Assembly: GCA_018292915.2 (NCBI GenBank)
Contig: JACVVK020000216.1
Span: 1 to 64,000, forward strand
Direction of reading: 5' to 3'
Length of the DNA stretch: 64,000 nt
Source of the DNA: Batillaria attramentaria
Taxonomy: Eukaryota > Mollusca > Gastropoda > Batillariidae
Shown here: in pieces, positions 1 to 64,000 of the stretch
How positions within the stretch are numbered: position 1 is the stretch's first letter
How the letters are laid out: the number at the start of each line of letters is the position of its first letter
Translations under genes and position numbers: made by a program
The notes under the pieces: model-generated
Database searches by the model: none
The model's input: the letters and a program-made list of their open reading frames with translations, nothing else
Told to the model about the DNA's origin: nothing

Positions 1-455
1 CAGTATAATAAGATGATCTTCCAAATTCGAGAAAATGAAGGCATTTGAACAACAGTAATGCGAGTCTACTCAGTTTCTGTTTAGGCTAGAAAGCCAAATA
101 CCTCGAATCCAGCAAATCCACTCATGTCACCTTTGCCTCTCATGTGTACAAAAAGTCCCAGCTTCACTGGCAGCTTGCCTCCTCTTGCTGCCCCCTGGCA
201 TACACCTTGCCCTACCAAAATATAAAAAATCACGAAAATCTGGCTTAGTGACAAAAATCACTACAAACTAGCAACACTGGCAAACCAGGGTACTCAAACA
301 AACACCAAACTTGATCCCACGCTCAATCTGTGGCCCTACGTCACACAAAAGAGATGGGGGGGGGGGGGGCTTAGCAGAAGACGTGCGCCTGACTGCCCAG
401 TAAGCAGCACACACGGGGCAACGGATCTAAGCTCTAAAGAAGAAGAGGGGGGGGG
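1..455. other. Flank without recognised gene
   Basis: No coding similarity or repeat family was recognised here. Two long G homopolymers are present, at about 356-369 and 447-463; the second abuts a degraded SINE tail. Confidence 0.5.
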
Positions 456-462
456 GGGGGGG

Positions 463-580
463 GTCCGTCACATGTGGATGATATCAAGGACGGGACAAGG
501 AGGAAAAAGCCAGCGAAAGTATCTGGCTCTCAGCCAGGATTCGAACTAAGGACCCAAGAACTGAAAATCCAGTTACTCTG
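463..580 (-). repeat. SINE-A, degraded partial copy
   Basis: Read on the minus strand this matches the B-box region and body of the window's commonest SINE (called SINE-A here), including the 'gatatcaa..gacgggacaa' body word, but with many substitutions. The head is incomplete, so this is an old copy. Confidence 0.6.
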
Positions 581-1362
581 AAGAAGAATAAGTAGCGGAA
601 GAAGAAGAAACTGTCATTTCCGCCATTTTTTACTCGTGTACATTTCCAGTGCATGGTGGCTGTAAAGAATTTCAAGGAAGAGTTTGACCGACGAGGCGGC
701 ATTCAACGGTGTTCAGGGTGCCCAGCGAGGGGTGAAAAATACCAGGGTACACTTCCAGCTCCCGAAAAACTTTCCGACAACGATCACGTCAGCTTGCAGC
801 AAAACTGGAACTGGATTACTTCTCTTGACCCTAGGATCGCCTCCCTTGGTGTCACTGCCATAAACTCCCAATACAGACGGTAGGTGTCGCAAAGATCGCC
901 ACTCGCTGACATCCTATGCGCGTGTACTGTAGACGGACCATAGACTAAGGTGTGGATTTGGCTTTGGGGAGCTTTTGTGGTTTAGTACGGAAGGTTCGCG
1001 ATGAATGAATAGGACAGGGATTTTAGCATGAATTCCTTGACGGTATCCATAACTCGAGGGCATGCGAGAATGCCACTGTAGGGCGGACAGTTGGTTTAAG
1101 TACTTTTCGATTTTTTTTTTTTTTTTTTGCAAATACCTCGAAAGGAACAAATTTGCTTTGCATCTCAAGGAGATGTCGCACTGTTCTCCCGACCTAGTTT
1201 ACTTTTTTTTTTATAAACGAAATGAAATACAGTGGATGTCTGTTCGTAAGGTGCTAAGTGACGTCCCGGTAAGTGGTTTTGACTGTTAACACACTGCCTA
1301 TATCTTTTTACAGTGGATTATATAGAGGGTATTGTTGGAGGGCTGGTTGGGGTACAAGGAGG
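580..1362. other. No gene recognised
   Basis: Mixed unique sequence with short poly-T tracts near 1112-1128 and 1203-1212. Open frames are short and show no recognisable domain. Confidence 0.5.
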
Positions 1363-2030
1363 GCCATTGAAAGAGTCAAGACAAAATGTGCATCACGTTT
1401 CATTTGGACATTTTACTTGGTGATTAAATCAAAGAACCGCAGCTCCTTGAGCGTGGACAGCAAGAGTGGTGTTGTGCCACATAAAGCGCCGCTTGGCAGC
1501 AGCAGGCTTTTACTGCTTCGTCCTCCAACCTGCGGCGCCTCGAGCGTCTCAGCGCCGAGACTGACCACTCAAAGGGGGTAAGTGGGTGGGTGTTTAGGAG
1601 TTTAACGTCCTTTTCCACCACGTAAGGGTGATATCAAAGACGTGGCAACGAGAAAAAAGGCGGGTACAAATATTTGGCCACAACGGGGATTCGAACTCAC
1701 GACCCGAGCATTGAAAGTCCAACGCTCTACCATTCGGCTATCCCGCCTCCCCGGCCATTCAAAGAGTGAAGACAAAATGCATAATTACGTTTTATTTGGA
1801 TATTTTATTTGGTGAGTACATAGAAGAACCAACGGACTTTGAACTTGAATAACCAAGGTGAAGGATCCGCCCATGAAGTAGCGCTTTGCAGCAGCAGGCT
1901 TTCACTGCTTCGTCCCTCAACCTGCGGCGCCTCGAGCGTCTTAAAAGAGACGGATATGTGCGCCGAGGAGAAACCTACCATTGCATACCATACCATACGA
2001 CACCATGCCATACCATACCATAGCCCCGAC
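1363..2030 (+). repeat. Diverged tandem duplication of a SINE-C 3' region, split by SINE-A
   Basis: Two diverged copies lie at about 1363-1564 and 1755-1960. Both contain the stretch 'agcagcaggctt..ctgcttcgtcc' followed by 'ctgcggcgcctcgagcgtct'. The same words, in the same order, form the 3' part of the SINE-C copy near 31.95-32.08 kb. The right copy ends in a (CCATA)n-like tail at about 1975-2025, as does that copy. A SINE-A inserted between the two halves. Confidence 0.65.
1575..1754 (-). mobile_element. SINE-A copy with near-perfect target duplication
   Basis: Near full-length minus-strand SINE-A with tRNA-like A and B boxes in the head and a G/T-rich (CCCACCC complement) end. It is flanked by ccactcaaag (1565-1574) and ccattcaaag (1755-1764), a 9 of 10 target-site duplication. 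The right flank is also the start of the second duplicated unit. Confidence 0.8.
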
Positions 2031-2365
2031 TTCAAACGGATTGAAAATGGCCAAACTTAATTTGTTTAAGATTTTATTGCAAGTCAGACGACCTTGTACC
2101 CACAGCCCAAACTCTTCGCTGAGTCACTGCAATTGGATGACTAAGTCTGGCACGGAAAAGGGTATGCAAATGTACTTTTTTCCGGCCCCTGGTCTGATCA
2201 GAGTAACAAAAGTCAGATTGTCAGTGGAGATTTATGAAGGTGGTTTTGAGGTTCAGGGCCGATTTGTGGTTAACAGCTCCTCCCCCCCCCCCTCCGATGT
2301 TAGTCATCTGAACACGAAAAGTGATTGTGAGAAAGGAGTTTTCAATGGAATTCTCGTCCGTTCGA

Positions 2366-2462
<97 letters not shown>

Positions 2463-2520
2463 CGCAAAACTGAAACTTGATTCGATTTTCTTTTCTTTAA
2501 ATGCTCTGGATGAGCACGCA

Positions 2521-2571
<51 letters not shown>
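2366..2571. repeat. Compound microsatellite (CT)n(CA)n and (GCAC)n(CA)n
   Basis: A CT run switches directly to a CA run ending at about 2461. After about 50 bp a GCAC run leads into a second CA run. Open frames through it are simple-sequence artefacts. Confidence 0.95.
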
Positions 2572-2572
<1 letters not shown>

Positions 2573-2999
2573 GCCACCATGAACGCATCATCCCAGCAAC
2601 ATTTCATACGCAGTTCGATCGAAAGCAATCACCCTATGCTCCATTTCCACCATTCACCGATTCTGTACCCGAGGGTCCCGAGGAAGGAACAACAAAACCA
2701 AACATCAGTTCACAAAGGTTAGACAAGAACATGCCGATGGTAAAAGAAATCGGACAAGCATTCAGAGCCCGGATCGCGGGCTGGTATTTCGGGTCATGCA
2801 ATCACAGGGATGTTGCGCGCTACGGTGGTGAAGTGATTTGCGCAAAATGTGCTACACGTTAGCTGGCATGGATGTTGGTTTGCGGTGGCTTTCTTTTTTC
2901 TTTTTTTTTCCTGGACACCAGAGTCAGTTTTAAGATTTCATCAACAGTCTACGGCACGCTGACAAATTTGCCACACATTACACGAATTTGCAACAAAAC

Positions 3000-3001
<2 letters not shown>

Positions 3002-3071
<70 letters not shown>

Positions 3072-3090
3072 TGTGCGTGTGCGTGTGTGT
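3002..3090. repeat. (GT)n microsatellite with GTGC variants
   Basis: About 50 bp of pure GT followed by GTGC and GTGTGC variants. Confidence 0.95.
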
Positions 3091-3119
3091 CCCCAAAATA
3101 GGAGAAACAGTCATTGTGC

Positions 3120-3376
3120 AATCTCGTAGCGCAAATCTCGTGACGCAAATGTCGTGGTGCAAATCTCGTAGTTCAGCTATTGTGACGCACATCTCGGACG
3201 CAAACCTCGTAGCACAACTCTCGTGGTGCAAAATCCCGTGGTTCAAATCCCGTAGCACAAATCTCGTGACGCAGATTTCGTTGTACACTGAAATCTCGGT
3301 GTTCAAATCTCGTGGTGCATATCTCGTGGTGCAAATCTCGAGACTTGAATCACGTGTCGCAAATCTCGTGGCACAT
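3120..3376. repeat. Degenerate 15-16 bp tandem array
   Basis: About 16 degenerate units built on 'gcaaatctcgtggt'. Variants include gcaaatgtcgtgg, acaaatctcgtgac and gcatatctcgtgg. It directly follows the GT microsatellite. Confidence 0.85.
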
Positions 3377-3609
3377 TTTTTTTGTGTGTGTGTGCACATC
3401 GTCCATATCGAGAATATCGAACGTGCTAGCAAAGACATTACATTACCAAGATGGTAATGTAATATCTGCTAGGACCTACAAGATACACTTCGTGCATATC
3501 ACGTTCGTACTCAGGGTAACTACATCATAACCCCAAAACGCCTTCCGGCGTAAAAAAAAAAAAAAAAAAAAAAAGGCACCCCAAATGTATTATGCATTAT
3601 TCCAGACAG

Positions 3610-3809
3610 GTTCAACACCAAAATAAACACACTTATTTCTTCTCAACGACATCTTATGGGGTTAGCGTTTGCAAGCACTTGCGTAAGTCAGAGTTTCGTT
3701 TCAGGTGAACAATGTTCATGTTTAACGGAAAGTGAGGTGCTTGCAAAACGTTAACCCCATGAGATGTCGTTGAGAAGAAATGAGTGTGTTGCTTATTTTG
3801 GTGTTGAAC
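3610..3809. mobile_element. Fold-back element (non-autonomous, about 200 bp)
   Basis: Left arm 3610-3680 and right arm 3735-3809 are inverted copies of about 70 bp with few mismatches, joined by a loop of about 55 bp. The outermost word is gttcaacac / gtgttgaac. No coding capacity. This is the form of a MITE or fold-back element; no clear target duplication was seen. Confidence 0.7.
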
Positions 3810-4185
3810 TGTGACGCCATCTTCGTGAAAACCTGCCCAGCCGACCAGTAAATGCAGCATGTGATGAGGGGTGGCAGGATCTGGCAAACCCAGCATCGGA
3901 CGAGAGAAACACAAACCCTGCTAACTAACTCGTAATTTCCCCCCCCCCCCCCACGTCATTCAGATGAATAGCAAGGCAGTGAAATTTGACAGACTGAGCT
4001 TCCAGAGAACGTTGTGTTGTCTGCAAACATGTGGCGTCATCAGTCGCTTCTTGAGAAGTGTCGTGGATATTTCTTGGGGATGGAAAGAAAGGGAGTGATT
4101 TTCAATGGTGCAGCAACGTAGCAATGACATCGGATGTGTTTTGGTGCTGTTGATTTGCTGAAGACAGCAAATATTACCCTTAGTC

Positions 4186-4266
4186 CACTCCTCCCCCCCC
4201 CCCACACACACCACAACCACCAGCCGCCTCCTTCTCCCCCCCCCCCCCGCCCCCCCCCCCCCCCAC
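4186..4266. repeat. Poly-C-rich low-complexity tract
   Basis: Several C homopolymers interrupted by CACA and CCAGCC words, directly before a SINE-A head. Confidence 0.8.
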
Positions 4267-4440
4267 CTGGGGAGCCGGGGTGGTCGAATGGTAGAGCGTT
4301 GGACTTCTAATGCTCGAGTCGTGAGTTCGATCCCGGCTGGGGCCAAATATTTGTGCTGGCTTTTTCATCGTTGCCCCGTCTTTGATGTCACCCCATGTGA
4401 TGGAAATGGACGTTAAACCCCCAAACACCCTCCCCACCCT
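4267..4440 (+). mobile_element. SINE-A copy
   Basis: Complete head with an A-box-like 'tggtcgaatgg' and B-box-like 'gttcgatcc', followed by the diagnostic body 'ccaaatatttgtgctggc' and the 'ggacgttaaac' tail region, ending in CCCACCC-like repeats. Confidence 0.9.
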
Positions 4441-4617
4441 TCCCCCCACTCCCCCCCCCCCATACCTTCCTCCAAAAACAAGTAAAACAAGTCCTATGTC
4501 CCATCCGGTACCAGAGTCTCTGTAGCCAGAGATTTAAGTTTACAATTTTCATGTTATTTAAAAAAGGAAAGCAAGTTAGACAAATAATGCCGTTCTTTTT
4601 GGCAAACATTACCTCAC

Positions 4618-4730
4618 ACCCGGCTGGGTGCACATATTTGGGCTGGCCTTTTTTTCCTCGCTGCTCCCGTCTTAGATATCACCCATATGTGGCGGGAAAA
4701 GGACGTGAAAGTCAGACACCCACACCTGGG
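4618..4730 (+). mobile_element. SINE-A copy, 5'-truncated
   Basis: Starts inside the B-box side ('cccggctggg') and runs through the SINE-A body and tail ('aaaaggacgt', 'cacccacacc'). The head is missing. Confidence 0.75.
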
Positions 4731-5320
4731 GGGATCCGATTTCGAGCCCAGCGCTCCACCGGATTCCCCGTACAAGAAGACGGGTTGGGGATGGTGGGAG
4801 GGGTTGGAGGGGAGGAGGGGGGACAGGGCGGGGGTATTGAGGGGGGGGGGGAGATGAAGGGGCTAAAAGCAAAAGGACACTGTGAGAATGAGAAAAAAAA
4901 AAAAAAGAAACAAACTGGTCGCTTTGAATGGTGCGTGCCATGAGCGGTCTCATGTCCAGAGGTGGCCGACACTTGGTCAAAAACTATTTTCTGCCCCGAA
5001 AACTACAGCAAACCGTGGAGACACCCACTTGATGAAACAAGCATAGAAATGCTTCAATGAATGCGGGTTTCAACAGAGGAGCGGGCTCGTGGTTTGCAGG
5101 GGGATAATGGTGGCTGTTCAGGAAGCTTTTCATTGAGAGAGTGGACAATGGTTAGCACCTCTGAGTTGACAGGTCGGAGCGTTTGAGCGAAGGGGAGTTT
5201 TTTTTTTTTTTTCCCCTTCAGTATTTAAGGATGAGGTCTGTTTGGACTGATTGGGTTGAAGGGGGGAGGGGGGGTGAAGGGGGTAGGGTGGGGGGGGAGG
5301 TCTGGTGAGAGGGAGTTGAC
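4731..5320. other. No gene recognised; G-rich and A/T homopolymers
   Basis: A purine-rich stretch (about 4780-4860), poly-A near 4894 and poly-T near 5200. No coding support. Confidence 0.5.
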
Positions 5321-5793
<473 letters not shown>

Positions 5794-6048
5794 TTCCCCG
5801 CCAAATACTACAGCTTGTGACAACATTTTATAAAGGGGCCTCCGTGATATTTCTTTTGTGTGAGGGCAGGTTCGCAGTCGCACGCAAAAAGCAGTGGCGA
5901 CTGGTTAGTCAGCCGAGCCCGAACCAGCCCCGAACAGCTCGTCGGGTAGTCAGAGTGTACAGCGCATAGCCTGTGAAAGTAGTGTGAATGGCAGGAAGAC
6001 GTAGATTTCGATGAAGCTCGAGCGATCCTTTTCCGTTTTTCCTGTGAA

Positions 6049-6579
6049 CACGGGATTGAAGCCAAACTGAATGGACACGATAGTGTTTCCGGTGCAACCC
6101 CACTTCAAAACTTTTGATCGCTGTCTCGTGATAAGTTTGAAATATAAGAACGAACACGTCTTCCCATTGTAGTAACGCAATATTCAAAGTCGTTGTCTAG
6201 TTGGTAAACGGTTCCTTTTTCCCAGTTTTCACGCCGGCGGACGGAAGTCCGTTGGGGTGGGGTGGGTGTTTGGGTGTTTAACGTCCTTTCCCACCACATA
6301 CGGGTGATATCAAAGACGGGGCAACGATTTAAAAAAAAGCCAGGACAAACATTTGGCCCCAGCCAAAGATACGAACTCACGACCCGAGCATTAGAAGTCC
6401 AACGCTCTACCACTGGGCAAGCCCGGCTCCCCGGAAGTCCGTTGGAAACACTCAGTGTCACTGAAATTTGAATATGGAAACACTCGGTGCTACTCTTTGA
6501 AAGCACCCTGTCCTGGCGGTGCTACTTCTGAAGCGGAGTAGCAATGGAAACACTCGGGTCCATTTTGATGCACTCCGTG
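6049..6579 (-). mobile_element. MITE family M, copy 1, split by a SINE
   Basis: Right end, read on the minus strand, starts CACGGAGTGCATCAAAATGG and continues to GTGTTTCC and GCTACTCCGCTTC; the left end carries a diverged inverted version ('cacgggattg..gtgtttccggtgc'). The interior has 'ggaaacactc' words spaced 32 bp apart, as in the other copies. SINE-A at 6256-6431 interrupts it. The element has no coding capacity; the superfamily is unknown. Confidence 0.7.
6256..6431 (-). mobile_element. SINE-A copy with 14-bp target duplication
   Basis: Full-length minus-strand copy flanked by cggaagtccgttgg at 6242-6255 and 6432-6445, a perfect 14-bp duplication. It inserted into MITE M copy 1, so it is younger than that element. 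Confidence 0.92.
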
Positions 6580-6800
6580 TCTAGGGTTTATGGAGGGCTA
6601 GTTTGGGTACCCCATGAGTGATCGGGGAAGTCACAGAGACGCCGTGCCTAATGGAGGGCTAACCCAGCTTGTTGGTTTTTAATGCGGTGACGTAGGAACA
6701 CTTCAAACAGGCATGACGTGCAAATTAATTTACGTCACTACCGATCCGCGGGGAAAAAAAACAAACAAAAAAAAAAAAAAACGTGTTTCGCAAGGCTCGA

Positions 6801-6981
6801 AGGGAGCCGGGATAGCCGAATGGTAGAGCGTTGGACTTTCAATGCTCGGGTCGCGAGTTCGAATCCCGGCTGGGGCCAAATATTTGTGCTGGCCTTTTTC
6901 TCGTTGCCCCCCGTCTTTGATATCACCCATAGGTGGTGGAAAAGGACGTTAAATTCACAAACACCCTACCCACCCACCCAC
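6801..6981 (+). mobile_element. SINE-A copy
   Basis: Full-length plus-strand copy close to consensus, with A-box-like 'tagccgaatgg' and B-box-like 'gttcgaatc'. Flanks tcgcaaggctcga (6788-6800) and tcgcaatcctcga (6982-6994) match at 11 of 13 positions, a probable target duplication. Confidence 0.9.
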
Positions 6982-7030
6982 TCGCAATCCTCGAATGCGA
7001 GTGTCAGTAGTTTTGCGTTTATACACCAGG

Positions 7031-7198
7031 GTGGGTAGGCCGGTGGGTGTTTGAGAGTTTAACGTCTTTTTCCACAACGTAAGGGTGTTATCAAAGACGG
7101 GTCAACCTGAAAAAGGCCAGTCCACATGGCGGGATTCGAACTCACGACCCGAGCATTAAAAAATCCAACGCTCTACCATTCGGCTCTCCCGGCTCCCC
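7031..7198 (-). mobile_element. SINE-A copy with 12-bp target duplication
   Basis: Minus-strand copy flanked by ttatacaccagg at 7019-7030 and 7199-7210 (perfect). It lies about 50 bp from an oppositely oriented SINE-A, so the two form a tail-to-tail inverted pair. Confidence 0.92.
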
Positions 7199-7210
7199 TT
7201 ATACACCAGG

Positions 7211-7860
7211 AATGTCATGGAGTATAAGTGTCCGCATTTCGCATTGGTGGTACACTTTGGGTACTGTGGTACAAAAATGACATTCATTGGTCAAGATTAC
7301 TCAATGGACCAGTTAGGATCAAATTATCCGAGGGATATTTTTCTTTTTCAATAGTTTCTGACTATTCACATCAGACTGGATTGCGTCAGTGTTCCGCCCT
7401 CTCTCAAAATGCACATCAATAAAAAATTGGGCAGCGGGAGAGACGAATGTGTCCGCCCGCTTTACCTGTGCAGTTGGCTTGTATAACCACGCAGTATAGC
7501 TTTCTTTTCACTTTTTCCCCAGTCGTTTATACACACCTCTTAAACCGTGTCTAATTGCTCCTTGTTGAGTTGACGCGAATCCAAACATCTAACCGCACCT
7601 TCCAAACACGAAGGGACCCTATCCGAACGTTGCTGAAACTTAAAAAAAAAAAAGCGTCATCACAGCACATTTCGTACCGCGATCGAGTATCCCAGGTGTT
7701 TGACACTTTTTCGGTTTTATGCGAAAATCAGGCAAGATGAACGGTGTCTTGGCGGCTCTTATTGCAGCAAACACGAGTATAAACAAAACACGACACTGCC
7801 ACGAAGCCAAATTGAACATAAATATTTTGTTGTTGTTTGTTTGTTTGTTTGTTTTTGTGA
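7211..7860. other. No gene recognised; ends in (GTTT)n
   Basis: Unique sequence, then a GTTT run at about 7830-7855. Confidence 0.5.
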
Positions 7861-7908
7861 GGCCAGTGGTTCACAACCCCAAACTTCCGTGGTAAGAATT
7901 GAGTTAAT
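7858..7908 (+). repeat. Dispersed repeat linked to a GTT/GTTT tract, copy 1
   Basis: The words 'aggcca', 'tggt.cacaaccccaaac' and 'tggtaagaattgagttaa' recur in the same order at 16,436-16,485. In both places they directly follow a GTT- or GTTT-type microsatellite, which suggests one end of a short dispersed element. Confidence 0.65.
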
Positions 7909-7949
7909 GGGACCTTACGGAGGTAGAAATCACTCAGCGGCAAGACAGA

Positions 7950-9280
7950 CAGACGAACGCGCACCCCTTTTGCCGCACAGCCCTTGTCTCTCATTCAAGT
8001 CTCACTCTCTTTCTCTCAGTCGGACGTGTACGGGCTGCCTAGCTTCGACAGGCCGATTTTCCCTCTAGCAGCGTAGACCGAGCGTCGGCCGGAGGGAGAA
8101 CTCTCCTATCTTCTTGTAAAGGGGCTTTGGGGCGCACTGTCTGTCTGTCTGTCGCTCAACTCACACAAGCTGTAGGCTGGGTGAGGCGAAGTTGGCCAGG
8201 AGTAGCACTACTGCACACCGGTTTGGTCGCGCGCGCCTCGGCGACACAGGCGGTGGACAAATAGACAGACCAAGGCTGAGACAGGTGTTGGGGGAAAAGA
8301 GAAACGGGACCCTCACAACCTCCAGACAGCGGAAGCGATCTCTTCGCTGGGACCAAGTTTTTAGTGTCAGTTTGGTTTTGGTTTTGGGAGCTTCCTTTTT
8401 ACCGGCCTCCGCCGAATCTTCAGCGTCACAGCGCGTGTGTACAATTTGTTGTTGTGTGTGTGTGTGAAAGCTATTTCTCGCCAATTTGTGACGGTTCTTC
8501 ACTGGAGTACTTCTTGATTTTTCTGTGTCTTTCTTTTTTTTTTCCCTCTCTCTCTCCTTTGGGAGTACGATGCATTCTGTAACTGATTGCGTAGCCGAGT
8601 AGTCAGTTCCGCTTGTTCACCCTTTGCAACTTTGCAATTGTGTGTCTGTTTTCAGTCGCTTTTCCCATTACATTCTTTCAGCGAGAAGAGAGAGAGAGAT
8701 AGAGCGAGCGAGAGAAAAAAAGAAATCTGCTGTGCCAACGTGCGAAGCCGTTCTGTTCAGAAACCAAAGCCATGGTTTGAAAAGTTTGAATGAAGCGTGT
8801 GATAGGCCGCTATTGAACACCGGTGTTTGTTTGGGCGGGCAGGGTGAGAGGTCACCCGCTTACCCCCGTAAATCCACCGGTTCGATCCTCTTGGATTCGG
8901 GAATACACCAGAGAGCAAGGCGGTCACCTCTTGACAAGAAGCTTCAAGCCCAAGGAATTTATTCCTGTTAAATGTGGATTTTATTTCGCTCTGCGCGTAC
9001 AGCTACAGCAGTTTTTGCCTAGTTGTCAAGTGGAACGTGCATTATGTGATCCAAGCTGGGATACCGACCTTTCAGTTTTTCCCTCTACATTCAACGTGTG
9101 CAAGTGGCGGATTATCGACTACTGCTGGTTTTCGTAGTGTACTTGTGTTTACCTGTGAGTGTTCAATCAGGGGTTGGGTGGAAGTGATATGGCACCTGCG
9201 AGCCAAGGTGGTTTGATACACCGTGGATACGATTCTGTTGCGCTGATTCTCCATCCAGTTCTGGAATAAAGCAATAACAG
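7950..9280 (+). other. Putative promoter and non-coding first exon
   Basis: This block is low in repeats and richer in CpG than its surroundings (for example 'cgcgcgcgcctcggcgac' near 8229). It ends in a strong donor, AACAG|GTAAGT, at 9280/9281. No open frame in it shows a recognisable domain, so it reads best as 5' UTR. The next good acceptor-exon on the same strand with a start codon is 36,033-36,788 (FREM-like), so this may be the first exon of that gene with an intron of about 27 kb. The transcription start is not fixed; initiator-like TCAGTT/TCAGTC words occur near 8602 and 8652. Joining the two exons is inference and needs RNA evidence. Confidence 0.35.
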
Positions 9281-10130
9281 GTAAGTGGATTTGTGGGAAT
9301 TTTCACTGGTGCATACTTTGAGTATTTATGTAATGTGCTGTCTGAGAGTATACCTTGATTATCGACTGATGTAGCATGTTACACTAGCGACATTGAAAGA
9401 AGAATTTCCCCATTTAAGGTGAGTTAACAGACATTTTAGAAACCTTTCATATGACAGTTTTGTTGGTATATAGAATCTATCCTTGGCCTCAAAAATGGCC
9501 GTTACAGTGTGGGGGAAACTGATGAGGTGTTAAAATATGAGCTGGAGGAATTATTTTTTTAAAGAAATTAAAATCTATAAATTGTAAGTCCGAGGCCCGG
9601 TTATGTGAAACGGACAGAGTTGTAATCCTTTATGACTCAAACGTGTGAACTTGTTTGAGAACCGCTGAGTTTCGTTGTTTTTGTACTGACTGATATTTCC
9701 CGGTAGGAACTCATAATGAAGTTAAAATAAAGAAAAAGTAGTTATAGTAACAGCAGGGTCATAATTATGTTTACACCACTCGCCAATGCAAATTTTCAGT
9801 GAATTAACTTCGGGGGCTTTACGTCTGAAAATTGTAAGGAAACAGAGAGCGAAAGTGTGAGTTATGACTTTCCATAACCCTCCGGCGAGGTAGCTACTCA
9901 AACAATCGAACCATCGAGGGGTTAGTCTTTCGCCGTAAACCACTCGAACTAATCATGTAGGCTCTGTCTAATTAAAGTAACCACTTTGGTTTGTATGCCG
10001 TGGCCGGACCTTAGATTAGGAACTTGCCCAAGGCACAGCATCTGGCCGTACTGAAACTGGACTTCGTATCGGTGTCGGAGATCGGTCATAGACTGAAGCA
10101 GTTACTTTTTTTCAGTATACCTTACAACCA
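9281..10130. other. Probable intron, unique sequence
   Basis: AT-rich sequence without recognised genes or repeat families. Confidence 0.4.
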
Positions 10131-10399
10131 GGTTCCGCATGTAGAAGTCGAGGTTAGGGGTTTTAGCCCTGGGTTAGAGTCTAGCCTCGAACTAAACTAG
10201 CTCTAGGTTTAAATTTTCTGTATATTTTTTTTTTGTTTTGTTTTTAAATCAGGAAGCGAGATGCCTAAGCCGTTATAGGAGGATTCATTTCTTCCTTTCT
10301 TTGCCTCCTTTTTTTATACAATTTTTTGTTCTTTTGTCCTAGTCTGGGTTAGGCCCGTAGCCGTGGGTTGAATTAACCTCGACTTTTACATTCGGGCCC
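10131..10399 (+). mobile_element. MITE family R, copy 1 (269 bp)
   Basis: Ends are inverted: left '..cgcatgtagaagtcgaggttag', right, as complement, 'gggcccgaatgtaaaagtcg'. A second copy of the same length lies inverted at 59,724-59,992, sharing internal words (the 'gagtctagcctcgaactaaactagctc' region and the 'taggcccgtagcc' region). No open frame. The target duplication is unclear. Confidence 0.75.
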
Positions 10400-11086
10400 A
10401 GGACTTTCATTATACTGTAGTTCCCGCGAATCGGAAACCCGTAAACGGTTATCAATTTGTTGATTGCTTTCTCAAACAAATCAAATTACTATTAATAACC
10501 CTCTTCAATATTTACGTGATCATTAGCACGGCAGTAGGATCGCTTCACCTTGTGCGCAATATAACCTCAAGTTTCGCTTAGCATCGATCAGTTTAGCCGT
10601 TCACAGTTACAATGCACATCACGTGATAACGGTCGTGTTCATCTCTTCAGTTTTCAGACAAATTATATACTAGTAACCCGCTTCGGAATTTGTTGCAACA
10701 TTAGCAGCAACACTGCTTTCCGCGCAATAACTTTTCTCCTCACATCAAGTAACCTGTTCAGTTACAAAGCGCATCACATCATAGCGGCCGCGTCAGAGGA
10801 TGTGCCGCTGTTTCTCCTACAGGGAGGAGGTAAAAAAGGCCTGAGCGTGTGCTTTGACACTGGAATGAGTAATTATTTAGGGGGGGGGGGGGGGGGAAGA
10901 GGGAGAAACACAAACACTGATTAGCTTTAGGTTTCTGTTTCTTCTGCTGAAACAGCAGCTTTGTGGAGTATGGAGTGCGGACGCGTTATCCCCTTTCGTC
11001 AATGTGTTTTTTTGGGTGGGGGAGCCGATCATAGGCACGTGAAATGAACCAGAAGAGACTAAACTACACAGACACTCAGACATACC
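10400..11086. other. Probable intron, unique sequence
   Basis: Unique sequence up to a G homopolymer at about 10,880-10,896. Nothing recognised. Confidence 0.4.
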
Positions 11087-11132
11087 GACACACGCACACA
11101 CACAGAGACGCACGCACGCACGTACGCACACA

Positions 11133-11213
<81 letters not shown>

Positions 11214-11263
11214 ACGCATTGACGCGCTGACGCACGCACGCACGCATGACCGCACGCGCGCAG

Positions 11264-11329
<66 letters not shown>

Positions 11330-11334
11330 GCACA
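11087..11334. repeat. (CA)n microsatellite pair
   Basis: Two long CA runs separated by CGCA- and TGACGCA-type words, with GCAC variants at both ends. Confidence 0.95.
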
Positions 11335-12162
11335 TCCCTTGAAGCAGACGGCGAAATGCCGCGTCTTGTTTTTGTTTGTTTGTTGTTATTGTTGTTGTTG
11401 TTGTTGCTGTGGAGGGGAGGGAGGAAGCCAGGGGATTGTGTTTGTAAAAAGTATGTACATGACAGAAATGTTACCACGTCTGTTCACCGATGAAGAAGTG
11501 AGAAATATAATGGTCCAAAAATGAATACTGAGGTGCTCACGCAGCTAGTTTCCTGCGTACATTCTGATGGGAAGTCACGTACAAAGTCTGCCTAATAAAC
11601 ACTCGCTGACTGAAAAAGCTTGCTCGGAAAATATACGACAGAAAGCTGTATGTGCGTGGTATGTAATTTGCTTTGCCTTATATGCATACCGTGATTCTGT
11701 GTGAATAACAGACCCTTCGAGGTTTTGAAGTATGGCATGCTAAAAAACAAAACAAAACAAAGCAAAACAACACGAATTAAAAAAAACACACAAAAAAAAA
11801 AAACCACACACACACACCAGAACCATTCTCGCCTTAACAGCGATTACTGTATCTTTCAGATGGCAGACGAAATGGGTTCTGATAAAACGTGATTTCATAC
11901 AATAAACAGAATACTTGTTTCTTTCTAAAATGTCGGTATTGTTCTGGTCTGCAAAAAAAAAAAAAAAAAAACTGAAATTTTCTAGACAATGGGTTTGGCA
12001 ATGGCCACCTTGCTGGTTGGTGTGACAAAATGGGCAAAAGGCAGAGAGGGGCTACACTATGTCGGTAGATCGTTCGTGTGTCTGTTGACATGCAGAAAAC
12101 AGTAGCTTAATGTTTGCAAATTATACGCGTTGGTTACCTACGCAGGCGCATCGTCTGTTGTC
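11335..12162. other. Probable intron, no gene recognised
   Basis: Contains a (GTT)n stretch near 11,382-11,409, an AAAAC-type run near 11,745-11,770 and poly-A tracts. No coding support. Confidence 0.4.
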
Positions 12163-12290
12163 TGAGGCCGGCTTGGTCCAAATATTTGTGCTGGTCTTTT
12201 TTTTTTTTTTTCTTAGGGTGCCCTGCCTTTGGTATTAATCTTACATGGTTGAAAAGGACGTTAAACTCCCAAACACCCACCCACCCCCAC
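12163..12290 (+). mobile_element. SINE-A copy, 5'-truncated
   Basis: Begins near the B-box side ('ggccggcttgg') and includes 'ccaaatatttgtgctgg' and 'aaaaggacgttaaactccc', ending in CCCACC repeats. A T homopolymer has expanded inside the body. Confidence 0.8.
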
Positions 12291-12504
12291 CTTGTTGTCT
12301 GAGAGCGTCCTTGCTTTAACAGAATGATGACAACATGACTGCAGCCTACTGGGAAATTAATGCTCTATTTCTCTGGTTACAACACACTTGAAAACCACTG
12401 ATACGAAGGGATTTGTGAAGAGCACGTGTTTATTTGGACATTAACGTCTGTTGAAATGTGTGGGTTTATTTGTACATTGATGTCTGTTGAAGTGTGTGTG
12501 TGGG

Positions 12505-12735
12505 GGGGGGGGAGGGACGAACTGGTGCTAAGAAGCGTGTGGGGGGGGGGGGGGAGGGAGAGGGACGAACTGGTGCTAGGAAGCGTGTGGGAGGGGGGGG
12601 GAGGGAGAGGGACGAACTGGTGCTAAGAAGCGTGTGGGGGGGGGGGGGGGAGGGAGAGGGACGAACTGGTGCTAGGAAGCGTGTGGGAGGGGGGGGGGAG
12701 GGAGAGGGACGAACTGGTGCTAAGAAGCGTCTACA
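12505..12735. repeat. G-rich minisatellite, about 45-50 bp unit, five units
   Basis: The word 'gacgaactggtgctaagaag' (or 'ctaggaag') recurs five times, separated by 'cgtgtggg' and a G-run of variable length. G runs of 8-14 offer G-quadruplex potential. Confidence 0.9.
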
Positions 12736-13065
12736 CTTTCTCCTACTAAAATATCTCAGACGAGGCGGGAAGCTTCTGCCGTTTGTAACACTTGTGTTGT
12801 TAGTGTAGGAGAAATGTTGAAAGAACGTTTACATGGCGTGTGCGTCTGTTTAATGGACAAACGTCAGCATCTTAACGATACTTGTATTGTCTGTTTAGCT
12901 TAGGGAATGGGAATATGATGAAAGAACTTTTGCGTGGCGTGTTCATCTCCGTGCGGAAATATATCCATGTCGAAACGAAGCTCGCACTTCTCTCAGGCCG
13001 TTCTGCGCAGACCTGTGCTCCGCACATGTGGAAACTCTTGGTTAAAGATCTACTCGATCGTCAAA

Positions 13066-13068
13066 AAA

Positions 13069-13099
<31 letters not shown>
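13066..13099. repeat. Poly-A plus (GA)n tract
   Basis: A homopolymer followed by GA repeats just before the 16-bp minisatellite. Confidence 0.9.
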
Positions 13100-13133
13100 T
13101 GTGGTTTGAAAACACTGAGACGGTGCACAATCG

Positions 13134-13775
13134 CACAGTGACGTCTTGTCACAGTTACGTCTTGTCACAGTTACGTCTTGTAACAGTTACGTTCTTGTCA
13201 CAGTTACGTCTTGTAACAGTTAAGTCTTGTCACAGTTACGTCTTGTCACAGTTACGTTCTTGTCACAGTTACGTCTTGTAACAGTTAAGTCTTGTCACAG
13301 TTACGGCCTTGTCACAGTTTCGTCTTATCACAGTTACGTCTTGTAACAGTTAAGTCTTGTCACAGTTACGTCTTGCCACTGCTACGTCTTGTCACAGTTA
13401 CGTTCTAATGACAGTTACGTTCGTGTCACAGTTACGTCTTGTTACAGTTACGTTCTTGTCACAGCCACGTCCTGCCACAGTTACGTCTTGTCACAGTTAC
13501 GTTCTATGTCACAGTTACGTCTTGTCACAGTTACGTTCTATGTCACAGTTACGTTCTATGTCACAGTTTCGTCTTGCCACAGTTTTGTCTTCCACAGTTA
13601 CGTCTTGTCATAGTTACGCCATGTCACAGTCACGTCTTATCACAGTTACGTTCTTGTCACAGTTACGTTCTTGTCACAGTTACGTTCTTGTCACGTTCTT
13701 GTCACAGTTACGTTCTTGTCACGTTCTTGTCACAGTTACGTTCTTGTCACCTTTACGTCTTGTCACAGTTACGCA
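13134..13775. repeat. 16-17 bp minisatellite (cacagttacgtcttgt)
   Basis: About forty units of cacagttacgtcttgt or the 17-bp form cacagttacgttcttgt fill the tract. The right edge runs into 'gcagagcgctttgaagag', which matches the interior of the P family ('gtcacagttgcagag..gcgctttggag' at about 35,575). The array probably arose from part of a P element. Open frames through it are artefacts. Confidence 0.95.
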
Positions 13776-14030
13776 GAGCGCTTTGAAGAGCCCTGTAAAA
13801 CTCGGCCCTAATCAGTCGAGTCTGTTTTCCATTCAGTGTGTCGTTGGGCTCCGAACGCGACAGATCACTACGGCACTTTGCGGGTGTTGTTTGATGCAGG
13901 AGAAAGACTTCAAACAGCGATCGATGTTTCCCGGCCGGTGTTCACACTGAAGTGAAAGCAAGCCCGGGTTTTTACTGTGGTGTCAAAGACAGCGAAAACT
14001 GCGTAACTCCCTGTGTTACAGTTGTAGAAT
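13776..14030 (+). mobile_element. P-family fold-back MITE, copy 3 (degraded)
   Basis: Shares with the 35,494-35,928 copy the order 'gagcgctttg..', 'cgggtgttgt', 'cactgcgatc'-like and 'gaaaactg.gtaac' words. The left end is replaced by the 16-bp minisatellite and the right end is eroded. Confidence 0.5.
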
Positions 14031-15018
14031 TTTTTTAAACCCTGTTTCTGCCATGTGATTTATGCAGAAACCTATTCTCTTGCCCACGTGGGCAAAATAA
14101 CAAAGATTGGATCGAAGCTCAACAAACGCATTCTGAGTTCCCGTAAAGCACTTAAATCTAAAACTATCATAAAAAAAAAAAAACAAGCTTGAGTCAGAAT
14201 AACAGCTCACGCTACCAAACAAGCAAAACACAATGAAAAAAAAAAGAGGCTTCCAATCTTCAGTGAAAGAAAAGATGCTTCCAATCTTCCAATATGTACA
14301 TAATTTTATAATAAAAAACCAGCGCTTTACCATATAATTATTAGGAAAGTAGTTTAAGCACTTACTCTTCCGCGGGCAGTCTGTCTGCTGCGCCAACCAA
14401 ACCAGTTCCCCCTCAGCCGCCCTTCCTTTCCCCTCCCTCTCTCTTCTTCTCACTTTCCCTTCTTCTTACTCTCCCTCTTTCCCTCTCCCTCCCTCTCCTG
14501 TCTTTTCATTATTATCATTATTATGCTGTATGCTGTTACAGTATTCGCCGTACTACCTTGTGTATGTTCACAGCCGGAGGCCATATGTGGGCTTCTGGCC
14601 TTTAGCCACCGCCTGAATACTTCTGTTTTGTGTAAAGTGGCCAGCGGAATAAAACCATGTTTAAATAAAAATAAAAAGATGCGCATGGGGAGAGAACCGG
14701 AAGAACGGAGAAATCTCATGTGCGGTACAAAATGTGTTAATGCAACGTATGCGGATGCATCTAGAATGTCCTCGGCACACAGGTCGCCTTTTTCAGCACT
14801 TGCAGGATCATAGTTTTGCCCAACACGACTGTGTTGTGTTAGCTGATACCCCTTAGTGTGCAGTCGGCATTCAAACGCGGCTTTCTACGCTTTCAACCAG
14901 ACGAAGCGCTCAAGCGTATTGGGTATAGGGCATTCCGTTCATTGTCCTGCGTGTTGTTGTTCGTGCGTTTTGCTTCACAGCCCAAATCGTGCACTCTTTA
15001 ATTACTCATGTGTGTCGG
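14031..15018. other. Probable intron, no gene recognised
   Basis: Poly-A tracts near 14,170 and 14,235 and a CT-rich stretch at 14,410-14,510. Nothing coding recognised. Confidence 0.4.
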
Positions 15019-15222
15019 CAGTAGATTGGCAGTAGAACCCTATATAGGTAATAGACGACTCCACTGACTCGGCAAGCTCCGAGGCAAAAAGCCCCGTCCC
15101 TAAACTCTGCCGTGTATCGGCAAAACACAGTACGTCCATGACGTCATTGTACGGAAGAAAGGGTGATTTCAGTATGAAAAAGATTGACGTAATGCTCTCT
15201 TTCCTCAAATGACGTCAATGGA
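15019..15222 (+). repeat. Dispersed repeat N, copy 1
   Basis: Shares with 47,100-47,268 (inverted) the words 'cagtacgtccatgacgtca', 'gggtgatttc', 'attgacgtaatg' and 'cctcaaatgacgtca'. Both copies carry several TGACGTCA/TGACGTAA motifs. Confidence 0.7.
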
Positions 15223-15280
15223 CTTAATGCTTTTTTTCTTCGTTTTCAGTCATATCGAACTACACGTTTCCCTCATTGTA

Positions 15281-15547
15281 GTGGGGAGCCGGGATAGCCG
15301 AATGGTCGAGCGTTGGACTTTCAATGCTCGGGTCGTGAGTTCGAATCCCGGCTGGGGCCAAATATTTGTGCTGGCCTTTTTCTCGTTGCCCCGTCTTTGA
15401 TGTCAACTTTGATGTTTCCGTGGTGAAAAAAGGACGTTAAACTCCCAAACACTCCGTTAAACTCCCAAACACTCCCAAAAACCCCGTCTTTGATGTCAAC
15501 TTTGATGTTTCCGTGGTGAAAACAGGACGTTAAACTCCCAAACACTC
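15281..15547 (+). mobile_element. SINE-A copy with duplicated tail
   Basis: Head and body are near consensus. The 3' part ('ccccgtctttgatgtcaac' to 'ccaaacac') occurs at about 15,389-15,453 and again at about 15,482-15,545, so the tail has been duplicated locally. No target duplication was seen. Confidence 0.88.
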
Positions 15548-16104
15548 TCGCATTCAGAACTCACGGCTGCAGTTTTGGCGTCGGAACAGAAGTAACGACT
15601 GATGAACAGCTTCTCGTGGTCATACCGGTATGTTGACACCTTTTGTAACATGTTTACTGTCCATGCTTCAGATGTGTTCGAGTGTTTCCGTTTTGTCACG
15701 GTTCCCCTGTGTGCACAGTCTCCTCGGTTGTTTGTCGTGCGGCGGAGTTTCGAGGGTGTCACGACCATAAACGTCCCAGGGTGCCGTGCCCCGTCACGCA
15801 TTTTACGTTAACTTACAACGTCAGGTAGCTGCCTGACGCACGGAGTGAGTTACAATGCTACCTGCTGGACTTTAAAGGAACCATTGCTACTATTACTAAG
15901 TTTTATACAGGGAAACTTCTAACTCTGTTTTGGAACAGATGCGCTTGTGACCCGCGCCTGTGCCACTCGAAATAGCGTATCCTAGATATTAGTAAAGCTC
16001 CGAATGCGACACAGTGACGTTTGATGGCCGTTAAGACGAGTAAAACTCGGGTACATGCAGTGGTTGAGTGTGGTAACCACACTGTCACGGGCTAGATTGC
16101 TTTT
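15548..16104. other. Probable intron, no gene recognised
   Basis: Unique sequence without recognised features. Confidence 0.4.
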
Positions 16105-16307
16105 TGGCTTCAACCAGCTGAACGCATTCTCTCACACACTGGACATAAACACTTTACAATCACGTGGTGCGAAGGGTCAGCTCAGCTATTTAAGTTTCGG
16201 AATTTAGAATTGCATTTATTTTTCTAATTTGGTGGGCTGAACATTTCCAAAGCAGAGGGCGAGGAAGCCGGAGTACCCGGAGAGAGCCCCCGACGATCGG
16301 CCCTAAA
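16105..16307 (-). mobile_element. SINE-B copy, 5'-truncated
   Basis: Minus-strand 3' part of the second SINE family. It holds 'cacgtggtgcgaagggtcag', the 'ttccaaagcagagg' word and the conserved 'gaagccggagtacccgg' core (complement 'ccgggtactccggcttc'). The tRNA-like head seen at 41.6 kb is missing. Confidence 0.75.
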
Positions 16308-16387
16308 TAATCAAAGTGCAGCACTCACACTAAGCCAAATTTAATTCCATGCAGACGTAAATTAATTACGATTTGTTTGGTTTTTGT

Positions 16388-16485
16388 TGTTGTTGTTGTT
16401 GTTGTTGTTGCTTTTGTTGTTGTTGTTGTTGTTGTTAGGCCACTGGTGCACAACCCCAAACGTACTTGGTAAGAATTGAGTTAAA
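16388..16485 (+). repeat. (GTT)n tract with dispersed repeat, copy 2
   Basis: GTT repeats to about 16,437, then the same 'aggccactggt.cacaac' to 'gtaagaattgagttaa' block as at 7858-7908. Confidence 0.7.
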
Positions 16486-17270
16486 CCGCAACACACCCGC
16501 CACTCGTCAAACAATAAAGGAAAGTTCAAATGATAATGGGTAACAAGCGCAGCATGCGTCTTGTCAGCCCGCGCGAAACGTGACGACCCGGTGGAAGGCG
16601 TCAGGGTGAGTAGGATTAACACGGGAACGAACACCCGCCTTTATCTTTACAGATAGCGTATGATAATGTGGGATCCGCTAGATGCCGACACCTTCACTTA
16701 AAGGCCCTTTTTTTTTTCTTTCTCCCCAACTCTTTGCCAGCTCCAGTGGTGTTCTTCTTAGGTCATGGGTGGAATCCACGGAGGGCTCGGAAGCTGGGGG
16801 CAAGTTTTATTACGTATGATGATGACAATGAGGGTGACGGTATGATGATGCTATGGAGATCCGTGTGGTTTGGGACTGCGTGACAGCGCCGCCTTCCGCG
16901 CTTCATGTCATAAATATCCCGGCGTTCACCAGGCCCGGGAACTACGGCACCTGCGTTGCCGGCTGTGGAATCATCCACATCGTCTGATGTGTCATAACAA
17001 GGGCAGCACCCCCCAAAGTCGCACTCGTGAAGAGGGTGAATCTCGGCTGTGTGGCGGCAGCCTCCCCTTTAGGCCCAAAGCACACCTGCTCTGGGTAAGA
17101 GTCGCCCTAGCACGGAAAATTCCCACTTGTAAAGGCCTGATTTTTAACATTTTTCAGGCTCACAGAACGTCTTGAACTCTTTTGGTAGAGTCTGACATCG
17201 TACCACATAGGCGCCTGCACAGTGACACCATCTCAAATGCTGGCGCTGAGCCGATAGAAGGGTACACAAC
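16486..17270. other. Probable intron, no gene recognised
   Basis: Unique sequence, moderately CpG-rich near 16,560-17,100. No recognisable domain in any frame. Confidence 0.4.
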
Positions 17271-17274
17271 AACG

Positions 17275-17425
17275 CGGGTAAAACGAGGACTGAGCGAGAG
17301 GCTGGCGGCACGGCCAACTGCTGACTAGGAGAATTTGAAATTTCGCCGGTTTGCACGGCCTGTAGACGGCTCTGTCGCGCATTCAGAGCTCTACTTATCA
17401 TTAAGCTAGAGTAGTCTGAGCGTAC
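17275..17425 (+). repeat. Dispersed repeat S, copy 1
   Basis: Shares the word order 'ctaggagaa', 'gcacggcctg', 'agacgg', 'tcagagctctac' and 'atcatta.gctaga' with 44,570-44,690. Family unknown. Confidence 0.55.
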
Positions 17426-17645
17426 AGGCGACAATGTTCCAAAACATAACTTGGCTTCTGTGAAGCTTAGTTAACGGGGAAACAGCGCGTTTAACACGAG
17501 GTTCGCGCTTGACAAGTTAAATGACCCGCTCGGAAATACATACGTGCCTTCCAGTGCCATTTTATTTTTACTGCAGTCCGATAGTTAAAACTTTCTCTTC
17601 TCCTTTGAGCTGTGCCATACGTTCCTTGCACACATTTCGCTTTGG

Positions 17646-17687
<42 letters not shown>

Positions 17688-18506
17688 AGCACCCCGCAAA
17701 TCCTAATACATCATTTCGACACAACAATTTCCTAAAACATACTTCTGCATGCATGGTAATAAAGGGACATAAACAAACATGAATCTGATGTTGATGCAGT
17801 AGAATCCTAGTAGGACATTGAAACTGCAGCTCGTTTCAGGTTTGTTTGTTTGTTTGTTTGTAGATGATTCCTGATGATAGTCCCGACGTAGTGAGTCTGA
17901 CTAGAGCTAAGACTATTCTAGTCTTTTTGCATGCATCAGGCTCCAGATCTTTTCTCAATTGAACTGACCGCAGTGAGCACGTTTTTTTTCTTTCTTTTTT
18001 TTTTTAAAGCAGTTTAGATGAGCCATCCCTGATGTCTTGCCAAACTCTACTCCGTCGCGCCTCGTATGATCTCCGGCGGAAAATATTATTTACACACTTT
18101 AGTCAGGCGACGTGCATTAGAACGAAAAGTGAACATTCCCCCGTCGTCATTTAGCGCGCGCAATGTTACCCGTCTCTGGGTGTCGTCGACTGTTAGCTTA
18201 TGGTCCTTACCTCAAGTCACCGTCAGGCCAAAAGTGGCTGTCCTCTTCCCTCCCAGGGCGCGAAATGCGGAGTTTCATTATGCACCCGAGCTCTGCCCCG
18301 TCTCTTCTCCCATCACGGTGACGACATTCGAAGATACTGGAGTTGTGACGTAATGACAAAGTCATCAAGATGTGATGTTCGCTCCTACACGAGCTTATTA
18401 CCTGAGTTACTTATTACTCGTATTGGTAAAGGCATTGGTAATTGCAAGGATGTTAACAACGACGTGTCTGCCAGAATTTGCTTTTCTCGAATTTTTCACT
18501 TTCTTT

Positions 18507-18509
<3 letters not shown>
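17426..18509. other. Probable intron; (CT)n at 17,650-17,684
   Basis: Contains a CT run, a (GTTT)n run near 17,840 and poly-T near 17,980-18,005. No coding support. Confidence 0.4.
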
Positions 18510-18578
<69 letters not shown>

Positions 18579-18580
18579 AT
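18510..18580. repeat. (GT)n(GA)n microsatellite
   Basis: A GT run switching to GA. Confidence 0.95.
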
Positions 18581-18715
18581 TGAAACTGAGAATTGAAATA
18601 ACTTAATTTGAAAAACGGTTACAGTTTAGGTCTTCCCACCACTTTTCAAACTTGCCGTTTAAAAACAAAAATCAACGTTCGAACATACTTAAAACTGTAA
18701 CATGAAACATCACGC

Positions 18716-18724
18716 GCACGCACG

Positions 18725-18781
<57 letters not shown>

Positions 18782-18782
18782 A
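18716..18782. repeat. (GCAC)n(CA)n microsatellite
   Basis: GCAC words lead into a pure CA run. Confidence 0.95.
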
Positions 18783-19219
18783 GTGAGATCTACAAGGTAC
18801 CTGTTAACCTCCCCTACTCCCGTTGCCGTAACGCACCTGGTGATGGCCATAAATCGCGTGCTCAAAGAAACTACGCGCACGGAGCCTTCCTTCAACCAGT
18901 TTGTCAACACGCGACGTATAAGTTCATCACACAGGTGCGAGCTATGCGATGGGGGACCTCCTTGAACCCGAGTGCCAAAACCCAAATCAGTATCAGTGAA
19001 ATCGGTGACGAGGGATCAATGGCAAACAGTGATGCCACCTGTCCGGGAGACTGTCTTTATGGTTCTTTGGCATGCAATCGGGGTTGTGTCAGTCCATGTT
19101 GCGTGCAAGGGTTTATGACAAGTGCCTGAGAGTTAGTTTTCAGCCTAAGCTTATCTGACATTGTGGGCAAGTTCTGCTGGTAGACGAGGCCAGAGGGTGA
19201 AGTAGTGAAGTTATTCGGG
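18783..19219. other. Probable intron, no gene recognised
   Basis: Unique sequence with no support for coding. Confidence 0.4.
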
Positions 19220-19500
19220 GTTGTTTTTTTTTTGGGGGGGGGGGGGGTGGGGGTGTTTTATTGTTGGTTGATTTATTGGTTGTTGTTGTTGCGGTTGTGT
19301 TTTTGTTTGTTTGTAGGTTGTTGTTTTTTGTTTGTTTTTGGGTTTTGGGTTGCTTTTGTGTTTTGTTTTGTTTTGTTGTTGGTTTTATTTTGTTTGTTGT
19401 TGGTGGTGGTTTTGGATTTGATGTTGTTCTGTTTTTGTTTTTTCTCGGGTTTTGGTTGTTGTTTTATTGTTGTTGTTATTGTTTTGTGGGAAGGAGGGCG
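19220..19500. repeat. T/G-rich low-complexity tract
   Basis: About 270 bp composed almost only of T and G (GTT, GTTT and TTGG words) on the plus strand. Frames through it give Val/Leu/Phe/Cys-rich artefact peptides. Confidence 0.85.
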
Positions 19501-21002
19501 GAGGGTTCTTAATATTTGTAGTCATTATTTACAGTCCGGGGGATTGGGGGGGGGGAGGGGGGTCTACATCAGGTTGGTCCAGGGGTGTCTGAGTGTCAGT
19601 CTGCTGGTCGGAATCAGTATCGAGAAATCAGATTTGACAGGGGCATCTTTTGTCATACCATTTTCCAGTGTCTTCCAAGTCGGAAAGGGAACTTTAAACC
19701 TCCAAACATACTCCCCACGTACTCTTCACTACTGTGTACATGTCTTCATAGTTCTGCATCTCCCTCAACAGAGATCTTACCGCACTCCTGCGTTATAAAA
19801 CACTTTGTTTCTGTCAGAATTTCTGTCTGTAGAATGACGACAACTCGCCACCGCATGAAAAGTGCATTACCTCCATACACACTGGATAGTTTCTGTACAC
19901 TCTGGTTACCCCTGGTTCGCTGAGTCGAGTCGCTGTAGTGCCGTTTCACGCAGTCAGTAACTACCAACTCTCACCCGCTTTCATACACTCTTCATGCGGA
20001 ATGCAGTCGAGTTGCGCACCAAGGTTGGGCCTAATTGTTACGGGCTCATTTGCCCCAAACCCTGCAGGATTATATTGCAACAGAGGCGTGAAATGGCCCG
20101 AGTTTTTGTATTCGAATCGGATTTGTTGAGGTGTTTTCCACTCAGTTTTCGCGACCTCTGGGCCGCTGAGGTCCGTACCCCCCAGAGAATTTCGTTTCTT
20201 TTCAAATTGTTGCTGAGTCCGTTCCCTTTTTTTCACATTCTTTTCTGTTGCGATTTGGTGACTGACGATCAGGAATGCGAGGCGTTCACTGTGAAATATG
20301 CAGGCTGAGTCATGGGATTAGGGTACTTCGGGCAAGTGTGATATTCAGCGAGTGAAGGGATTACTTTTGTTGCGTTTTTATTACATCGCGTGTCGGAAAT
20401 GGAAAACATTACCAGCACGCGTAGTTTGGGGACCTTTGCTGACTTTCATTCCTTGTGGAAAGTGTTCCTTGAAACTGATCTGCGCCACAGATATATATAA
20501 AAAAAATTCTATGGTTTTCTTCTGTGGTTTGCAAGAGAAATGAAATGACCGCACGTGAACGTTTTGTGGGCGACATTCCAGACATTGTGCTGAGCAAGCA
20601 TGGTGGGTTTTTTTTTTTTTTTTTTGGGGGGGGGGGTGTTTTGTTTGTTTGTTTGTTTGTTTTTTGTTTTTTTGCACGGACCAGCCAGATTGTAGACAAC
20701 ATACTTCAGTTTGCGGGCGAGCCCGAAAAATCACGGTCTCTTTGGCGCACACAGGCTACCTCAAGGCTGAGGTTGATTTTTCGGGCTCTCCCCTGACCCG
20801 TACCGTTATGATTAGTCCTCTACTCATTCCCGACATCAGATTTTGTTGTTGTTGCTGTTGTTGTTATTTTTGTTTTTGTTGTTGTTTTTGTTTTGTGGTT
20901 GGTTTTTTTTTTTTTTTTTTAAACAATTTCTGTGTTTTTGCGTGTCTTCTTGTGCGCCTGTAGACACCCAGTTCAGGGTAGGAGACATTTCGTCACTCGA
21001 TG
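19501..21002. other. Probable intron, no gene recognised
   Basis: A possible SINE-A tail fragment lies at 19,676-19,718 (low confidence). Poly-T/poly-G runs at 20,610-20,670 and T/G-rich DNA at 20,840-20,925. No gene recognised. Confidence 0.4.
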
Positions 21003-21027
21003 TAAAGTGTTAGTGTGTGTTAGTGTG

Positions 21028-21094
<67 letters not shown>

Positions 21095-21138
21095 CACTTA
21101 AACTGACGTAACTGTAAGAGAATAATGCCCTGTTGATG

Positions 21139-21176
<38 letters not shown>

Positions 21177-21177
21177 T
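21003..21177. repeat. (GT)n and (GTT)n microsatellites
   Basis: GT run to about 21,093, then unique DNA, then GTT run at 21,139-21,175. Confidence 0.95.
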
Positions 21178-21411
21178 ACAAAATCCCACGGCTTCAGTGA
21201 ACGTAACAGTCCGTTTACGGCGTGACCATCTTGTCACATAGTTACCACCTGGACATCACACAGTTCGAGCTGGCTGTCAGTTCTGTGCTTTCTTTGGATT
21301 GTGACAGACGTGTCAAGTTACGCTAAGGTCAAGTAAGCAGGCTCTCGCTAACACTCGGCAAAATAGGAGGAGAGGGCTAGAGAGGGGAAAGGGGGGTTGT
21401 AAGAGGAGGTG

Positions 21412-21657
<246 letters not shown>

Positions 21658-22534
21658 ACTGAGAGACAGACATCGACAGACAGACAGACACTGACTGAGA
21701 CAGACACTGAGGAAAGCTGAGGAAGGAAAGACTTACGCCCCTAACTATGGCAAAAACGGCACGAAGATGGCGGGTAGGGGCCGGGAAGGTGAGGGGGAAA
21801 GGGGGGGGGGTGTGGAGGAAAGGTGGTGAGAGTAGCAAGGTTTGAGACGAGTCTCGGAACACCATTGCCTGACCAGTGTAAGTCTCCCCTCGAGTGTGGC
21901 GTGTACGTGTCGGTGTGGTGAGGGGGGAACTGGCGGGTATCTGCCACATTCCGCGCCGCCTTGCGTTACCTACAGCAGCATGCACTACTGACACCTTGTT
22001 GACTTGACTTGCCTTTTCCTTGCCCTGCGTTTCTGTCCTCGCTAACTTTCGGCAGGCAGTGCTACAAACTGTGTAGGTCAGTAGACGCACTGTTAGGGGT
22101 AGATAAGGAATGAGCGCGATACTGAGTCAAAACGAGGCTCCGACTGTGTTCTTTTCCGGAAAAGACAAATCAAACAAAAACCATGAGGCAATCCAAAAAA
22201 GCGTATGTAACCTTAACACTTAGTTTACCACGTTTCAATCTTTCCGCGAGGGTGTCGTGGAGACGGGGTGGGGGAAATTTTAAGTTAACAAGACTAGACA
22301 TGTAATTTAAATGTTAAAACGACTTTCCGACCGCAGACCAGTGACGTCATGAACGAAAGCCGGAAAAACAACTTGAGGAACAAATCCCAGTGTGCCTTGC
22401 TCTTGGGTTTGGACAATGAGAACTGAAGCAGCACAAAACTGATACTGACTGATTTAGTTGAGTTTCCAGCCTGGATTCGAACTCACGACCCCAGCATTGA
22501 TAGCTCACCGCTCCACGAGCTTCAAGTGCCCGTC
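21658..22534. other. Probable intron flank of Ginger element
   Basis: Contains CAGACA-like words near 21,670-21,720 and otherwise unique sequence. A tRNA-like 'ggattcgaactcacgaccccagcattgatagctcaccgctcc'-type block at 22,473-22,516 resembles the reverse of a SINE head but lacks the SINE-A body. Confidence 0.4.
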
Positions 22535-22538
22535 CCGG
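22535..22538. repeat. Target-site duplication CCGG, left
   Basis: CCGG immediately precedes the terminal TGTAG of the left inverted repeat. The same CCGG follows the right terminus at 27,044-27,047. CCGG-specific duplications are characteristic of Ginger1 elements. Confidence 0.92.
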
Positions 22539-22769
22539 TGTAGCATCCGGTCCGGTCCCCCCTCTGAAGTAGTCCCCCGGGGGACCAATTCGTGGCAAAA
22601 ACTGCTCTATAATGGTCCCCCCCTTAGACATCCAGCCTCGTTTTCGACTGGTCCCCCTGGGCGATTTTGGTCCCCCCTCGCATCCAAAATAGGCCCCCTC
22701 TCGAACTGGTCCCCCTCTTTTCTAATCAATGTAGAGCTATGTCAGTATTTATTTTTAACTTTATTGTTA
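22539..22769. repeat. Ginger1 left terminal inverted repeat
   Basis: 231 bp starting TGTAGCATCCGG. It carries repeated GGTCCCCC-type words and the perfect 14-bp palindrome GTCCCCCGGGGGAC at 22,572-22,585, likely binding sites for the transposase or a host factor (inference). The inner end is 'aactttattgtta'. Confidence 0.93.
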
Positions 22770-23013
22770 CAAAACTTTATTGTCCCCAAAAGCACAGGGC
22801 CATAGGAACATTTTTTTTTCTTTTTTTTTCCCGATTTATGTGCTTGTTGTTATTTTTGTGTGTGTGAGATATATTTGTTTGGTTGTTGGTTCTTGTTTCT
22901 TTCAGTTGTTTTTTTGCATTGGTTCTTTTTTTTTGTTTTTGTTTATGAGATGGTTGTACCGAATACTAAACATTATTACTAGAATTTCAAACAATAAATA
23001 AATAAGTCAATCA

Positions 23014-23077
<64 letters not shown>

Positions 23078-23656
23078 ACTCTCTATCTCTCTCTCTCTAG
23101 CAAAACCTGAAATAGACATTTACGTTCTTTGACAAGAAAAACTTTATTTCAAAAGGTATGTCCAGTCAAACTGTGTCAAAGAAACAAGAAATGAAACAAG
23201 AAACAGTTAATGAATAGCAAAGAGTTGCAACAGAAATTGTTAACCAGAGCGCTGTGCACTTTATAACGCAACATAAATGTAAATTAATAAATTGTTAATC
23301 GCACATCTTGTCCTGAAATGAGCAAAATAATAACAATAGCAAAGTACAAAACAAACTTCTACCGTACTGTCTTTGCATGAAACGTCATCGAATGCATGAA
23401 AGTCCACATTTCCTGTCAATTTTTTTAAACTGGAAATAGCATTTAGAGAATAACATCAAAGACCAAGTATCTAATATTTTCTATACAACGCCATAGAAAA
23501 ATATTTCTTCAAAATTAAGTAAGTGTCCATGACATGAAAACTAGTTGCCACCTTTGGCTTTCAGCGTACTTCAAGTAGACAGTCAAGACTGAGTACCAGT
23601 GTCTCAAATCATGACGCTTGAAACAACAAAAACAGCAGAAGACTAACAGTTCTGGT
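22770..23656 (-). other. 3' region of the Ginger1 gene
   Basis: AT-rich, non-coding. A T/G-rich stretch lies at 22,800-22,940 and a CT-polyC-CT tract at 23,019-23,099. On the minus strand, AATAAA at 23,143-23,148 is a candidate polyadenylation signal about 510 bp past the stop codon; others may exist. Confidence 0.6.
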
Positions 23657-26105
23657 CTAAGGAGTGACACAAAAAACAGGAGCAAAGTGATGTCCAAGAT
23701 TCATTATATAAATTGCTCTGTCTGTTTTCAATGGGGCCGATTGCCAAACTGGCCCGTATTTCAGCCACCTAGGTTGTCGGCCTGGAGCCTCTCTTGTGAA
23801 CACATACACGGGCGTGTCCAAGAGGGTGGCTGCAGCAAATATCTCAACCTCGGTGGCCCAAGTACGGTCGTTTCTCATGTTTGATGTCGCGACGTAATTT
23901 TCACGTGCGCTCGTTCCGTAGAAGCGTTTGTCATTCTTTTCAATCCAATCGCAAATGATATTTCGGAATTCCTTATATTTCGACTCAGTCCCCAAAACAA
24001 CAAAGCTCACAGACCGGAAAAAACAATTCCCATCTCCTTTTACGCTAACGCTATCGAGAGGTGTAGCCGTAATGTCAACTTCAACACTTTCCCTTGAGGG
24101 GTGCCGCCTGAAAAGTCTGGGGAAATTCAAACTGGAGGCCCGATCCTTTTGCCAGGCACCATCAACGGGGTGGAACTTCATTCTCAATGGCGGCTGGCAA
24201 GAGGGGTCAGCCTGTGGATGATAGGAGGGGTCAGCCTGTGGAGCATGGGAGGGGTCAGCCTGTGGATGATAGGAGGGGTCAGCCTGTGGATGATAGGAGG
24301 GGTCAGCCTGTGGAGCATGGGAGGGGTCAGCCTGTGGAGTATGGGAGGGGTCAGCCTGTGGATGATAGGAGGGGTCAGCCTGTGGAGCATGGGAGGGGTC
24401 AGCCTGTGGATGATAGGAGGGGTCAGCCTGTGGAGCATGGGAGGGGTCAGCCTGTGGATGATAGGAGGGGTCAGCCTGTGGAGCATGGGAGGGGTCAGCG
24501 TTGTCCTGTGTACGATCATGGAACAATTTGACGTTGCTGATATTGTAGAGATTCTTCAGTATTTTCCCACTTTTAGTGTTCTTCAGTTGAAGTCGACCCT
24601 TGGGCAACACACTTATGACCTCATATGGCCCGACGAATCTTGGTGCCATCTTGCCTCCCATTCTGTGTACTCGTGCAGCATTGATGATTAAGACTTTGTC
24701 TCCGATGCGGAACCCGTGGTCATATGCACGCCTGCTGTCATAGTACTCTTTCTGCTTCTTCTGCGCCCTTGAAATGTTTTCACCAATTTTGTTCTTGACT
24801 TCCTCGTGAATCCCCTTCATAGTGTCCATGATTTCTTCGTTCAGATCTTGCTCGTTGGCATCACCAGTGACGTCAAATGGTAGTTTTGCCTGCTCACCAT
24901 ACAATGCCAAAAAGGGTGAAAACTGTGTAGACTTGTGAACGGATGTTCGGTAGGCGAACAGGGCTGCTGGCAAGAGTTCATCCCAATCATCATTGTCTGT
25001 GATCTTTACCAAAGTGTCTTTGAGTGTCCTATTGTCCCTCTCCCGTTGGCCGTTCGTCTCAGGGTGGTAGGCCGAAGAAATGCGATGGTTGATATTGAAA
25101 CGGTCGGTGAGAATATCAAGCGCAAAGTTAATGAACTCACGGCCTTGGTCAGTTATGAGGGAATCAAACGCGCCAAAGATGCAGATGGTTTCGTACATGA
25201 ATCTGGCAACTTCCTCTGAACTCTTGCACGGGATGGCCTTGGCAACGGGAAACTTTGTAAAGTGGTCTGTGAGGGCAACAATGTACTGGTTACCTCTGTC
25301 AGTGACCTGCAAAGGTCCTATGATGTCCATTCCAACGAGGCTCCACTTCTTTTTGGGCACTGGGATGGGGTGAAGCGGTGCTGCTGGCTTCTTTCTGCAA
25401 GCGTTCATGTTCTGGCACACACAGCATGATCTGCAGTAGTCTTCAACCTCCTGTTTCATTCCATGCCAGAAGTAACGCTCCAAGACCTAGAGAGAAAAAA
25501 GAGTAATGAAATATTTATAAATACTATGTCTTAAAGATAACTGGTAGATAACAGTGTGTGTGTGTGTGGGGGGGGGGGTGTGAGTGAGAGAGAGAGAGAG
25601 AGAGAGAGAGCCAGCAAAGGAAATGTCTTCAATCCGGAAAATGTCCGTTATATACCGAAGACATCGGCTATACCGGAAAATTTACGTTATATACGGAGTC
25701 ATCGGATATAACGTCCACCAGGACAAAAGTGGCCGCTATATCCGATGTGTTGGTTATACCAGACATACCAGAAACACACAAAACCTCGTTCCCATTCTAA
25801 AGCCTGTTAAAACTGGGAGTACAAAAACGGGTGCTCACCTTCTTATAAGTCTTGTTCATCCCCAAATGTCCTCCGCTCACATAGTTGTCATGAAACTCTT
25901 GCAATATCTCTGGAACCTGGTTCCTCTTTGCCACGAGGATTCCGTCGTGGTAGAGCACATCCTCTCGAATTGTGTATTTTGCAGCAGTCTTTCTCAACTG
26001 TCTCTTTTTAACTTTAGTCACATCACGGTTTTCCCCTTTCGCGGTCAGAGGGTAAGTGCCATTTTTCAAATAGTTCAACACGTTGTCATACAGAGTGTCG
26101 TCCAT
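23657..26105 (-). CDS. Ginger1 transposase with C-terminal OTU protease, two exons
   Basis: Exon 1 is 26,105-25,839 (89 codons) and exon 2 is 25,486-23,657 (609 codons plus stop), joined in phase 0 to give about 698 residues. The start is the first in-frame ATG of exon 1. Residues 72 and 80 (His) and 110 and 113 (Cys) form the integrase HHCC zinc finger, split by the intron. The DDE core has D143 (GMDIIGP), D202 (TDQGREF) and E238 (NGQRERDN); D202 and E238 are 35 residues apart, the classic DDx35E. GPY lies at 375-377 (FVGPYEV), a Gypsy/Ginger integrase motif. Thirteen eight-residue repeats (ADPSHAPQ or ADPSYHPQ) fill 419-522. The OTU domain is at about 567-696, with GDGNCFF (D574, C577) and LGHHF (H688/H689). 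Predicted role: cut-and-paste transposition in the nucleus; the OTU part may cleave ubiquitin, which is known for the fold but not shown here. All catalytic candidates are intact and no frame breaks were found. Confidence 0.92.
23666..24052 (-). other. OTU cysteine protease domain of the Ginger1 transposase
   Basis: The encoded segment has the N-terminal Asp-Gly-Asn-Cys box followed by aromatic residues, a middle Trp-Ala-Thr-Glu-Val-Glu-Ile block (OTU proteins usually have W(G/A)..E), and a C-terminal His-His-Phe. These match the family's Asp/Cys/His catalytic positions. The domain lies outside the integrase core, separated by the tandem-repeat linker. Confidence 0.88.
24188..24499 (-). repeat. 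24-bp minisatellite in frame in the transposase linker
   Basis: Thirteen 24-bp units encode ADPSHAPQ, ADPSYHPQ and minor variants (one ADPSHTPQ, a last ADPSCQPP). The unit length is a multiple of three, so copy number can change without breaking the frame. The same tract is open in other frames on both strands, which creates spurious peptides. The linker is Pro/His-rich and probably disordered. Confidence 0.95.
25487..25838 (-). other. Intron of the Ginger1 transposase gene (352 bp)
   Basis: Minus-strand donor AAG|GTGAGC at 25,839/25,838 and acceptor CTCTCTAG|GTC at 25,487/25,486 preceded by a pyrimidine tract. Removal joins Lys-Lys to Val-Leu-Glu-Arg-Tyr-Phe-Trp in phase 0 and restores zinc-finger spacing. 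The intron holds a GT/G/GA microsatellite (25,553-25,609) and degenerate repeats of 'tataccg/cggatat' words at about 25,630-25,765. Confidence 0.9.
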
Positions 26106-26172
26106 GATGATAGTCAATGAAAACGAAGACTGGTTGACGGAATGAATTGTCGTGTACTTATAATTATAGGCA

Positions 26173-26254
26173 TGTTTGACACGAGTCACGTGACGTGTCA
26201 AGAAGCGTGGCGATGTTTGACACGAGTCACGTGACGTGTCAAGAAGCGTGGCGA
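26173..26254 (-). promoter_or_regulatory. Tandem 41-bp repeat with palindromic E-box, upstream of Ginger1 start
   Basis: Two identical 41-bp units (26,173-26,213 and 26,214-26,254) each carry the perfect palindrome GTCACGTGAC (26,185-26,194 and 26,226-26,235), 80 and 121 bp before the start codon. CACGTG is bound by bHLH factors in animals. A promoter role is inference from position and duplication; no TATA box was identified. Confidence 0.5.
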
Positions 26255-26478
26255 CCGTTTTCTCATCCCACAAAAAAAAAAAAAAAGAGAAAACAAATCT
26301 AAACTTTTAAAAGTGATTTAACTTCGTAGATTTGCCGTTCTATGTAGCCTATACTTTTGTTTTTTAGTGGCGACCGTTTTCTCATCCCACAAAAAAAAAG
26401 AGAAAATAAAAAACAAAAGTATAGGCTACATAGAACGGCAAATCTACGAAGTTAAATCACTTTTAAAAGTTTAGATTT
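26248..26478. repeat. Perfect 72-bp inverted repeat (hairpin) in Ginger1 5' flank
   Basis: Arms 26,295-26,366 and 26,407-26,478 are perfect reverse complements over 72 bp with a 40-bp spacer. The spacer word 'gtggcgaccgttttctcatc' also precedes the left arm (from about 26,248), so spacer and arm are both duplicated, one directly and one inverted. Confidence 0.92.
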
Positions 26479-26564
26479 GACACTGTAACCTTGACCCAGT
26501 TCAAGATCATCTTGAATAACATCTCTGTACAAAAATGAAAATAATTATACATATAACGAAAGAG

Positions 26565-26566
<2 letters not shown>

Positions 26567-26638
<72 letters not shown>

Positions 26639-26741
26639 GTGCGTGCGTGCGTGAGTGAGTGTGCACGCGTGCGTGAGTGCGTGCATAATGTGTGTGTGTG
26701 TGTGTGTTTGAGAGATGGGGGGAGGAGAGAAAGTGTGGGGG

Positions 26742-26777
<36 letters not shown>

Positions 26778-26780
26778 GAG
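26567..26780. repeat. (GT)n, GTGC, (GT)n and (GA)n microsatellite inside Ginger1
   Basis: Long GT run, then GCGT/GAGT variants, a second GT run and a GA block. It sits between the hairpin and the right inverted repeat. Confidence 0.95.
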
Positions 26781-26820
26781 AGATCCAGAGTCACGTTTTC
26801 TACTGAGTTGACACACACTA

Positions 26821-27043
26821 TAACAATAAAGTTAAAAATAAATACTGACTACATTGGTTAGAAAAGAGGGGGACCACTTCGAGAGGGGGCCTATTTTGGA
26901 TGCGAGGGGGGACCAAAATCGCCCAGGGGGACCAGTCGAAAACGAGGCTGGATGTCTAAGGGGGGACCATTATAGAGCAGTTTTTGCCACGAATTGGTCC
27001 CCCGGGGGACTACTTCAGAGGGGGGACCGGACCGGATCCTACA
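26821..27043. repeat. Ginger1 right terminal inverted repeat
   Basis: 223 bp, complement of the left repeat with three substitutions and two indels. It ends GGATCCTACA followed directly by CCGG. Confidence 0.93.
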
Positions 27044-27047
27044 CCGG
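27044..27047. repeat. Target-site duplication CCGG, right
   Basis: Matches 22,535-22,538. Confidence 0.92.
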
Positions 27048-27811
27048 CTGGCTTCGTGTCTTCGGTGAGCATTAAGCTTCACTAGCACAGGCATCGATGT
27101 CGATTCACTGAAGTTAAGTCCTCACTGCAGAGGTCACTGAGACTTTCAATATTGACGGACATCTTTTCTCTCCGTGTTCCCTACGAACCTTCTTCCCTCC
27201 CTCCCGTACCCCTCCCCCCTCCCCCTTCCCTAATTTCCAGCTCTTCAAAAGGCCCCAAGCTTGAGTAGTAACCTGTGATCGATCACGCAAAGTTTTCCTC
27301 TTCTTCGTTTCGTTAGTTTTCCGATTCCTACACTAACAAACGCACCCCGTGTGTGTGTGTGCTTAAAAAACTAGAACCGGGTTTCAAACGAAAAGGAAAC
27401 CCTCCTCGGAACCTTTCATCATCGTATCCTTTAGCACGCAAGCCCATCGTCTTGCCGTAGGGCTATCTGTAACAGATTCTGGTTGCCACCACTGGAGGAC
27501 CTGACGTGTGCTTGTTTTCTCTCGCAGCTGAAGAGACCCGGGGTAGATTTAGTTTTCAAGGTGGCCGCCAGCGTGGATTATTTTTTTTTTTAAATGGCGA
27601 CAGATTTCCTGTGTTTCTGACCGCCGGATGACCAGAGTGCCCACGATAGCCCGTACCTAAGGTATAGGCAGTGCAGTCGCCAACGCTGTTTTGGAACAGC
27701 CTTTGGAAATTTGTTTGCTAATACATGTATTTCGGCGAAATAAACAGTCAAAATCTACTGACCTAACTTTTCTTCAACCATTCCATGGTCCATTGCTATT
27801 CATTTGATAGG
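27048..27811. other. Probable intron, no gene recognised
   Basis: Unique sequence with a C-rich stretch near 27,195-27,235 and a short GT run near 27,350. Confidence 0.4.
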
Positions 27812-27825
27812 CCTGACAAGCTCCG

Positions 27826-28004
27826 GGTGGGTGGGTGGGTGGGTGTTTGGGGGTTTAACGTCTTTTTTCACCACATACGGGTGATATCAAAGATGGGGCA
27901 ACGATGAAGAAGCCAGCACAAATATTTGGCCCCAACCGGGATACGAACTCACGACTCGAGCATTAAAAGTCCACCGCTTTACCATTCGGCCACCCCGGCT
28001 CTCC
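27826..28004 (-). mobile_element. SINE-A copy with 14-bp target duplication
   Basis: Full-length minus-strand copy starting with a (GGGT)n end (complement of the CCCA tail). cctgacaagctccg flanks it at 27,812-27,825 and 28,005-28,018, a perfect match. Confidence 0.93.
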
Positions 28005-28037
28005 CCTGACAAGCTCCGCGTAGGTGATAATTGCAAG

Positions 28038-28155
28038 AGGGGGGGGGGGGGGGTTGAGGGTTTCACATCCTTTTCTACCACATAAGGGTGATATATCAAA
28101 GACGGGGCAACTAGAAAAAAAGGCCAGCAGAAATATTTAACCCCAGCAGTGATTG
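28038..28155 (-). mobile_element. SINE-A copy, tail and body only
   Basis: Minus-strand body ('gatatatcaaagacggggca', 'aaatattt') behind a G homopolymer. The head is missing. Confidence 0.75.
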
Positions 28156-28209
28156 AGTAAAATTGCAAGCTGAAAAGGTGCGAAGTACAGGAAAGATGCT
28201 AAGACATAC

Positions 28210-28417
28210 CGGGGCGGTCGGTGGTCTAGTGGTTAAGACTTCGTCACCAATGCGAGAAGTCAGGTTTGAGTCCCACTGGCTCGGGTCGAAGAATTTTTCT
28301 TTCTGGTATGTGGCACCGTTCATTCGGGCCCACCATCGGGGTTTTTTCCGGGTACTCCGCCCCCACCCCCCTTCCGGCTCTTTCCAAGTCGATATATAAA
28401 GAAGGGAATAAAGAAGT
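28210..28417 (+). mobile_element. SINE-B copy, head plus short body
   Basis: tRNA-like head with A-box-like 'tggtctagtgg' and B-box-like 'ggtttgagtcc', then 'gtggcaccgttcattcgggc' and the conserved core 'ttttccgggtactccg'. Its 3' end ('ctctttccaagtcgatatat') differs from the other SINE-B copies, so this may be a different subfamily or a chimera. Confidence 0.8.
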
Positions 28418-28477
28418 ACAAGTCATGAATAATAGATGAATAGTCAGTTACATAAATACAAAGAAAGCATAGATGCA

Positions 28478-28478
28478 T

Positions 28479-28576
<98 letters not shown>

Positions 28577-28640
28577 ACGTACGTACGTACATACATACGT
28601 AGGTACATACATACATGCACACATACATACATACATGCAG
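28478..28640. repeat. (CA)n microsatellite with CGTA/CATA tail
   Basis: About 95 bp of CA, then ACGT and ACAT tetranucleotide words. Confidence 0.95.
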
Positions 28641-29204
28641 TCAAACATACATACAAGCACCCCTCCATACATACAGTACCAACATCTAGTACATTACCTA
28701 CATACATACACGCACACACTACAATCAACAGGATGAGCTGGATATAAAACGGGTTGAATGGATCAACTTCGGGCTGAGTATAATTATATCTGTACTAGCG
28801 TGATTCCAACGTTTACGCAACGCAGTCATTTTGCCTCTGATGGCTCTTGCGGTCTGGGAGAGAACACATTAGACTGGTTTCACTTGTTCCTTTTTATTTT
28901 ACGGAGATTTGCTGGATGATTGTTACGAAGCGACGCACTTTTTCAACCAGGAGATTGCGTGACGTATCTCAGGAACACGGGCCTTTTTTTGTTTTTGTTT
29001 TTTTCTTTTTTTGCCGCTGTTTGTGATGTAGGCTTGAGGTCAAAATCCTGTTGAAGTCGGAAATTTTTTTTTTTTTTTTTTTTGAGAGGCCGAATGTGCG
29101 TCTTAGGTTTTTTTATGTATACAAAGGGGGGGTGGGGGGGGGGATTATTTCTATGCTTATTAATTAAAATGTCCAGAGGATATACATGATGTATGGGCGT
29201 GTAT
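28641..29204. other. Probable intron, no gene recognised
   Basis: Scattered CATA words, poly-T tracts near 28,990 and 29,066, and a G run near 29,126. Confidence 0.4.
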
Positions 29205-29272
29205 ATGCATGTGTGTGCTTGCGTGCTTGCGTGCGTGCGTGCTTCTTATTAAAACGTTCAAAGGATATACGC

Positions 29273-29358
<86 letters not shown>

Positions 29359-29372
29359 TGCGTGTGTGTGTG

Positions 29373-29424
<52 letters not shown>

Positions 29425-29444
29425 TGCGTGCGTGCGTGCGTGCG

Positions 29445-29497
<53 letters not shown>

Positions 29498-29545
29498 CGT
29501 GCGTGCGTTGTGCGTGCGTGCGTGCGTGCGTGCGCGCGCGCGCTT
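29205..29545. repeat. Large (GT)n/(GTGC)n microsatellite complex
   Basis: About 340 bp of GT runs interrupted by GTGC, GCGC and TTGT. The region at 29,520-29,543 is alternating GC, so left-handed DNA is possible. Confidence 0.95.
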
Positions 29546-30179
29546 AGCGAGTTCTTTTGTTGACGCATGTGCATTTCTGAAAGTGTGTGAGTCTACTTGT
29601 CACCCAGCCTTCCCTTGCATTCACCAGTGTTGTTTGATTCATACGCTGAAAACTGCTTTTCTCTCTGTTGGCAGACGCGACGTAATGACATACGTTTTTC
29701 CTCTTAAACAGCCGTCTAAATTTTTTTTAACAAGAGAAGATATCATATTTTCGGTTCCCAGTAATCATAAATTTATGCGCCTAACTCGCTGGCATGAAGG
29801 AAAAATAACATATGGAAGCTGTCGACAAGCATATGTGACTGACGGGCAGCCCGGCCTATACATACACAGTTTGTTGAATTGCCTGCTGCAATGGTGTTGC
29901 TTCTCGATGTTCTATGAATTCCGCGTGGAATCTGGATGTGTCTGCGTGCTGTAGGGTCGGTCGGTGACACGCGTTATCGTTCGTTGGAAAAAAATTAACA
30001 CGGTTGTCTCGCTTGAAATCTTGTGGGAAGTTTTGTCGTTGAGGATTTGCGAGCGATGCTGTTTATTTATTTATTTATTTGCTTTTACTTATTTATTTAT
30101 TCATTAATTCATTTCTTGTCCTAGTGATAAAGAAGGAGAGCATGCGCAGTTTTTGCGAGTAGACAGCTCGAGCAGGCAG
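29546..30179. other. Probable intron, no gene recognised
   Basis: Unique sequence with TTTA repeats near 30,061-30,110. Confidence 0.4.
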
Positions 30180-30545
30180 AGTGGACAGACACAGACATAG
30201 GCACGTGCAGACGCAGACACACGGACACAGACAGACACAACCAAAGACAGACACAGACAGACACGCTTGCAGACGCAGACCCACAGACACTGACAGACAG
30301 ACGCAAACAGACAGACACAGCCAAAGACAGACACAGACAGACACACATGCAGACACAGACACATAGACACAGACAGACGAAGACAGATAGACACAGCCAA
30401 AGACAGACAGAGACACAAACACAGATATAGACAGACACAGACAGCTACAGACAGACTGACGCAGGCAGTCAGACAGGCAGGCAGACACAAGTAGACACAG
30501 ACATACAAACAGACGCACTTGAAAACTGACAGACACATAGACATA
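30180..30545. repeat. CAGACA-type low-complexity array
   Basis: About 365 bp of degenerate 'cagacacagacag' words on the plus strand. Peptides from it (Val/Cys/Leu-rich on the minus strand, Asp/Arg/His-rich on the plus) are artefacts. Confidence 0.9.
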
Positions 30546-30827
30546 CAGATAGATACAGCTGTGCGCGTGTTTGCCGGGACTGCTGCGATTCGCACGATAG
30601 TCATCCTCACCCACGGTCTGGAGATATAGTAGAAAAGGCTCGGTTCTGTCTCTTCTGTATTCTCCGTACTGCTGACTGGTGCGCCAGAATGATACCACCC
30701 GGAAGTATGCAGTAGGTGAATACGATTCCTGTTCTCCCAGACTGGAGAGTACTCGGTTACCGCTATAGCTCAGCGAGCTAATTCTGACTGACTTCGTTTC
30801 CCCCCACGAAATGCCATGCTTGGTCGG

Positions 30828-31014
30828 TGAGTTTTTAACGTCGTTTTCCCACCACACAAGGCTGATATCAAAGACAAGGGCAACGAGGAAGAACCCAGCA
30901 CAAACATTTGCCTTTCAGTCCCAGGCCGGGATTCGAACTCACGACCCGAGCAGTGAATGTCCAACGCTTTTTTTTTTTCTTTTTTTTTTACCACTCGCCT
31001 GCCTCAGCTCCCCG
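30828..31014 (-). mobile_element. SINE-A copy with poly-T insertion in the head
   Basis: Minus-strand copy whose head is interrupted by about 23 nearly pure T residues (30,967-30,990) between 'ccaacgct' and 'taccact'. Otherwise body and B-box are recognisable. Confidence 0.8.
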
Positions 31015-31449
31015 ACCGGCTCTTCCCATAGACACACTAGAGGATATACACTGAGAATAGTTACGTGACAAACGCCTGGTGTTGTTGAATTAATGAAGGC
31101 CTGGATTAGTTGTTTGGAGTGTCGTCTGACACACAACCGAACCACAGACAAGCAGCATGCATTTTTCAGTAGGCAAACCCTTTCTTTCGGCCCCCTTCCT
31201 TTTTTTTTTTTTTTTTTTTCTTTTTGACTGGGGGGTTTGTCGAGTGCTTGGTGCAACCACAGTGCTTTACCAGGGTGTGTAGTCAAAATGTGACGCGAGT
31301 GTTCACGATGCTACCCCGCTTTTGTAAAAGTGTCGACGAACAGACCGCATAATTTTAAATACTGGAAAAAGATTGTGCATTCTTTTATCAACTGTCAATT
31401 ACAAAATACACAGTCAACATATTTCTGTACGATGCATATCGGTTATTTT

Positions 31450-31451
<2 letters not shown>
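31015..31451. other. Probable intron, no gene recognised
   Basis: A poly-T tract at about 31,198-31,220; otherwise unique. Confidence 0.4.
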
Positions 31452-31497
<46 letters not shown>

Positions 31498-31541
31498 GTG
31501 ACTGAAATAAATAAATAAATATATAAATAAATAAATAAATT
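31452..31541. repeat. (GA)n and (TAAA)n microsatellites
   Basis: GA run to about 31,495, then AAAT/TAAA repeats. Confidence 0.95.
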
Positions 31542-31634
31542 GTCGACGATGGTTGCTCGCACGCAAAGCAGTGTATATGTTTGACTGAATATTAGCGTGC
31601 ATACTGTCTTTGCGTTGTAGTAACAAAGTGACAA

Positions 31635-32083
31635 TGGGATTGTGGTCTAGTGGTTGAGGTATCCGACGTTGGATCCTGAGTCGCCCGGTTCGAATCCCTG
31701 GTAGGCAGGAATTTTGGATGGATTTTTCCTTTCCAAAATAAAGTCAAAATCACGTGCAGACTTATTTACTGTGCCTATCCCGCCCTCGTGTACACACACA
31801 CGAACAGATATCAAGTGTGCACGCTAAAAATCCCACGTCCATCTTTCAAAGAAAAGTAGGTTGTGGCCGGTGGCGTGGAAAACAGAAATACTGTCGCACG
31901 CACCAGAATGAATAGCAGGTTGAAGAAGGTTTGCACATTAAGTATCGCTTAGCGGTAGCAGGATTTCACTGTTTCGTCCTCCAGCCCTGCGGCGCCATGA
32001 GCATTTCAGAAGAGATGGATATGTGCGCGGAGGAGAGGTCTACCATACCATACCATACCATACCATACCATACCATACCATAG
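31635..32083 (+). mobile_element. SINE-C copy, about 450 bp, with (CCATA)n tail
   Basis: tRNA-like head: A-box-like 'tggtctagtgg', B-box 'ggttcgaatcc' 35-40 bp later. The body carries 'caaaataaagtcaaaatcac' and 'gtgcacgctaaaaatcccac', then 'cactgtttcgtcctccagcc', and the tail is a (CCATA)n run at about 32,040-32,083. 3' pieces of the same family lie at 1.36-2.03 kb. 'tagtaaca' occurs at both edges (31,618-31,625 and 32,081-32,088), a weak target-duplication candidate. Confidence 0.8.
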
Positions 32084-32154
32084 TAACAGTTACACGTTAG
32101 TCAGTCATTGTCTGATTGAGAAGTAACGGCTCCTTCTCAGTTTCACACTGACAA

Positions 32155-32430
32155 GTCCGTTGGAAACACTCAAATTCGAAAATGGAAACACTCGCTGCTA
32201 CACTAAATTTGTCCTGGCGGCGTTTCTTTTAAAGCAGAGTTCGAATCCTTATCCAAATATTTATACTGGCCTTTTCCCGTCGCCGCGGCCCCGTCTTTGA
32301 TATCACCCTTACGCCGTGGAAGAAAAGGACGTTAAACTCCCAAACACCCACCCACCCCCTTGAAGCAGAGTAGCACCAGAATCACTGTCGTCCATTTCCA
32401 TTACCAACCCTTTACGTGCAACACTGGTAG
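32155..32430 (-). mobile_element. MITE family M, copy 2 (partial, split by SINE)
   Basis: Contains 'gtccgttggaaacactc', 'aaaatggaaacactcg' and 'tcctggcgg', then after a SINE 'gaagcagagtagcacc' and 'gtccatttccatta'. Terminal CACGG-type ends were not found, so the copy is incomplete. Confidence 0.6.
32241..32361 (+). mobile_element. SINE-A copy, 5'-truncated at the B box
   Basis: Starts 'tcgaatcc' and keeps the body and tail. Flanks aaagcagagt (32,231-32,240) and gaagcagagt (32,362-32,371) match at 9 of 10, a probable target duplication inside MITE M copy 2. Confidence 0.82.
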
Positions 32431-32580
32431 TGTGGTGGGACTGAATCAATCGAATTCACCACGAGGTGTCCGGTTCTAGTCCCTCCCGGGACGTGCGTAT
32501 GTGTGGGAAGCACCAGTTGCAAGAACTTGATAATTCCCACCTGAAAACTTGGCGCGGCCGGCCCGGCTCGGGACATGTGA
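32395..32580 (+). repeat. Possible further tRNA-like SINE or unknown repeat
   Basis: A 'tggtagtgtggtgg' word and a B-box-like 'ggttctagtccc' 50 bp later suggest a tRNA-derived head, but no second copy was found in the window. Confidence 0.3.
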
Positions 32581-32631
32581 GGTAACGGGTGAACATTTGA
32601 AGTTCACGGCTTTAGCAAAGTCAGCATTTTC

Positions 32632-32952
32632 CACGTGGTGTAGCCCAAATAGACGTGAGTTGTTCCTGTGCTAGTCCTCTAGAAAGTAGCACTGAGAGTA
32701 CAAAGTGTTTCCAAACAGTGGCACCGAGTGTTTCCATTTTCAAATTTGAGCAGCACCAAGTGTTTCCAGTGTACTTTCAGTTGCTGTATCGACGTGAAAC
32801 CAGAAAACGACTATGTCGGTGTTGCTACAATGTAAAGATGTGTCCTTTCTCGTATTTCAAACTTATGACTTTGCGTGAGAGCAATCGTTGTCGAAACATT
32901 TTAAGCGGAGTAGCACCGGAAACACTCCGGTCCATTTTGCATGCACCCCGTG
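32632..32952 (+). mobile_element. MITE family M, copy 3 (321 bp, both ends present)
   Basis: Left end CACGTGGTGTAG, right end as complement CACGGGGTGCATGC; both lead into GTGTTTCC/GTTCCTG and GCTACTCCGC-type words, so termini are inverted over about 50 bp. The interior has a single 32-bp interval between 'gtgtttcc' words. 'taac.ggtgaacatttga' occurs at 32,583-32,598 and 32,953-32,968, near but not exactly at the ends. Confidence 0.75.
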
Positions 32953-33041
32953 TAACAGGTGAACATTTGACCAACACAGCTTTGAAGTTTGGTCAAGCAA
33001 TCTTATACTAACACGTTTACAAACTATGAACATTTTCAACA

Positions 33042-33198
33042 ACCACCGGGATAGCAAAGTGGTCCTTGACTGATGCGGTCGTGAGTTCGTATCCCGGCTG
33101 GGGCGAAATATTTGTGCTGGCTTTTTCATCGTTGCCCTGTCTTTGATATCACCCGTATATGGTGGAAAAGGACGTTAAATCCCCAAACACCCTCCCAC
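33042..33198 (+). mobile_element. SINE-A copy with odd head
   Basis: The body and tail from 33,076 are standard. ccttgactgatg occurs at 33,064-33,075 and 33,199-33,210, a perfect 12-bp duplication, which implies a 5'-truncated insertion at 33,076-33,198. Yet the sequence just before ('ccgggatagcaaagtggt') still looks like a SINE-A A-box region. Confidence 0.78.
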
Positions 33199-33295
33199 CC
33201 TTGACTGATGTAGCATGACTCTGTATAAGGCGACCACCTGTCAATGAAGGCCACTTTTTCCATGCCCACTGGCTCTGGTTGCCATAGACAGGGAG

Positions 33296-33440
33296 CCGGT
33301 GTATTATAATTAATGGACCCCCCCCCCCCCCCCCCAAGTAATGAACTCTCCGGTCCGGTAACTATAAAGTGAACGGACCCCCGAGGTCCAACTATTACAA
33401 TCAGAGGGTATAATTGTTGGAACCCCCCGCCCCCCACCCC
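33296..33440. repeat. Possible Ginger-like terminus remnant
   Basis: CCGG at 33,296-33,299 is followed by TGTATTATAATTAATGGACC, a C homopolymer, 'ccggtccggtaac' and 'cggacccccgaggtcc'. The CCGG|TGTA start and GGTCC/GGACCCCC words resemble the Ginger1 terminus at 22,535, but no matching TACA|CCGG end was found. Confidence 0.3.
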
Positions 33441-33490
33441 CCATCCCCCACCCCCGCCACCAGTTAAACACTGGATTACTTATAGCTTAT

Positions 33491-33660
33491 ACGCATAGCC
33501 GAGCTGGTAGAGTGTCGGACTTTCAATGCGCTGATCGTGAGTTCGAATTCCGACTGGCAGCCAAATATTTCGGCTGGCTTTTTCCTCGTTGCCTAGTCTG
33601 TGGTATCACCCGTACGTGGTGGTGGAAAAGGACGTTGAAATCCTCCAGATCCACCCCCAC
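33491..33660 (+). mobile_element. SINE-A copy, divergent
   Basis: Head 'catagccgagctggtagagt' is closer to a canonical tRNA A box than the other copies. The body 'ccaaatatttcggctggc' and tail 'aaaaggacgttgaaatcc' are diverged. An older subfamily or old copy. Confidence 0.75.
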
Positions 33661-35493
33661 GCCATGCCTGCTTATAAGAGCAAAAAAAATGAGCGTGCAG
33701 TCAAAGTTTCAGTCTTCCACATCTTCGCCATTTTGCCCGAAGCTTGCTACGGTGTGTGTATTCTCTCCATCGACTCGCCTGGGTGACGAAAGCCGGATAG
33801 ACCTTGGCGGCTGTAACAGGGTATCGAACATTTTTCGCCCTTGAAAGAAAAATAATCTGAAGACCATGAAAGGTTAATGAACGCCACACTTCCATCGCTG
33901 GGCGGCAACTCTGTCATTACAGCGACAAGCTGGCTGTTTGGTTTCTGTCAATCACTGACCCGGGCAAAGGGGATGTCGACTGCGCAATCACGTAATAACT
34001 CGCCATTTGCAAAAGTCTTGCAAGGGGCAGTGAACGCCAACGTTGCCGCGTTTATTACTCAGAACTGCGTGTGTTGAATATTTCTTCTTTTTTTGCGCTA
34101 ATAATGATTTCTGGAGACATTTAGCTTTTTTGTGAATAGGTTTAATGTCAAGTTCCCTATTAGGCCAACTATTAGGTGTCTTGTGGGGGCACATAATTAT
34201 GTCGGCATAACTTCACTTTTTTTCTGTCTTTCTTCTTGCTTACTTCCCGGGGCACTCTTATTCTTGAAGTTATCTTCTGTTCTAGTTGCACATATGGGAC
34301 AGGCAGGCGCCAGGGGAAATAACTGTGTTGCATGGATAATGTCCCTTGTCTTGGATGCTATGTTTTCTTCGTTTTATTGTGTTGGTTTGTTTGTTTTTGT
34401 CGTTTGTTGTTGTTGTCGTTGGCTGGGCGGTTTCCATTCGAAAAAAACCGTCAGTCAAATTATCGGAACCAAACCATTTTGCTTCTCTAAACACCAAAAT
34501 TTGATCATCCGGACACGTCTTCCTATAACTGAATCAGAGACAGTCTGTGAAAACGGTCTTCTGCTCATCCTCAAGCACTTTCTCCCCCTGCCTCCCCCTC
34601 CCCCTCCATCTCCCCCACCCCATCCCCTACTCGTCAACTCTGTCGCCCCCCGCACAACTCCTCAAGGGTATCACCAACATCGCCGCACACCCCAGGGCCA
34701 AGGCAGTCCCCCCAGGGTCGGGCCTTAATCACCATCTTGTTAGCCGCAGAGTGGCAGGTCCCGCCTGTCGGAGGGAGGTAGAAGTGACGGCGATCAGCAC
34801 TTTGCCCATTACTTATCTTTCCTGCTGGAAGCTGTGCCAGCATTGATTGACTGGGGCGGGTTATTAAGACTTCTGCTCCTTCACGAGGGGGGCTTAAAAG
34901 AAACTTCACAGAGCGTCTTGCAAGGCCTGTATGAAGCCTTTTCTGGTGGATCGAACTTCAGGGAGAGACTGAGGGATTTTCGGATGAGGAGAGGGCCGGA
35001 TTGATGAGAGTGCAGTGGTTCTACTGAGAGAAACGGAGAGAGGAGAGAGAGAGAGAAAAAAGGCGGAAGACTTGCTAAGCTGGGTGTTGGATTTCTTTCT
35101 TTGGTGTTTGGAAGAAATGGTGCAAAGTAAAAGAAATCGACCAAAAGCTTGTAGCAAGGTCGGTTTGATTTATGTGAAAATAGAAAGGCACAGGCAGTAG
35201 GGCATCTAACTCAAAATGTTAGAAAGAAATAGGTTAATCCAAGACGTGCATGTAGTTTTTGGCAGTTGGTGCCGCAAAAAGTGCTCTCTCGGTCCTGAAA
35301 ACTGCAAAACGTAGAAAGTTTGTTTTTTTTTTTTCCTAAGATGTTTTTCTTCGTCTTCTTTTTGTTTTGTTGTTTATTTGTGGGCCGGATGGCTCAACGG
35401 GATTTTAGTTTAAGATACGAAGGTTTGATATTTGGTATTAGAGGTTTTATGCCTGTCTTCAAGGCCAAGCCAGTAGACTCCTAAAGTTGTGCC
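33661..35493. other. Probable intron, no gene recognised
   Basis: Low in repeats. Includes a C-rich stretch (34,580-34,625), a GC-box-like 'ggggcggg' at about 34,853 with a TATA-like 'gcttaaaag' about 40 bp later, and poly-T near 35,325. An alternative promoter here is possible but unsupported. Confidence 0.35.
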
Positions 35494-35928
35494 TTTAAAG
35501 GTCTGCAATCTCTACAAAACTCGCAAACATTGTGTTTTTCAAAAACTGCGACTGTGCATAATGCAGGCAACTCTGTCACAGTTGCAGAGTTGTCAGCGCT
35601 TTGGAGACCGTAATAAAACCAGAGCGTGAGTTTGCGTTGACTTTATTGTGATTTTGATCAGTGAGCGAAACACATCGCTACAGTGTCTACCGGGTGTTGT
35701 GTGCTGCACGAGAAGACTAGTCACTGCGATCTTTCTCACTCAGTGTCAAAACGCAAACGGAGCTGTGAAATCAGGCTGCCCGTGGCTTTTATAGGGGCTG
35801 TAGAGACGCTGAAAACTGTGTAACTGTGGCAGAGTTGACTCAGACTGTGCATTTGGCACAGTCGGATAGTTTGTTGTTGTTTTGAACACACTGTTTGTGA
35901 CTTTTCGTTGAAATTGCAGATCTTTAAA
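35494..35928 (+). mobile_element. P-family fold-back MITE, copy 1 (435 bp)
   Basis: Termini TTTAAAGGTCTGCAATCTC and, as complement of the right end, TTTAAAGATCTGCAATTTC. Inverted similarity continues over about 150 bp per side ('actgtgca..gcaactctgtcacagtt', 'cagcg.tt.gagac'). No coding capacity. Related segments lie at 13.78-14.03 and 54.13-54.33 kb. Confidence 0.8.
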
Positions 35929-36032
35929 CACAAACTTTTGTCTGCCAACGATGGTTAATCTCCTGTTGTTTGAATTCACGACCACCACCACCATATCACC
36001 ACCATTTTTTTCTTTTTCTCTTTCTTTTCCAG

Positions 36033-36524
36033 GTGCCCTCGAGGAGAATTCTGGGTCTTGTGTTCCTGACAAACAGTGGACATACCCAACAGAGAGATCG
36101 CCACGTACGCACTACATTCTGTCACCTCAATACCCAGTCCAGCGTTGCAGTGGAATACTTACAAGGCATTCCAGATTGCGACTTGACCTAACTGTGCTCA
36201 GCTGCATTTTCGGATACCAGCAGTTTCTTGGATTGCACTGATATCATCAATATCTTGTATTGCTTCGATAGCAGCAAAAATCTTGGATTGCTTCGACATC
36301 AACAATATCTTGGATTGCTTCTCAAATTTTGGAAGAACGTGAAACTTGAATCATATCACCTATGCTCAGCTGTATCCTCGAAAGTACTTCTTCAGTATCT
36401 AAGTTTGGGAAAGGCAAACAACTAGAAGGTGTGATTCTGCTTCAATAGTGCTACGATCTGTGTTATCCTTGGATACCTCAAGACTTCCGTTTTGCATCCA
36501 CTGGATTCCAAAGACAGCCTCACC
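36033..36524 (+). other. 5' UTR part of FREM-like exon
   Basis: The exon begins after a long pyrimidine tract and AG at 36,031-36,032 (acceptor). The leader contains a degenerate tandem repeat (36,215-36,320) with units around 'tcttggattgcttc' and 'atcaacaatatcttg'. It holds in-frame stops and upstream ATGs. The exon 5' edge is inferred from the acceptor only. Confidence 0.5.
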
Positions 36525-36788
36525 ATGTCCCCGTTGCTAGGATACGCTCCTTTGCGGCGCATGCTCTTGGTGGTCGTCGGGCTGTCGTCGATGATGTTGT
36601 CATCGGCGGTGGTGTCTGGCGACGGGTTGGTACTACACTCGCGTGAAGTGAGGGTCAAGGTCGGGAGGTCAGTGTACCTGGAGCGTGACGACCTGTCCAT
36701 AGCGCGGATACGGAGGGGGGAGGATTGTAGGGTGGAGGTGGTCATGGCAGACCCCATAACGCAGCGAGCGGGACATATGGACCCTCCG
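36525..36788 (+). CDS. First coding exon of a FRAS1/FREM-like extracellular matrix protein
   Basis: The ATG has a good context (CACCATG). The 88-codon exon ends at a strong donor CCG|GTGAGT in phase 0. Residues 8-32 hold a basic stretch and a hydrophobic core (LLVVVGLSSMMLSSAVV), a clear signal peptide. After it, GLVLHSREVRVKVGRSVYL, ERDDLSIAR and GEDCRVEVV..DPITQRAG match in order and spacing the start of mature FREM/FRAS1 proteins (Arg-Gly/Val-Gly-x-Ser-x-x-Leu, x-x-Asp-Asp-Leu, Cys-x-Val-x-Val-Val, Pro-Ile-Thr-Gln-Arg-x-Gly). Those proteins are secreted or membrane-anchored basement-membrane components with CSPG repeats and Calx-beta domains. The exon would be followed by others beyond the window; none was recognised up to 64 kb. 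FREM1-like is favoured over FRAS1 from the motif, but assignment by eye is limited. Confidence 0.75.
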
Positions 36789-36820
36789 GTGAGTACAATT
36801 TTATACTCTTCTGTCTGTCG

Positions 36821-36851
<31 letters not shown>

Positions 36852-36858
36852 GCTCTCT

Positions 36859-36889
<31 letters not shown>

Positions 36890-37002
36890 GAACAACTCGT
36901 GGTGGACGTGTATAAGTTGTGCTTGAAAAGAATGAACTGAGATAATGTTTGTGACTCAATGGCTGGACATCGCGTACTTTGTTTTTGTTTGTTTGCTGGT
37001 AC

Positions 37003-37035
<33 letters not shown>

Positions 37036-37920
37036 TGTTCTAACAGACTTAACATATGGTTGACATGTCTAAAGACAGCTGTGCTGGAAAAAGATGGAAA
37101 GAATGCTCGTTACGCAACAACGCGTACTTTGTTTGTTTGTTTGTTTGTTTGTTTGTTCAAACATAACGTGCAGTGGACATGGATACAGAGTGTTGCACTC
37201 GCATGGAATGGAGATATTTGTGATCCAGTAGCTGGATATCTCGTACAATGTTAAAAAAAAAAGAAAATACAGTTATATAAAATGAATGCGTGTGCTGGGC
37301 ATACTGAACTGAACTGTACTGAACAGACACGAGTGTAGTATCAGTACGCATGAACTTCGCATGCAGTAAGCAGTCCTGCCTTTCTTGTCTATGTTTCTTT
37401 TATACATATATTGAAACATACAGTGGGGCTGAGACACACTGTGTGAACAATGTTTCAATGGCTAAATGTTTAAGCCGCTTTTCAAGGAAGAAATGTGGTC
37501 CAAAAAATGTCGCGAACTTCTGACTCTATTTCGCTGAACCACATAGTATTCAAAATGGTTTGAGCCCTTCAAAAATGTTCGAATTTCCATACTCTTTCCG
37601 CATCATGTTGGTGCACCAAAAGTGCTTCCAGTTTCTTGGCAGCTTTAACTTGAACGTTGTGATTGGCCAGTTTCCCATCCACCTGACCTTTCAGCCAATC
37701 AATGGCCTTCACAGACGCGTTGTCTGGAGAAGCAAAGATGGATCGTGTTAATGTGAACATTCCCTGACTGACACTGTCAAAACAGTGCTTTTTGGTCGGT
37801 ACAGATTTTTTTTTTCCGGGTCGTTGAGTGTGTCTGCGTCTCTGTGTATGTGTTTTCCTTCAATCTGCTGCTCCCTTGGAATCGGGGATCCAACCTGGTG
37901 GCTCACTAAACAATTTGTCG
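36789..37920 (+). other. Start of FREM-like intron, with tetranucleotide runs
   Basis: (GTCT)n at 36,817-36,890, (CTTT)n at about 37,008-37,036 and (GTTT)n at about 37,128-37,158. No further exon recognised. Confidence 0.6.
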
Positions 37921-37923
37921 TAG

Positions 37924-37924
<1 letters not shown>

Positions 37925-37989
<65 letters not shown>

Positions 37990-37995
37990 GTGTGT

Positions 37996-38031
<36 letters not shown>
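37925..38031. repeat. (GT)n(CT)n microsatellite
   Basis: GT run switching to CT. Confidence 0.95.
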
Positions 38032-38035
<4 letters not shown>

Positions 38036-38111
38036 GCACTTTCTTTATATGTAGGTTCCTTACACTGTTTTTTTTTTTTTTAACTTTTTGCTTTTCTACT
38101 TACTACTTTCT

Positions 38112-38209
38112 TTAGTATTCGCAACAGCAAGTTTGTAAACTGACGAACCTTCTCTGTCAAAACTTTTACCGTTGAAAAATAAAGTTTCATCATCATCATC
38201 ATCATCATC

Positions 38210-38256
<47 letters not shown>

Positions 38257-38290
38257 GTGTGTGTGTGTGAGTGTGTGTGTGTGTGTATGA
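38112..38290 (+). mobile_element. LINE 3' end, (ATC)n-tailed, followed by (CT)n
   Basis: The words 'gtaaactgacgaacc', 'ttttaccgttga', 'aataaagtttc' and (ATC)n recur almost identically at 57,535-57,625. A polyadenylation-like AATAAA followed by a short repeat tail suits a non-LTR retrotransposon 3' end; the family is not identified. A (CT)n and GT run follow. Confidence 0.6.
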
Positions 38291-39005
38291 GAAAGAGAGA
38301 ACTGCATCCCGCTGTGCCTTCTGTTTGTCCCCATGGCTAAGTCTGTCTGTTTTTTAGCGCTCCTCAAGTCTCGGTTCATCCTGTTTCGGATTTCCCCAAG
38401 GTTTCGGTCTGATAAAGTGATATTTTCCCCACTTTCAGCTGCAGCATACGCATTTGCACTTGCTACAGTGATCTAAGGTGGGTTTTTTTCCTGCACACCT
38501 CCAGCATTAAATGATATCTTGAGGCTTGGCAAACGTTTGATTCCTACTTGCATTTCTGACTTTCCATGGCAGATCCTGGGACCCCTTTAGCGCTCTCTCT
38601 CTCTCTCTGATCATGTTAATGCATTAATATGTTAAAAGTTTCAGCCTCCTGCTGTGTACGGGACTATACCCCGGTGTGAGGGCCATCGGAGCCATTGTCA
38701 AGGGTCGTCGGCCTATACAATAAATTTTTGAGTCTTTTGAGTCTCTCTCTCTCTCTGACTGAGGCATTGTTTTACGCGAGCCGGCAGCGTGTTTAGTAAC
38801 GCCGTGGTGATGCTGGATTCCTATACATCTTTTGTGAAATGTTTTGTTGTACTTGCTTGTTTTGTACTAATCTCCTTGATTTGCCACATAGATTCTGGTT
38901 TAATGTGATCCTAATACTTAGTTGAATAGTCTATTGTAGTGTTAGCAGGACAGTGTGTAAGAGAGGCCTTCCAGTGCCTAACAAATCTATCCTGAAATTA
39001 AGGTT
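38291..39005 (+). other. Intron, possible further LINE tails
   Basis: 'cctatacaataaatttttgag' near 38,710 and 'gaaattaaggtttc' near 38,995 may be other 3' tails; each is followed by a short CT or ATC run. Low confidence. Confidence 0.35.
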
Positions 39006-39020
39006 TCATCATCATCATCA

Positions 39021-39056
<36 letters not shown>
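39006..39056. repeat. (ATC)n and (CT)n microsatellite
   Basis: Short ATC run followed by CT run. Confidence 0.9.
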
Positions 39057-39058
<2 letters not shown>

Positions 39059-40109
39059 TCCCTTCAGTGCAGTTTCCAAGGTTTTTAACTCACCCATCCG
39101 CCCATCCGTGATTCTGGCTTTTCTACCGTGTAGTTTCCAATATTATTTTCTCTGTAACCCCCGGAGCCACTTAAGTTTTCCTGACATCCGCGGCAGAGGG
39201 CGAATCCTGCGGGGTACTAGCCTAATTGAAATCACCGAGGGCCCGGGGGTCTCATCCAATGGGTCTTTCGCCGAAGATCAACAAGATGTATCGATTATGT
39301 GACAAACTAGCGACATGCTCGAACAAATCGCTCTGAACGGCCACACTCACGGCCGGCAAGACAGCTCGTAAGTGCTATGGGAATTTGCAGGAGACCCCCC
39401 TCAGTGGAATAGGGCTGAGGGGATTTCGGGGTGGGGAGGGAAAGAGGGAAGGAGAGGTGGGGGGAGGGAGGTTTCGAAGGGGGGGGGGAGCGGGAGGGAA
39501 GGGAGGGGGGGGGGGGTCCCATGACGCGTTTGCAGCGAGTGTTTGTCTGGGAATCCGAGAAACGTGGTTAAGTGCGGGCTTTGAGATGCGATTGTTGCTG
39601 AGAAGGGAATGATTATTTCCAGGATTTATCCAGGAAATTAAACCAGGCACCTCACACTGATGTCAACGAAATTACGAACACTTCGTTTTTCCTGTGCGCA
39701 CTACAAGTACTACACGGTAGTGTTGATATGTCCTGCGTTTGACTGAGAAGCCCATTCCGTGACTAGCGGGACACGGAGTTACGCTTAATTAATCTGATTG
39801 GAAAAACACTTTCACTGAGTCAGACCCGGCTCACGTAAGCACCCAGTCATACCTTGCAGGTGTTGAACGGATATTGCGCGCAAGCAACGTGCGAAATTCA
39901 GGGGAGGGCATTCCACGCGTTCGCCACGAGATTCATCAAGGAAAACACAACTCCTGCCAGCATACCTGACGTAATTGTTACGTCACTGAGCGCGAGGCGG
40001 CAAGAATTGTTCGTGAGAATCTCGCCCAGGCTGATCTGCCTGGTGATGTTGTGGTACGTTTTTTAACTCACGTCGTCAAGTTCGGATGAAGTTTTTGAAG
40101 CGATCGGTG
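39057..40109. other. Intron, no gene recognised
   Basis: Low-repeat segment 39,080-39,300, then a G-rich tract (39,420-39,520). No coding support. Confidence 0.4.
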
Positions 40110-40484
40110 TTCAGACGCGACACCCCGGCCCAGCTTTTAAGTCCCTTCTTCTTTCCGATCATAGTCTCCCACTCAATCCCCCCCCCTCCTACCCACCTTC
40201 CCCCCCTCCTTCCTTCTCCATTTCCCAACCCAACTCCTCGGCTCTTCCTCTGTTGCTCTTTCAGGAGCAAACCTCATCAGCAACTGTTTTTTTTTGTTTG
40301 TTTGTTTGTTTGTCTGTGTGCTGATATAGTGGGAGTCTTTATCATACGGACATCTTTGAAAACTAAGGAGGTGTTTCTGGACCATACGTCAACCATCAGC
40401 ACGTCTTGTCTTACGGAAGTGCATAATGTTTGTGCATTTGTGGATATTTTTAACGCACCCTGCACAGGCCTTGATGTCTGAATA

Positions 40485-40810
40485 CTTACTTACTTACTTA
40501 GGCCCCTGGCTCCACGTGGAGCATAGGCCATCGACAACCCTTCGCCATCGCACTCTGTTCTGGGCTATTCTTGCCACTCCAGTCCAGCTGGTCCCCTGCT
40601 TATATAACTCTGCCTCAGTGTCCCGCCTCCAGCTGTTGCGAGGCCGGCCTCTCTTCCTTTTCCCCTGTGGGTTCCATGTCAGGGCTTGGCGTGTGGTGCT
40701 GGATGCTGGCTTCCTGAGGGTGTGTCCAATCCAGCCCCACTTCCTCCGCAGGATCTGCTTGGTCGCTGGTTCCTGCCCTGCTCGCTCCCACAGCTCTTCG
40801 TTCCGTTCCG
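40485..40810 (-). pseudogene. 5'-truncated LINE insertion (reverse-transcriptase protein C-terminus)
   Basis: Minus-strand translation reads ELWERAGQEP, KWGWIGHTLRKP, GKRKRGRPRNSWRRDTEAEL and AQNRVRWRRVVDGLCS, then stops (stop codon at 40,494-40,496) and is followed by a (TAAG)n tail. This is the usual C-terminal end of RTE-like or related LINE ORF2 proteins. ttgatgtctgaata flanks it at 40,471-40,484 and 40,811-40,824 (perfect, 14 bp). The frame is open over the short remnant, but everything upstream (endonuclease, RT) is absent, so it is a dead fragment. Confidence 0.88.
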
Positions 40811-40854
40811 TTGATGTCTGAATAGACCACGCAAAAAAAAAAAAAAAAAAAAAA

Positions 40855-40920
40855 CACCGTGCATTTTACTTGAAATCTTCGGATCACTGGAAACCACTTG
40901 AAGCCACTGTTACGCCATCT
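40855..40920 (-). repeat. Dispersed repeat Q, copy 2 (partial)
   Basis: Complementary to 48,190-48,255: 'attttacttgaaatcttc', 'gatcact', 'ccacttgaagccact' and 'ttac' words in order. Confidence 0.6.
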
Positions 40921-41039
40921 GCAGCAGTCTCATTAAGCATTGCGTCCTTTCTTATCAGTTTCAGTTTGCTCGTCTTCTATTAGTCATACATAGTGAAGCT
41001 GCCTTTAAATATTAACCCTTTATTTTATTAATTTTATTC

Positions 41040-41112
41040 ATGCCCCTGGCCAAAAAACAAATTTTGTTCTTGATGGACACAATAAAGTCGTTTGAACTGA
41101 ATTGAATTTGAA
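41040..41112 (+). repeat. LINE-like 3' tail with TTGAA repeats
   Basis: 'ttgttcttgatggacacaa' then 'aataaagtcgtttgaactg' and (AATTG)-like repeats. A related tail lies inverted at 41,828-41,895. Family unknown. Confidence 0.5.
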
Positions 41113-41280
41113 TCGTCTCGCGCCTAGCGGGAAGGCCCGTACTTTGAAGTGGTGTGCAGTGGCTTGTTCTTTTTAACCAGTCTTATCATGCCTAGGGGGT
41201 GGTCGGGCTGGCCTGTTAAGAGTTATATCCTGGTCGGACATCTGCAACAGACAGATTCATTTTTTGTCTCAATGTCCAGA

Positions 41281-41694
41281 CATAATTAATAATAATAATA
41301 ATAATAATAATGAGTATTGTATAGGCGCTTTACCCAATTTCATGAATCGGCTCAAAGCGCCGCGAACTGAACCCAACACGCACGCTCACGTGAATCATAC
41401 GCATTCTCTCACACACTTGACATAAACACATTACAATCACGTGGTGCGAAGGGTCAGCTCAGCTATTTAAATTTCGGGATTTAGAATTGCATTTATTTTT
41501 CAAATTTGGTGGGCTGAACATTTCCAAAGCAGAGGGGGAGGAAGCCGGAGTACTCGGAGAGAACCCCCGACGATCGGCCCGAATGAACGGTGCCACATAC
41601 GAGAAGGAAAAATTCTTTGCCCCGAGTGGGACTCGAACCCCTGACCTCTCGCATTGGTGACAGGTCTCTTAACCACTAGACCACCGACCGCCCC
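41281..41694 (-). mobile_element. SINE-B copy, near full length
   Basis: Minus strand: tRNA-like head 'ggggcggtcggtggtctagt', B-box-like 'gggttcgagtcccac', conserved core 'ccgagtactccggcttcc', then 'cacgtgattgtaatgtg', a 'ggcgctttgagcc..gggtaaagcgcc' hairpin and an (ATT)n tail at 41,281-41,311. Confidence 0.9.
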
Positions 41695-41827
41695 ATTTCA
41701 GACGCGACACCCCGGCCCAGCTTTTAAGTCCCTTAATTATGTCCTATCATTTCTATGCAGGCCACACTGGTGGACAATATTCACGACACGATTAATACTT
41801 TCACGGCCGTAAGTCAGGACATTCATT

Positions 41828-41895
41828 TTGTCTTATCATGGTTTCAATTCAATTCAGTTCAATTCAATATAACTTTATTGTCTGTCGATGGCAGA
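41828..41895 (-). repeat. LINE-like 3' tail with ATTGA repeats
   Basis: Minus strand: 'ctgccatcgacagacaataa' then 'agttatattgaattgaac' repeats. The tail repeat resembles 41,040-41,112 on the other strand. Confidence 0.5.
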
Positions 41896-41909
41896 AAATT
41901 TTCTTCTGG

Positions 41910-41914
<5 letters not shown>

Positions 41915-41983
<69 letters not shown>
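41915..41983. repeat. (CA)n microsatellite
   Basis: Pure CA run. Confidence 0.95.
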
Positions 41984-41985
<2 letters not shown>

Positions 41986-42478
41986 ATTCAACCAACGACT
42001 GACACAGGAAAGACGAGGCCCAAACTCACGCCCAGACATAAATCAAAGCTTTGTGCTTTCCCCCCCTGATCTGTACTGACAAGTGTACAACCATGGTATA
42101 GCGAGTCTCAGTTTATTATCTTCCTCCTTCACTCAATCATCAACTCCCTGCCTCAGTCAGTGGTGTTTATGTACGTACTACTAGGGTCACGATCAAAAGG
42201 ACCGGGTAAGTTGGAACACACACGTGCACGGGACCGAACGAGAGTCAGTGCGAGAGTTCAGTTCATGCTTCAAGCCCGAAATCCACCTCAAACATGAGGT
42301 AGCCTGGGTGCTGTCCCGAGCCCTTACTATGAACAAAAGGCCATGTGATTTTTTGGTCTGAATTGTTGACTGAGTTCGCATGTTGTTTGAGGATGTCTAC
42401 AGTGTCGCAAGAAGCTTTTTGATGTCTGTTTTATTTCGCAACCTACAACACTGTGACATTCCTCCGATGTTGTCCTGT

Positions 42479-42486
<8 letters not shown>
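41984..42486. other. Intron, no gene recognised
   Basis: Unique sequence. Confidence 0.4.

Positions 42487-42547
<61 letters not shown>
42487..42547. repeat. (GA)n microsatellite
   Basis: About 60 bp of GA. Confidence 0.95.
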
Positions 42548-42549
<2 letters not shown>

Positions 42550-42568
42550 GATTTTTCACAATAAAAAG

Positions 42569-42744
42569 GGGAGCCGGGATAGCCGACCGTTAGAGGGTTG
42601 GACTCTCAATGCTCAGGTCGTGAGTTCGATTCCCGGGCTATTGCCAAATATTTGTGCTGGTCTTTTTTCTCGTTGCCCCGTCTTTGATCCCTCCCTTAAG
42701 TGGAGGAAGAGGACGTTAAACTCCCAAGCAGCCACCCACCCACC
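42569..42744 (+). mobile_element. SINE-A copy
   Basis: Full-length plus-strand copy with an altered A box ('tagccgaccgttag') and B box 'gttcgattc'. No target duplication was seen. Confidence 0.88.
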
Positions 42745-43457
42745 CTCGCGTGACTTAGCTATCGCTACATCCCGTAGGAAAGCCGAGTACAAGGTTTGAC
42801 TCACACTACCCAGCCTCGCTGCCTGAAGCGATCGCGGGTTAGGTCAGACTCCAGACGGGGCATACACAATACATACGATCAAAGCTGCCAACTGCCTGTA
42901 GCCACGCCCACCTTACGTGAAGACAGTAAAGACAGAAGCATTTCTATAGTAGTCGGTGCAGACAGGCTACGGTAACCGCGTTCTTCTGCCTGTATGCAAA
43001 GTGTGCTATGATCCACCTGGCGGCTTCTTTTGATGTGCACAGGTAGAATGGATCGACATTGTGGCGAGGGAATGAGGGAGACGGGATGGGGGTCCATGCC
43101 ACACGGCTCCAGTCCGGGAACAGCTGTCAAATGCCGATCTCGATGTGGGACGCAACATACTGCGGGTGGCTTTAAAGTTGTCTGTGGTGTTTTGTCTGGT
43201 ATTCGAAACCACGGGGAGAGAGAGAGAGAGGGGGGGGGGGAGGCGGACAGACAGAGAGACAGACGTGAAATGAAATGAAACAAACCCGTATTTCACAGCG
43301 ACGGGATTTCCAACAGCAGACCAGTATTAGGCCTACAACTAAGTCTTGGTCGTTGCAGAGAGAAATAAAGTGGGGGAGAGTGAAACTTTACAAGGTTAAA
43401 GGGTTAGGAACAAAGGCGTAAATCAAATTTTGATCTTGTCCTTGCTAATTTTTACCT
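42745..43457. other. Intron, no gene recognised
   Basis: Unique sequence with a GA/G tract near 43,216-43,242 and GACA words near 43,245-43,265. Confidence 0.4.
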
Positions 43458-43471
43458 CGCGCGCGTGCGCG

Positions 43472-43532
<61 letters not shown>

Positions 43533-43702
43533 ACACTCACACACACTCACTCACCCTCGCGTCCACACACATAACAACAGCGACAAGAAAAGGAAGAAAA
43601 AAAAAAACACACATGAGAGAGAAGAGAGACAGAGACACATAGAGAGTTGAATACAGACTCAGAGAGAGAGAGAGAGAGAGAGAGAGTGAGAGAGAGAGAG
43701 AG
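43458..43702. repeat. (CG)n(CA)n and (GA)n microsatellites
   Basis: Alternating CG/GC of about 22 bp (43,459-43,480) leads into CA and TCACA variants to about 43,560; two GA blocks lie at 43,660-43,702. Confidence 0.95.
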
Positions 43703-43885
43703 CCCTCTTAAAAACTCTTTTACTGCAGTACGCCATTACAAAGTTTATATTCTTGTATGTTTTGGCTGCATTCACTTCAAGGCGACAGTCACGACTTCTC
43801 AAGCACAAAGTAAATGGCAATGTAAGAGAACATGAATTTATTTCTCCTTCAAATCCAGTAGCTGTAAACCTCAACCTGCCCCGAC

Positions 43886-43995
<110 letters not shown>

Positions 43996-44293
43996 TATAT
44001 ACCGTCTGACTTCGCCCTAAGAGATCAGACTCTAGCCAGTTCTCAGCAACCGACCCCATTTTCAAATTTCCGGACGAAATTTCTCACGAGGGGGTATGAC
44101 AGGCTAATACGCCCTTTATCGGATTTCCGATAGGTTAGAAATGTGTGATCATCACGGCCAAAAGCCATTTTAATCTCTTGCAGGTGTGCAGCATTTGCGT
44201 TTAAAATCATATCTTGAAGCCCCTTTACGTGTGGTGGTGGGTCGCGGCCGTAGCTGGTTTGCCAAGAGGGCGTACACGTCTTCATTTTGTGTA

Positions 44294-44454
44294 TGGGGGT
44301 GTTTGGGAGGTTTCACGTCCTTTTCCACCACATACGGGTGATATCAAAGACGGGGCAACGATGAAAAAAACGATGAAATATTTGGCTCCAACCGGGATAC
44401 GAACTCACGACTCGAGCATTAGAAGACCAACGCTCTACCATTCGGCCACGCCGG
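44294..44454 (-). mobile_element. SINE-A copy with 14-bp target duplication
   Basis: Minus-strand copy with a short internal repeat 'aaacgatgaaa' in the body. Flanks cttcattttgtgta (44,280-44,293) and cttcatttagtgta (44,455-44,468) match at 13 of 14. Confidence 0.9.
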
Positions 44455-44569
44455 CTTCATTTAGTGTAGTATGAACGTAGGCCAATTCATCTGACTCAGG
44501 ATCGAGGCCTGGCATGGAGCCAACAGAAGGCTTCAGGCGACGCGAAAATAGGGGAGTCATCTAGTTGCG

Positions 44570-44690
44570 CGGGCAACCGCCTAGGAGAAGAATCTAAATT
44601 TCCGCTCGCACGGCCTGCGGACGGTAGTGTACATCATTCTGAGCTCTACCAATCATTATGCTAGACTGTTTTCAGTTGCACTCACAAGCG
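44570..44690 (+). repeat. Dispersed repeat S, copy 2
   Basis: Shares ordered words with 17,275-17,425 (see there). Surrounding similarity fades on both sides. Confidence 0.55.
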
Positions 44691-45277
44691 AAGTTGTTGT
44701 AAAAGGTAAGTTTGGTTTCCGTGACGCGTAGTATTGTTTTGAATAATACTCGAAAGCCTCGATAAATGGCCTCTGATATTATGACTTGACACACCTGAAA
44801 GGTTTTGGTGCACGAATTCCATGCGTTGGGCGAACACCTCTCTTCAACCTTGCTGCGTGCATGATGGAGGCGCAATTGTCGGCTTTTAACACACTTTCCT
44901 TGGTGATGGATCTGTCCTGCTACGCAAAAGAACCAAGGTGGCTGTTTAGTAGACATGGAGGCATATCCACTGTGACAAGCATGCATAAAAATCCCGCACA
45001 GAAGAACCTCGTAGGTATCGTTGTTAATGTTCTGGCTCTTTCGTTTTGACCATTGCAGTCGCTTTCAGGGGTTTTGTTGTGCCTGCGTGAGTCCTCCGTA
45101 GTAAATCTCGCGTCTTTAACGTCAGCCTTTGGGGGGGGGGGGAGAGTGAGAGAGGGAGGGTGGGGGCTTGGGCTGTGAGGTGGAGGTGGGGGATAGGGAG
45201 GGAGATACACGGACAAACACACAGAGTTGAAAAAGGATGCGTCCAGTTTGAACCTCTGGGTAACCAGGTACCTCTTG
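44691..45277. other. Intron, no gene recognised
   Basis: Unique sequence, with a G run and GA-rich stretch near 45,130-45,160. Confidence 0.4.
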
Positions 45278-45455
45278 CCGAACATTTCCAAAGCAGAGTT
45301 GGAGGAAGCCGGAGCACCAAGAGAGGACCCCAGACGATCAGCCCGAAGGAACCGTGCCACATACAAGAGACAAAAATTCTTTGCCCCAAGTGGGACTCGA
45401 ACCTGACCTCTCGCATTGGTCACGATGTCTTAACCACTAGACCACCGACCGCCCC
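45278..45455 (-). mobile_element. SINE-B copy, head and core
   Basis: Minus-strand head 'ggggcggtcggtggtctagt' and core through 'gctttggaaatgttcgg'. The 3' half seen at 41.3 kb is missing. Confidence 0.85.
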
Positions 45456-45636
45456 AAAAGACCCTACGATGGGAAGGGGCGGAAGAAGGCACGTGCAAGG
45501 GCACCAACTAACGCCTCCTACTGCATTCTAGACTCTAGCACAGTTTGATATGTTCTCTTCTCCTTTCTTCTCTTCTTCCTGCCCCCCTTTTCCTACGACT
45601 TTCAGTTTTTCACGGCAATTTCTCCACCATGTATGC

Positions 45637-45805
45637 TAGGAGCCGGGATAGTCGAATGGTGGAGCGATGGGCCCTCAATGCTCGGGTGGTGAGTTCGAAT
45701 CCCGGCTGGGGCCAAATATTTGTGCTGGCCTTTTTCTCGTTGCCCCGTCTTTGATGTCACTCACACGTGTTGGAAAAGGACGTTAAACTCCCAAACACCC
45801 ACCCG
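45637..45805 (+). mobile_element. SINE-A copy with 10-bp target duplication
   Basis: Full-length plus-strand copy; ccatgtatgc flanks it at 45,627-45,636 and 45,806-45,815. Confidence 0.92.
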
Positions 45806-46226
45806 CCATGTATGCAATTTAGCTCATAATTATGAGCACGCTTTTAAGTCTTGACTTGTGCTCTGTTGTATTCCTCTTTGACGGCGATCTGTGAATAAAA
45901 ACGTTTAAACCAAGAGGACGGGGAGGGGGTGGTAGTGGTAGAGGAGGGAGAAGAAGTGGAAAGAGGAGGGAAGAGGAGGGGAGGAGGGGGGCAGGAAGGG
46001 CCATTAAGGTGGAAGGCGGCTACAGAGGCACGCGTCCGGTGACACGGTAATCCTGACGGACACCGTACACGTCGGACAGCCGGACACGTGATACACCGGC
46101 AGGTCAAAAGTGGACAGTGGACATGATACGCGTCAAGCGGCGGCCGTCAGGAGTCCACACGGGGTGTAGTCAAAATAGATGGAAGTGTTTCCGGTGCTGC
46201 TCCGCTTCAAAACGATGGTCGCTCTC

Positions 46227-46610
46227 ATGTAAAGTCCGTTGGAAACACACGGTGTTGCTCAAATATGAAAATGGAAACACTCGGTGTTACTCAAATATGA
46301 AAATCGAAACACGCGGTGTTACTCAAATTTGAAAATGGAAACACTCGGTGTTACTCAAATTTGAAAATGGAAACACTCGGGGTTACTCAGATTTGAAAAT
46401 GGAAACACTCGGTGTTACTCAAATTTGAAAATGGAAACACTCGGTGTTACTCAAATTTGAAAATCGAAACACGCGGTGTTACTCAAATTTGAAAATGGAA
46501 ACACTCGGTGTTACTCAAATTTGAAAATGGAAACACTCGGTGTTACTCAAATTTGAAAATGGAAACACTCGGTGTTACTCAAACTTGAAAATGGAAACAC
46601 TCGGTGTTAC
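46227..46610. repeat. 32-bp minisatellite, type i, about 12 units
   Basis: Unit words 'ggaaacactcggtgttactc' and 'aaatttgaaaat' recur every 32 bp (some copies 31) with few variants (ggaaacactcgg to cgaaacacgcgg). Confidence 0.95.
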
Positions 46611-46830
46611 TGTTTGAAAACACTCCGTTCTGGCTGTACTACTGTTTGGAAACACTCCGTTCTGGCTGTACTACTGTTTGGAAACACTCCGTTCTGGCTG
46701 TACTACTGTTTGGAAACACTCCGTTCTGGCTGTACTACTGTTTGGAAACACTCCGTTCTGGCTGTACTACTGTTTGGAAACACTCCGTTCTGGCTGTACT
46801 ACTGTTTGGAAACACTCTGTGCTACTGGCT
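46611..46830. repeat. 32-bp minisatellite, type ii, about 6.5 units
   Basis: Unit words 'tttggaaacactccgttctg' and 'gctgtactactg' repeat every 32 bp almost without change, so this array is the more recent. Confidence 0.95.
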
Positions 46831-47099
46831 TTGTCGGCGTGAAATAAAGGGGCCCGTTTATAAGCTACAATGCAAACACGTGTTCGTGTCCATATTTCAA
46901 ACATAATTATGGCTTTATAAAAGAGCAATAATGGACGACTCCACGCCTGTCAATCAAAAGGGTCGAGTCCCCAGAATTCAGCCAATCGCGTCCCGCGGCA
47001 TAATGAGCACAACACATGGCACGGTCTGGTAAACTTTTTGCCAGACACTACAAGGAGGGAAGCACGTGTAGTTTGATATGACTGAAACGTGGAAAAGAA

Positions 47100-47268
47100 A
47101 GCAGTAAGCCCACTGACGTCATTTGAGGAAAAAGACCATTACGTCAATATCTTTCATCTGGAAATCACCCTTTTTCCTATACAGTGACGTCATGGACGTA
47201 CTGTGTTTTGTCAATACACGGGAGAGTAAAGGGGCGGGACGACTGGAGTCGTCTCTCATCGGAAGTTA
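47100..47268 (-). repeat. Dispersed repeat N, copy 2
   Basis: Inverted relative to 15,019-15,222; nested inside MITE M copy 4. Confidence 0.7.
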
Positions 47269-47549
47269 CGAAGCGGAGTAGCACTGGAAGCACTCTCATC
47301 CATTTTCATTACACACCGCGGTCAGTACGAGAGGGGGTAACTGAGGAACTGTCCAGCTGGACAGCGTGAGGTGTGAGCGGGGAGTCGCGTGGTGCAGACG
47401 TCAAAGGTGGACGCTGGACTGGGTGGTCGTAAACTTGGACGTCCGTGGCGGGTTAATCCGACTGTGGTCATCCTTGTGACTATGTTCGTCCCCGTCAGTT
47501 AGAGCATGCGTGACTTTCGTGAAAGTGTACAAGTTAAGGGTAAAGGCTT

Positions 47550-47845
47550 TTTTTCTTCTTCTTCTTTTTTTTTTTTTTTTTTTTTTGGGGGGGGGGGGGG
47601 AAGCTTTGGCAAGCGGCTGATCTTTCAAAATTCGTTGTTTTCTGTTGAATAGTTTTGTTTTTATTTCGTTGTTGTTGCTGGTTGTTTGTTTGTTTTGGGT
47701 TTTTTTTTTAATTGATTGTTTTTGGAGGGGGGGGGGGGGGCAGTTTTTGTTTGTTTGGGGAGGAGAGGGCAGTCAGATATTTCTATTGGAGAGGGGAAGA
47801 GGGGGGGAGGGGGGCGTGGGGGGAGGGGGGGGGGGCGTGGGGGGA
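47550..47845. repeat. Homopolymer-rich tract (T and G runs)
   Basis: CTT words, a T run, a G run of about 14, then T-rich DNA with further G runs to about 47,845. Confidence 0.85.
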
Positions 47846-47849
47846 GGGG

Positions 47850-48033
47850 GGGGGAGGATAGTCGAGCGGTAGAGCGTTAGACTTTCAGTGCTCGGGTTGT
47901 GAGTTCGATTCCCGGCTGAGGCCAAATAATAATTATACTTGCGTTATCCTTTTTTTCTCCTGGCCCTGTCTTTCTTATCACCCGTAAGTGTTGGAAAGAA
48001 GGTTAAACCCTCAAACACCCACCCACTCACCCT
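47850..48033 (+). mobile_element. SINE-A copy
   Basis: Plus-strand copy with A-box-like 'tagtcgagcgg' and B-box-like 'gttcgattc'. The body carries an 'aataattatac' change; the tail ends 'cacccacccactcacc'. Confidence 0.85.
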
Positions 48034-48109
48034 CTGTTGGGGGGAATGTCGGGTATATCTCTTATGATCCTCAGCCCCCACCACCCCTGCCCACTATTTG
48101 ATTAAAGAA

Positions 48110-48265
48110 CAAGCCATCGCGCACCGGTAGGAGCCACTTCAAGCCACTAATTACGCAAGGCGTGGGTCTTCCCGTTAGGCCCCAGACCGCAGCATATTAT
48201 GTAATGGTGGCTTGAAGTGGCTTCTAGTGATCTGAAGATTTCAAGTAAAATTGCGAATTTTTTGC
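48110..48265 (+). repeat. Dispersed repeat Q, copy 1 (hairpin-like)
   Basis: 'gagccacttcaagccactaa' (48,131 onward) is inverted as 'tggcttgaagtggctt' (about 48,208), so the unit can fold. A partial copy lies at 40,855-40,920. Confidence 0.6.
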
Positions 48266-49018
48266 AGGGGTTTTAAGAGAGAACAATCACTTTGGTTACG
48301 TCGGCTTTCATGAACTTTTCGTCGAACACTTACAGCACCTAGTACAATGCATGACAGACACAAAGAATGTAAACAAAATACATACGACCATGTTTCTTCC
48401 CGCAGTCTGAAAGTCATCTGAAGAAAGCTACAGCTGTAAGAGATATTCGAATTTCGGGAACCAATCCTGTTTTCCCCTCATGGCCTGCATGGTGCAACCT
48501 GGAGCCTGCCTCCAGCCATCAGCGCACCTGAACGACCGTGCGTTTGTTGCATAAACGCGATTACCTGTGAGATTCAATTTCCTCAGAGTAATTTGCGAAT
48601 TCCAAATTCAGGTATGAATGTTTACACAGTATAAGGACGTGTTTTAGGTAGAAGAATGTATGAAACGCTTTTTGCTTGCTTTTTTTTTTTTTTTTTTTTT
48701 GGGGGGGGGGGGGGGGTGATGGGGATGCGTAGACCACACACAAAGTAAACACAACATCACAGATCCTCAGACCTCAGGCCTATTAGGCAGCGGGCAATCA
48801 GTTGGAAGGGTTTCTGTTGTTGCCGTGCGCTGTATCGTCGTCATCATCATCATCATCATCATCATCATCAAGTTTTCTGAGGTCCTTCGCTGAATAAGAA
48901 TAATAATAGAATATTTATAGAGCGTGTAACCGTATCTAAGTTCTACATAAAATACATATTTATTCATATAAGACATAAGAAAACACAGATAAAACAAACT
49001 CTAAAAACTAATAAAACG

Positions 49019-49019
<1 letters not shown>
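48266..49019. other. Intron; poly-T/poly-G and (ATC)n
   Basis: T/G homopolymers at about 48,678-48,717 and an ATC run at 48,836-48,870. No gene recognised. Confidence 0.4.

Positions 49020-49101
<82 letters not shown>
49020..49101. repeat. (CA)n microsatellite
   Basis: Pure CA run. Confidence 0.95.
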
Positions 49102-49289
49102 TCTCTGCGCACACACGCACTCACACCAGCAGAACATGGCGCAGCTATGAGAGGGTGAAGAGATGGGTTTTCAGTCGGGAATTGAAGGATTCCTTGTTTG
49201 AACTGTTTCTGATTGTGAAGAAAGAGTGGGGGCAAAATCTTAAAATTCCGATCATCAACTCAAGTATATCAAGTTGTAGATTAATTTAG

Positions 49290-49580
49290 AAACAAATCTG
49301 GCATGTTTTGGCAAATGGCATCAGACAGCAAGTAAATATTATGTGGTTTGGCAAATGGCATCAGGCAGCAGGTAAATATGGCACGGTTTGCCAAATGACA
49401 GCAAGCAGCACGTAAATGTGGCATGGTTTGACAGATGGCATCCGGCAACAAGTAAAATTAATATGGCATGGTTTGGCAAATGGCATCAGACAGCAAGTAA
49501 ATAATTATGGCATGTTTTGGCAAATAGCATCAGGCAGCAAGTAAATGTGGCATGGTTTAGCATATGCCACCAGGCAGCAA
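49290..49580. repeat. About 41-bp minisatellite, seven units
   Basis: Unit words 'ggcatg.tttggcaaatggc' and 'atcaggcagcaagtaaat' repeat about seven times with substitutions and short indels. Confidence 0.92.
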
Positions 49581-50475
49581 GTAGATCCGGTGATATTGAC
49601 GTATCATTTGTCTTCCACTGAGGTCAATATGTCATCTTCTCTCGATAAACATGCCGATAATGAACCGTTCCCCGCAAACGACCGCAAGGAAACATCTAAA
49701 TGACATCTCTGAGGGATGAGATATCCTGGAGACGTCTCCCATCCAACGAGGCGTCAGCGGCAGGACACGGGATCTGATGTCTGTGATTGGGTCACGTTAT
49801 TCAGATTCATCCGCCGGGGGAACAGTGCTGACCCCTGGTGGCCCACGCGCCTTTTGCCTTGAGGGAGAGGTCGTCTAGACGCTTTCCTGGGCCAGCTACG
49901 GCTTGGCATCTCAATAGAATCTGCCCGCAAGCCCTCCAGGCTGTTTTTGAAACCAGCGTCTTGGCGCTGCATGACCAGAAACCCGAAGCAGGGACGGCCA
50001 TTGACAGGGATTTCCAACAGGACGGACAACCGGAGAATCGAGTCGTCCCCTCCTTGCTGAAGCTGTTTCACTGTTTGCGTCGCTGTTTATTTGAGAGCGA
50101 AAAGCTCGTACGTCCTCTGAGCAAATAAAGATGCATTCACTCGGCATGGTTCAACCCTGTGCCAGCACGGGTAGCCAGAGTATGTAGTAGACTCGATCGA
50201 GGGCGAGAGCATTACCGTCATTTTCCATGTATACGTACATGTGCAAATTCTCTCGAATAGATCGACACGATGCCGTGGGCATAAGGGGGCTGGTGTGTTT
50301 TGTCGATCAAATCGCTTCAGCTGTCTGGGGCTTTCAAATCTCCGCTATGTGGAAATGTGTTATGGGTTTGCGCACAACCACCAGTGAATATACAGCGGAA
50401 ACCAATTTGCTTGTACAAAAAACACACGTCTGTGCAGATACCTGCTTAGACTTGTGCGTGTACTTCTCTGGTCAA
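49581..50475. other. Intron, low-repeat block
   Basis: 49,740-50,110 is unusually free of simple repeats and has open frames on both strands of about 100 codons, but no recognisable domain, splice-flanked exon or start context. Conserved non-coding DNA or a missed exon are both possible. Confidence 0.35.
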
Positions 50476-50575
50476 TGTAGGTTTTTAGTAAAGGCGTAGG
50501 AGAGGTTTTTAGTAAAGGGGTAGAAGAGGTTTTTGGTAAAGGGGTAGGAGAGGTTTTTAGTGAATGGGTAGGAGA
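50476..50575. repeat. 24-bp tandem repeat, about four units
   Basis: 'ggtttttagtaaaggggtag' plus 'gaga/aaga' repeated with small changes. Confidence 0.92.
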
Positions 50576-50648
50576 AAACCATCCTTTAAGTCAGTTCGTA
50601 CCAAGTAAGTTCACAACCCATTTAATTCCCTGGCCCAGGAAAGTATAG

Positions 50649-50651
<3 letters not shown>

Positions 50652-50722
<71 letters not shown>
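50652..50722. repeat. (GT)n microsatellite
   Basis: Pure GT run. Confidence 0.95.
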
Positions 50723-50723
<1 letters not shown>

Positions 50724-50782
50724 GGGCTTTAGCATCCTTCTCCACCACATATGGGTGATATCAAAGACGGGCCAACGAGAAT
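50723..50782 (-). mobile_element. SINE-A fragment
   Basis: Minus-strand body words ('ttctccaccacatatgggtg', 'atatcaaagacggg', 'caacgaga') only. Confidence 0.7.
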
Positions 50783-51374
50783 GTAAAAGAATGGAAGCTC
50801 AGAAAATATTGCGTTGTAACGACATCTCCCACTACTACACACTAATATGCAAAAATAATGAAAACAGAGTTGCGGTGGATAGAGGGCGGGCGGTACGTTA
50901 TGCATTAACGTTGTATTTCACAAGAATGGAACATTTACTCAGCTCATCAGATATCACACTGTGTTCGTGTGTAAAGAGAAGGACGAAACCACACGATGTG
51001 TCTTGCCTGCAGGTATATCATACATCTTACAAAAAGGGAAAAGCACCAGAATGGATGCGAAAGGTCAGGTATGCGGGCAGGATGCAATGTTTCAGGACCT
51101 GCCATTGCAATCCCCTCCCGACACCGGTCATTTGCAAACTCCCATAAACTGAATCTGTGCTGTGCGGTCAGTACCAAGCGTGTACATGGATGGATGCGTA
51201 GACACTAGCTACCATCTAGGTTCGCGAGAAAAGAAAGGTAGAAGTGTATGATGATTTTTCGCTGGTTTTGTTTCTATTTGATTCACTAGATTCATCAGAT
51301 CCTTGGGTTATCAACGACCCAACCTGTTTCGTAAGAAATCTGTTTGTTGCTCTGACGAGACTTGCTGACGTCTC

Positions 51375-51378
<4 letters not shown>
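50783..51378. other. Intron, no gene recognised
   Basis: Unique sequence. Confidence 0.4.

Positions 51379-51444
<66 letters not shown>
51379..51444. repeat. (GT)n microsatellite
   Basis: Pure GT run. Confidence 0.95.
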
Positions 51445-51446
<2 letters not shown>

Positions 51447-52754
51447 CCCAGTGTCAGCGGCAGAACGAAGCTGTCTAGAGGGAGTTCTTTGGTGGAAGCT
51501 GAGAATTTTTTCCCCAGTCCTCGTAAGTTTCCAGCATACCTCCATACCAGAGGAATAACAGCCTTTAAAGCCCGCAGCGCTACAACGTTGTGTACTATAG
51601 GTACCTACCCATAACCTATACCGCGCTGTCTCTTTTGTCCAGTCAGTCGAAAACCCCCCTCCACTCACGACCATTCACCGTGGGAAGGCCATTGCGCTGA
51701 GGTGGCGAGCTTCCCCATGACTGACTCCCAATGGGGCTTGACGGGGCCAGCACCCTTCGCGTCCCCATTAGTGTCCCCTGAATGCCTCAAATTAAGCGTC
51801 CGTGCCTCTCTCAATGGACGCCGGAGCTCTGGTCAGCTTGTGGGGCGTTGGCAAGCCGGACTGTGGGTTGGGCCGGGGATTAAGTGGCTTCACCTCTCCC
51901 GCCTCTCGTCTTTAGCTGTCGGCTGGACAGCGTTTGGGTGTCCCTCATACCACGGGGTGTCACGTGGTGGTTTGAAGGTGTCCGATGAGACAGCTGTTTA
52001 CGATGAGAAAGCATGGCTGGCGAAATTTTTACAAAAAAATAACTTTCCTGCAGAAAAATGGACACTCCTGTTTTTCTTCAGCAAAAACAGTTTTGCTGTA
52101 GGAAAAAATGATACAGTTCAGCAACTGGTTTTCTGTAGAAAAATCGAGAATCCTTTTCCTGAAAACTGCTATATTGTTATCCGTCGTCATCCTTTTTTTT
52201 CAGTAGCTTCCACGATCTTTACCCAACGGTGTACTTCCCGGTAACCGATAAGAACCAGAGATACACTTAATACTGCCACCGCCCACACATTACCAGAGGT
52301 ACAATTCGGAGGAGGGAGTGTGATTAATTAGCGGAACTTCGCAGACAAGAACAGCGCCGCACTTTCGAACATTTTTAGCCAACCGACAAAAGCGGAGCGG
52401 GAAAGTGCTGATGCGCAGCGGAAAGAGGCGGGCACGGCCGTGAGTACACTTGGTGAGCAAAATATGTCCGTAGCTGCCCGACTTGAAAGAGGGTTGTTAT
52501 CTTCATGTTGTCACTGGCGGCAATGATTAAAGTGTTGAAGGTCGTGGCAGGTCAAAGTGTGGATGCCGACAAGGTCCGCTAACACCTGGGATTACTTCCG
52601 ATGTCTGACAATGGAAATGTTATCCTTTTTTGAGTGTGTGTCTTTCTTTTTTCTTTTCTTTTTGAGCTTTCGTCAGCGTCAAATGATGTATCCTGTGCGA
52701 CATGGGTTGGATTGGGGTTGTCTGTTGGTTTTACATCTTTATGTCTCGCAGGCT
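51445..52754. other. Intron, low-repeat block
   Basis: Contains an open frame of about 180 codons (51,702-52,244, plus) without recognisable domain or splice context, and a run of 'gcagaaaa' words at 52,040-52,160. Not called as a gene. Confidence 0.4.
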
Positions 52755-52763
52755 TTGCTACGT

Positions 52764-52943
52764 AAAGCGTCTTAAAATTCCGGAAAGAAATATTAAAACT
52801 GTCGGAGAGCGGTCCTTCAGTTTTTTTTAGCCCCACATGTCTGGAACTTGCTGCCAACCAAACTACGTCATCTGCCCACACTGCCCCAGTTCAAGGCACA
52901 CGTACTTAAGGCTCACCTTTTCCGTCAGGCCTTCGGCGTGTAA
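52764..52943 (+). pseudogene. LINE ORF2 C-terminal remnant with frameshift
   Basis: One frame reads RLKIPERNIKTVGERSFSF; after a T-run (52,821-52,828) the frame shifts and continues WNLLPTKLRHLP, QFKAHVLKAHLFRQAF and a stop at 52,941-52,943. The 'G-R-x-F-x-x..W-N-x-L-P..x-x-F-K..L-x-x-x-L-F' order is the usual end of non-LTR retrotransposon reverse-transcriptase proteins. Nothing upstream is recognisable. Confidence 0.8.
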
Positions 52944-53020
52944 CCCGTCAGTTTTTTGTTTTGTTTTGTTTTTTAAGTGTATGTATCGTATCAGTGAGAG
53001 GCTGTGCGAGTTGGGCGGTG

Positions 53021-53023
<3 letters not shown>

Positions 53024-53071
<48 letters not shown>
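53024..53071. repeat. (GT)n microsatellite
   Basis: Pure GT run. Confidence 0.95.
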
Positions 53072-53073
<2 letters not shown>

Positions 53074-53075
53074 CA

Positions 53076-53218
53076 TTACTTGTAGCCGTGCGAAGGTGAT
53101 ATCAACGAAGGGACAACAAAGATAAACCACAGAAGATACTTTTGGCTTGTACTAGATGAACTCACAAACCTAGCTTTGACAGTCCGGTGTGCTTCCAGCT
53201 TGGCCATCCCGCCTCCCT
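53076..53218 (-). mobile_element. SINE-A copy, degraded
   Basis: Minus-strand traces: 'gtgatatcaacgaagggaca', 'gaactcaca' and 'ccagcttggccatcccgcct' in SINE order. Confidence 0.5.
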
Positions 53219-53224
53219 TTGGTG

Positions 53225-53420
53225 CTTAAGGAAACGTGGTCAAGCGGTAACTGCGTTCAGCTATTACGCCATAGAAACGGATTCGATTTCCAGGTGGGCA
53301 GGGTAAGGATTTTCCACAGCTGCATTCGAGTCGATTTCCTCTTGCAGATTCGAATTTCTTTTGCCCAAGTCCATCTTCCAAAGAGGAGACAACCTACTGC
53401 TGGAGGTGGAATGAAACAGA
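53225..53420 (+). repeat. Possible tRNA-derived SINE, other family
   Basis: A-box-like 'tggtcaagcgg' and B-box-like 'ggattcgatttcc' 45 bp apart, then 'ggtgggcagggtaaggattt', which recalls the SINE-C body. No second full copy in the window. Confidence 0.4.
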
Positions 53421-53939
53421 AATTCATGCACTAAAAGCAACTTTGAAACCTGAAACTATGGCGACACAAAGAAAATTAAGTAAACATAGACATGAATAAA
53501 AGTAATGAACTGCAGGTAAAATTAATCAGCCGAACAAAGAAAAATATAAACACAGACATAATATGAAGATGGCTATATACAGGCAGTTTCAATGAAATAT
53601 TAAAAAAGAAAAAAAAAGTGGTTAAGATGGTACACATTTTTTTCTTCTTTTTTTTTTACGTTGCGTGCGCCGGTCGCCAAGTGGGTCTTCACGTATCACG
53701 CTTCGTCCATATTGACACAGGTTTCCCCATGTAATTATTTTATATCTGGAGGCATGTAATGTTTGCTCGCAAAAATGACATCTAAATGAGACGGCATTGT
53801 GCTGTGCGCGGCGTGAGCAAACTCGCTGGACCCCGCCCTGAGGGTGAATGTTGAAACTTGTATCCGAAACGAACTTCAAAAACCGTTAAAGATCTACAGT
53901 GTTTACCAAAAAAAAAATCATCACAAACAACGTGTGTCC
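53421..53939. other. Intron, no gene recognised
   Basis: AT-rich with poly-A and poly-T tracts near 53,600-53,655. Confidence 0.4.
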
Positions 53940-54045
53940 TTTTTTTTAAAACTTACTACTACTTTATTATCCCTTTCGGGAAATTCGGGCTGCTTCCCGC
54001 GGGGGAAGCGCGTCGCCGCGGTGCAGCGCCATCCAATACCTATCC
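53940..54045 (-). mobile_element. LINE 3' end, family with GC hairpin
   Basis: Minus strand ends 'gggataataaagtagtag'; upstream lie 'ccgcggcgacgcgcttcccc', the hairpin 'cttcccccgcgggaagc' and 'ccgaatttcccgaaaggg'. The same block is on the plus strand at 63,895-63,980. Confidence 0.75.
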
Positions 54046-54124
54046 TATATTTGTTTTGTTTTGTTGCATGCTTCAGGAGAAGATGGAGCTTGTTCCGTGT
54101 CCAGCCGTACACTGAGGTGAATTG

Positions 54125-54328
54125 AAGTGTGGTCAGTTCGTAACTGACAGGTCAAGCCAGCCAATCAAAGTGCACGAACGAGACAATTCAGGCTCACGCT
54201 GGGTTTTGTTGAGGTTTTAGAGACGCTGAAAACTGTGTCACGGTGGCATTTTTCGAGTGTGCATTGTGCACAGTCACAGTGTTAAAATAGAATGACTGCT
54301 GCTTTTTGTTGAAATAGCAGATCTTTAA
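54125..54328 (+). mobile_element. P-family fold-back MITE, copy 2 (right half)
   Basis: Shares 'gagacgctgaaaactgtgt', 'gtgcacagtc' and the terminus 'gttgaaatagcagatctttaa' with copy 1; the left half is absent or diverged. Confidence 0.7.
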
Positions 54329-54565
54329 GGGACTCATTTATGTGAACGTTTGATGTAACCTTACTGTAATTTATCAAATCAAAAATGGAGAGTTTTTCTT
54401 TTCTTTCTTCAGGACTGCATCGAGTGGGCTTTTCTCCATAAAGATAGGCATCTTCGACAAAATAGGCAATTAAATTTTGACTTTAAGGTGTCTCTGTCTG
54501 GTATACCCCCACTCTCCCATCCACCCACCAGTTACCCGTCGCCCTGTCTTCCTATACCACCTTCT

Positions 54566-54660
54566 AGTCAAGTCAAGTCAAGTCAAGTCAAGTCAAAGTG
54601 TATTTCAAAACCCCGTTGGGGGTACATGAAACAAGAAATTAACATCTAAATCAAGCCCAC
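54566..54660 (-). repeat. LINE-like 3' tail with (TTGAC)n
   Basis: Minus strand: 'catgtacccccaacggggtt', then 'ttgaaatacactttgactt' and TTGAC repeats. A small hairpin before a pentanucleotide tail fits a LINE 3' end. Confidence 0.5.
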
Positions 54661-54717
54661 CACACCGGTCAACATACATCATGATCACTCGCACACAAGT
54701 TTTACAGGACTCCGGCA

Positions 54718-54783
54718 TACATACATACATACATACATACATACATACATACATACATACATACATACATACATACATACATA
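54718..54783. repeat. (CATA)n microsatellite
   Basis: About 65 bp of CATA; more CATA words recur at 54,900-54,970. Confidence 0.95.
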
Positions 54784-54804
54784 ATGGAATGGAATGGGAT
54801 GGGA

Positions 54805-54875
54805 TGGGATGTTTTAGTTTAGTTTAGTTTAATCCTCTTTATTCCCTGGGGAACATAGGGCTGCATGGGATGGGA
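54805..54875 (-). repeat. LINE-like 3' tail with (TAAAC)n
   Basis: Minus strand: 'gccctatgttccccagggaa', 'taaagaggattaaac' and TAAAC repeats, again a hairpin plus pentanucleotide tail. Confidence 0.5.
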
Positions 54876-54979
54876 TGGGGTGTGTCTAATACACATTCCT
54901 ACATGCATACCTACATACAAACATACATACAAACATACATACACACATACCTGCATACATACATACGTACGTAGTTGGG

Positions 54980-55814
54980 CCGAAATAAAGGCTGAAAATT
55001 TCTTTTGCCGATTTTCGTTGAGTCGTAGTAGGAGTGTCATCACCGCGGGAACGGGTGGTTGAGTCACAGTGCAGCAAAACACAGCACAGTTACATCCAGA
55101 ACACCCAAAACTGTGTACACGCTACGCTGTCGCAACAAGAGGATTTTTTTTCTGCTTACCCTAAAGCCTGCTCTTAACTGGGCACAACGCGCGAAACACA
55201 CATGTGCACATCACAGTCGTTGCGCTCGGTGTGTCTACTAACTACAAAACTGAACACAGCTCTGCTCGGTGACAAACCGATTGAAGATGCACTGTCCGCC
55301 ATGTTTGCGCGCCGAGTGACGTAGTACAGCCAGTCAGAATCTGTTGTGGAAACCACAGTCACAGTTGTGGCTATTTGAAATCCAGGTTGCTGTGATGACG
55401 CCACAGCAGCGGAAACCCCTAAAATCACAACTGTCACAACTGTGTGCAGCACTGTGGCGCTCCGTAGTGCCAGTTACGAGCCAGCTTCAAGCTTTTGCTG
55501 AGAGATATCAGTATTTGCAATATATGTGTGCCACGCATTGCAAAAGGCAAAAGAGAAAACATTCAAAACATCTTGAAACATAGAGGAAACACTTTGACTC
55601 TAAACAAGGCAGTAGCAAGGCAAATCTTTTTTGGCAGCACGTCTTCGGGGTCATTTTGAATAATTTGTGTCTTCCTGAAATTTTCTTGATCCTGGTCGAG
55701 CAAGACACGGATACAGGGATGTGGTTCCTCAAACCCACGGACACTTTTTTCTTCGAGGTCTGTGAATATGGGGTAATGCTGATCCCATGCAGCTAATGCA
55801 CCGTAAACTAAATG
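54980..55814. other. Intron, no gene recognised
   Basis: Includes 'cacagttacatcc', 'cacaactgtcacaactgtg' words (55,090 and 55,430) that recall the P family, too weak to call. Confidence 0.4.
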
Positions 55815-56372
55815 ATGCTTCTTCTTCTTCTTCTTCTTGTTTTTCCTCTTCTTCGTCTTTTTCTCCTTCTTCTTCTTCTCCTTTTTTTCCTCTTCGTCTT
55901 CTTTTTCTCCCTCTCCTTCTTCTCCTTCTTTCTCTTCTTTTTTCCTCATCTTCTTTATCTTTTTCTCCTTATTCTTATTTTTCTCCTTCTTCTTCTTTTC
56001 CTTCGTCTTCTTTTTCCTCCTCTTCTCCTTCTTCATCTACTTCTCCTCCTCCTTCTTCTTCTTCTTCTCGGGGGGAGCCGGGGTGGCCGAATGGTAAAGC
56101 GTTGGACTCTCAATGCTCGGGTCGTGAGTTCGTATCCCGGCTGGGGCCAAATATTTGTGCTGGCTTTTTCATCGTTGCCCCGCCTTTGATATCACCCGTA
56201 TGTGGTAGAAAGGACGTTAAACCCCAAAACACCCACCCACCCACCCACCCACTCTTCTTCTTCTTCTTTCCCCTTCTTCTTCTTTTTTTCTCCTTCTTCT
56301 TTTCCTTCGTCTTCTTTTTCTTCTTCTTCTTCATCTACTTCTCCTCCTCCTCCTTCTTCTTCTCGGTCTCTC
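55815..56372. repeat. (CTT)n/(CTC)n pyrimidine tract with SINE-A insertions, tandemly duplicated
   Basis: CTT-rich tracts lie at 55,815-56,070 and 56,250-56,372. Each ends 'cttcatctacttctcctcct' then CTT words and 'tcgg', and each is followed by a SINE-A head. The tract-plus-SINE module appears to be duplicated. Leu/Phe/Ser-rich or Lys/Glu-rich frames through it are artefacts. Confidence 0.9.
56072..56250 (+). mobile_element. SINE-A copy in CTT tract
   Basis: Full-length with 'tggccgaatgg' and 'gttcgtatcc', tail ending in (CCCA)n. Confidence 0.92.
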
Positions 56373-56376
56373 GGCT

Positions 56377-56535
56377 GGAGCCGAGGTGGCCGAGCGGTAC
56401 AGCGTTGGACTTTCAACGCTCAGGTCGTGAGTACGATTATCGGCTGGGACCAAATACGAGTGTAATATTGTGCTGGTCTTTTTCTCGTTGCTCCGTCCTT
56501 GACGTCACCACTGTATGATGGAAAGGAAGCTAAAC

Positions 56536-56538
<3 letters not shown>
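56377..56538 (+). mobile_element. SINE-A copy after second CTT tract
   Basis: More diverged than the copy at 56,072 ('tggccgagcgg', 'gagtacgattatcgg'), tail 'gaagctaaaccctcac' running into a CA microsatellite. Confidence 0.85.
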
Positions 56539-56586
<48 letters not shown>

Positions 56587-56652
56587 GACACACACACACA
56601 CAACACACACACAGTGACACACACACACACACACAGTGACACACACACACAC

Positions 56653-56694
<42 letters not shown>
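56537..56694. repeat. (CA)n and (GA)n microsatellite
   Basis: CA runs with CAGTGACA interruptions, then GA. Confidence 0.95.
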
Positions 56695-56695
<1 letters not shown>

Positions 56696-57009
56696 GGACA
56701 CAGGGAGCTTGTCTCTCAAACTCTCGGGTTTGTTTTTGTTTTTGTTGCGAGGTCTGTGAATATGGGGTAATGCTGATACCACGCAGCTAAATGCACCATC
56801 TTCTGCTTCCTCCTCCTCCTCCTGCTCGATCCGGGTTCTTTCCCGACATTGACGAGAAAAACGTACTTAGATCATGTATGTAAAATCGATCTCTGCGTAT
56901 GTGCGCATCTGTTCCGTCACCATGCTGAGATCCTGGCATAATCTACTCTGGTGAAGCCATCAGCTTCGTCATCTCGACCCATGGTACCCTGAGGATCCTG
57001 TGGCGTTTT

Positions 57010-57064
57010 CATCATCATCATCATCATCGTCGTCGTCGTCGTCATCGTCATCATCATCATCATC
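57010..57064. repeat. (ATC)n/(GTC)n microsatellite
   Basis: ATC words flank a (CGT)n core. Confidence 0.9.
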
Positions 57065-57534
57065 GGCGGCAGCGTGTCAAGCGCCGGTCACGGTGACATG
57101 CTATTTTGGGGAGTGGGAACCTGAGTTTACGGGAAACATTTTAAAGATTGTTTTCACAGGAAAATTGTAAGAACACGAATTTGTCCGCACCGGTGACCCG
57201 TCTAACACGGAACTGTTCAGGCGTGACTGATGCCATCACCGTCGTGAAGCCGAATTGTATGCGGGGGAGCCTGACCCCTTCCGCCCCGCTGACACCCGAG
57301 GCGCGAGTTTGACCCTCGGGGGCTGACGTCTCAATTAAGCAAGTTGAAAACTCGTCACGATTTGTGCACACCCACTTTCCAGACAAACCCTCAACCCTAA
57401 CCCCACATCCCTGGTCCTGCATCCCCCCTCCCCACCCCCCACTCCCACCCTCGCCCCTCCACGCACACACACAAAGTATATCCCTGTCCCACGGCTTCTT
57501 TTTCCTCTTCCTTTTACTTTTTACTTTTTTTAGC
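57065..57534. other. Intron, low-repeat block
   Basis: 57,160-57,370 has few simple repeats and is moderately GC-rich; no coding support. Confidence 0.35.
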
Positions 57535-57625
57535 ATTAGCAACGGCAAGCTTGTAAACTGACGAACCTTCTCTGTCAAACCTTTTACCGTTGATAAATAA
57601 AGTTTCATCATCATCATCATCATCC
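57535..57625 (+). mobile_element. LINE 3' end, (ATC)n-tailed, copy 2
   Basis: Nearly identical to 38,112-38,218, including 'aaccttctctgtcaaa.cttt' and 'aataaagtttc' plus (ATC)n. Confidence 0.6.
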
Positions 57626-57699
57626 TTCTTCACCGCCTTCTTGTATTTCAGTTTTAATGTGTGTAATGTGTATAATCCTTAGCTTACTTTTACTCTCGT

Positions 57700-57838
57700 A
57701 CTGTAGTCTAGCAACGGCAAGGTTGCAAACTGGCCTTTTGGCCAAAATCTTCTACCGTTGGAAAATAAAGGATTGTCATTGTCATTGTCCTTCATCCCCC
57801 CCCCCTTGCCCCCAACACACACACACACACACACACAA
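57700..57838 (+). repeat. Related LINE tail with TCATTG repeats, then (CA)n
   Basis: 'gtctagcaacggcaaggttg', 'cttctaccgttggaaaataa' and a TCATTG repeat tail resemble the previous element; a CA run follows at 57,808-57,838. Confidence 0.5.
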
Positions 57839-59723
57839 CTATATCCCTCTCCTACTTCTGTCATCGCGCCTTTACAAAACACTACGTGTCTGCTTGGCTA
57901 ATCGTACCCGTCTTCTCAACGGTTTCTAGCCAATGCATATTTAAAGCATGGAGGGTCGTCCTCATCCTTGTATTGTGGTTCTGCATGCACGGTTCTCTGG
58001 ACTAAAGGTAAAAAACAATAACAACAACAAGAGGAAAACATTCCCTCACTGACATGCTCCGTAGCCTGTACGGTCCACAACCACGAGTCCTTGTATTGTT
58101 TAAAACACAGGCCTTGTCGGTCACGAGTTCTTTCAGGCAGTCATTGCATGCCTGGAGACCTGAACACAAAAAGACCCCGCTCAATCAGCCTTTTCCTGCA
58201 CGATATCCGGTGGAGGAGGCGAATCCCGCCTTTACCATGTCTCGCGTGCAGCCACCCTGTCCTCTCTTCCGGAGCAGCACGTGCAAAGGCTTTCATGACG
58301 ACAGTAGTTTCCTGTGGCCCTGGAGCCGTGCTTACCGGGTATGTCTGAAGAAAATGACAGGAGAAGAATCTGGGATTCAGAAGATGAAGTCACGCCTAGT
58401 TGAGTTCATCAGGTTAGTCAGTTATGAAGAGCCCGGTGCGGGCGTCACGAGCGCGTTTGAAATCCAAACTGCTACACAAGTCTCCCGTAAACCACGCCTG
58501 TGTTCCAGAACGCTGTGCATGTTCGATGAAAAAGACAGGAGAGAATCTGGGATTCAAAAGATGAAGTCACGCATTTTAGTTCAGCCCCGCCTACCGTAGA
58601 CAAAGCCAAGCGAGTATTGTAGATCTACTCGCCTACGGAACGCCCTGCTGGCTCCTCGGTACCCCGAGCGGCTCGCTGTGCTAACTAGATTGCTCCAGAT
58701 CTTGCTAACCCCGCTCGGTTAACTGAAACGAAAAACGGTCTCTTTTCCGCGCATGCGCAGCAAAAACCATCCAGTCAAGTTTTGCGACTGGGAAAAGTTT
58801 GACTGGGTATTTGTTAACCGAGTATCTGGTTACCATCGGTGGTTCTGTTTTCTGACGGGAGTTTTTCTTTCTTGCTCTTTGCTGAAGACATGATTAAGTG
58901 CTTATTAAATCTATGCGTTTTATCGAATAAGAGTAGTTCCTACAAATTCTGGACCAATGCCATCATTCCCCCCGCCTACGAAGGAATTTTGCTGAGACTG
59001 CGGACCAAACCACAGCTCCAGTTATCTTATTGAAGAGAAAACCCAGACTACTATATCGAAATTCGCCTCATGTACCTAATTAGACCAATGTCACACACCC
59101 TTTTTAATTAAAGTAACACCCTGCTTGACAAGATACGCACACACTGACATGGAGATATAGAGGTATGAATAAGACTCGGTCTATCTGTACTACACCTTGT
59201 ACTAAGTCGGTGGTTTTTTTTTTCTCTCTTTTTTTTTTTTTTTTTTGACGAGCTCTCACCTACACCACCACACCAGTTGACCAGCCCGCCATCTTGGCAC
59301 AGGGGGTTGTGCGTATAGAGGGGAGGACCTCAGATAAGCCAAGGTGTGAAGTGTTCGGGGCAGATACGTTAATTTCTCGTGACGCTGCGAAGCGTTTTGG
59401 GTCGTTACTGCCACCGCTTAATTTGCGCTGGCCCGACTTTTATGCGAAAGTTGATAAAGAAGCGATTTAAATTGCACCTCCGCGCGACATGTCCCGATAG
59501 CACCCGGGCCAGAGGAGCGAGTACGGGCGTAGATATAGGTGTTACGCTAAGGACAGGTGGCAGAGTTGATGTGTTTTATGTGTGTTTGCTCGGGAGATTG
59601 CATTTACGGGCGATGGGCAAAAGGTCAGGTGGTGGAGGAAAAATGTTTGTTTGCGATCGCGGGCTACCAGGCAGTGATTGACATGGTTGGATAATGGTTG
59701 ATGTAGGGCTTTTTTTAACCCTT
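57839..59723. other. Intron, no gene recognised
   Basis: Holds a diverged local duplication (58,346-58,395 and 58,525-58,575), poly-T tracts at 59,212-59,246 and otherwise unique sequence. A 181-codon open frame at 58,054-58,599 spans the duplication and has no recognisable domain. Confidence 0.4.
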
Positions 59724-59992
59724 GGGCCCGTATGTAGAACTCAAAGTTGATTTAACCTACGGCTACGGGCCTAACCCAGACTAGGAAAAAAGAAACCCCC
59801 CAAAACAAAATTAAACAAAAAAGGGAGCGAAGTAAGAAAGACAAAAATCCTTCTGTAGCGGCATAGGCACCTTGCTGGAATGGACCAGCTTCCTGATTGA
59901 AAAAAAAAAATCAACCCAAGAGCTAGTTTAGTTCGAGGTTAGACTCTAACCCGGGGCTAAACTCCCTAACCCCGACTTTTACATGCGGGCCC
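59724..59992 (-). mobile_element. MITE family R, copy 2 (269 bp)
   Basis: Termini gggcccgtatgtagaactc and, as complement of the right end, gggcccgcatgtaaaagtcg. Inverted relative to copy 1 and of the same length. Confidence 0.78.
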
Positions 59993-60289
59993 TGATGTCC
60001 GTAGTACGAATTTAGAGGGGTGAAGGAGAAATTAAGTTTTTTCGTGGTTGGGTGTTGAGGGAGAGGGGTGCGAGTGGAGTAGGTGAAATGGGCTTTGATG
60101 AATTGAGCTGACAGATCTGTTTTGTGGCTTTCGTTGTCCGTTACTAAGAAGACTGCAAAGACGTGACCACAATATTAAAAATAGAAATAGAATTCACAAT
60201 CTTCTGATCTTGCGTGTGGTGTTCCGACAGTTGTGGTATCCTTGCCACCCGACCCCCTTTCTCCTTACTCACCTTCCACCCCTCCCGTC
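59993..60289. other. Intron, no gene recognised
   Basis: Unique sequence. Confidence 0.4.
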
Positions 60290-60292
60290 ACA

Positions 60293-60350
<58 letters not shown>
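60290..60350. repeat. (CA)n microsatellite
   Basis: Pure CA run apart from one ATAC near its start. Confidence 0.95.
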
Positions 60351-60353
<3 letters not shown>

Positions 60354-60805
60354 ATCATGACATAGAAAGTCGTTGTTCGTATGTAGCTTATCGCATATTC
60401 ATGGCTTTCGTCACATCTATCATGTCTTCGTCACAGATGAACATTTTCAGTTAAACTCGTTGAACTTACCAAGCCCTGGCGTACCCGTCAGAAACACGGG
60501 GGAAGAAACATGCTCGTGTCATGCCAAGTGTATGTTTTCCTTAGCAGCGGGAGGTAGGAAAGACACTGAATTTCAAAGACACACGGCCTGTGTTGTAGGA
60601 AACTCCTCAAAACAGTCATCCTTAAACACAGGGTATCGAGTTCTATTGAAAGCGGTGAGGAGGAGAAGGCAGAAATTCAAAGGAGAAAGAATGGTGCTTC
60701 TAAAACTAACAGAGCTGGCCCTACGTGATTTGAAGAAACCCAGAGGTGGTCCAAAAAGATGAGAGGGTCAGCGAGTGCAAAGTTGAGGTGCTGCCAGGTA
60801 TGCTT

Positions 60806-60982
60806 AGGAAATGTTCAGCCCACACAAATTCAAAAATAAGTGCAACTGATTCTAAATTCCTAAAGTTAAACAAACGAGCTGACCGTTCCTGCCACTAATG
60901 TGATTGTAATGTGCTGACATCCGGTGTTTGAGTGAATGTGCGTGATTCACGTGAGCGCCGGTGCGCGTTGGGTTCAGTTCGA
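60806..60982 (+). mobile_element. SINE-B copy, 3' half
   Basis: Plus-strand 'ggaaatgttcagcccac', 'atgtgattgtaatgtg', 'gtgattcacgtgagcg' and 'gcgttgggttcagttcg', in SINE-B order. Head and core missing. Confidence 0.7.
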
Positions 60983-61103
60983 GGGAAAAAAAACACGCGT
61001 TTCTCGTGGATTTCTAACCGTGGCCTGTCCTGCTACTTCTGCAAAGATTCCTATAAATTATAAATCAAACGAAAGCATAATTTCTCCCCTTCTCAACAGT
61101 GGT

Positions 61104-61267
61104 GGGGAGCCGGGGTGGCCGAATGGTAGAGCGTTGGACTCTCAATGCTCGGGTCGTGAGTTCGTATCCCGGCTGGGGTCAAATATTTGTGCTGGCTTTT
61201 TCATCGTTGCCCCGTCTTTGATATCACCCGTATATGGTGGAAAACCCCTAAACACCCACCCACCGAC
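61104..61267 (+). mobile_element. SINE-A copy with 13-bp target duplication
   Basis: tctcaacagtggt flanks it at 61,091-61,103 and 61,268-61,280. The tail lacks the usual 'ggacgtt' word (deleted). Confidence 0.94.
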
Positions 61268-61699
61268 TCTCAACAGTGGTATTCATACATTTGTGGACAG
61301 CATATAGGACCAGCACGTGGCTGAGATGTAACGCCTGTGTTTGAGTAGGGCTGTTTGTATCACCATATATACGCAGTGGATTGGAATTATGACTTATTTC
61401 ACGGGAGACATGATGTACCCACTTCAGGCTTCACACCCCAGTAATCAGACATAACCGCCGTGTACATAACGTGAAGCGAGGTGTAAAACACGGTAAATGG
61501 GCGAGGAGCAACTTCGTGTGAAGTGACTCGTGCCACTGAATCTTCGCTCCCACAGAAGTGCTTAACAAGCATGAAGAAGTCGAACGGCGAATGGCAGGCA
61601 CTCCTACTACTCGTCATCTAATCCCGCCAGTATTGAAAATAGCGGCTAGGTATGATGAAAGCCTCTGTGTTCATAACGCCGCTGAGATGGAAAAACTGT
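61268..61699. other. Intron, no gene recognised
   Basis: Unique sequence. Confidence 0.4.
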
Positions 61700-62271
61700 C
61701 TAACGCTGTTTACCAGATAGAAGGATGTTTCTTTGGGCCGTTGCGACCGTTCTTGTGACATTGTGGCGTCTACTATTAGAGAAATAATAATAATTATGAG
61801 TATTGTATAGGCGCTTTACCCAATTTCATGAATCGGCTCAAAGCGCCGCGAACACGCACGCTCACGTGAATCACACGCATTCTCTCACACACTGGACATA
61901 ACTGAACACATTACAATCACGTGGTGCGAAGGGTCAGCTCAGCTATTTAAATTTCGGAATGTAGATTTATTTATTTTTCAAATTTGGTGGGCTGAACATT
62001 TCCAAAGCAGAGGGGGAGGAAGCCGGAGTACCCGGAGAGAACCCCCGACGATCGGCCCGAATGAACGGTGCCACATACGAGAAGGAAAAATTCTTTGCCC
62101 CGAGTGGGACTCGAACCCCTGACCTCTCGCATTTGTGACAGGTCTCTAACCACTAGACCACCGACCGCCCCACTGTCGCTTTCAAAGCTCTAAGGTTGTT
62201 TACCAGATAGAAGGATGTTTTATTGGCCATTGCAACCTTTTTCGTGACTTTGTGGCTAATATTAGAGAAAT
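61700..62271. repeat. Diverged 85-bp duplication flanking a SINE-B
   Basis: 'gtttaccagatagaaggatg' occurs at about 61,707 and 62,198; similarity continues to 'tattagagaaata' on both sides, with about one change in five bases. Confidence 0.8.
61786..62171 (-). mobile_element. SINE-B copy, near full length
   Basis: Minus-strand copy closely matching 41,281-41,694, with head, core, hairpin and (ATT)n tail. It has deletions in the 'gttgggttcagttcg' region. Confidence 0.9.
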
Positions 62272-62384
62272 ACGAGTTTCTTTGAGCCCACGGTCCATTC
62301 CTGAACAGCATGGGGCTTTCTGTTTTATTCTTAACACAGCAGAGAGATTAAATATTCCGTTTATTTCCCACGAAGTTAGGCTGG

Positions 62385-62386
<2 letters not shown>

Positions 62387-62444
<58 letters not shown>
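62387..62444. repeat. (GT)n microsatellite
   Basis: Pure GT run. Confidence 0.95.
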
Positions 62445-62449
<5 letters not shown>

Positions 62450-63088
62450 TTTATTTTTATTTGTTTTTGTTTTTAACCCACGCAGCGATTGCAATTGTAC
62501 ATGCAGTTAGCGAGTTCTATCAGGACTTCGTGAAGCGAATTTTATCAGGACTTCGTTGAATGGCATTTCTGCATTCCATGTAATTTCTTTTTCACCTTTC
62601 AGGAAATGTTTGGGAAGGGATTTGGGATGGAGGAGGGTGGGGGGGGGGGTGGAGAGAATAGGGAGCTAATTACGATAATAGAATTATTTTCTATCGATCT
62701 TTTGCCTTGAACGCTCCACTTCCCTTCCGACAAATGAAATACAAATTAACGTCTCAGTTTTCCGAACAACAGCGGAACCTTATCTTCTCCTTACACATTT
62801 AGCACGTCAGTCGTCCTGATGTCTTTAACGCTCCAACACATCTGTCGGCAGCCCGACATTCTTCTTCTAATTGCCACGAGCTTTGTGACCGGGGACGTTC
62901 CAGGCTCTATTTGACGATCAGCCAATCTTGATTTCCCTGAGAAAGGGAGAGTGCTTTTACCGCCGTTAAAGAAAGAATCGATTTCGAGTGACGAAAAGCA
63001 CATTTTACGCATGAGCTGCGACGACTGGCGTGGTCTCTTTTCAAGTTCCCTCGATCCGTCGCTTTGGCTGGCGCGGCGATGACGGTAG
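62445..63088. other. Intron, low-repeat block
   Basis: A G run near 62,640; 62,700-63,080 is free of simple repeats. No domain recognised. Confidence 0.4.
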
Positions 63089-63524
63089 CACGGGGTATAG
63101 TCAAAATAGGAGCGTGTGTTTCTGGTGCTACTCAGTTTCAAAAGTAGGGTGGGTGGGTGTTTGGGGGTTTAACGTCCTTTTCCACCACATACGGGTGATA
63201 TCAAAGACGGAGCAACGATGAAAAAGCCAGCACAAATATTCGGCTCCTCAGTCCTGCCGGGATACGAACTCACGACCCGAGCATTAGAAGTCCAACGCTC
63301 TACCATTCGGCCATCCCGGCTCCCCGTTTCAAAAGTAGCACCGCCATGACAAAGTGCACCGAGTGTTTCCATTTCCAAAGTTGAGTAGCACCGAGTGTTT
63401 CCAATGCACTTCGGTCTGTCGGCGTGACACTGAGACAGGAACTGTTTTTCAACCAGACAACGACTTTGACTATCACGTCACTACAATGCAAAGACGTATG
63501 CGTGCTTATGGTTCAAACATATTG
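63089..63524 (+). mobile_element. MITE family M, copy 5, truncated
   Basis: Left end CACGGGGTATAGTC, then GTGTTTCTGGTGCTACTC, two 'gtgtttcca' words 32 bp apart, and the 'gacaacgactttgac' interior. It is split by one SINE-A and cut off at the right by another; no right terminus was found. Confidence 0.7.
63148..63325 (-). mobile_element. SINE-A copy with 13-bp target duplication
   Basis: gtttcaaaagtag flanks it at 63,135-63,147 and 63,326-63,338, inside MITE M copy 5. Confidence 0.94.
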
Positions 63525-63698
63525 GGGGAGCCGGGATGGCCGAATGGTAGAGCGTTGGACTTTCAATGCTCAGGTCGTGAGTTCTAATCCCAGCTGGGGC
63601 CAAATATTTGTGATGGCCTTTTTCTCGTTGCCCCGTCTTTTATATCACCCATACATGGTGGAAAAGGACGTTAAACTCCCAAACATCCACCCACCCTA
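63525..63698 (+). mobile_element. SINE-A copy
   Basis: Full-length plus-strand copy with a B-box change ('gttctaatcc'). It sits at the right edge of MITE M copy 5; no target duplication was seen. Confidence 0.9.
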
Positions 63699-63894
63699 CC
63701 TATCCTGCACATACGGCTTTGTAAGCAATCTAGGGGTGAGCGATGAAGCGTGGGTTCGAGCCCATGCAGGTCGAGCTTGTGATATGTGATACCGGTTTTC
63801 AGTTCCTGGCTGCCGGGCTGCTCATCGAAGGTTTCTCTCCGCGTTATCCGGCTTTCCTCCCCCAGCAAAATTGCAAAAATTGTATTTTAAAAAA

Positions 63895-64000
63895 GGGTAG
63901 GTATTGGGTGGCGCTGCACCGCGGCGACGCGCTTCTCCCGGGGGAAGCAGTCCGAATTTCCCGAAAGGGACAATAAAGTAGTAAAAAAAAAAAAAAAAAG
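63895..64000 (+). mobile_element. LINE 3' end, GC-hairpin family, copy 2
   Basis: 'ggtattgggtggcgctgcac', 'cgcggcgacgcgcttc', hairpin 'ttctcccgggggaa', 'gaatttcccgaaagggac', AATAAAGTAGT and poly-A. It matches 53,940-54,045 in inverse orientation. The poly-A ends at the window edge. Confidence 0.75.

Follow-up and report, generated by a model that had tools for sequence, protein, structure and literature searches.

Analysis of a 64,000-nucleotide stretch of Batillaria attramentaria DNA (assembly GCA_018292915.2, contig JACVVK020000216.1, positions 1 to 64,000; here called the window) identified a 4,505-bp element at positions 22,539 to 27,043 that is a new member of Ginger1, a little-known type of transposon. 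This element is very probably one autonomous, OTU-type copy of a family whose large burst is either just past or ongoing. The copy in the window is young but not rare.

A complete element with an intact transposase gene

A first-pass annotation, made from the sequence of the window, gave coordinates for the element that proved exact to the base. Its description of a complete copy with CCGG on both sides and with inverted repeats of 231 and 223 bp, differing by three substitutions and two indels, was also exact (the indels are of 1 and 7 nt, over the aligned 231/223 nt). The features of the element are listed in Table 1.

Table 1. Features of the Ginger1 element and its target site, in window coordinates
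Feature	Position	Strand	Description
Target site duplication CCGG, left	22535..22538		Read from window sequence
Left terminal inverted repeat	22539..22769	+	231 nt, TGTAG end, GGTCCCCC motifs
Exon 2	23657..25486	-	Remaining H2C2 finger, DDE core, GPY/F, repeat linker, OTU, stop
OTU cysteine protease part	23660..24145	-	Relatives conserve GDGNC and the C-terminal His
24-bp tandem repeat, in frame, 12.5 units	24201..24499		Encodes ADPSHAPQ/ADPSYHPQ linker
Intron	25487..25838	-	352 bp, GT-AG, inside H2C2 finger
Exon 1	25839..26105	-	Start codon, YPYY motif, beginning of H2C2 finger
TATA-like sequence TATAATTATAAG	26157..26168	-	Starts 63 bp upstream of ATG
Two tandem 41-bp units, each with palindrome GTCACGTGAC	26172..26254		2 found against 0.08 expected
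73-bp perfect inverted repeat, 40-bp spacer	26294..26479		Inside element, upstream of gene
Right terminal inverted repeat	26821..27043	-	223 nt
Target site duplication CCGG, right	27044..27047		Read from window sequence

The gene, on the minus strand, is interrupted by one intron and encodes 698 amino acids with no internal stop, in agreement with the earlier call of a spliced gene of about 698 codons without a frame break. The placement of exon 1 is supported by relatives (P0034, P0036, P0038, P0039, P0040, and P0049) that align from residue 1. Exon 2 matched H2C2, rve, and OTU in Pfam, and a scan of the 8 further open reading frames (ORFs) of at least 100 amino acids in the element returned H2C2 in exon 1 and one DUF4368 match below the cut-off; no reverse transcriptase was found in exon 2 or in these 8 ORFs. 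The TATA-like TATAATTATAAG is a putative promoter, and the tandem units bearing the palindrome GTCACGTGAC are a putative activator site.

The left flank of the element resembles, in our reading, the head of a tRNA-type SINE, and a tRNA/RNA scan of the window with ARAGORN and Rfam found nothing. A paralogous SINE was considered as an empty-site test and set aside: the match of the left flank to other copies ends about 20 bases before the insertion site and therefore offers no paralogous empty site.

The element has the features of Ginger1

Assignment to Ginger1 is borne out at the ends of the element and throughout its protein. Ginger1 elements duplicate a 4-bp CCGG or CCGT target, and the window has CCGG on each side; the inverted repeats, at 231/223 nt, fall within the Ginger1 range of ~40 to 270 bp, and the TGTAG end agrees with the 5' TGTNR terminus. 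Before the zinc finger, a YPYY motif was matched by eye to its published description, at Y18-P19 and the Tyr residues in KYTIREDVLYH. The H2C2 finger is split by the intron, and its two parts scored 34.9 bits (exon 1) and 27.4 bits (exon 2) against a Pfam cut-off of 25.5 bits. The catalytic residues of the DDE core are D143-58-D202-35-E238 (D58D35E); the rve match of 31.1 bits is just below its cut-off of 32.6, and the integrase core matched the Ty3 integrase (7q5b) with an E value of 1.3e-29. The GPY/F region reads GPYEV at residue 375 and aligns to Ty3. At the C terminus, the OTU domain scored 41.7 bits against a cut-off of 23.3, and G, D, N, C, F, and R of its GDGNCFFR stretch are invariant, and the C-terminal His nearly so, across the 19 rows compared. 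In a tree whose rows are without named Ginger1 or Gypsy references, the window protein groups with OTU-bearing relatives.

Two other classes were rejected. Ginger2/Tdd elements use an AT-rich target (RTATAY) and have no GPY/F, whereas the window element has a CCGG target and a GPY motif. Gypsy LTR retrotransposons are defined by LTRs and a reverse transcriptase, either of which, if lying between the arms, the first-pass annotation had named as evidence against Ginger1; the terminal repeats here are inverted, and the scanned ORFs hold no reverse transcriptase. The same observations bear on the idea that the integrase gene is Gypsy debris lying by chance between inverted repeats. The core is indeed related to Ty3 integrase, but the ends are inverted rather than direct, an OTU tail is present, and the entire 4.5-kb unit is repeated with these ends and with CCGG duplications of its own, which refutes this idea and leaves it with next to no probability.

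The family is abundant, and its copies are nearly identical

The B. attramentaria assembly (715 Mb in 863 contigs, the longest of 9,161,156 bp) contains 1,136 occurrences of the exact 34-bp terminus, against 0 of the reversed control. Among 100 ends listed, 17 of 27 end pairs are full-length. The left flanks of the 39 elements read are all distinct, and 35 of these elements have CCGG on both sides. The search for further copies that the first-pass annotation proposed thus found the whole unit at independent sites, and chance is no serious alternative to the element as a real unit. The same counts overturn, for this genome, the suggestion that a full Ginger1 copy is uncommon.

We compared 34 full-length copies picked for an identical left end (from the best 40 of 917 candidates scored), a sample that favors young copies because it was drawn from the matches most like the left end of the window element. 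Outside repeats and gaps, their mean pairwise difference is 0.036%, and 212 of 561 pairs are identical; 22 differences from the column majority were counted in 120,122 cells. A second sample of 8 more copies was chosen solely by exact 34-bp ends. Leaving aside a base private to the window copy, 6 of these 8 equal that copy across 1,001 bp, and 3 further differences occur among all 8.

It is improbable that this near-identity is an assembly artifact, created by polishing or duplicated contigs in an older family. The assembly was made from PacBio reads, polished with Pilon, and purged of haplotigs, and polishing can raise the apparent likeness of repeats; however, all 39 left flanks differ, and 7 copies of a ~1.7-kb element in the same assembly retain a mean divergence of 0.45%. 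This element and others of 0.4 to 0.5 kb are shorter elements that carry both of the same ends.

Age and activity

The window insertion is dated as young because the full-length copies are near-identical. The first-pass annotation had also called the insertion recent, and that age stands; its derivation from the divergence of the inverted repeats does not. The same 3 substitutions and 2 indels between the arms occur in 31 of the 34 full-length copies, and the remaining 3 have them together with additional indels of 1 to 2 nt. Since these differences are common to 34/34 copies, they are older than the burst and do not date the window insertion, and arm divergence was rejected as a clock.

The 698-amino-acid frame is kept in 24 of the 34 copies and broken in 10: 6 share a frameshift that lies in a run of T at the codon for the OTU cysteine, and the remaining 4 are also broken. 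These broken frames speak for a burst that is over, with the family young yet silenced and the window copy a dead-end resident; the 212 identical pairs argue the other way, and we give this account somewhat less than an even chance. The possible activity raised by the first-pass annotation is upheld as a possibility, as judged from sequence.

From what is known of the family, an autonomous Ginger1 copy would act through an integrase-like transposase that binds the ends, which are rich in GGTCCCCC, cuts the element out, and places it at CCGG targets with a 4-bp stagger; the OTU domain may remove ubiquitin from proteins of the host or from the transposase as transposition proceeds. The shorter elements are probably mobilized in trans.

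Among 29 chimeric host gene models, which are ab initio, so that identical DNA would yield identical models, 15 begin at element residue 24/25, 21 exit the element at residue 378/379, and 4 have the same frame-shifted OTU tail. These models could reflect an ongoing invasion by a horizontally acquired Ginger1 in which cryptic splice sites already add an integrase exon, spanning residues 24/25 to 378, to many host genes, with host-transposase fusions and an OTU-less isoform as by-products of the burst, a proposal that we consider rather doubtful.

A near-identical relative in Nucella

A predicted protein of the dog whelk Nucella lapillus, P0018, has 248 of 254 integrase residues and 154 of 163 OTU residues in common with the window protein, and the ADPSHAPQ/ADPSYHPQ linker is common to both (88 of 95 aligned residues). 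It falls in one group (97/91) with the window protein and Batillaria, and another Nucella Ginger1-like protein is placed elsewhere. P0018, compared here at the protein level, differs from the window protein in having V211 and Q232 in place of A and E, and its host belongs to another superfamily and order than Batillaria. Because this near-identical relative occurs in a dog whelk of another order, the one predicted Nucella protein suggests that the family entered by horizontal transfer. A search of viral contigs gave no match.

The likeness could also come from constrained vertical descent or from contamination of the Nucella assembly, and the finding of a single near-identical Nucella protein is in keeping with either. 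We consider this unlikely: Batillaria and Conus, which like Nucella is a neogastropod, split ~230 million years ago; P0036, another Nucella Ginger1-like protein, is only 46% identical; even the linker is common to both; and the Nucella match sits on a 2.4-Mb contig. In the accessible text of their paper, the Nucella authors state that FCS showed no contamination (PMC12506669). Search listings of the open-licence PMC library, and the text consulted in PMC10294476, showed no report that Ginger1 has moved horizontally from one marine snail to another; if confirmed at the DNA level, the Nucella relative would be such a case.

Comparison with known systems

The window protein is related to Gypsy/Ty3 and retroviral integrases across the zinc finger, the DDE core, and the region of the GPY/F motif; unlike those systems, the element has inverted terminal repeats and no reverse transcriptase was found in its scanned ORFs. 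As described in the accessible text of Bao et al. 2010 (PMC2836005), OTU-type Ginger1-1_AC from Aplysia californica resembles it in its OTU tail, gastropod host, and size (4,336 versus 4,505 bp), and the CCGG duplication and TGTNR ends of the Ginger1 superfamily are common to both. By that description, the two differ in inverted repeats (140 bp versus 231/223 nt), introns (2 versus 1), and abundance (at least 5 copies versus 1,136 exact termini). The same text describes Ginger1-1, -2, and -3_HM from Hydra, which like the window element have an OTU domain and one intron; their inverted repeats are 126 to 270 bp long, they number >70, >100, and >74 copies, respectively, some Ginger1-2_HM copies are <1% from their consensus, and their host is of a different phylum (PMC2836005). 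There, Ginger1 families are described as small and the mode of excision as unknown (PMC2836005). With 1,136 exact termini and with mostly intact, near-identical full-length copies among those read, the B. attramentaria family is a natural experiment, and good material for testing excision by a retrovirus-like integrase and the role of the OTU domain.

Structure of the element

The first-pass annotation had described a CCGG-flanked element with arms of 231 and 223 nt and a spliced gene of 698 amino acids (aa), and all of these were present in the sequence as described. The element spans 4,505 bp with CCGG on either side, and alignment of the arms showed that they differ by three substitutions, one 1-nt indel, and one 7-nt indel. 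The minus-strand gene consists of an exon of 89 codons, a GT-AG intron of 352 bp, and a second exon of 609 codons plus a stop. Upstream of it lie a TATA-like stretch, which begins 63 bp ahead of the start codon, and two GTCACGTGAC palindromes inside a 41-bp tandem duplication, which may constitute a putative promoter. The GGTCCCCC motif occurs 13 times in the window (1.4 expected), and 12 of these occurrences are within the two arms. The element also contains a perfect 73-bp inverted repeat adjoining a 46-bp direct repeat; much of this region is retained by a short element of ~0.46 kb elsewhere in the assembly (L049).

Features of the window
Feature	Position	Strand	Remarks
Minisatellite CACAGTTACGTCTTGT	13134-13773		~40 units
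Short repeat like the head of a tRNA-type SINE	22466-22516		19 other window sites; element just outside this copy
Ginger1-type transposon	22539-27043		CCGG at 22535-22538 and 27044-27047
Left arm	22539-22769		
T run	24018-24023	minus	begins in OTU catalytic cysteine codon
Inverted and direct repeats	26294-26479		within element
Right arm	26821-27043		
FREM1-like extracellular matrix gene exon, probably the first coding exon	36633-36791	plus	Frem_N match, Babylonia areolata similarity
Stretch resembling P0008, a Batillaria protein; probably a LINE fragment	40488-40805	minus	92% protein identity to part of P0008
Two adjoining 32-bp minisatellite arrays	46240-46817		

Copies in the genome

The search for further copies sharing these termini, proposed in the first-pass annotation, was productive: the exact 34-bp terminus occurs 1,136 times in the assembly (573 + 563), compared to 0 for the reversed control. 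With the left end (234 bp) as the query, 40 matches covered the full query, all 40 at 100% identity, and 3 were partial; since 40 of 917 first-look candidates were scored, this sample is biased to the most similar copies. Among 100 listed termini on 11 contigs, 54 formed 27 pairs and 46 were single ends. Seventeen pairs were 4,469 to 4,821 bp long, six were 1,474 to 1,789 bp, and four were 403 to 447 bp; two of these four short pairs were examined, and in both the element's ends flank an unrelated core. Of three single ends examined (among 46), two belonged to 1.7-kb elements whose opposite end is one base off within the pattern, and the third to a shorter element of ~0.46 kb. Extrapolating at 73 insertions per 100 listed ends, we estimate ~830 insertions, ~190 of them full-length.

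Forty stretches were fetched, of which 39 loci carried the element and one (L048) did not. Leaving out L042, a tandem array with no simple pair, and adding the window gave 39 elements: five are ~1.7 kb long, and the other 34 are full-length. CCGG was found at both sides in 35 of the 39, and the left flanks were all different (39/39). The four exceptions were CCGG/CCGT, CAGG/CCGG, CGGG/CCGG, and GGGG/CCGG, the last being at the inner junction of the tandem array. This head-to-tail array (L042 and L043) occupies contig C9 at ~2,625,000 to 2,642,000, and its units end ~137 bp early on the right, fused straight onto the next left end. It may be the source of P0001, a predicted protein with repeated integrase segments.

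The 698-aa frame is kept in 24 of the 34 full-length copies. A common frameshift shortens it to 589 aa in six, and single copies stop at 625, 199, 72, and 27 aa. Most copies (27) have a T run of 6 T, against 7 T in six copies and 5 T in one; this variation is likely homopolymer sequencing error, the alternative being a slippage site.

Age of the burst

For dating, low-complexity tracts, including the linker and simple repeats, were masked and gapped columns removed, which retained 3,533 of 4,705 columns. Across the 34 full-length copies, 22 of 120,122 cells deviate from the column majority; pairs differ by 0.036% on average (maximum, 0.2%), and 212 of 561 are identical. An alternative filter (3,875 columns) gave a mean of 0.049%, with 83 of 561 pairs identical. 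With the rate of change assumed to be 2e-9 to 6e-9 per site per year, 0.036%, a figure that may be lowered by polishing and raised by errors, corresponds to about 30,000 to 90,000 years. The window copy has a single private difference (position 24602). This base was absent from all eight copies of a second sample (8 of the 17 listed full-length pairs, none from the first set, compared over 1,001 bp); six were otherwise the same as the window, and the remaining two have one and two more differences, respectively.

In 31 of 34 full-length copies, the arms differ exactly as they do in the window (three substitutions, indels of 1 and 7 nt), and the other three copies have these differences plus extra indels of 1 to 2 nt. 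Because the arm differences are common to all 34, they predate the burst. Among seven 1.7-kb elements the mean difference is 0.45%, and these are therefore older or from several sources.

Protein domains and proposed mechanism

Exon 2 alone gave Pfam matches to OTU (E = 1.9e-10) and, slightly below its cut-off, to rve (E = 3e-7); it also matched H2C2, the first part of which is matched by exon 1, and a Tf2-1-like SH3 domain below cut-off. The catalytic residues are spaced D143-58-D202-35-E238, with GPY at residue 375. The closest solved structure is the Ty3 integrase (7q5b; E = 1.3e-29; residues 30 to 391). The closest solved OTU relatives are OTUD5 and chains named RNA-dependent RNA polymerase, which we take to be OTU domains of viral L proteins. 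Within the GDGNCFFR stretch, G, D, N, C, F, and R do not vary across a 19-row alignment, in which the C-terminal His is near-invariant. The linker between integrase and OTU is built of 8-residue units coded by a 24-bp tandem repeat.

The element is observed to have inserted with CCGG duplication and to have multiplied, its catalytic residues are intact, and shorter elements share its ends. In the mechanism we propose, the transposase would bind the GGTCCCCC motifs of the arms and the integrase-type active site would excise the element. The OTU domain would play a helper role, as put forward in the text of Bao et al. (PMC2836005).

Relatives and possible horizontal transfer

A protein search matched 338 proteins, and the best 120 of these included 29 Batillaria cluster representatives. 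Over residues 142 to 347, 26 of these 29 match the window fully; the others are P0009 (205/206), P0017 (166/166 aligned), and P0019 (163/166 aligned). Over residues 26 to 378, the Batillaria proteins show 23 differences in 8,823 aligned residues; P0014 and P0031 account for 11 of these, at the ends of their alignments. Two Batillaria proteins, P0013 and P0019, carry C113W and N115K, which would cost one zinc-finger cysteine; they are possibly a dead subfamily.

The Nucella lapillus protein P0018 matches the window at 248 of 254 integrase residues, 154 of 163 OTU residues, and 88 of 95 aligned linker residues (window linker, 108 residues). P0036, another Nucella protein of this kind, is 46% identical. 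A tree built from 28 integrase cores places P0018 with the window and two Batillaria rows (support, 97/91). V211 and Q232 are common to Batillaria P0019 and Nucella P0018, with the same states in the related proteins P0029 and P0032; the burst lineage therefore appears to be derived. Conus and Nucella are both neogastropods. The Batillaria-Conus split is placed at ~230 million years in the account of PMC10382545. A 2.4% integrase difference and a common repeat linker across that split point to horizontal transfer between Batillaria and Nucella, as judged from sequence comparison; the sole host comparison, a weak one, is with a third species (the FREM1-type exon of the window versus Babylonia areolata, 79% identity over 53 residues).

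Chimeric gene models

The published gene set predicts integrase segments inside proteins with varied other domains. Among the 29 listed Batillaria proteins, the segment starts at residue 24/25 in 15, at Met116 in 12, and elsewhere in 2; it exits at 378/379 in 21, at 394/395 in 5, and at 347 in 3. As described in PMC10382545, the annotation merged Augustus, Trinity transcripts, PASA, and Exonerate by EVidenceModeler. Since identical DNA gives identical models, these chimeras are probably annotation artefacts. An OTU-region search recovered none of the 29 listed models. Four of the 29 have the tail ADNLGG, which is part of the OTU region read in a shifted frame, indicating that OTU-region DNA is present in at least those copies.

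Assignment to Ginger1

In their description of Ginger1, Bao et al. 2010 (PMC2836005) give CCGG or CCGT duplications, terminal inverted repeats (TIRs) of ~40 to 270 bp, and TGTNR ends, and proteins with YPYY, H2C2, DDE, GPY/F, and an OTU or Ulp1 tail. The window element, assigned by these described features, agrees in duplication, TIRs, ends, protein motifs, and tail. It is a very young, abundant addition to the already known Ginger1 group and not a new kind of transposon.
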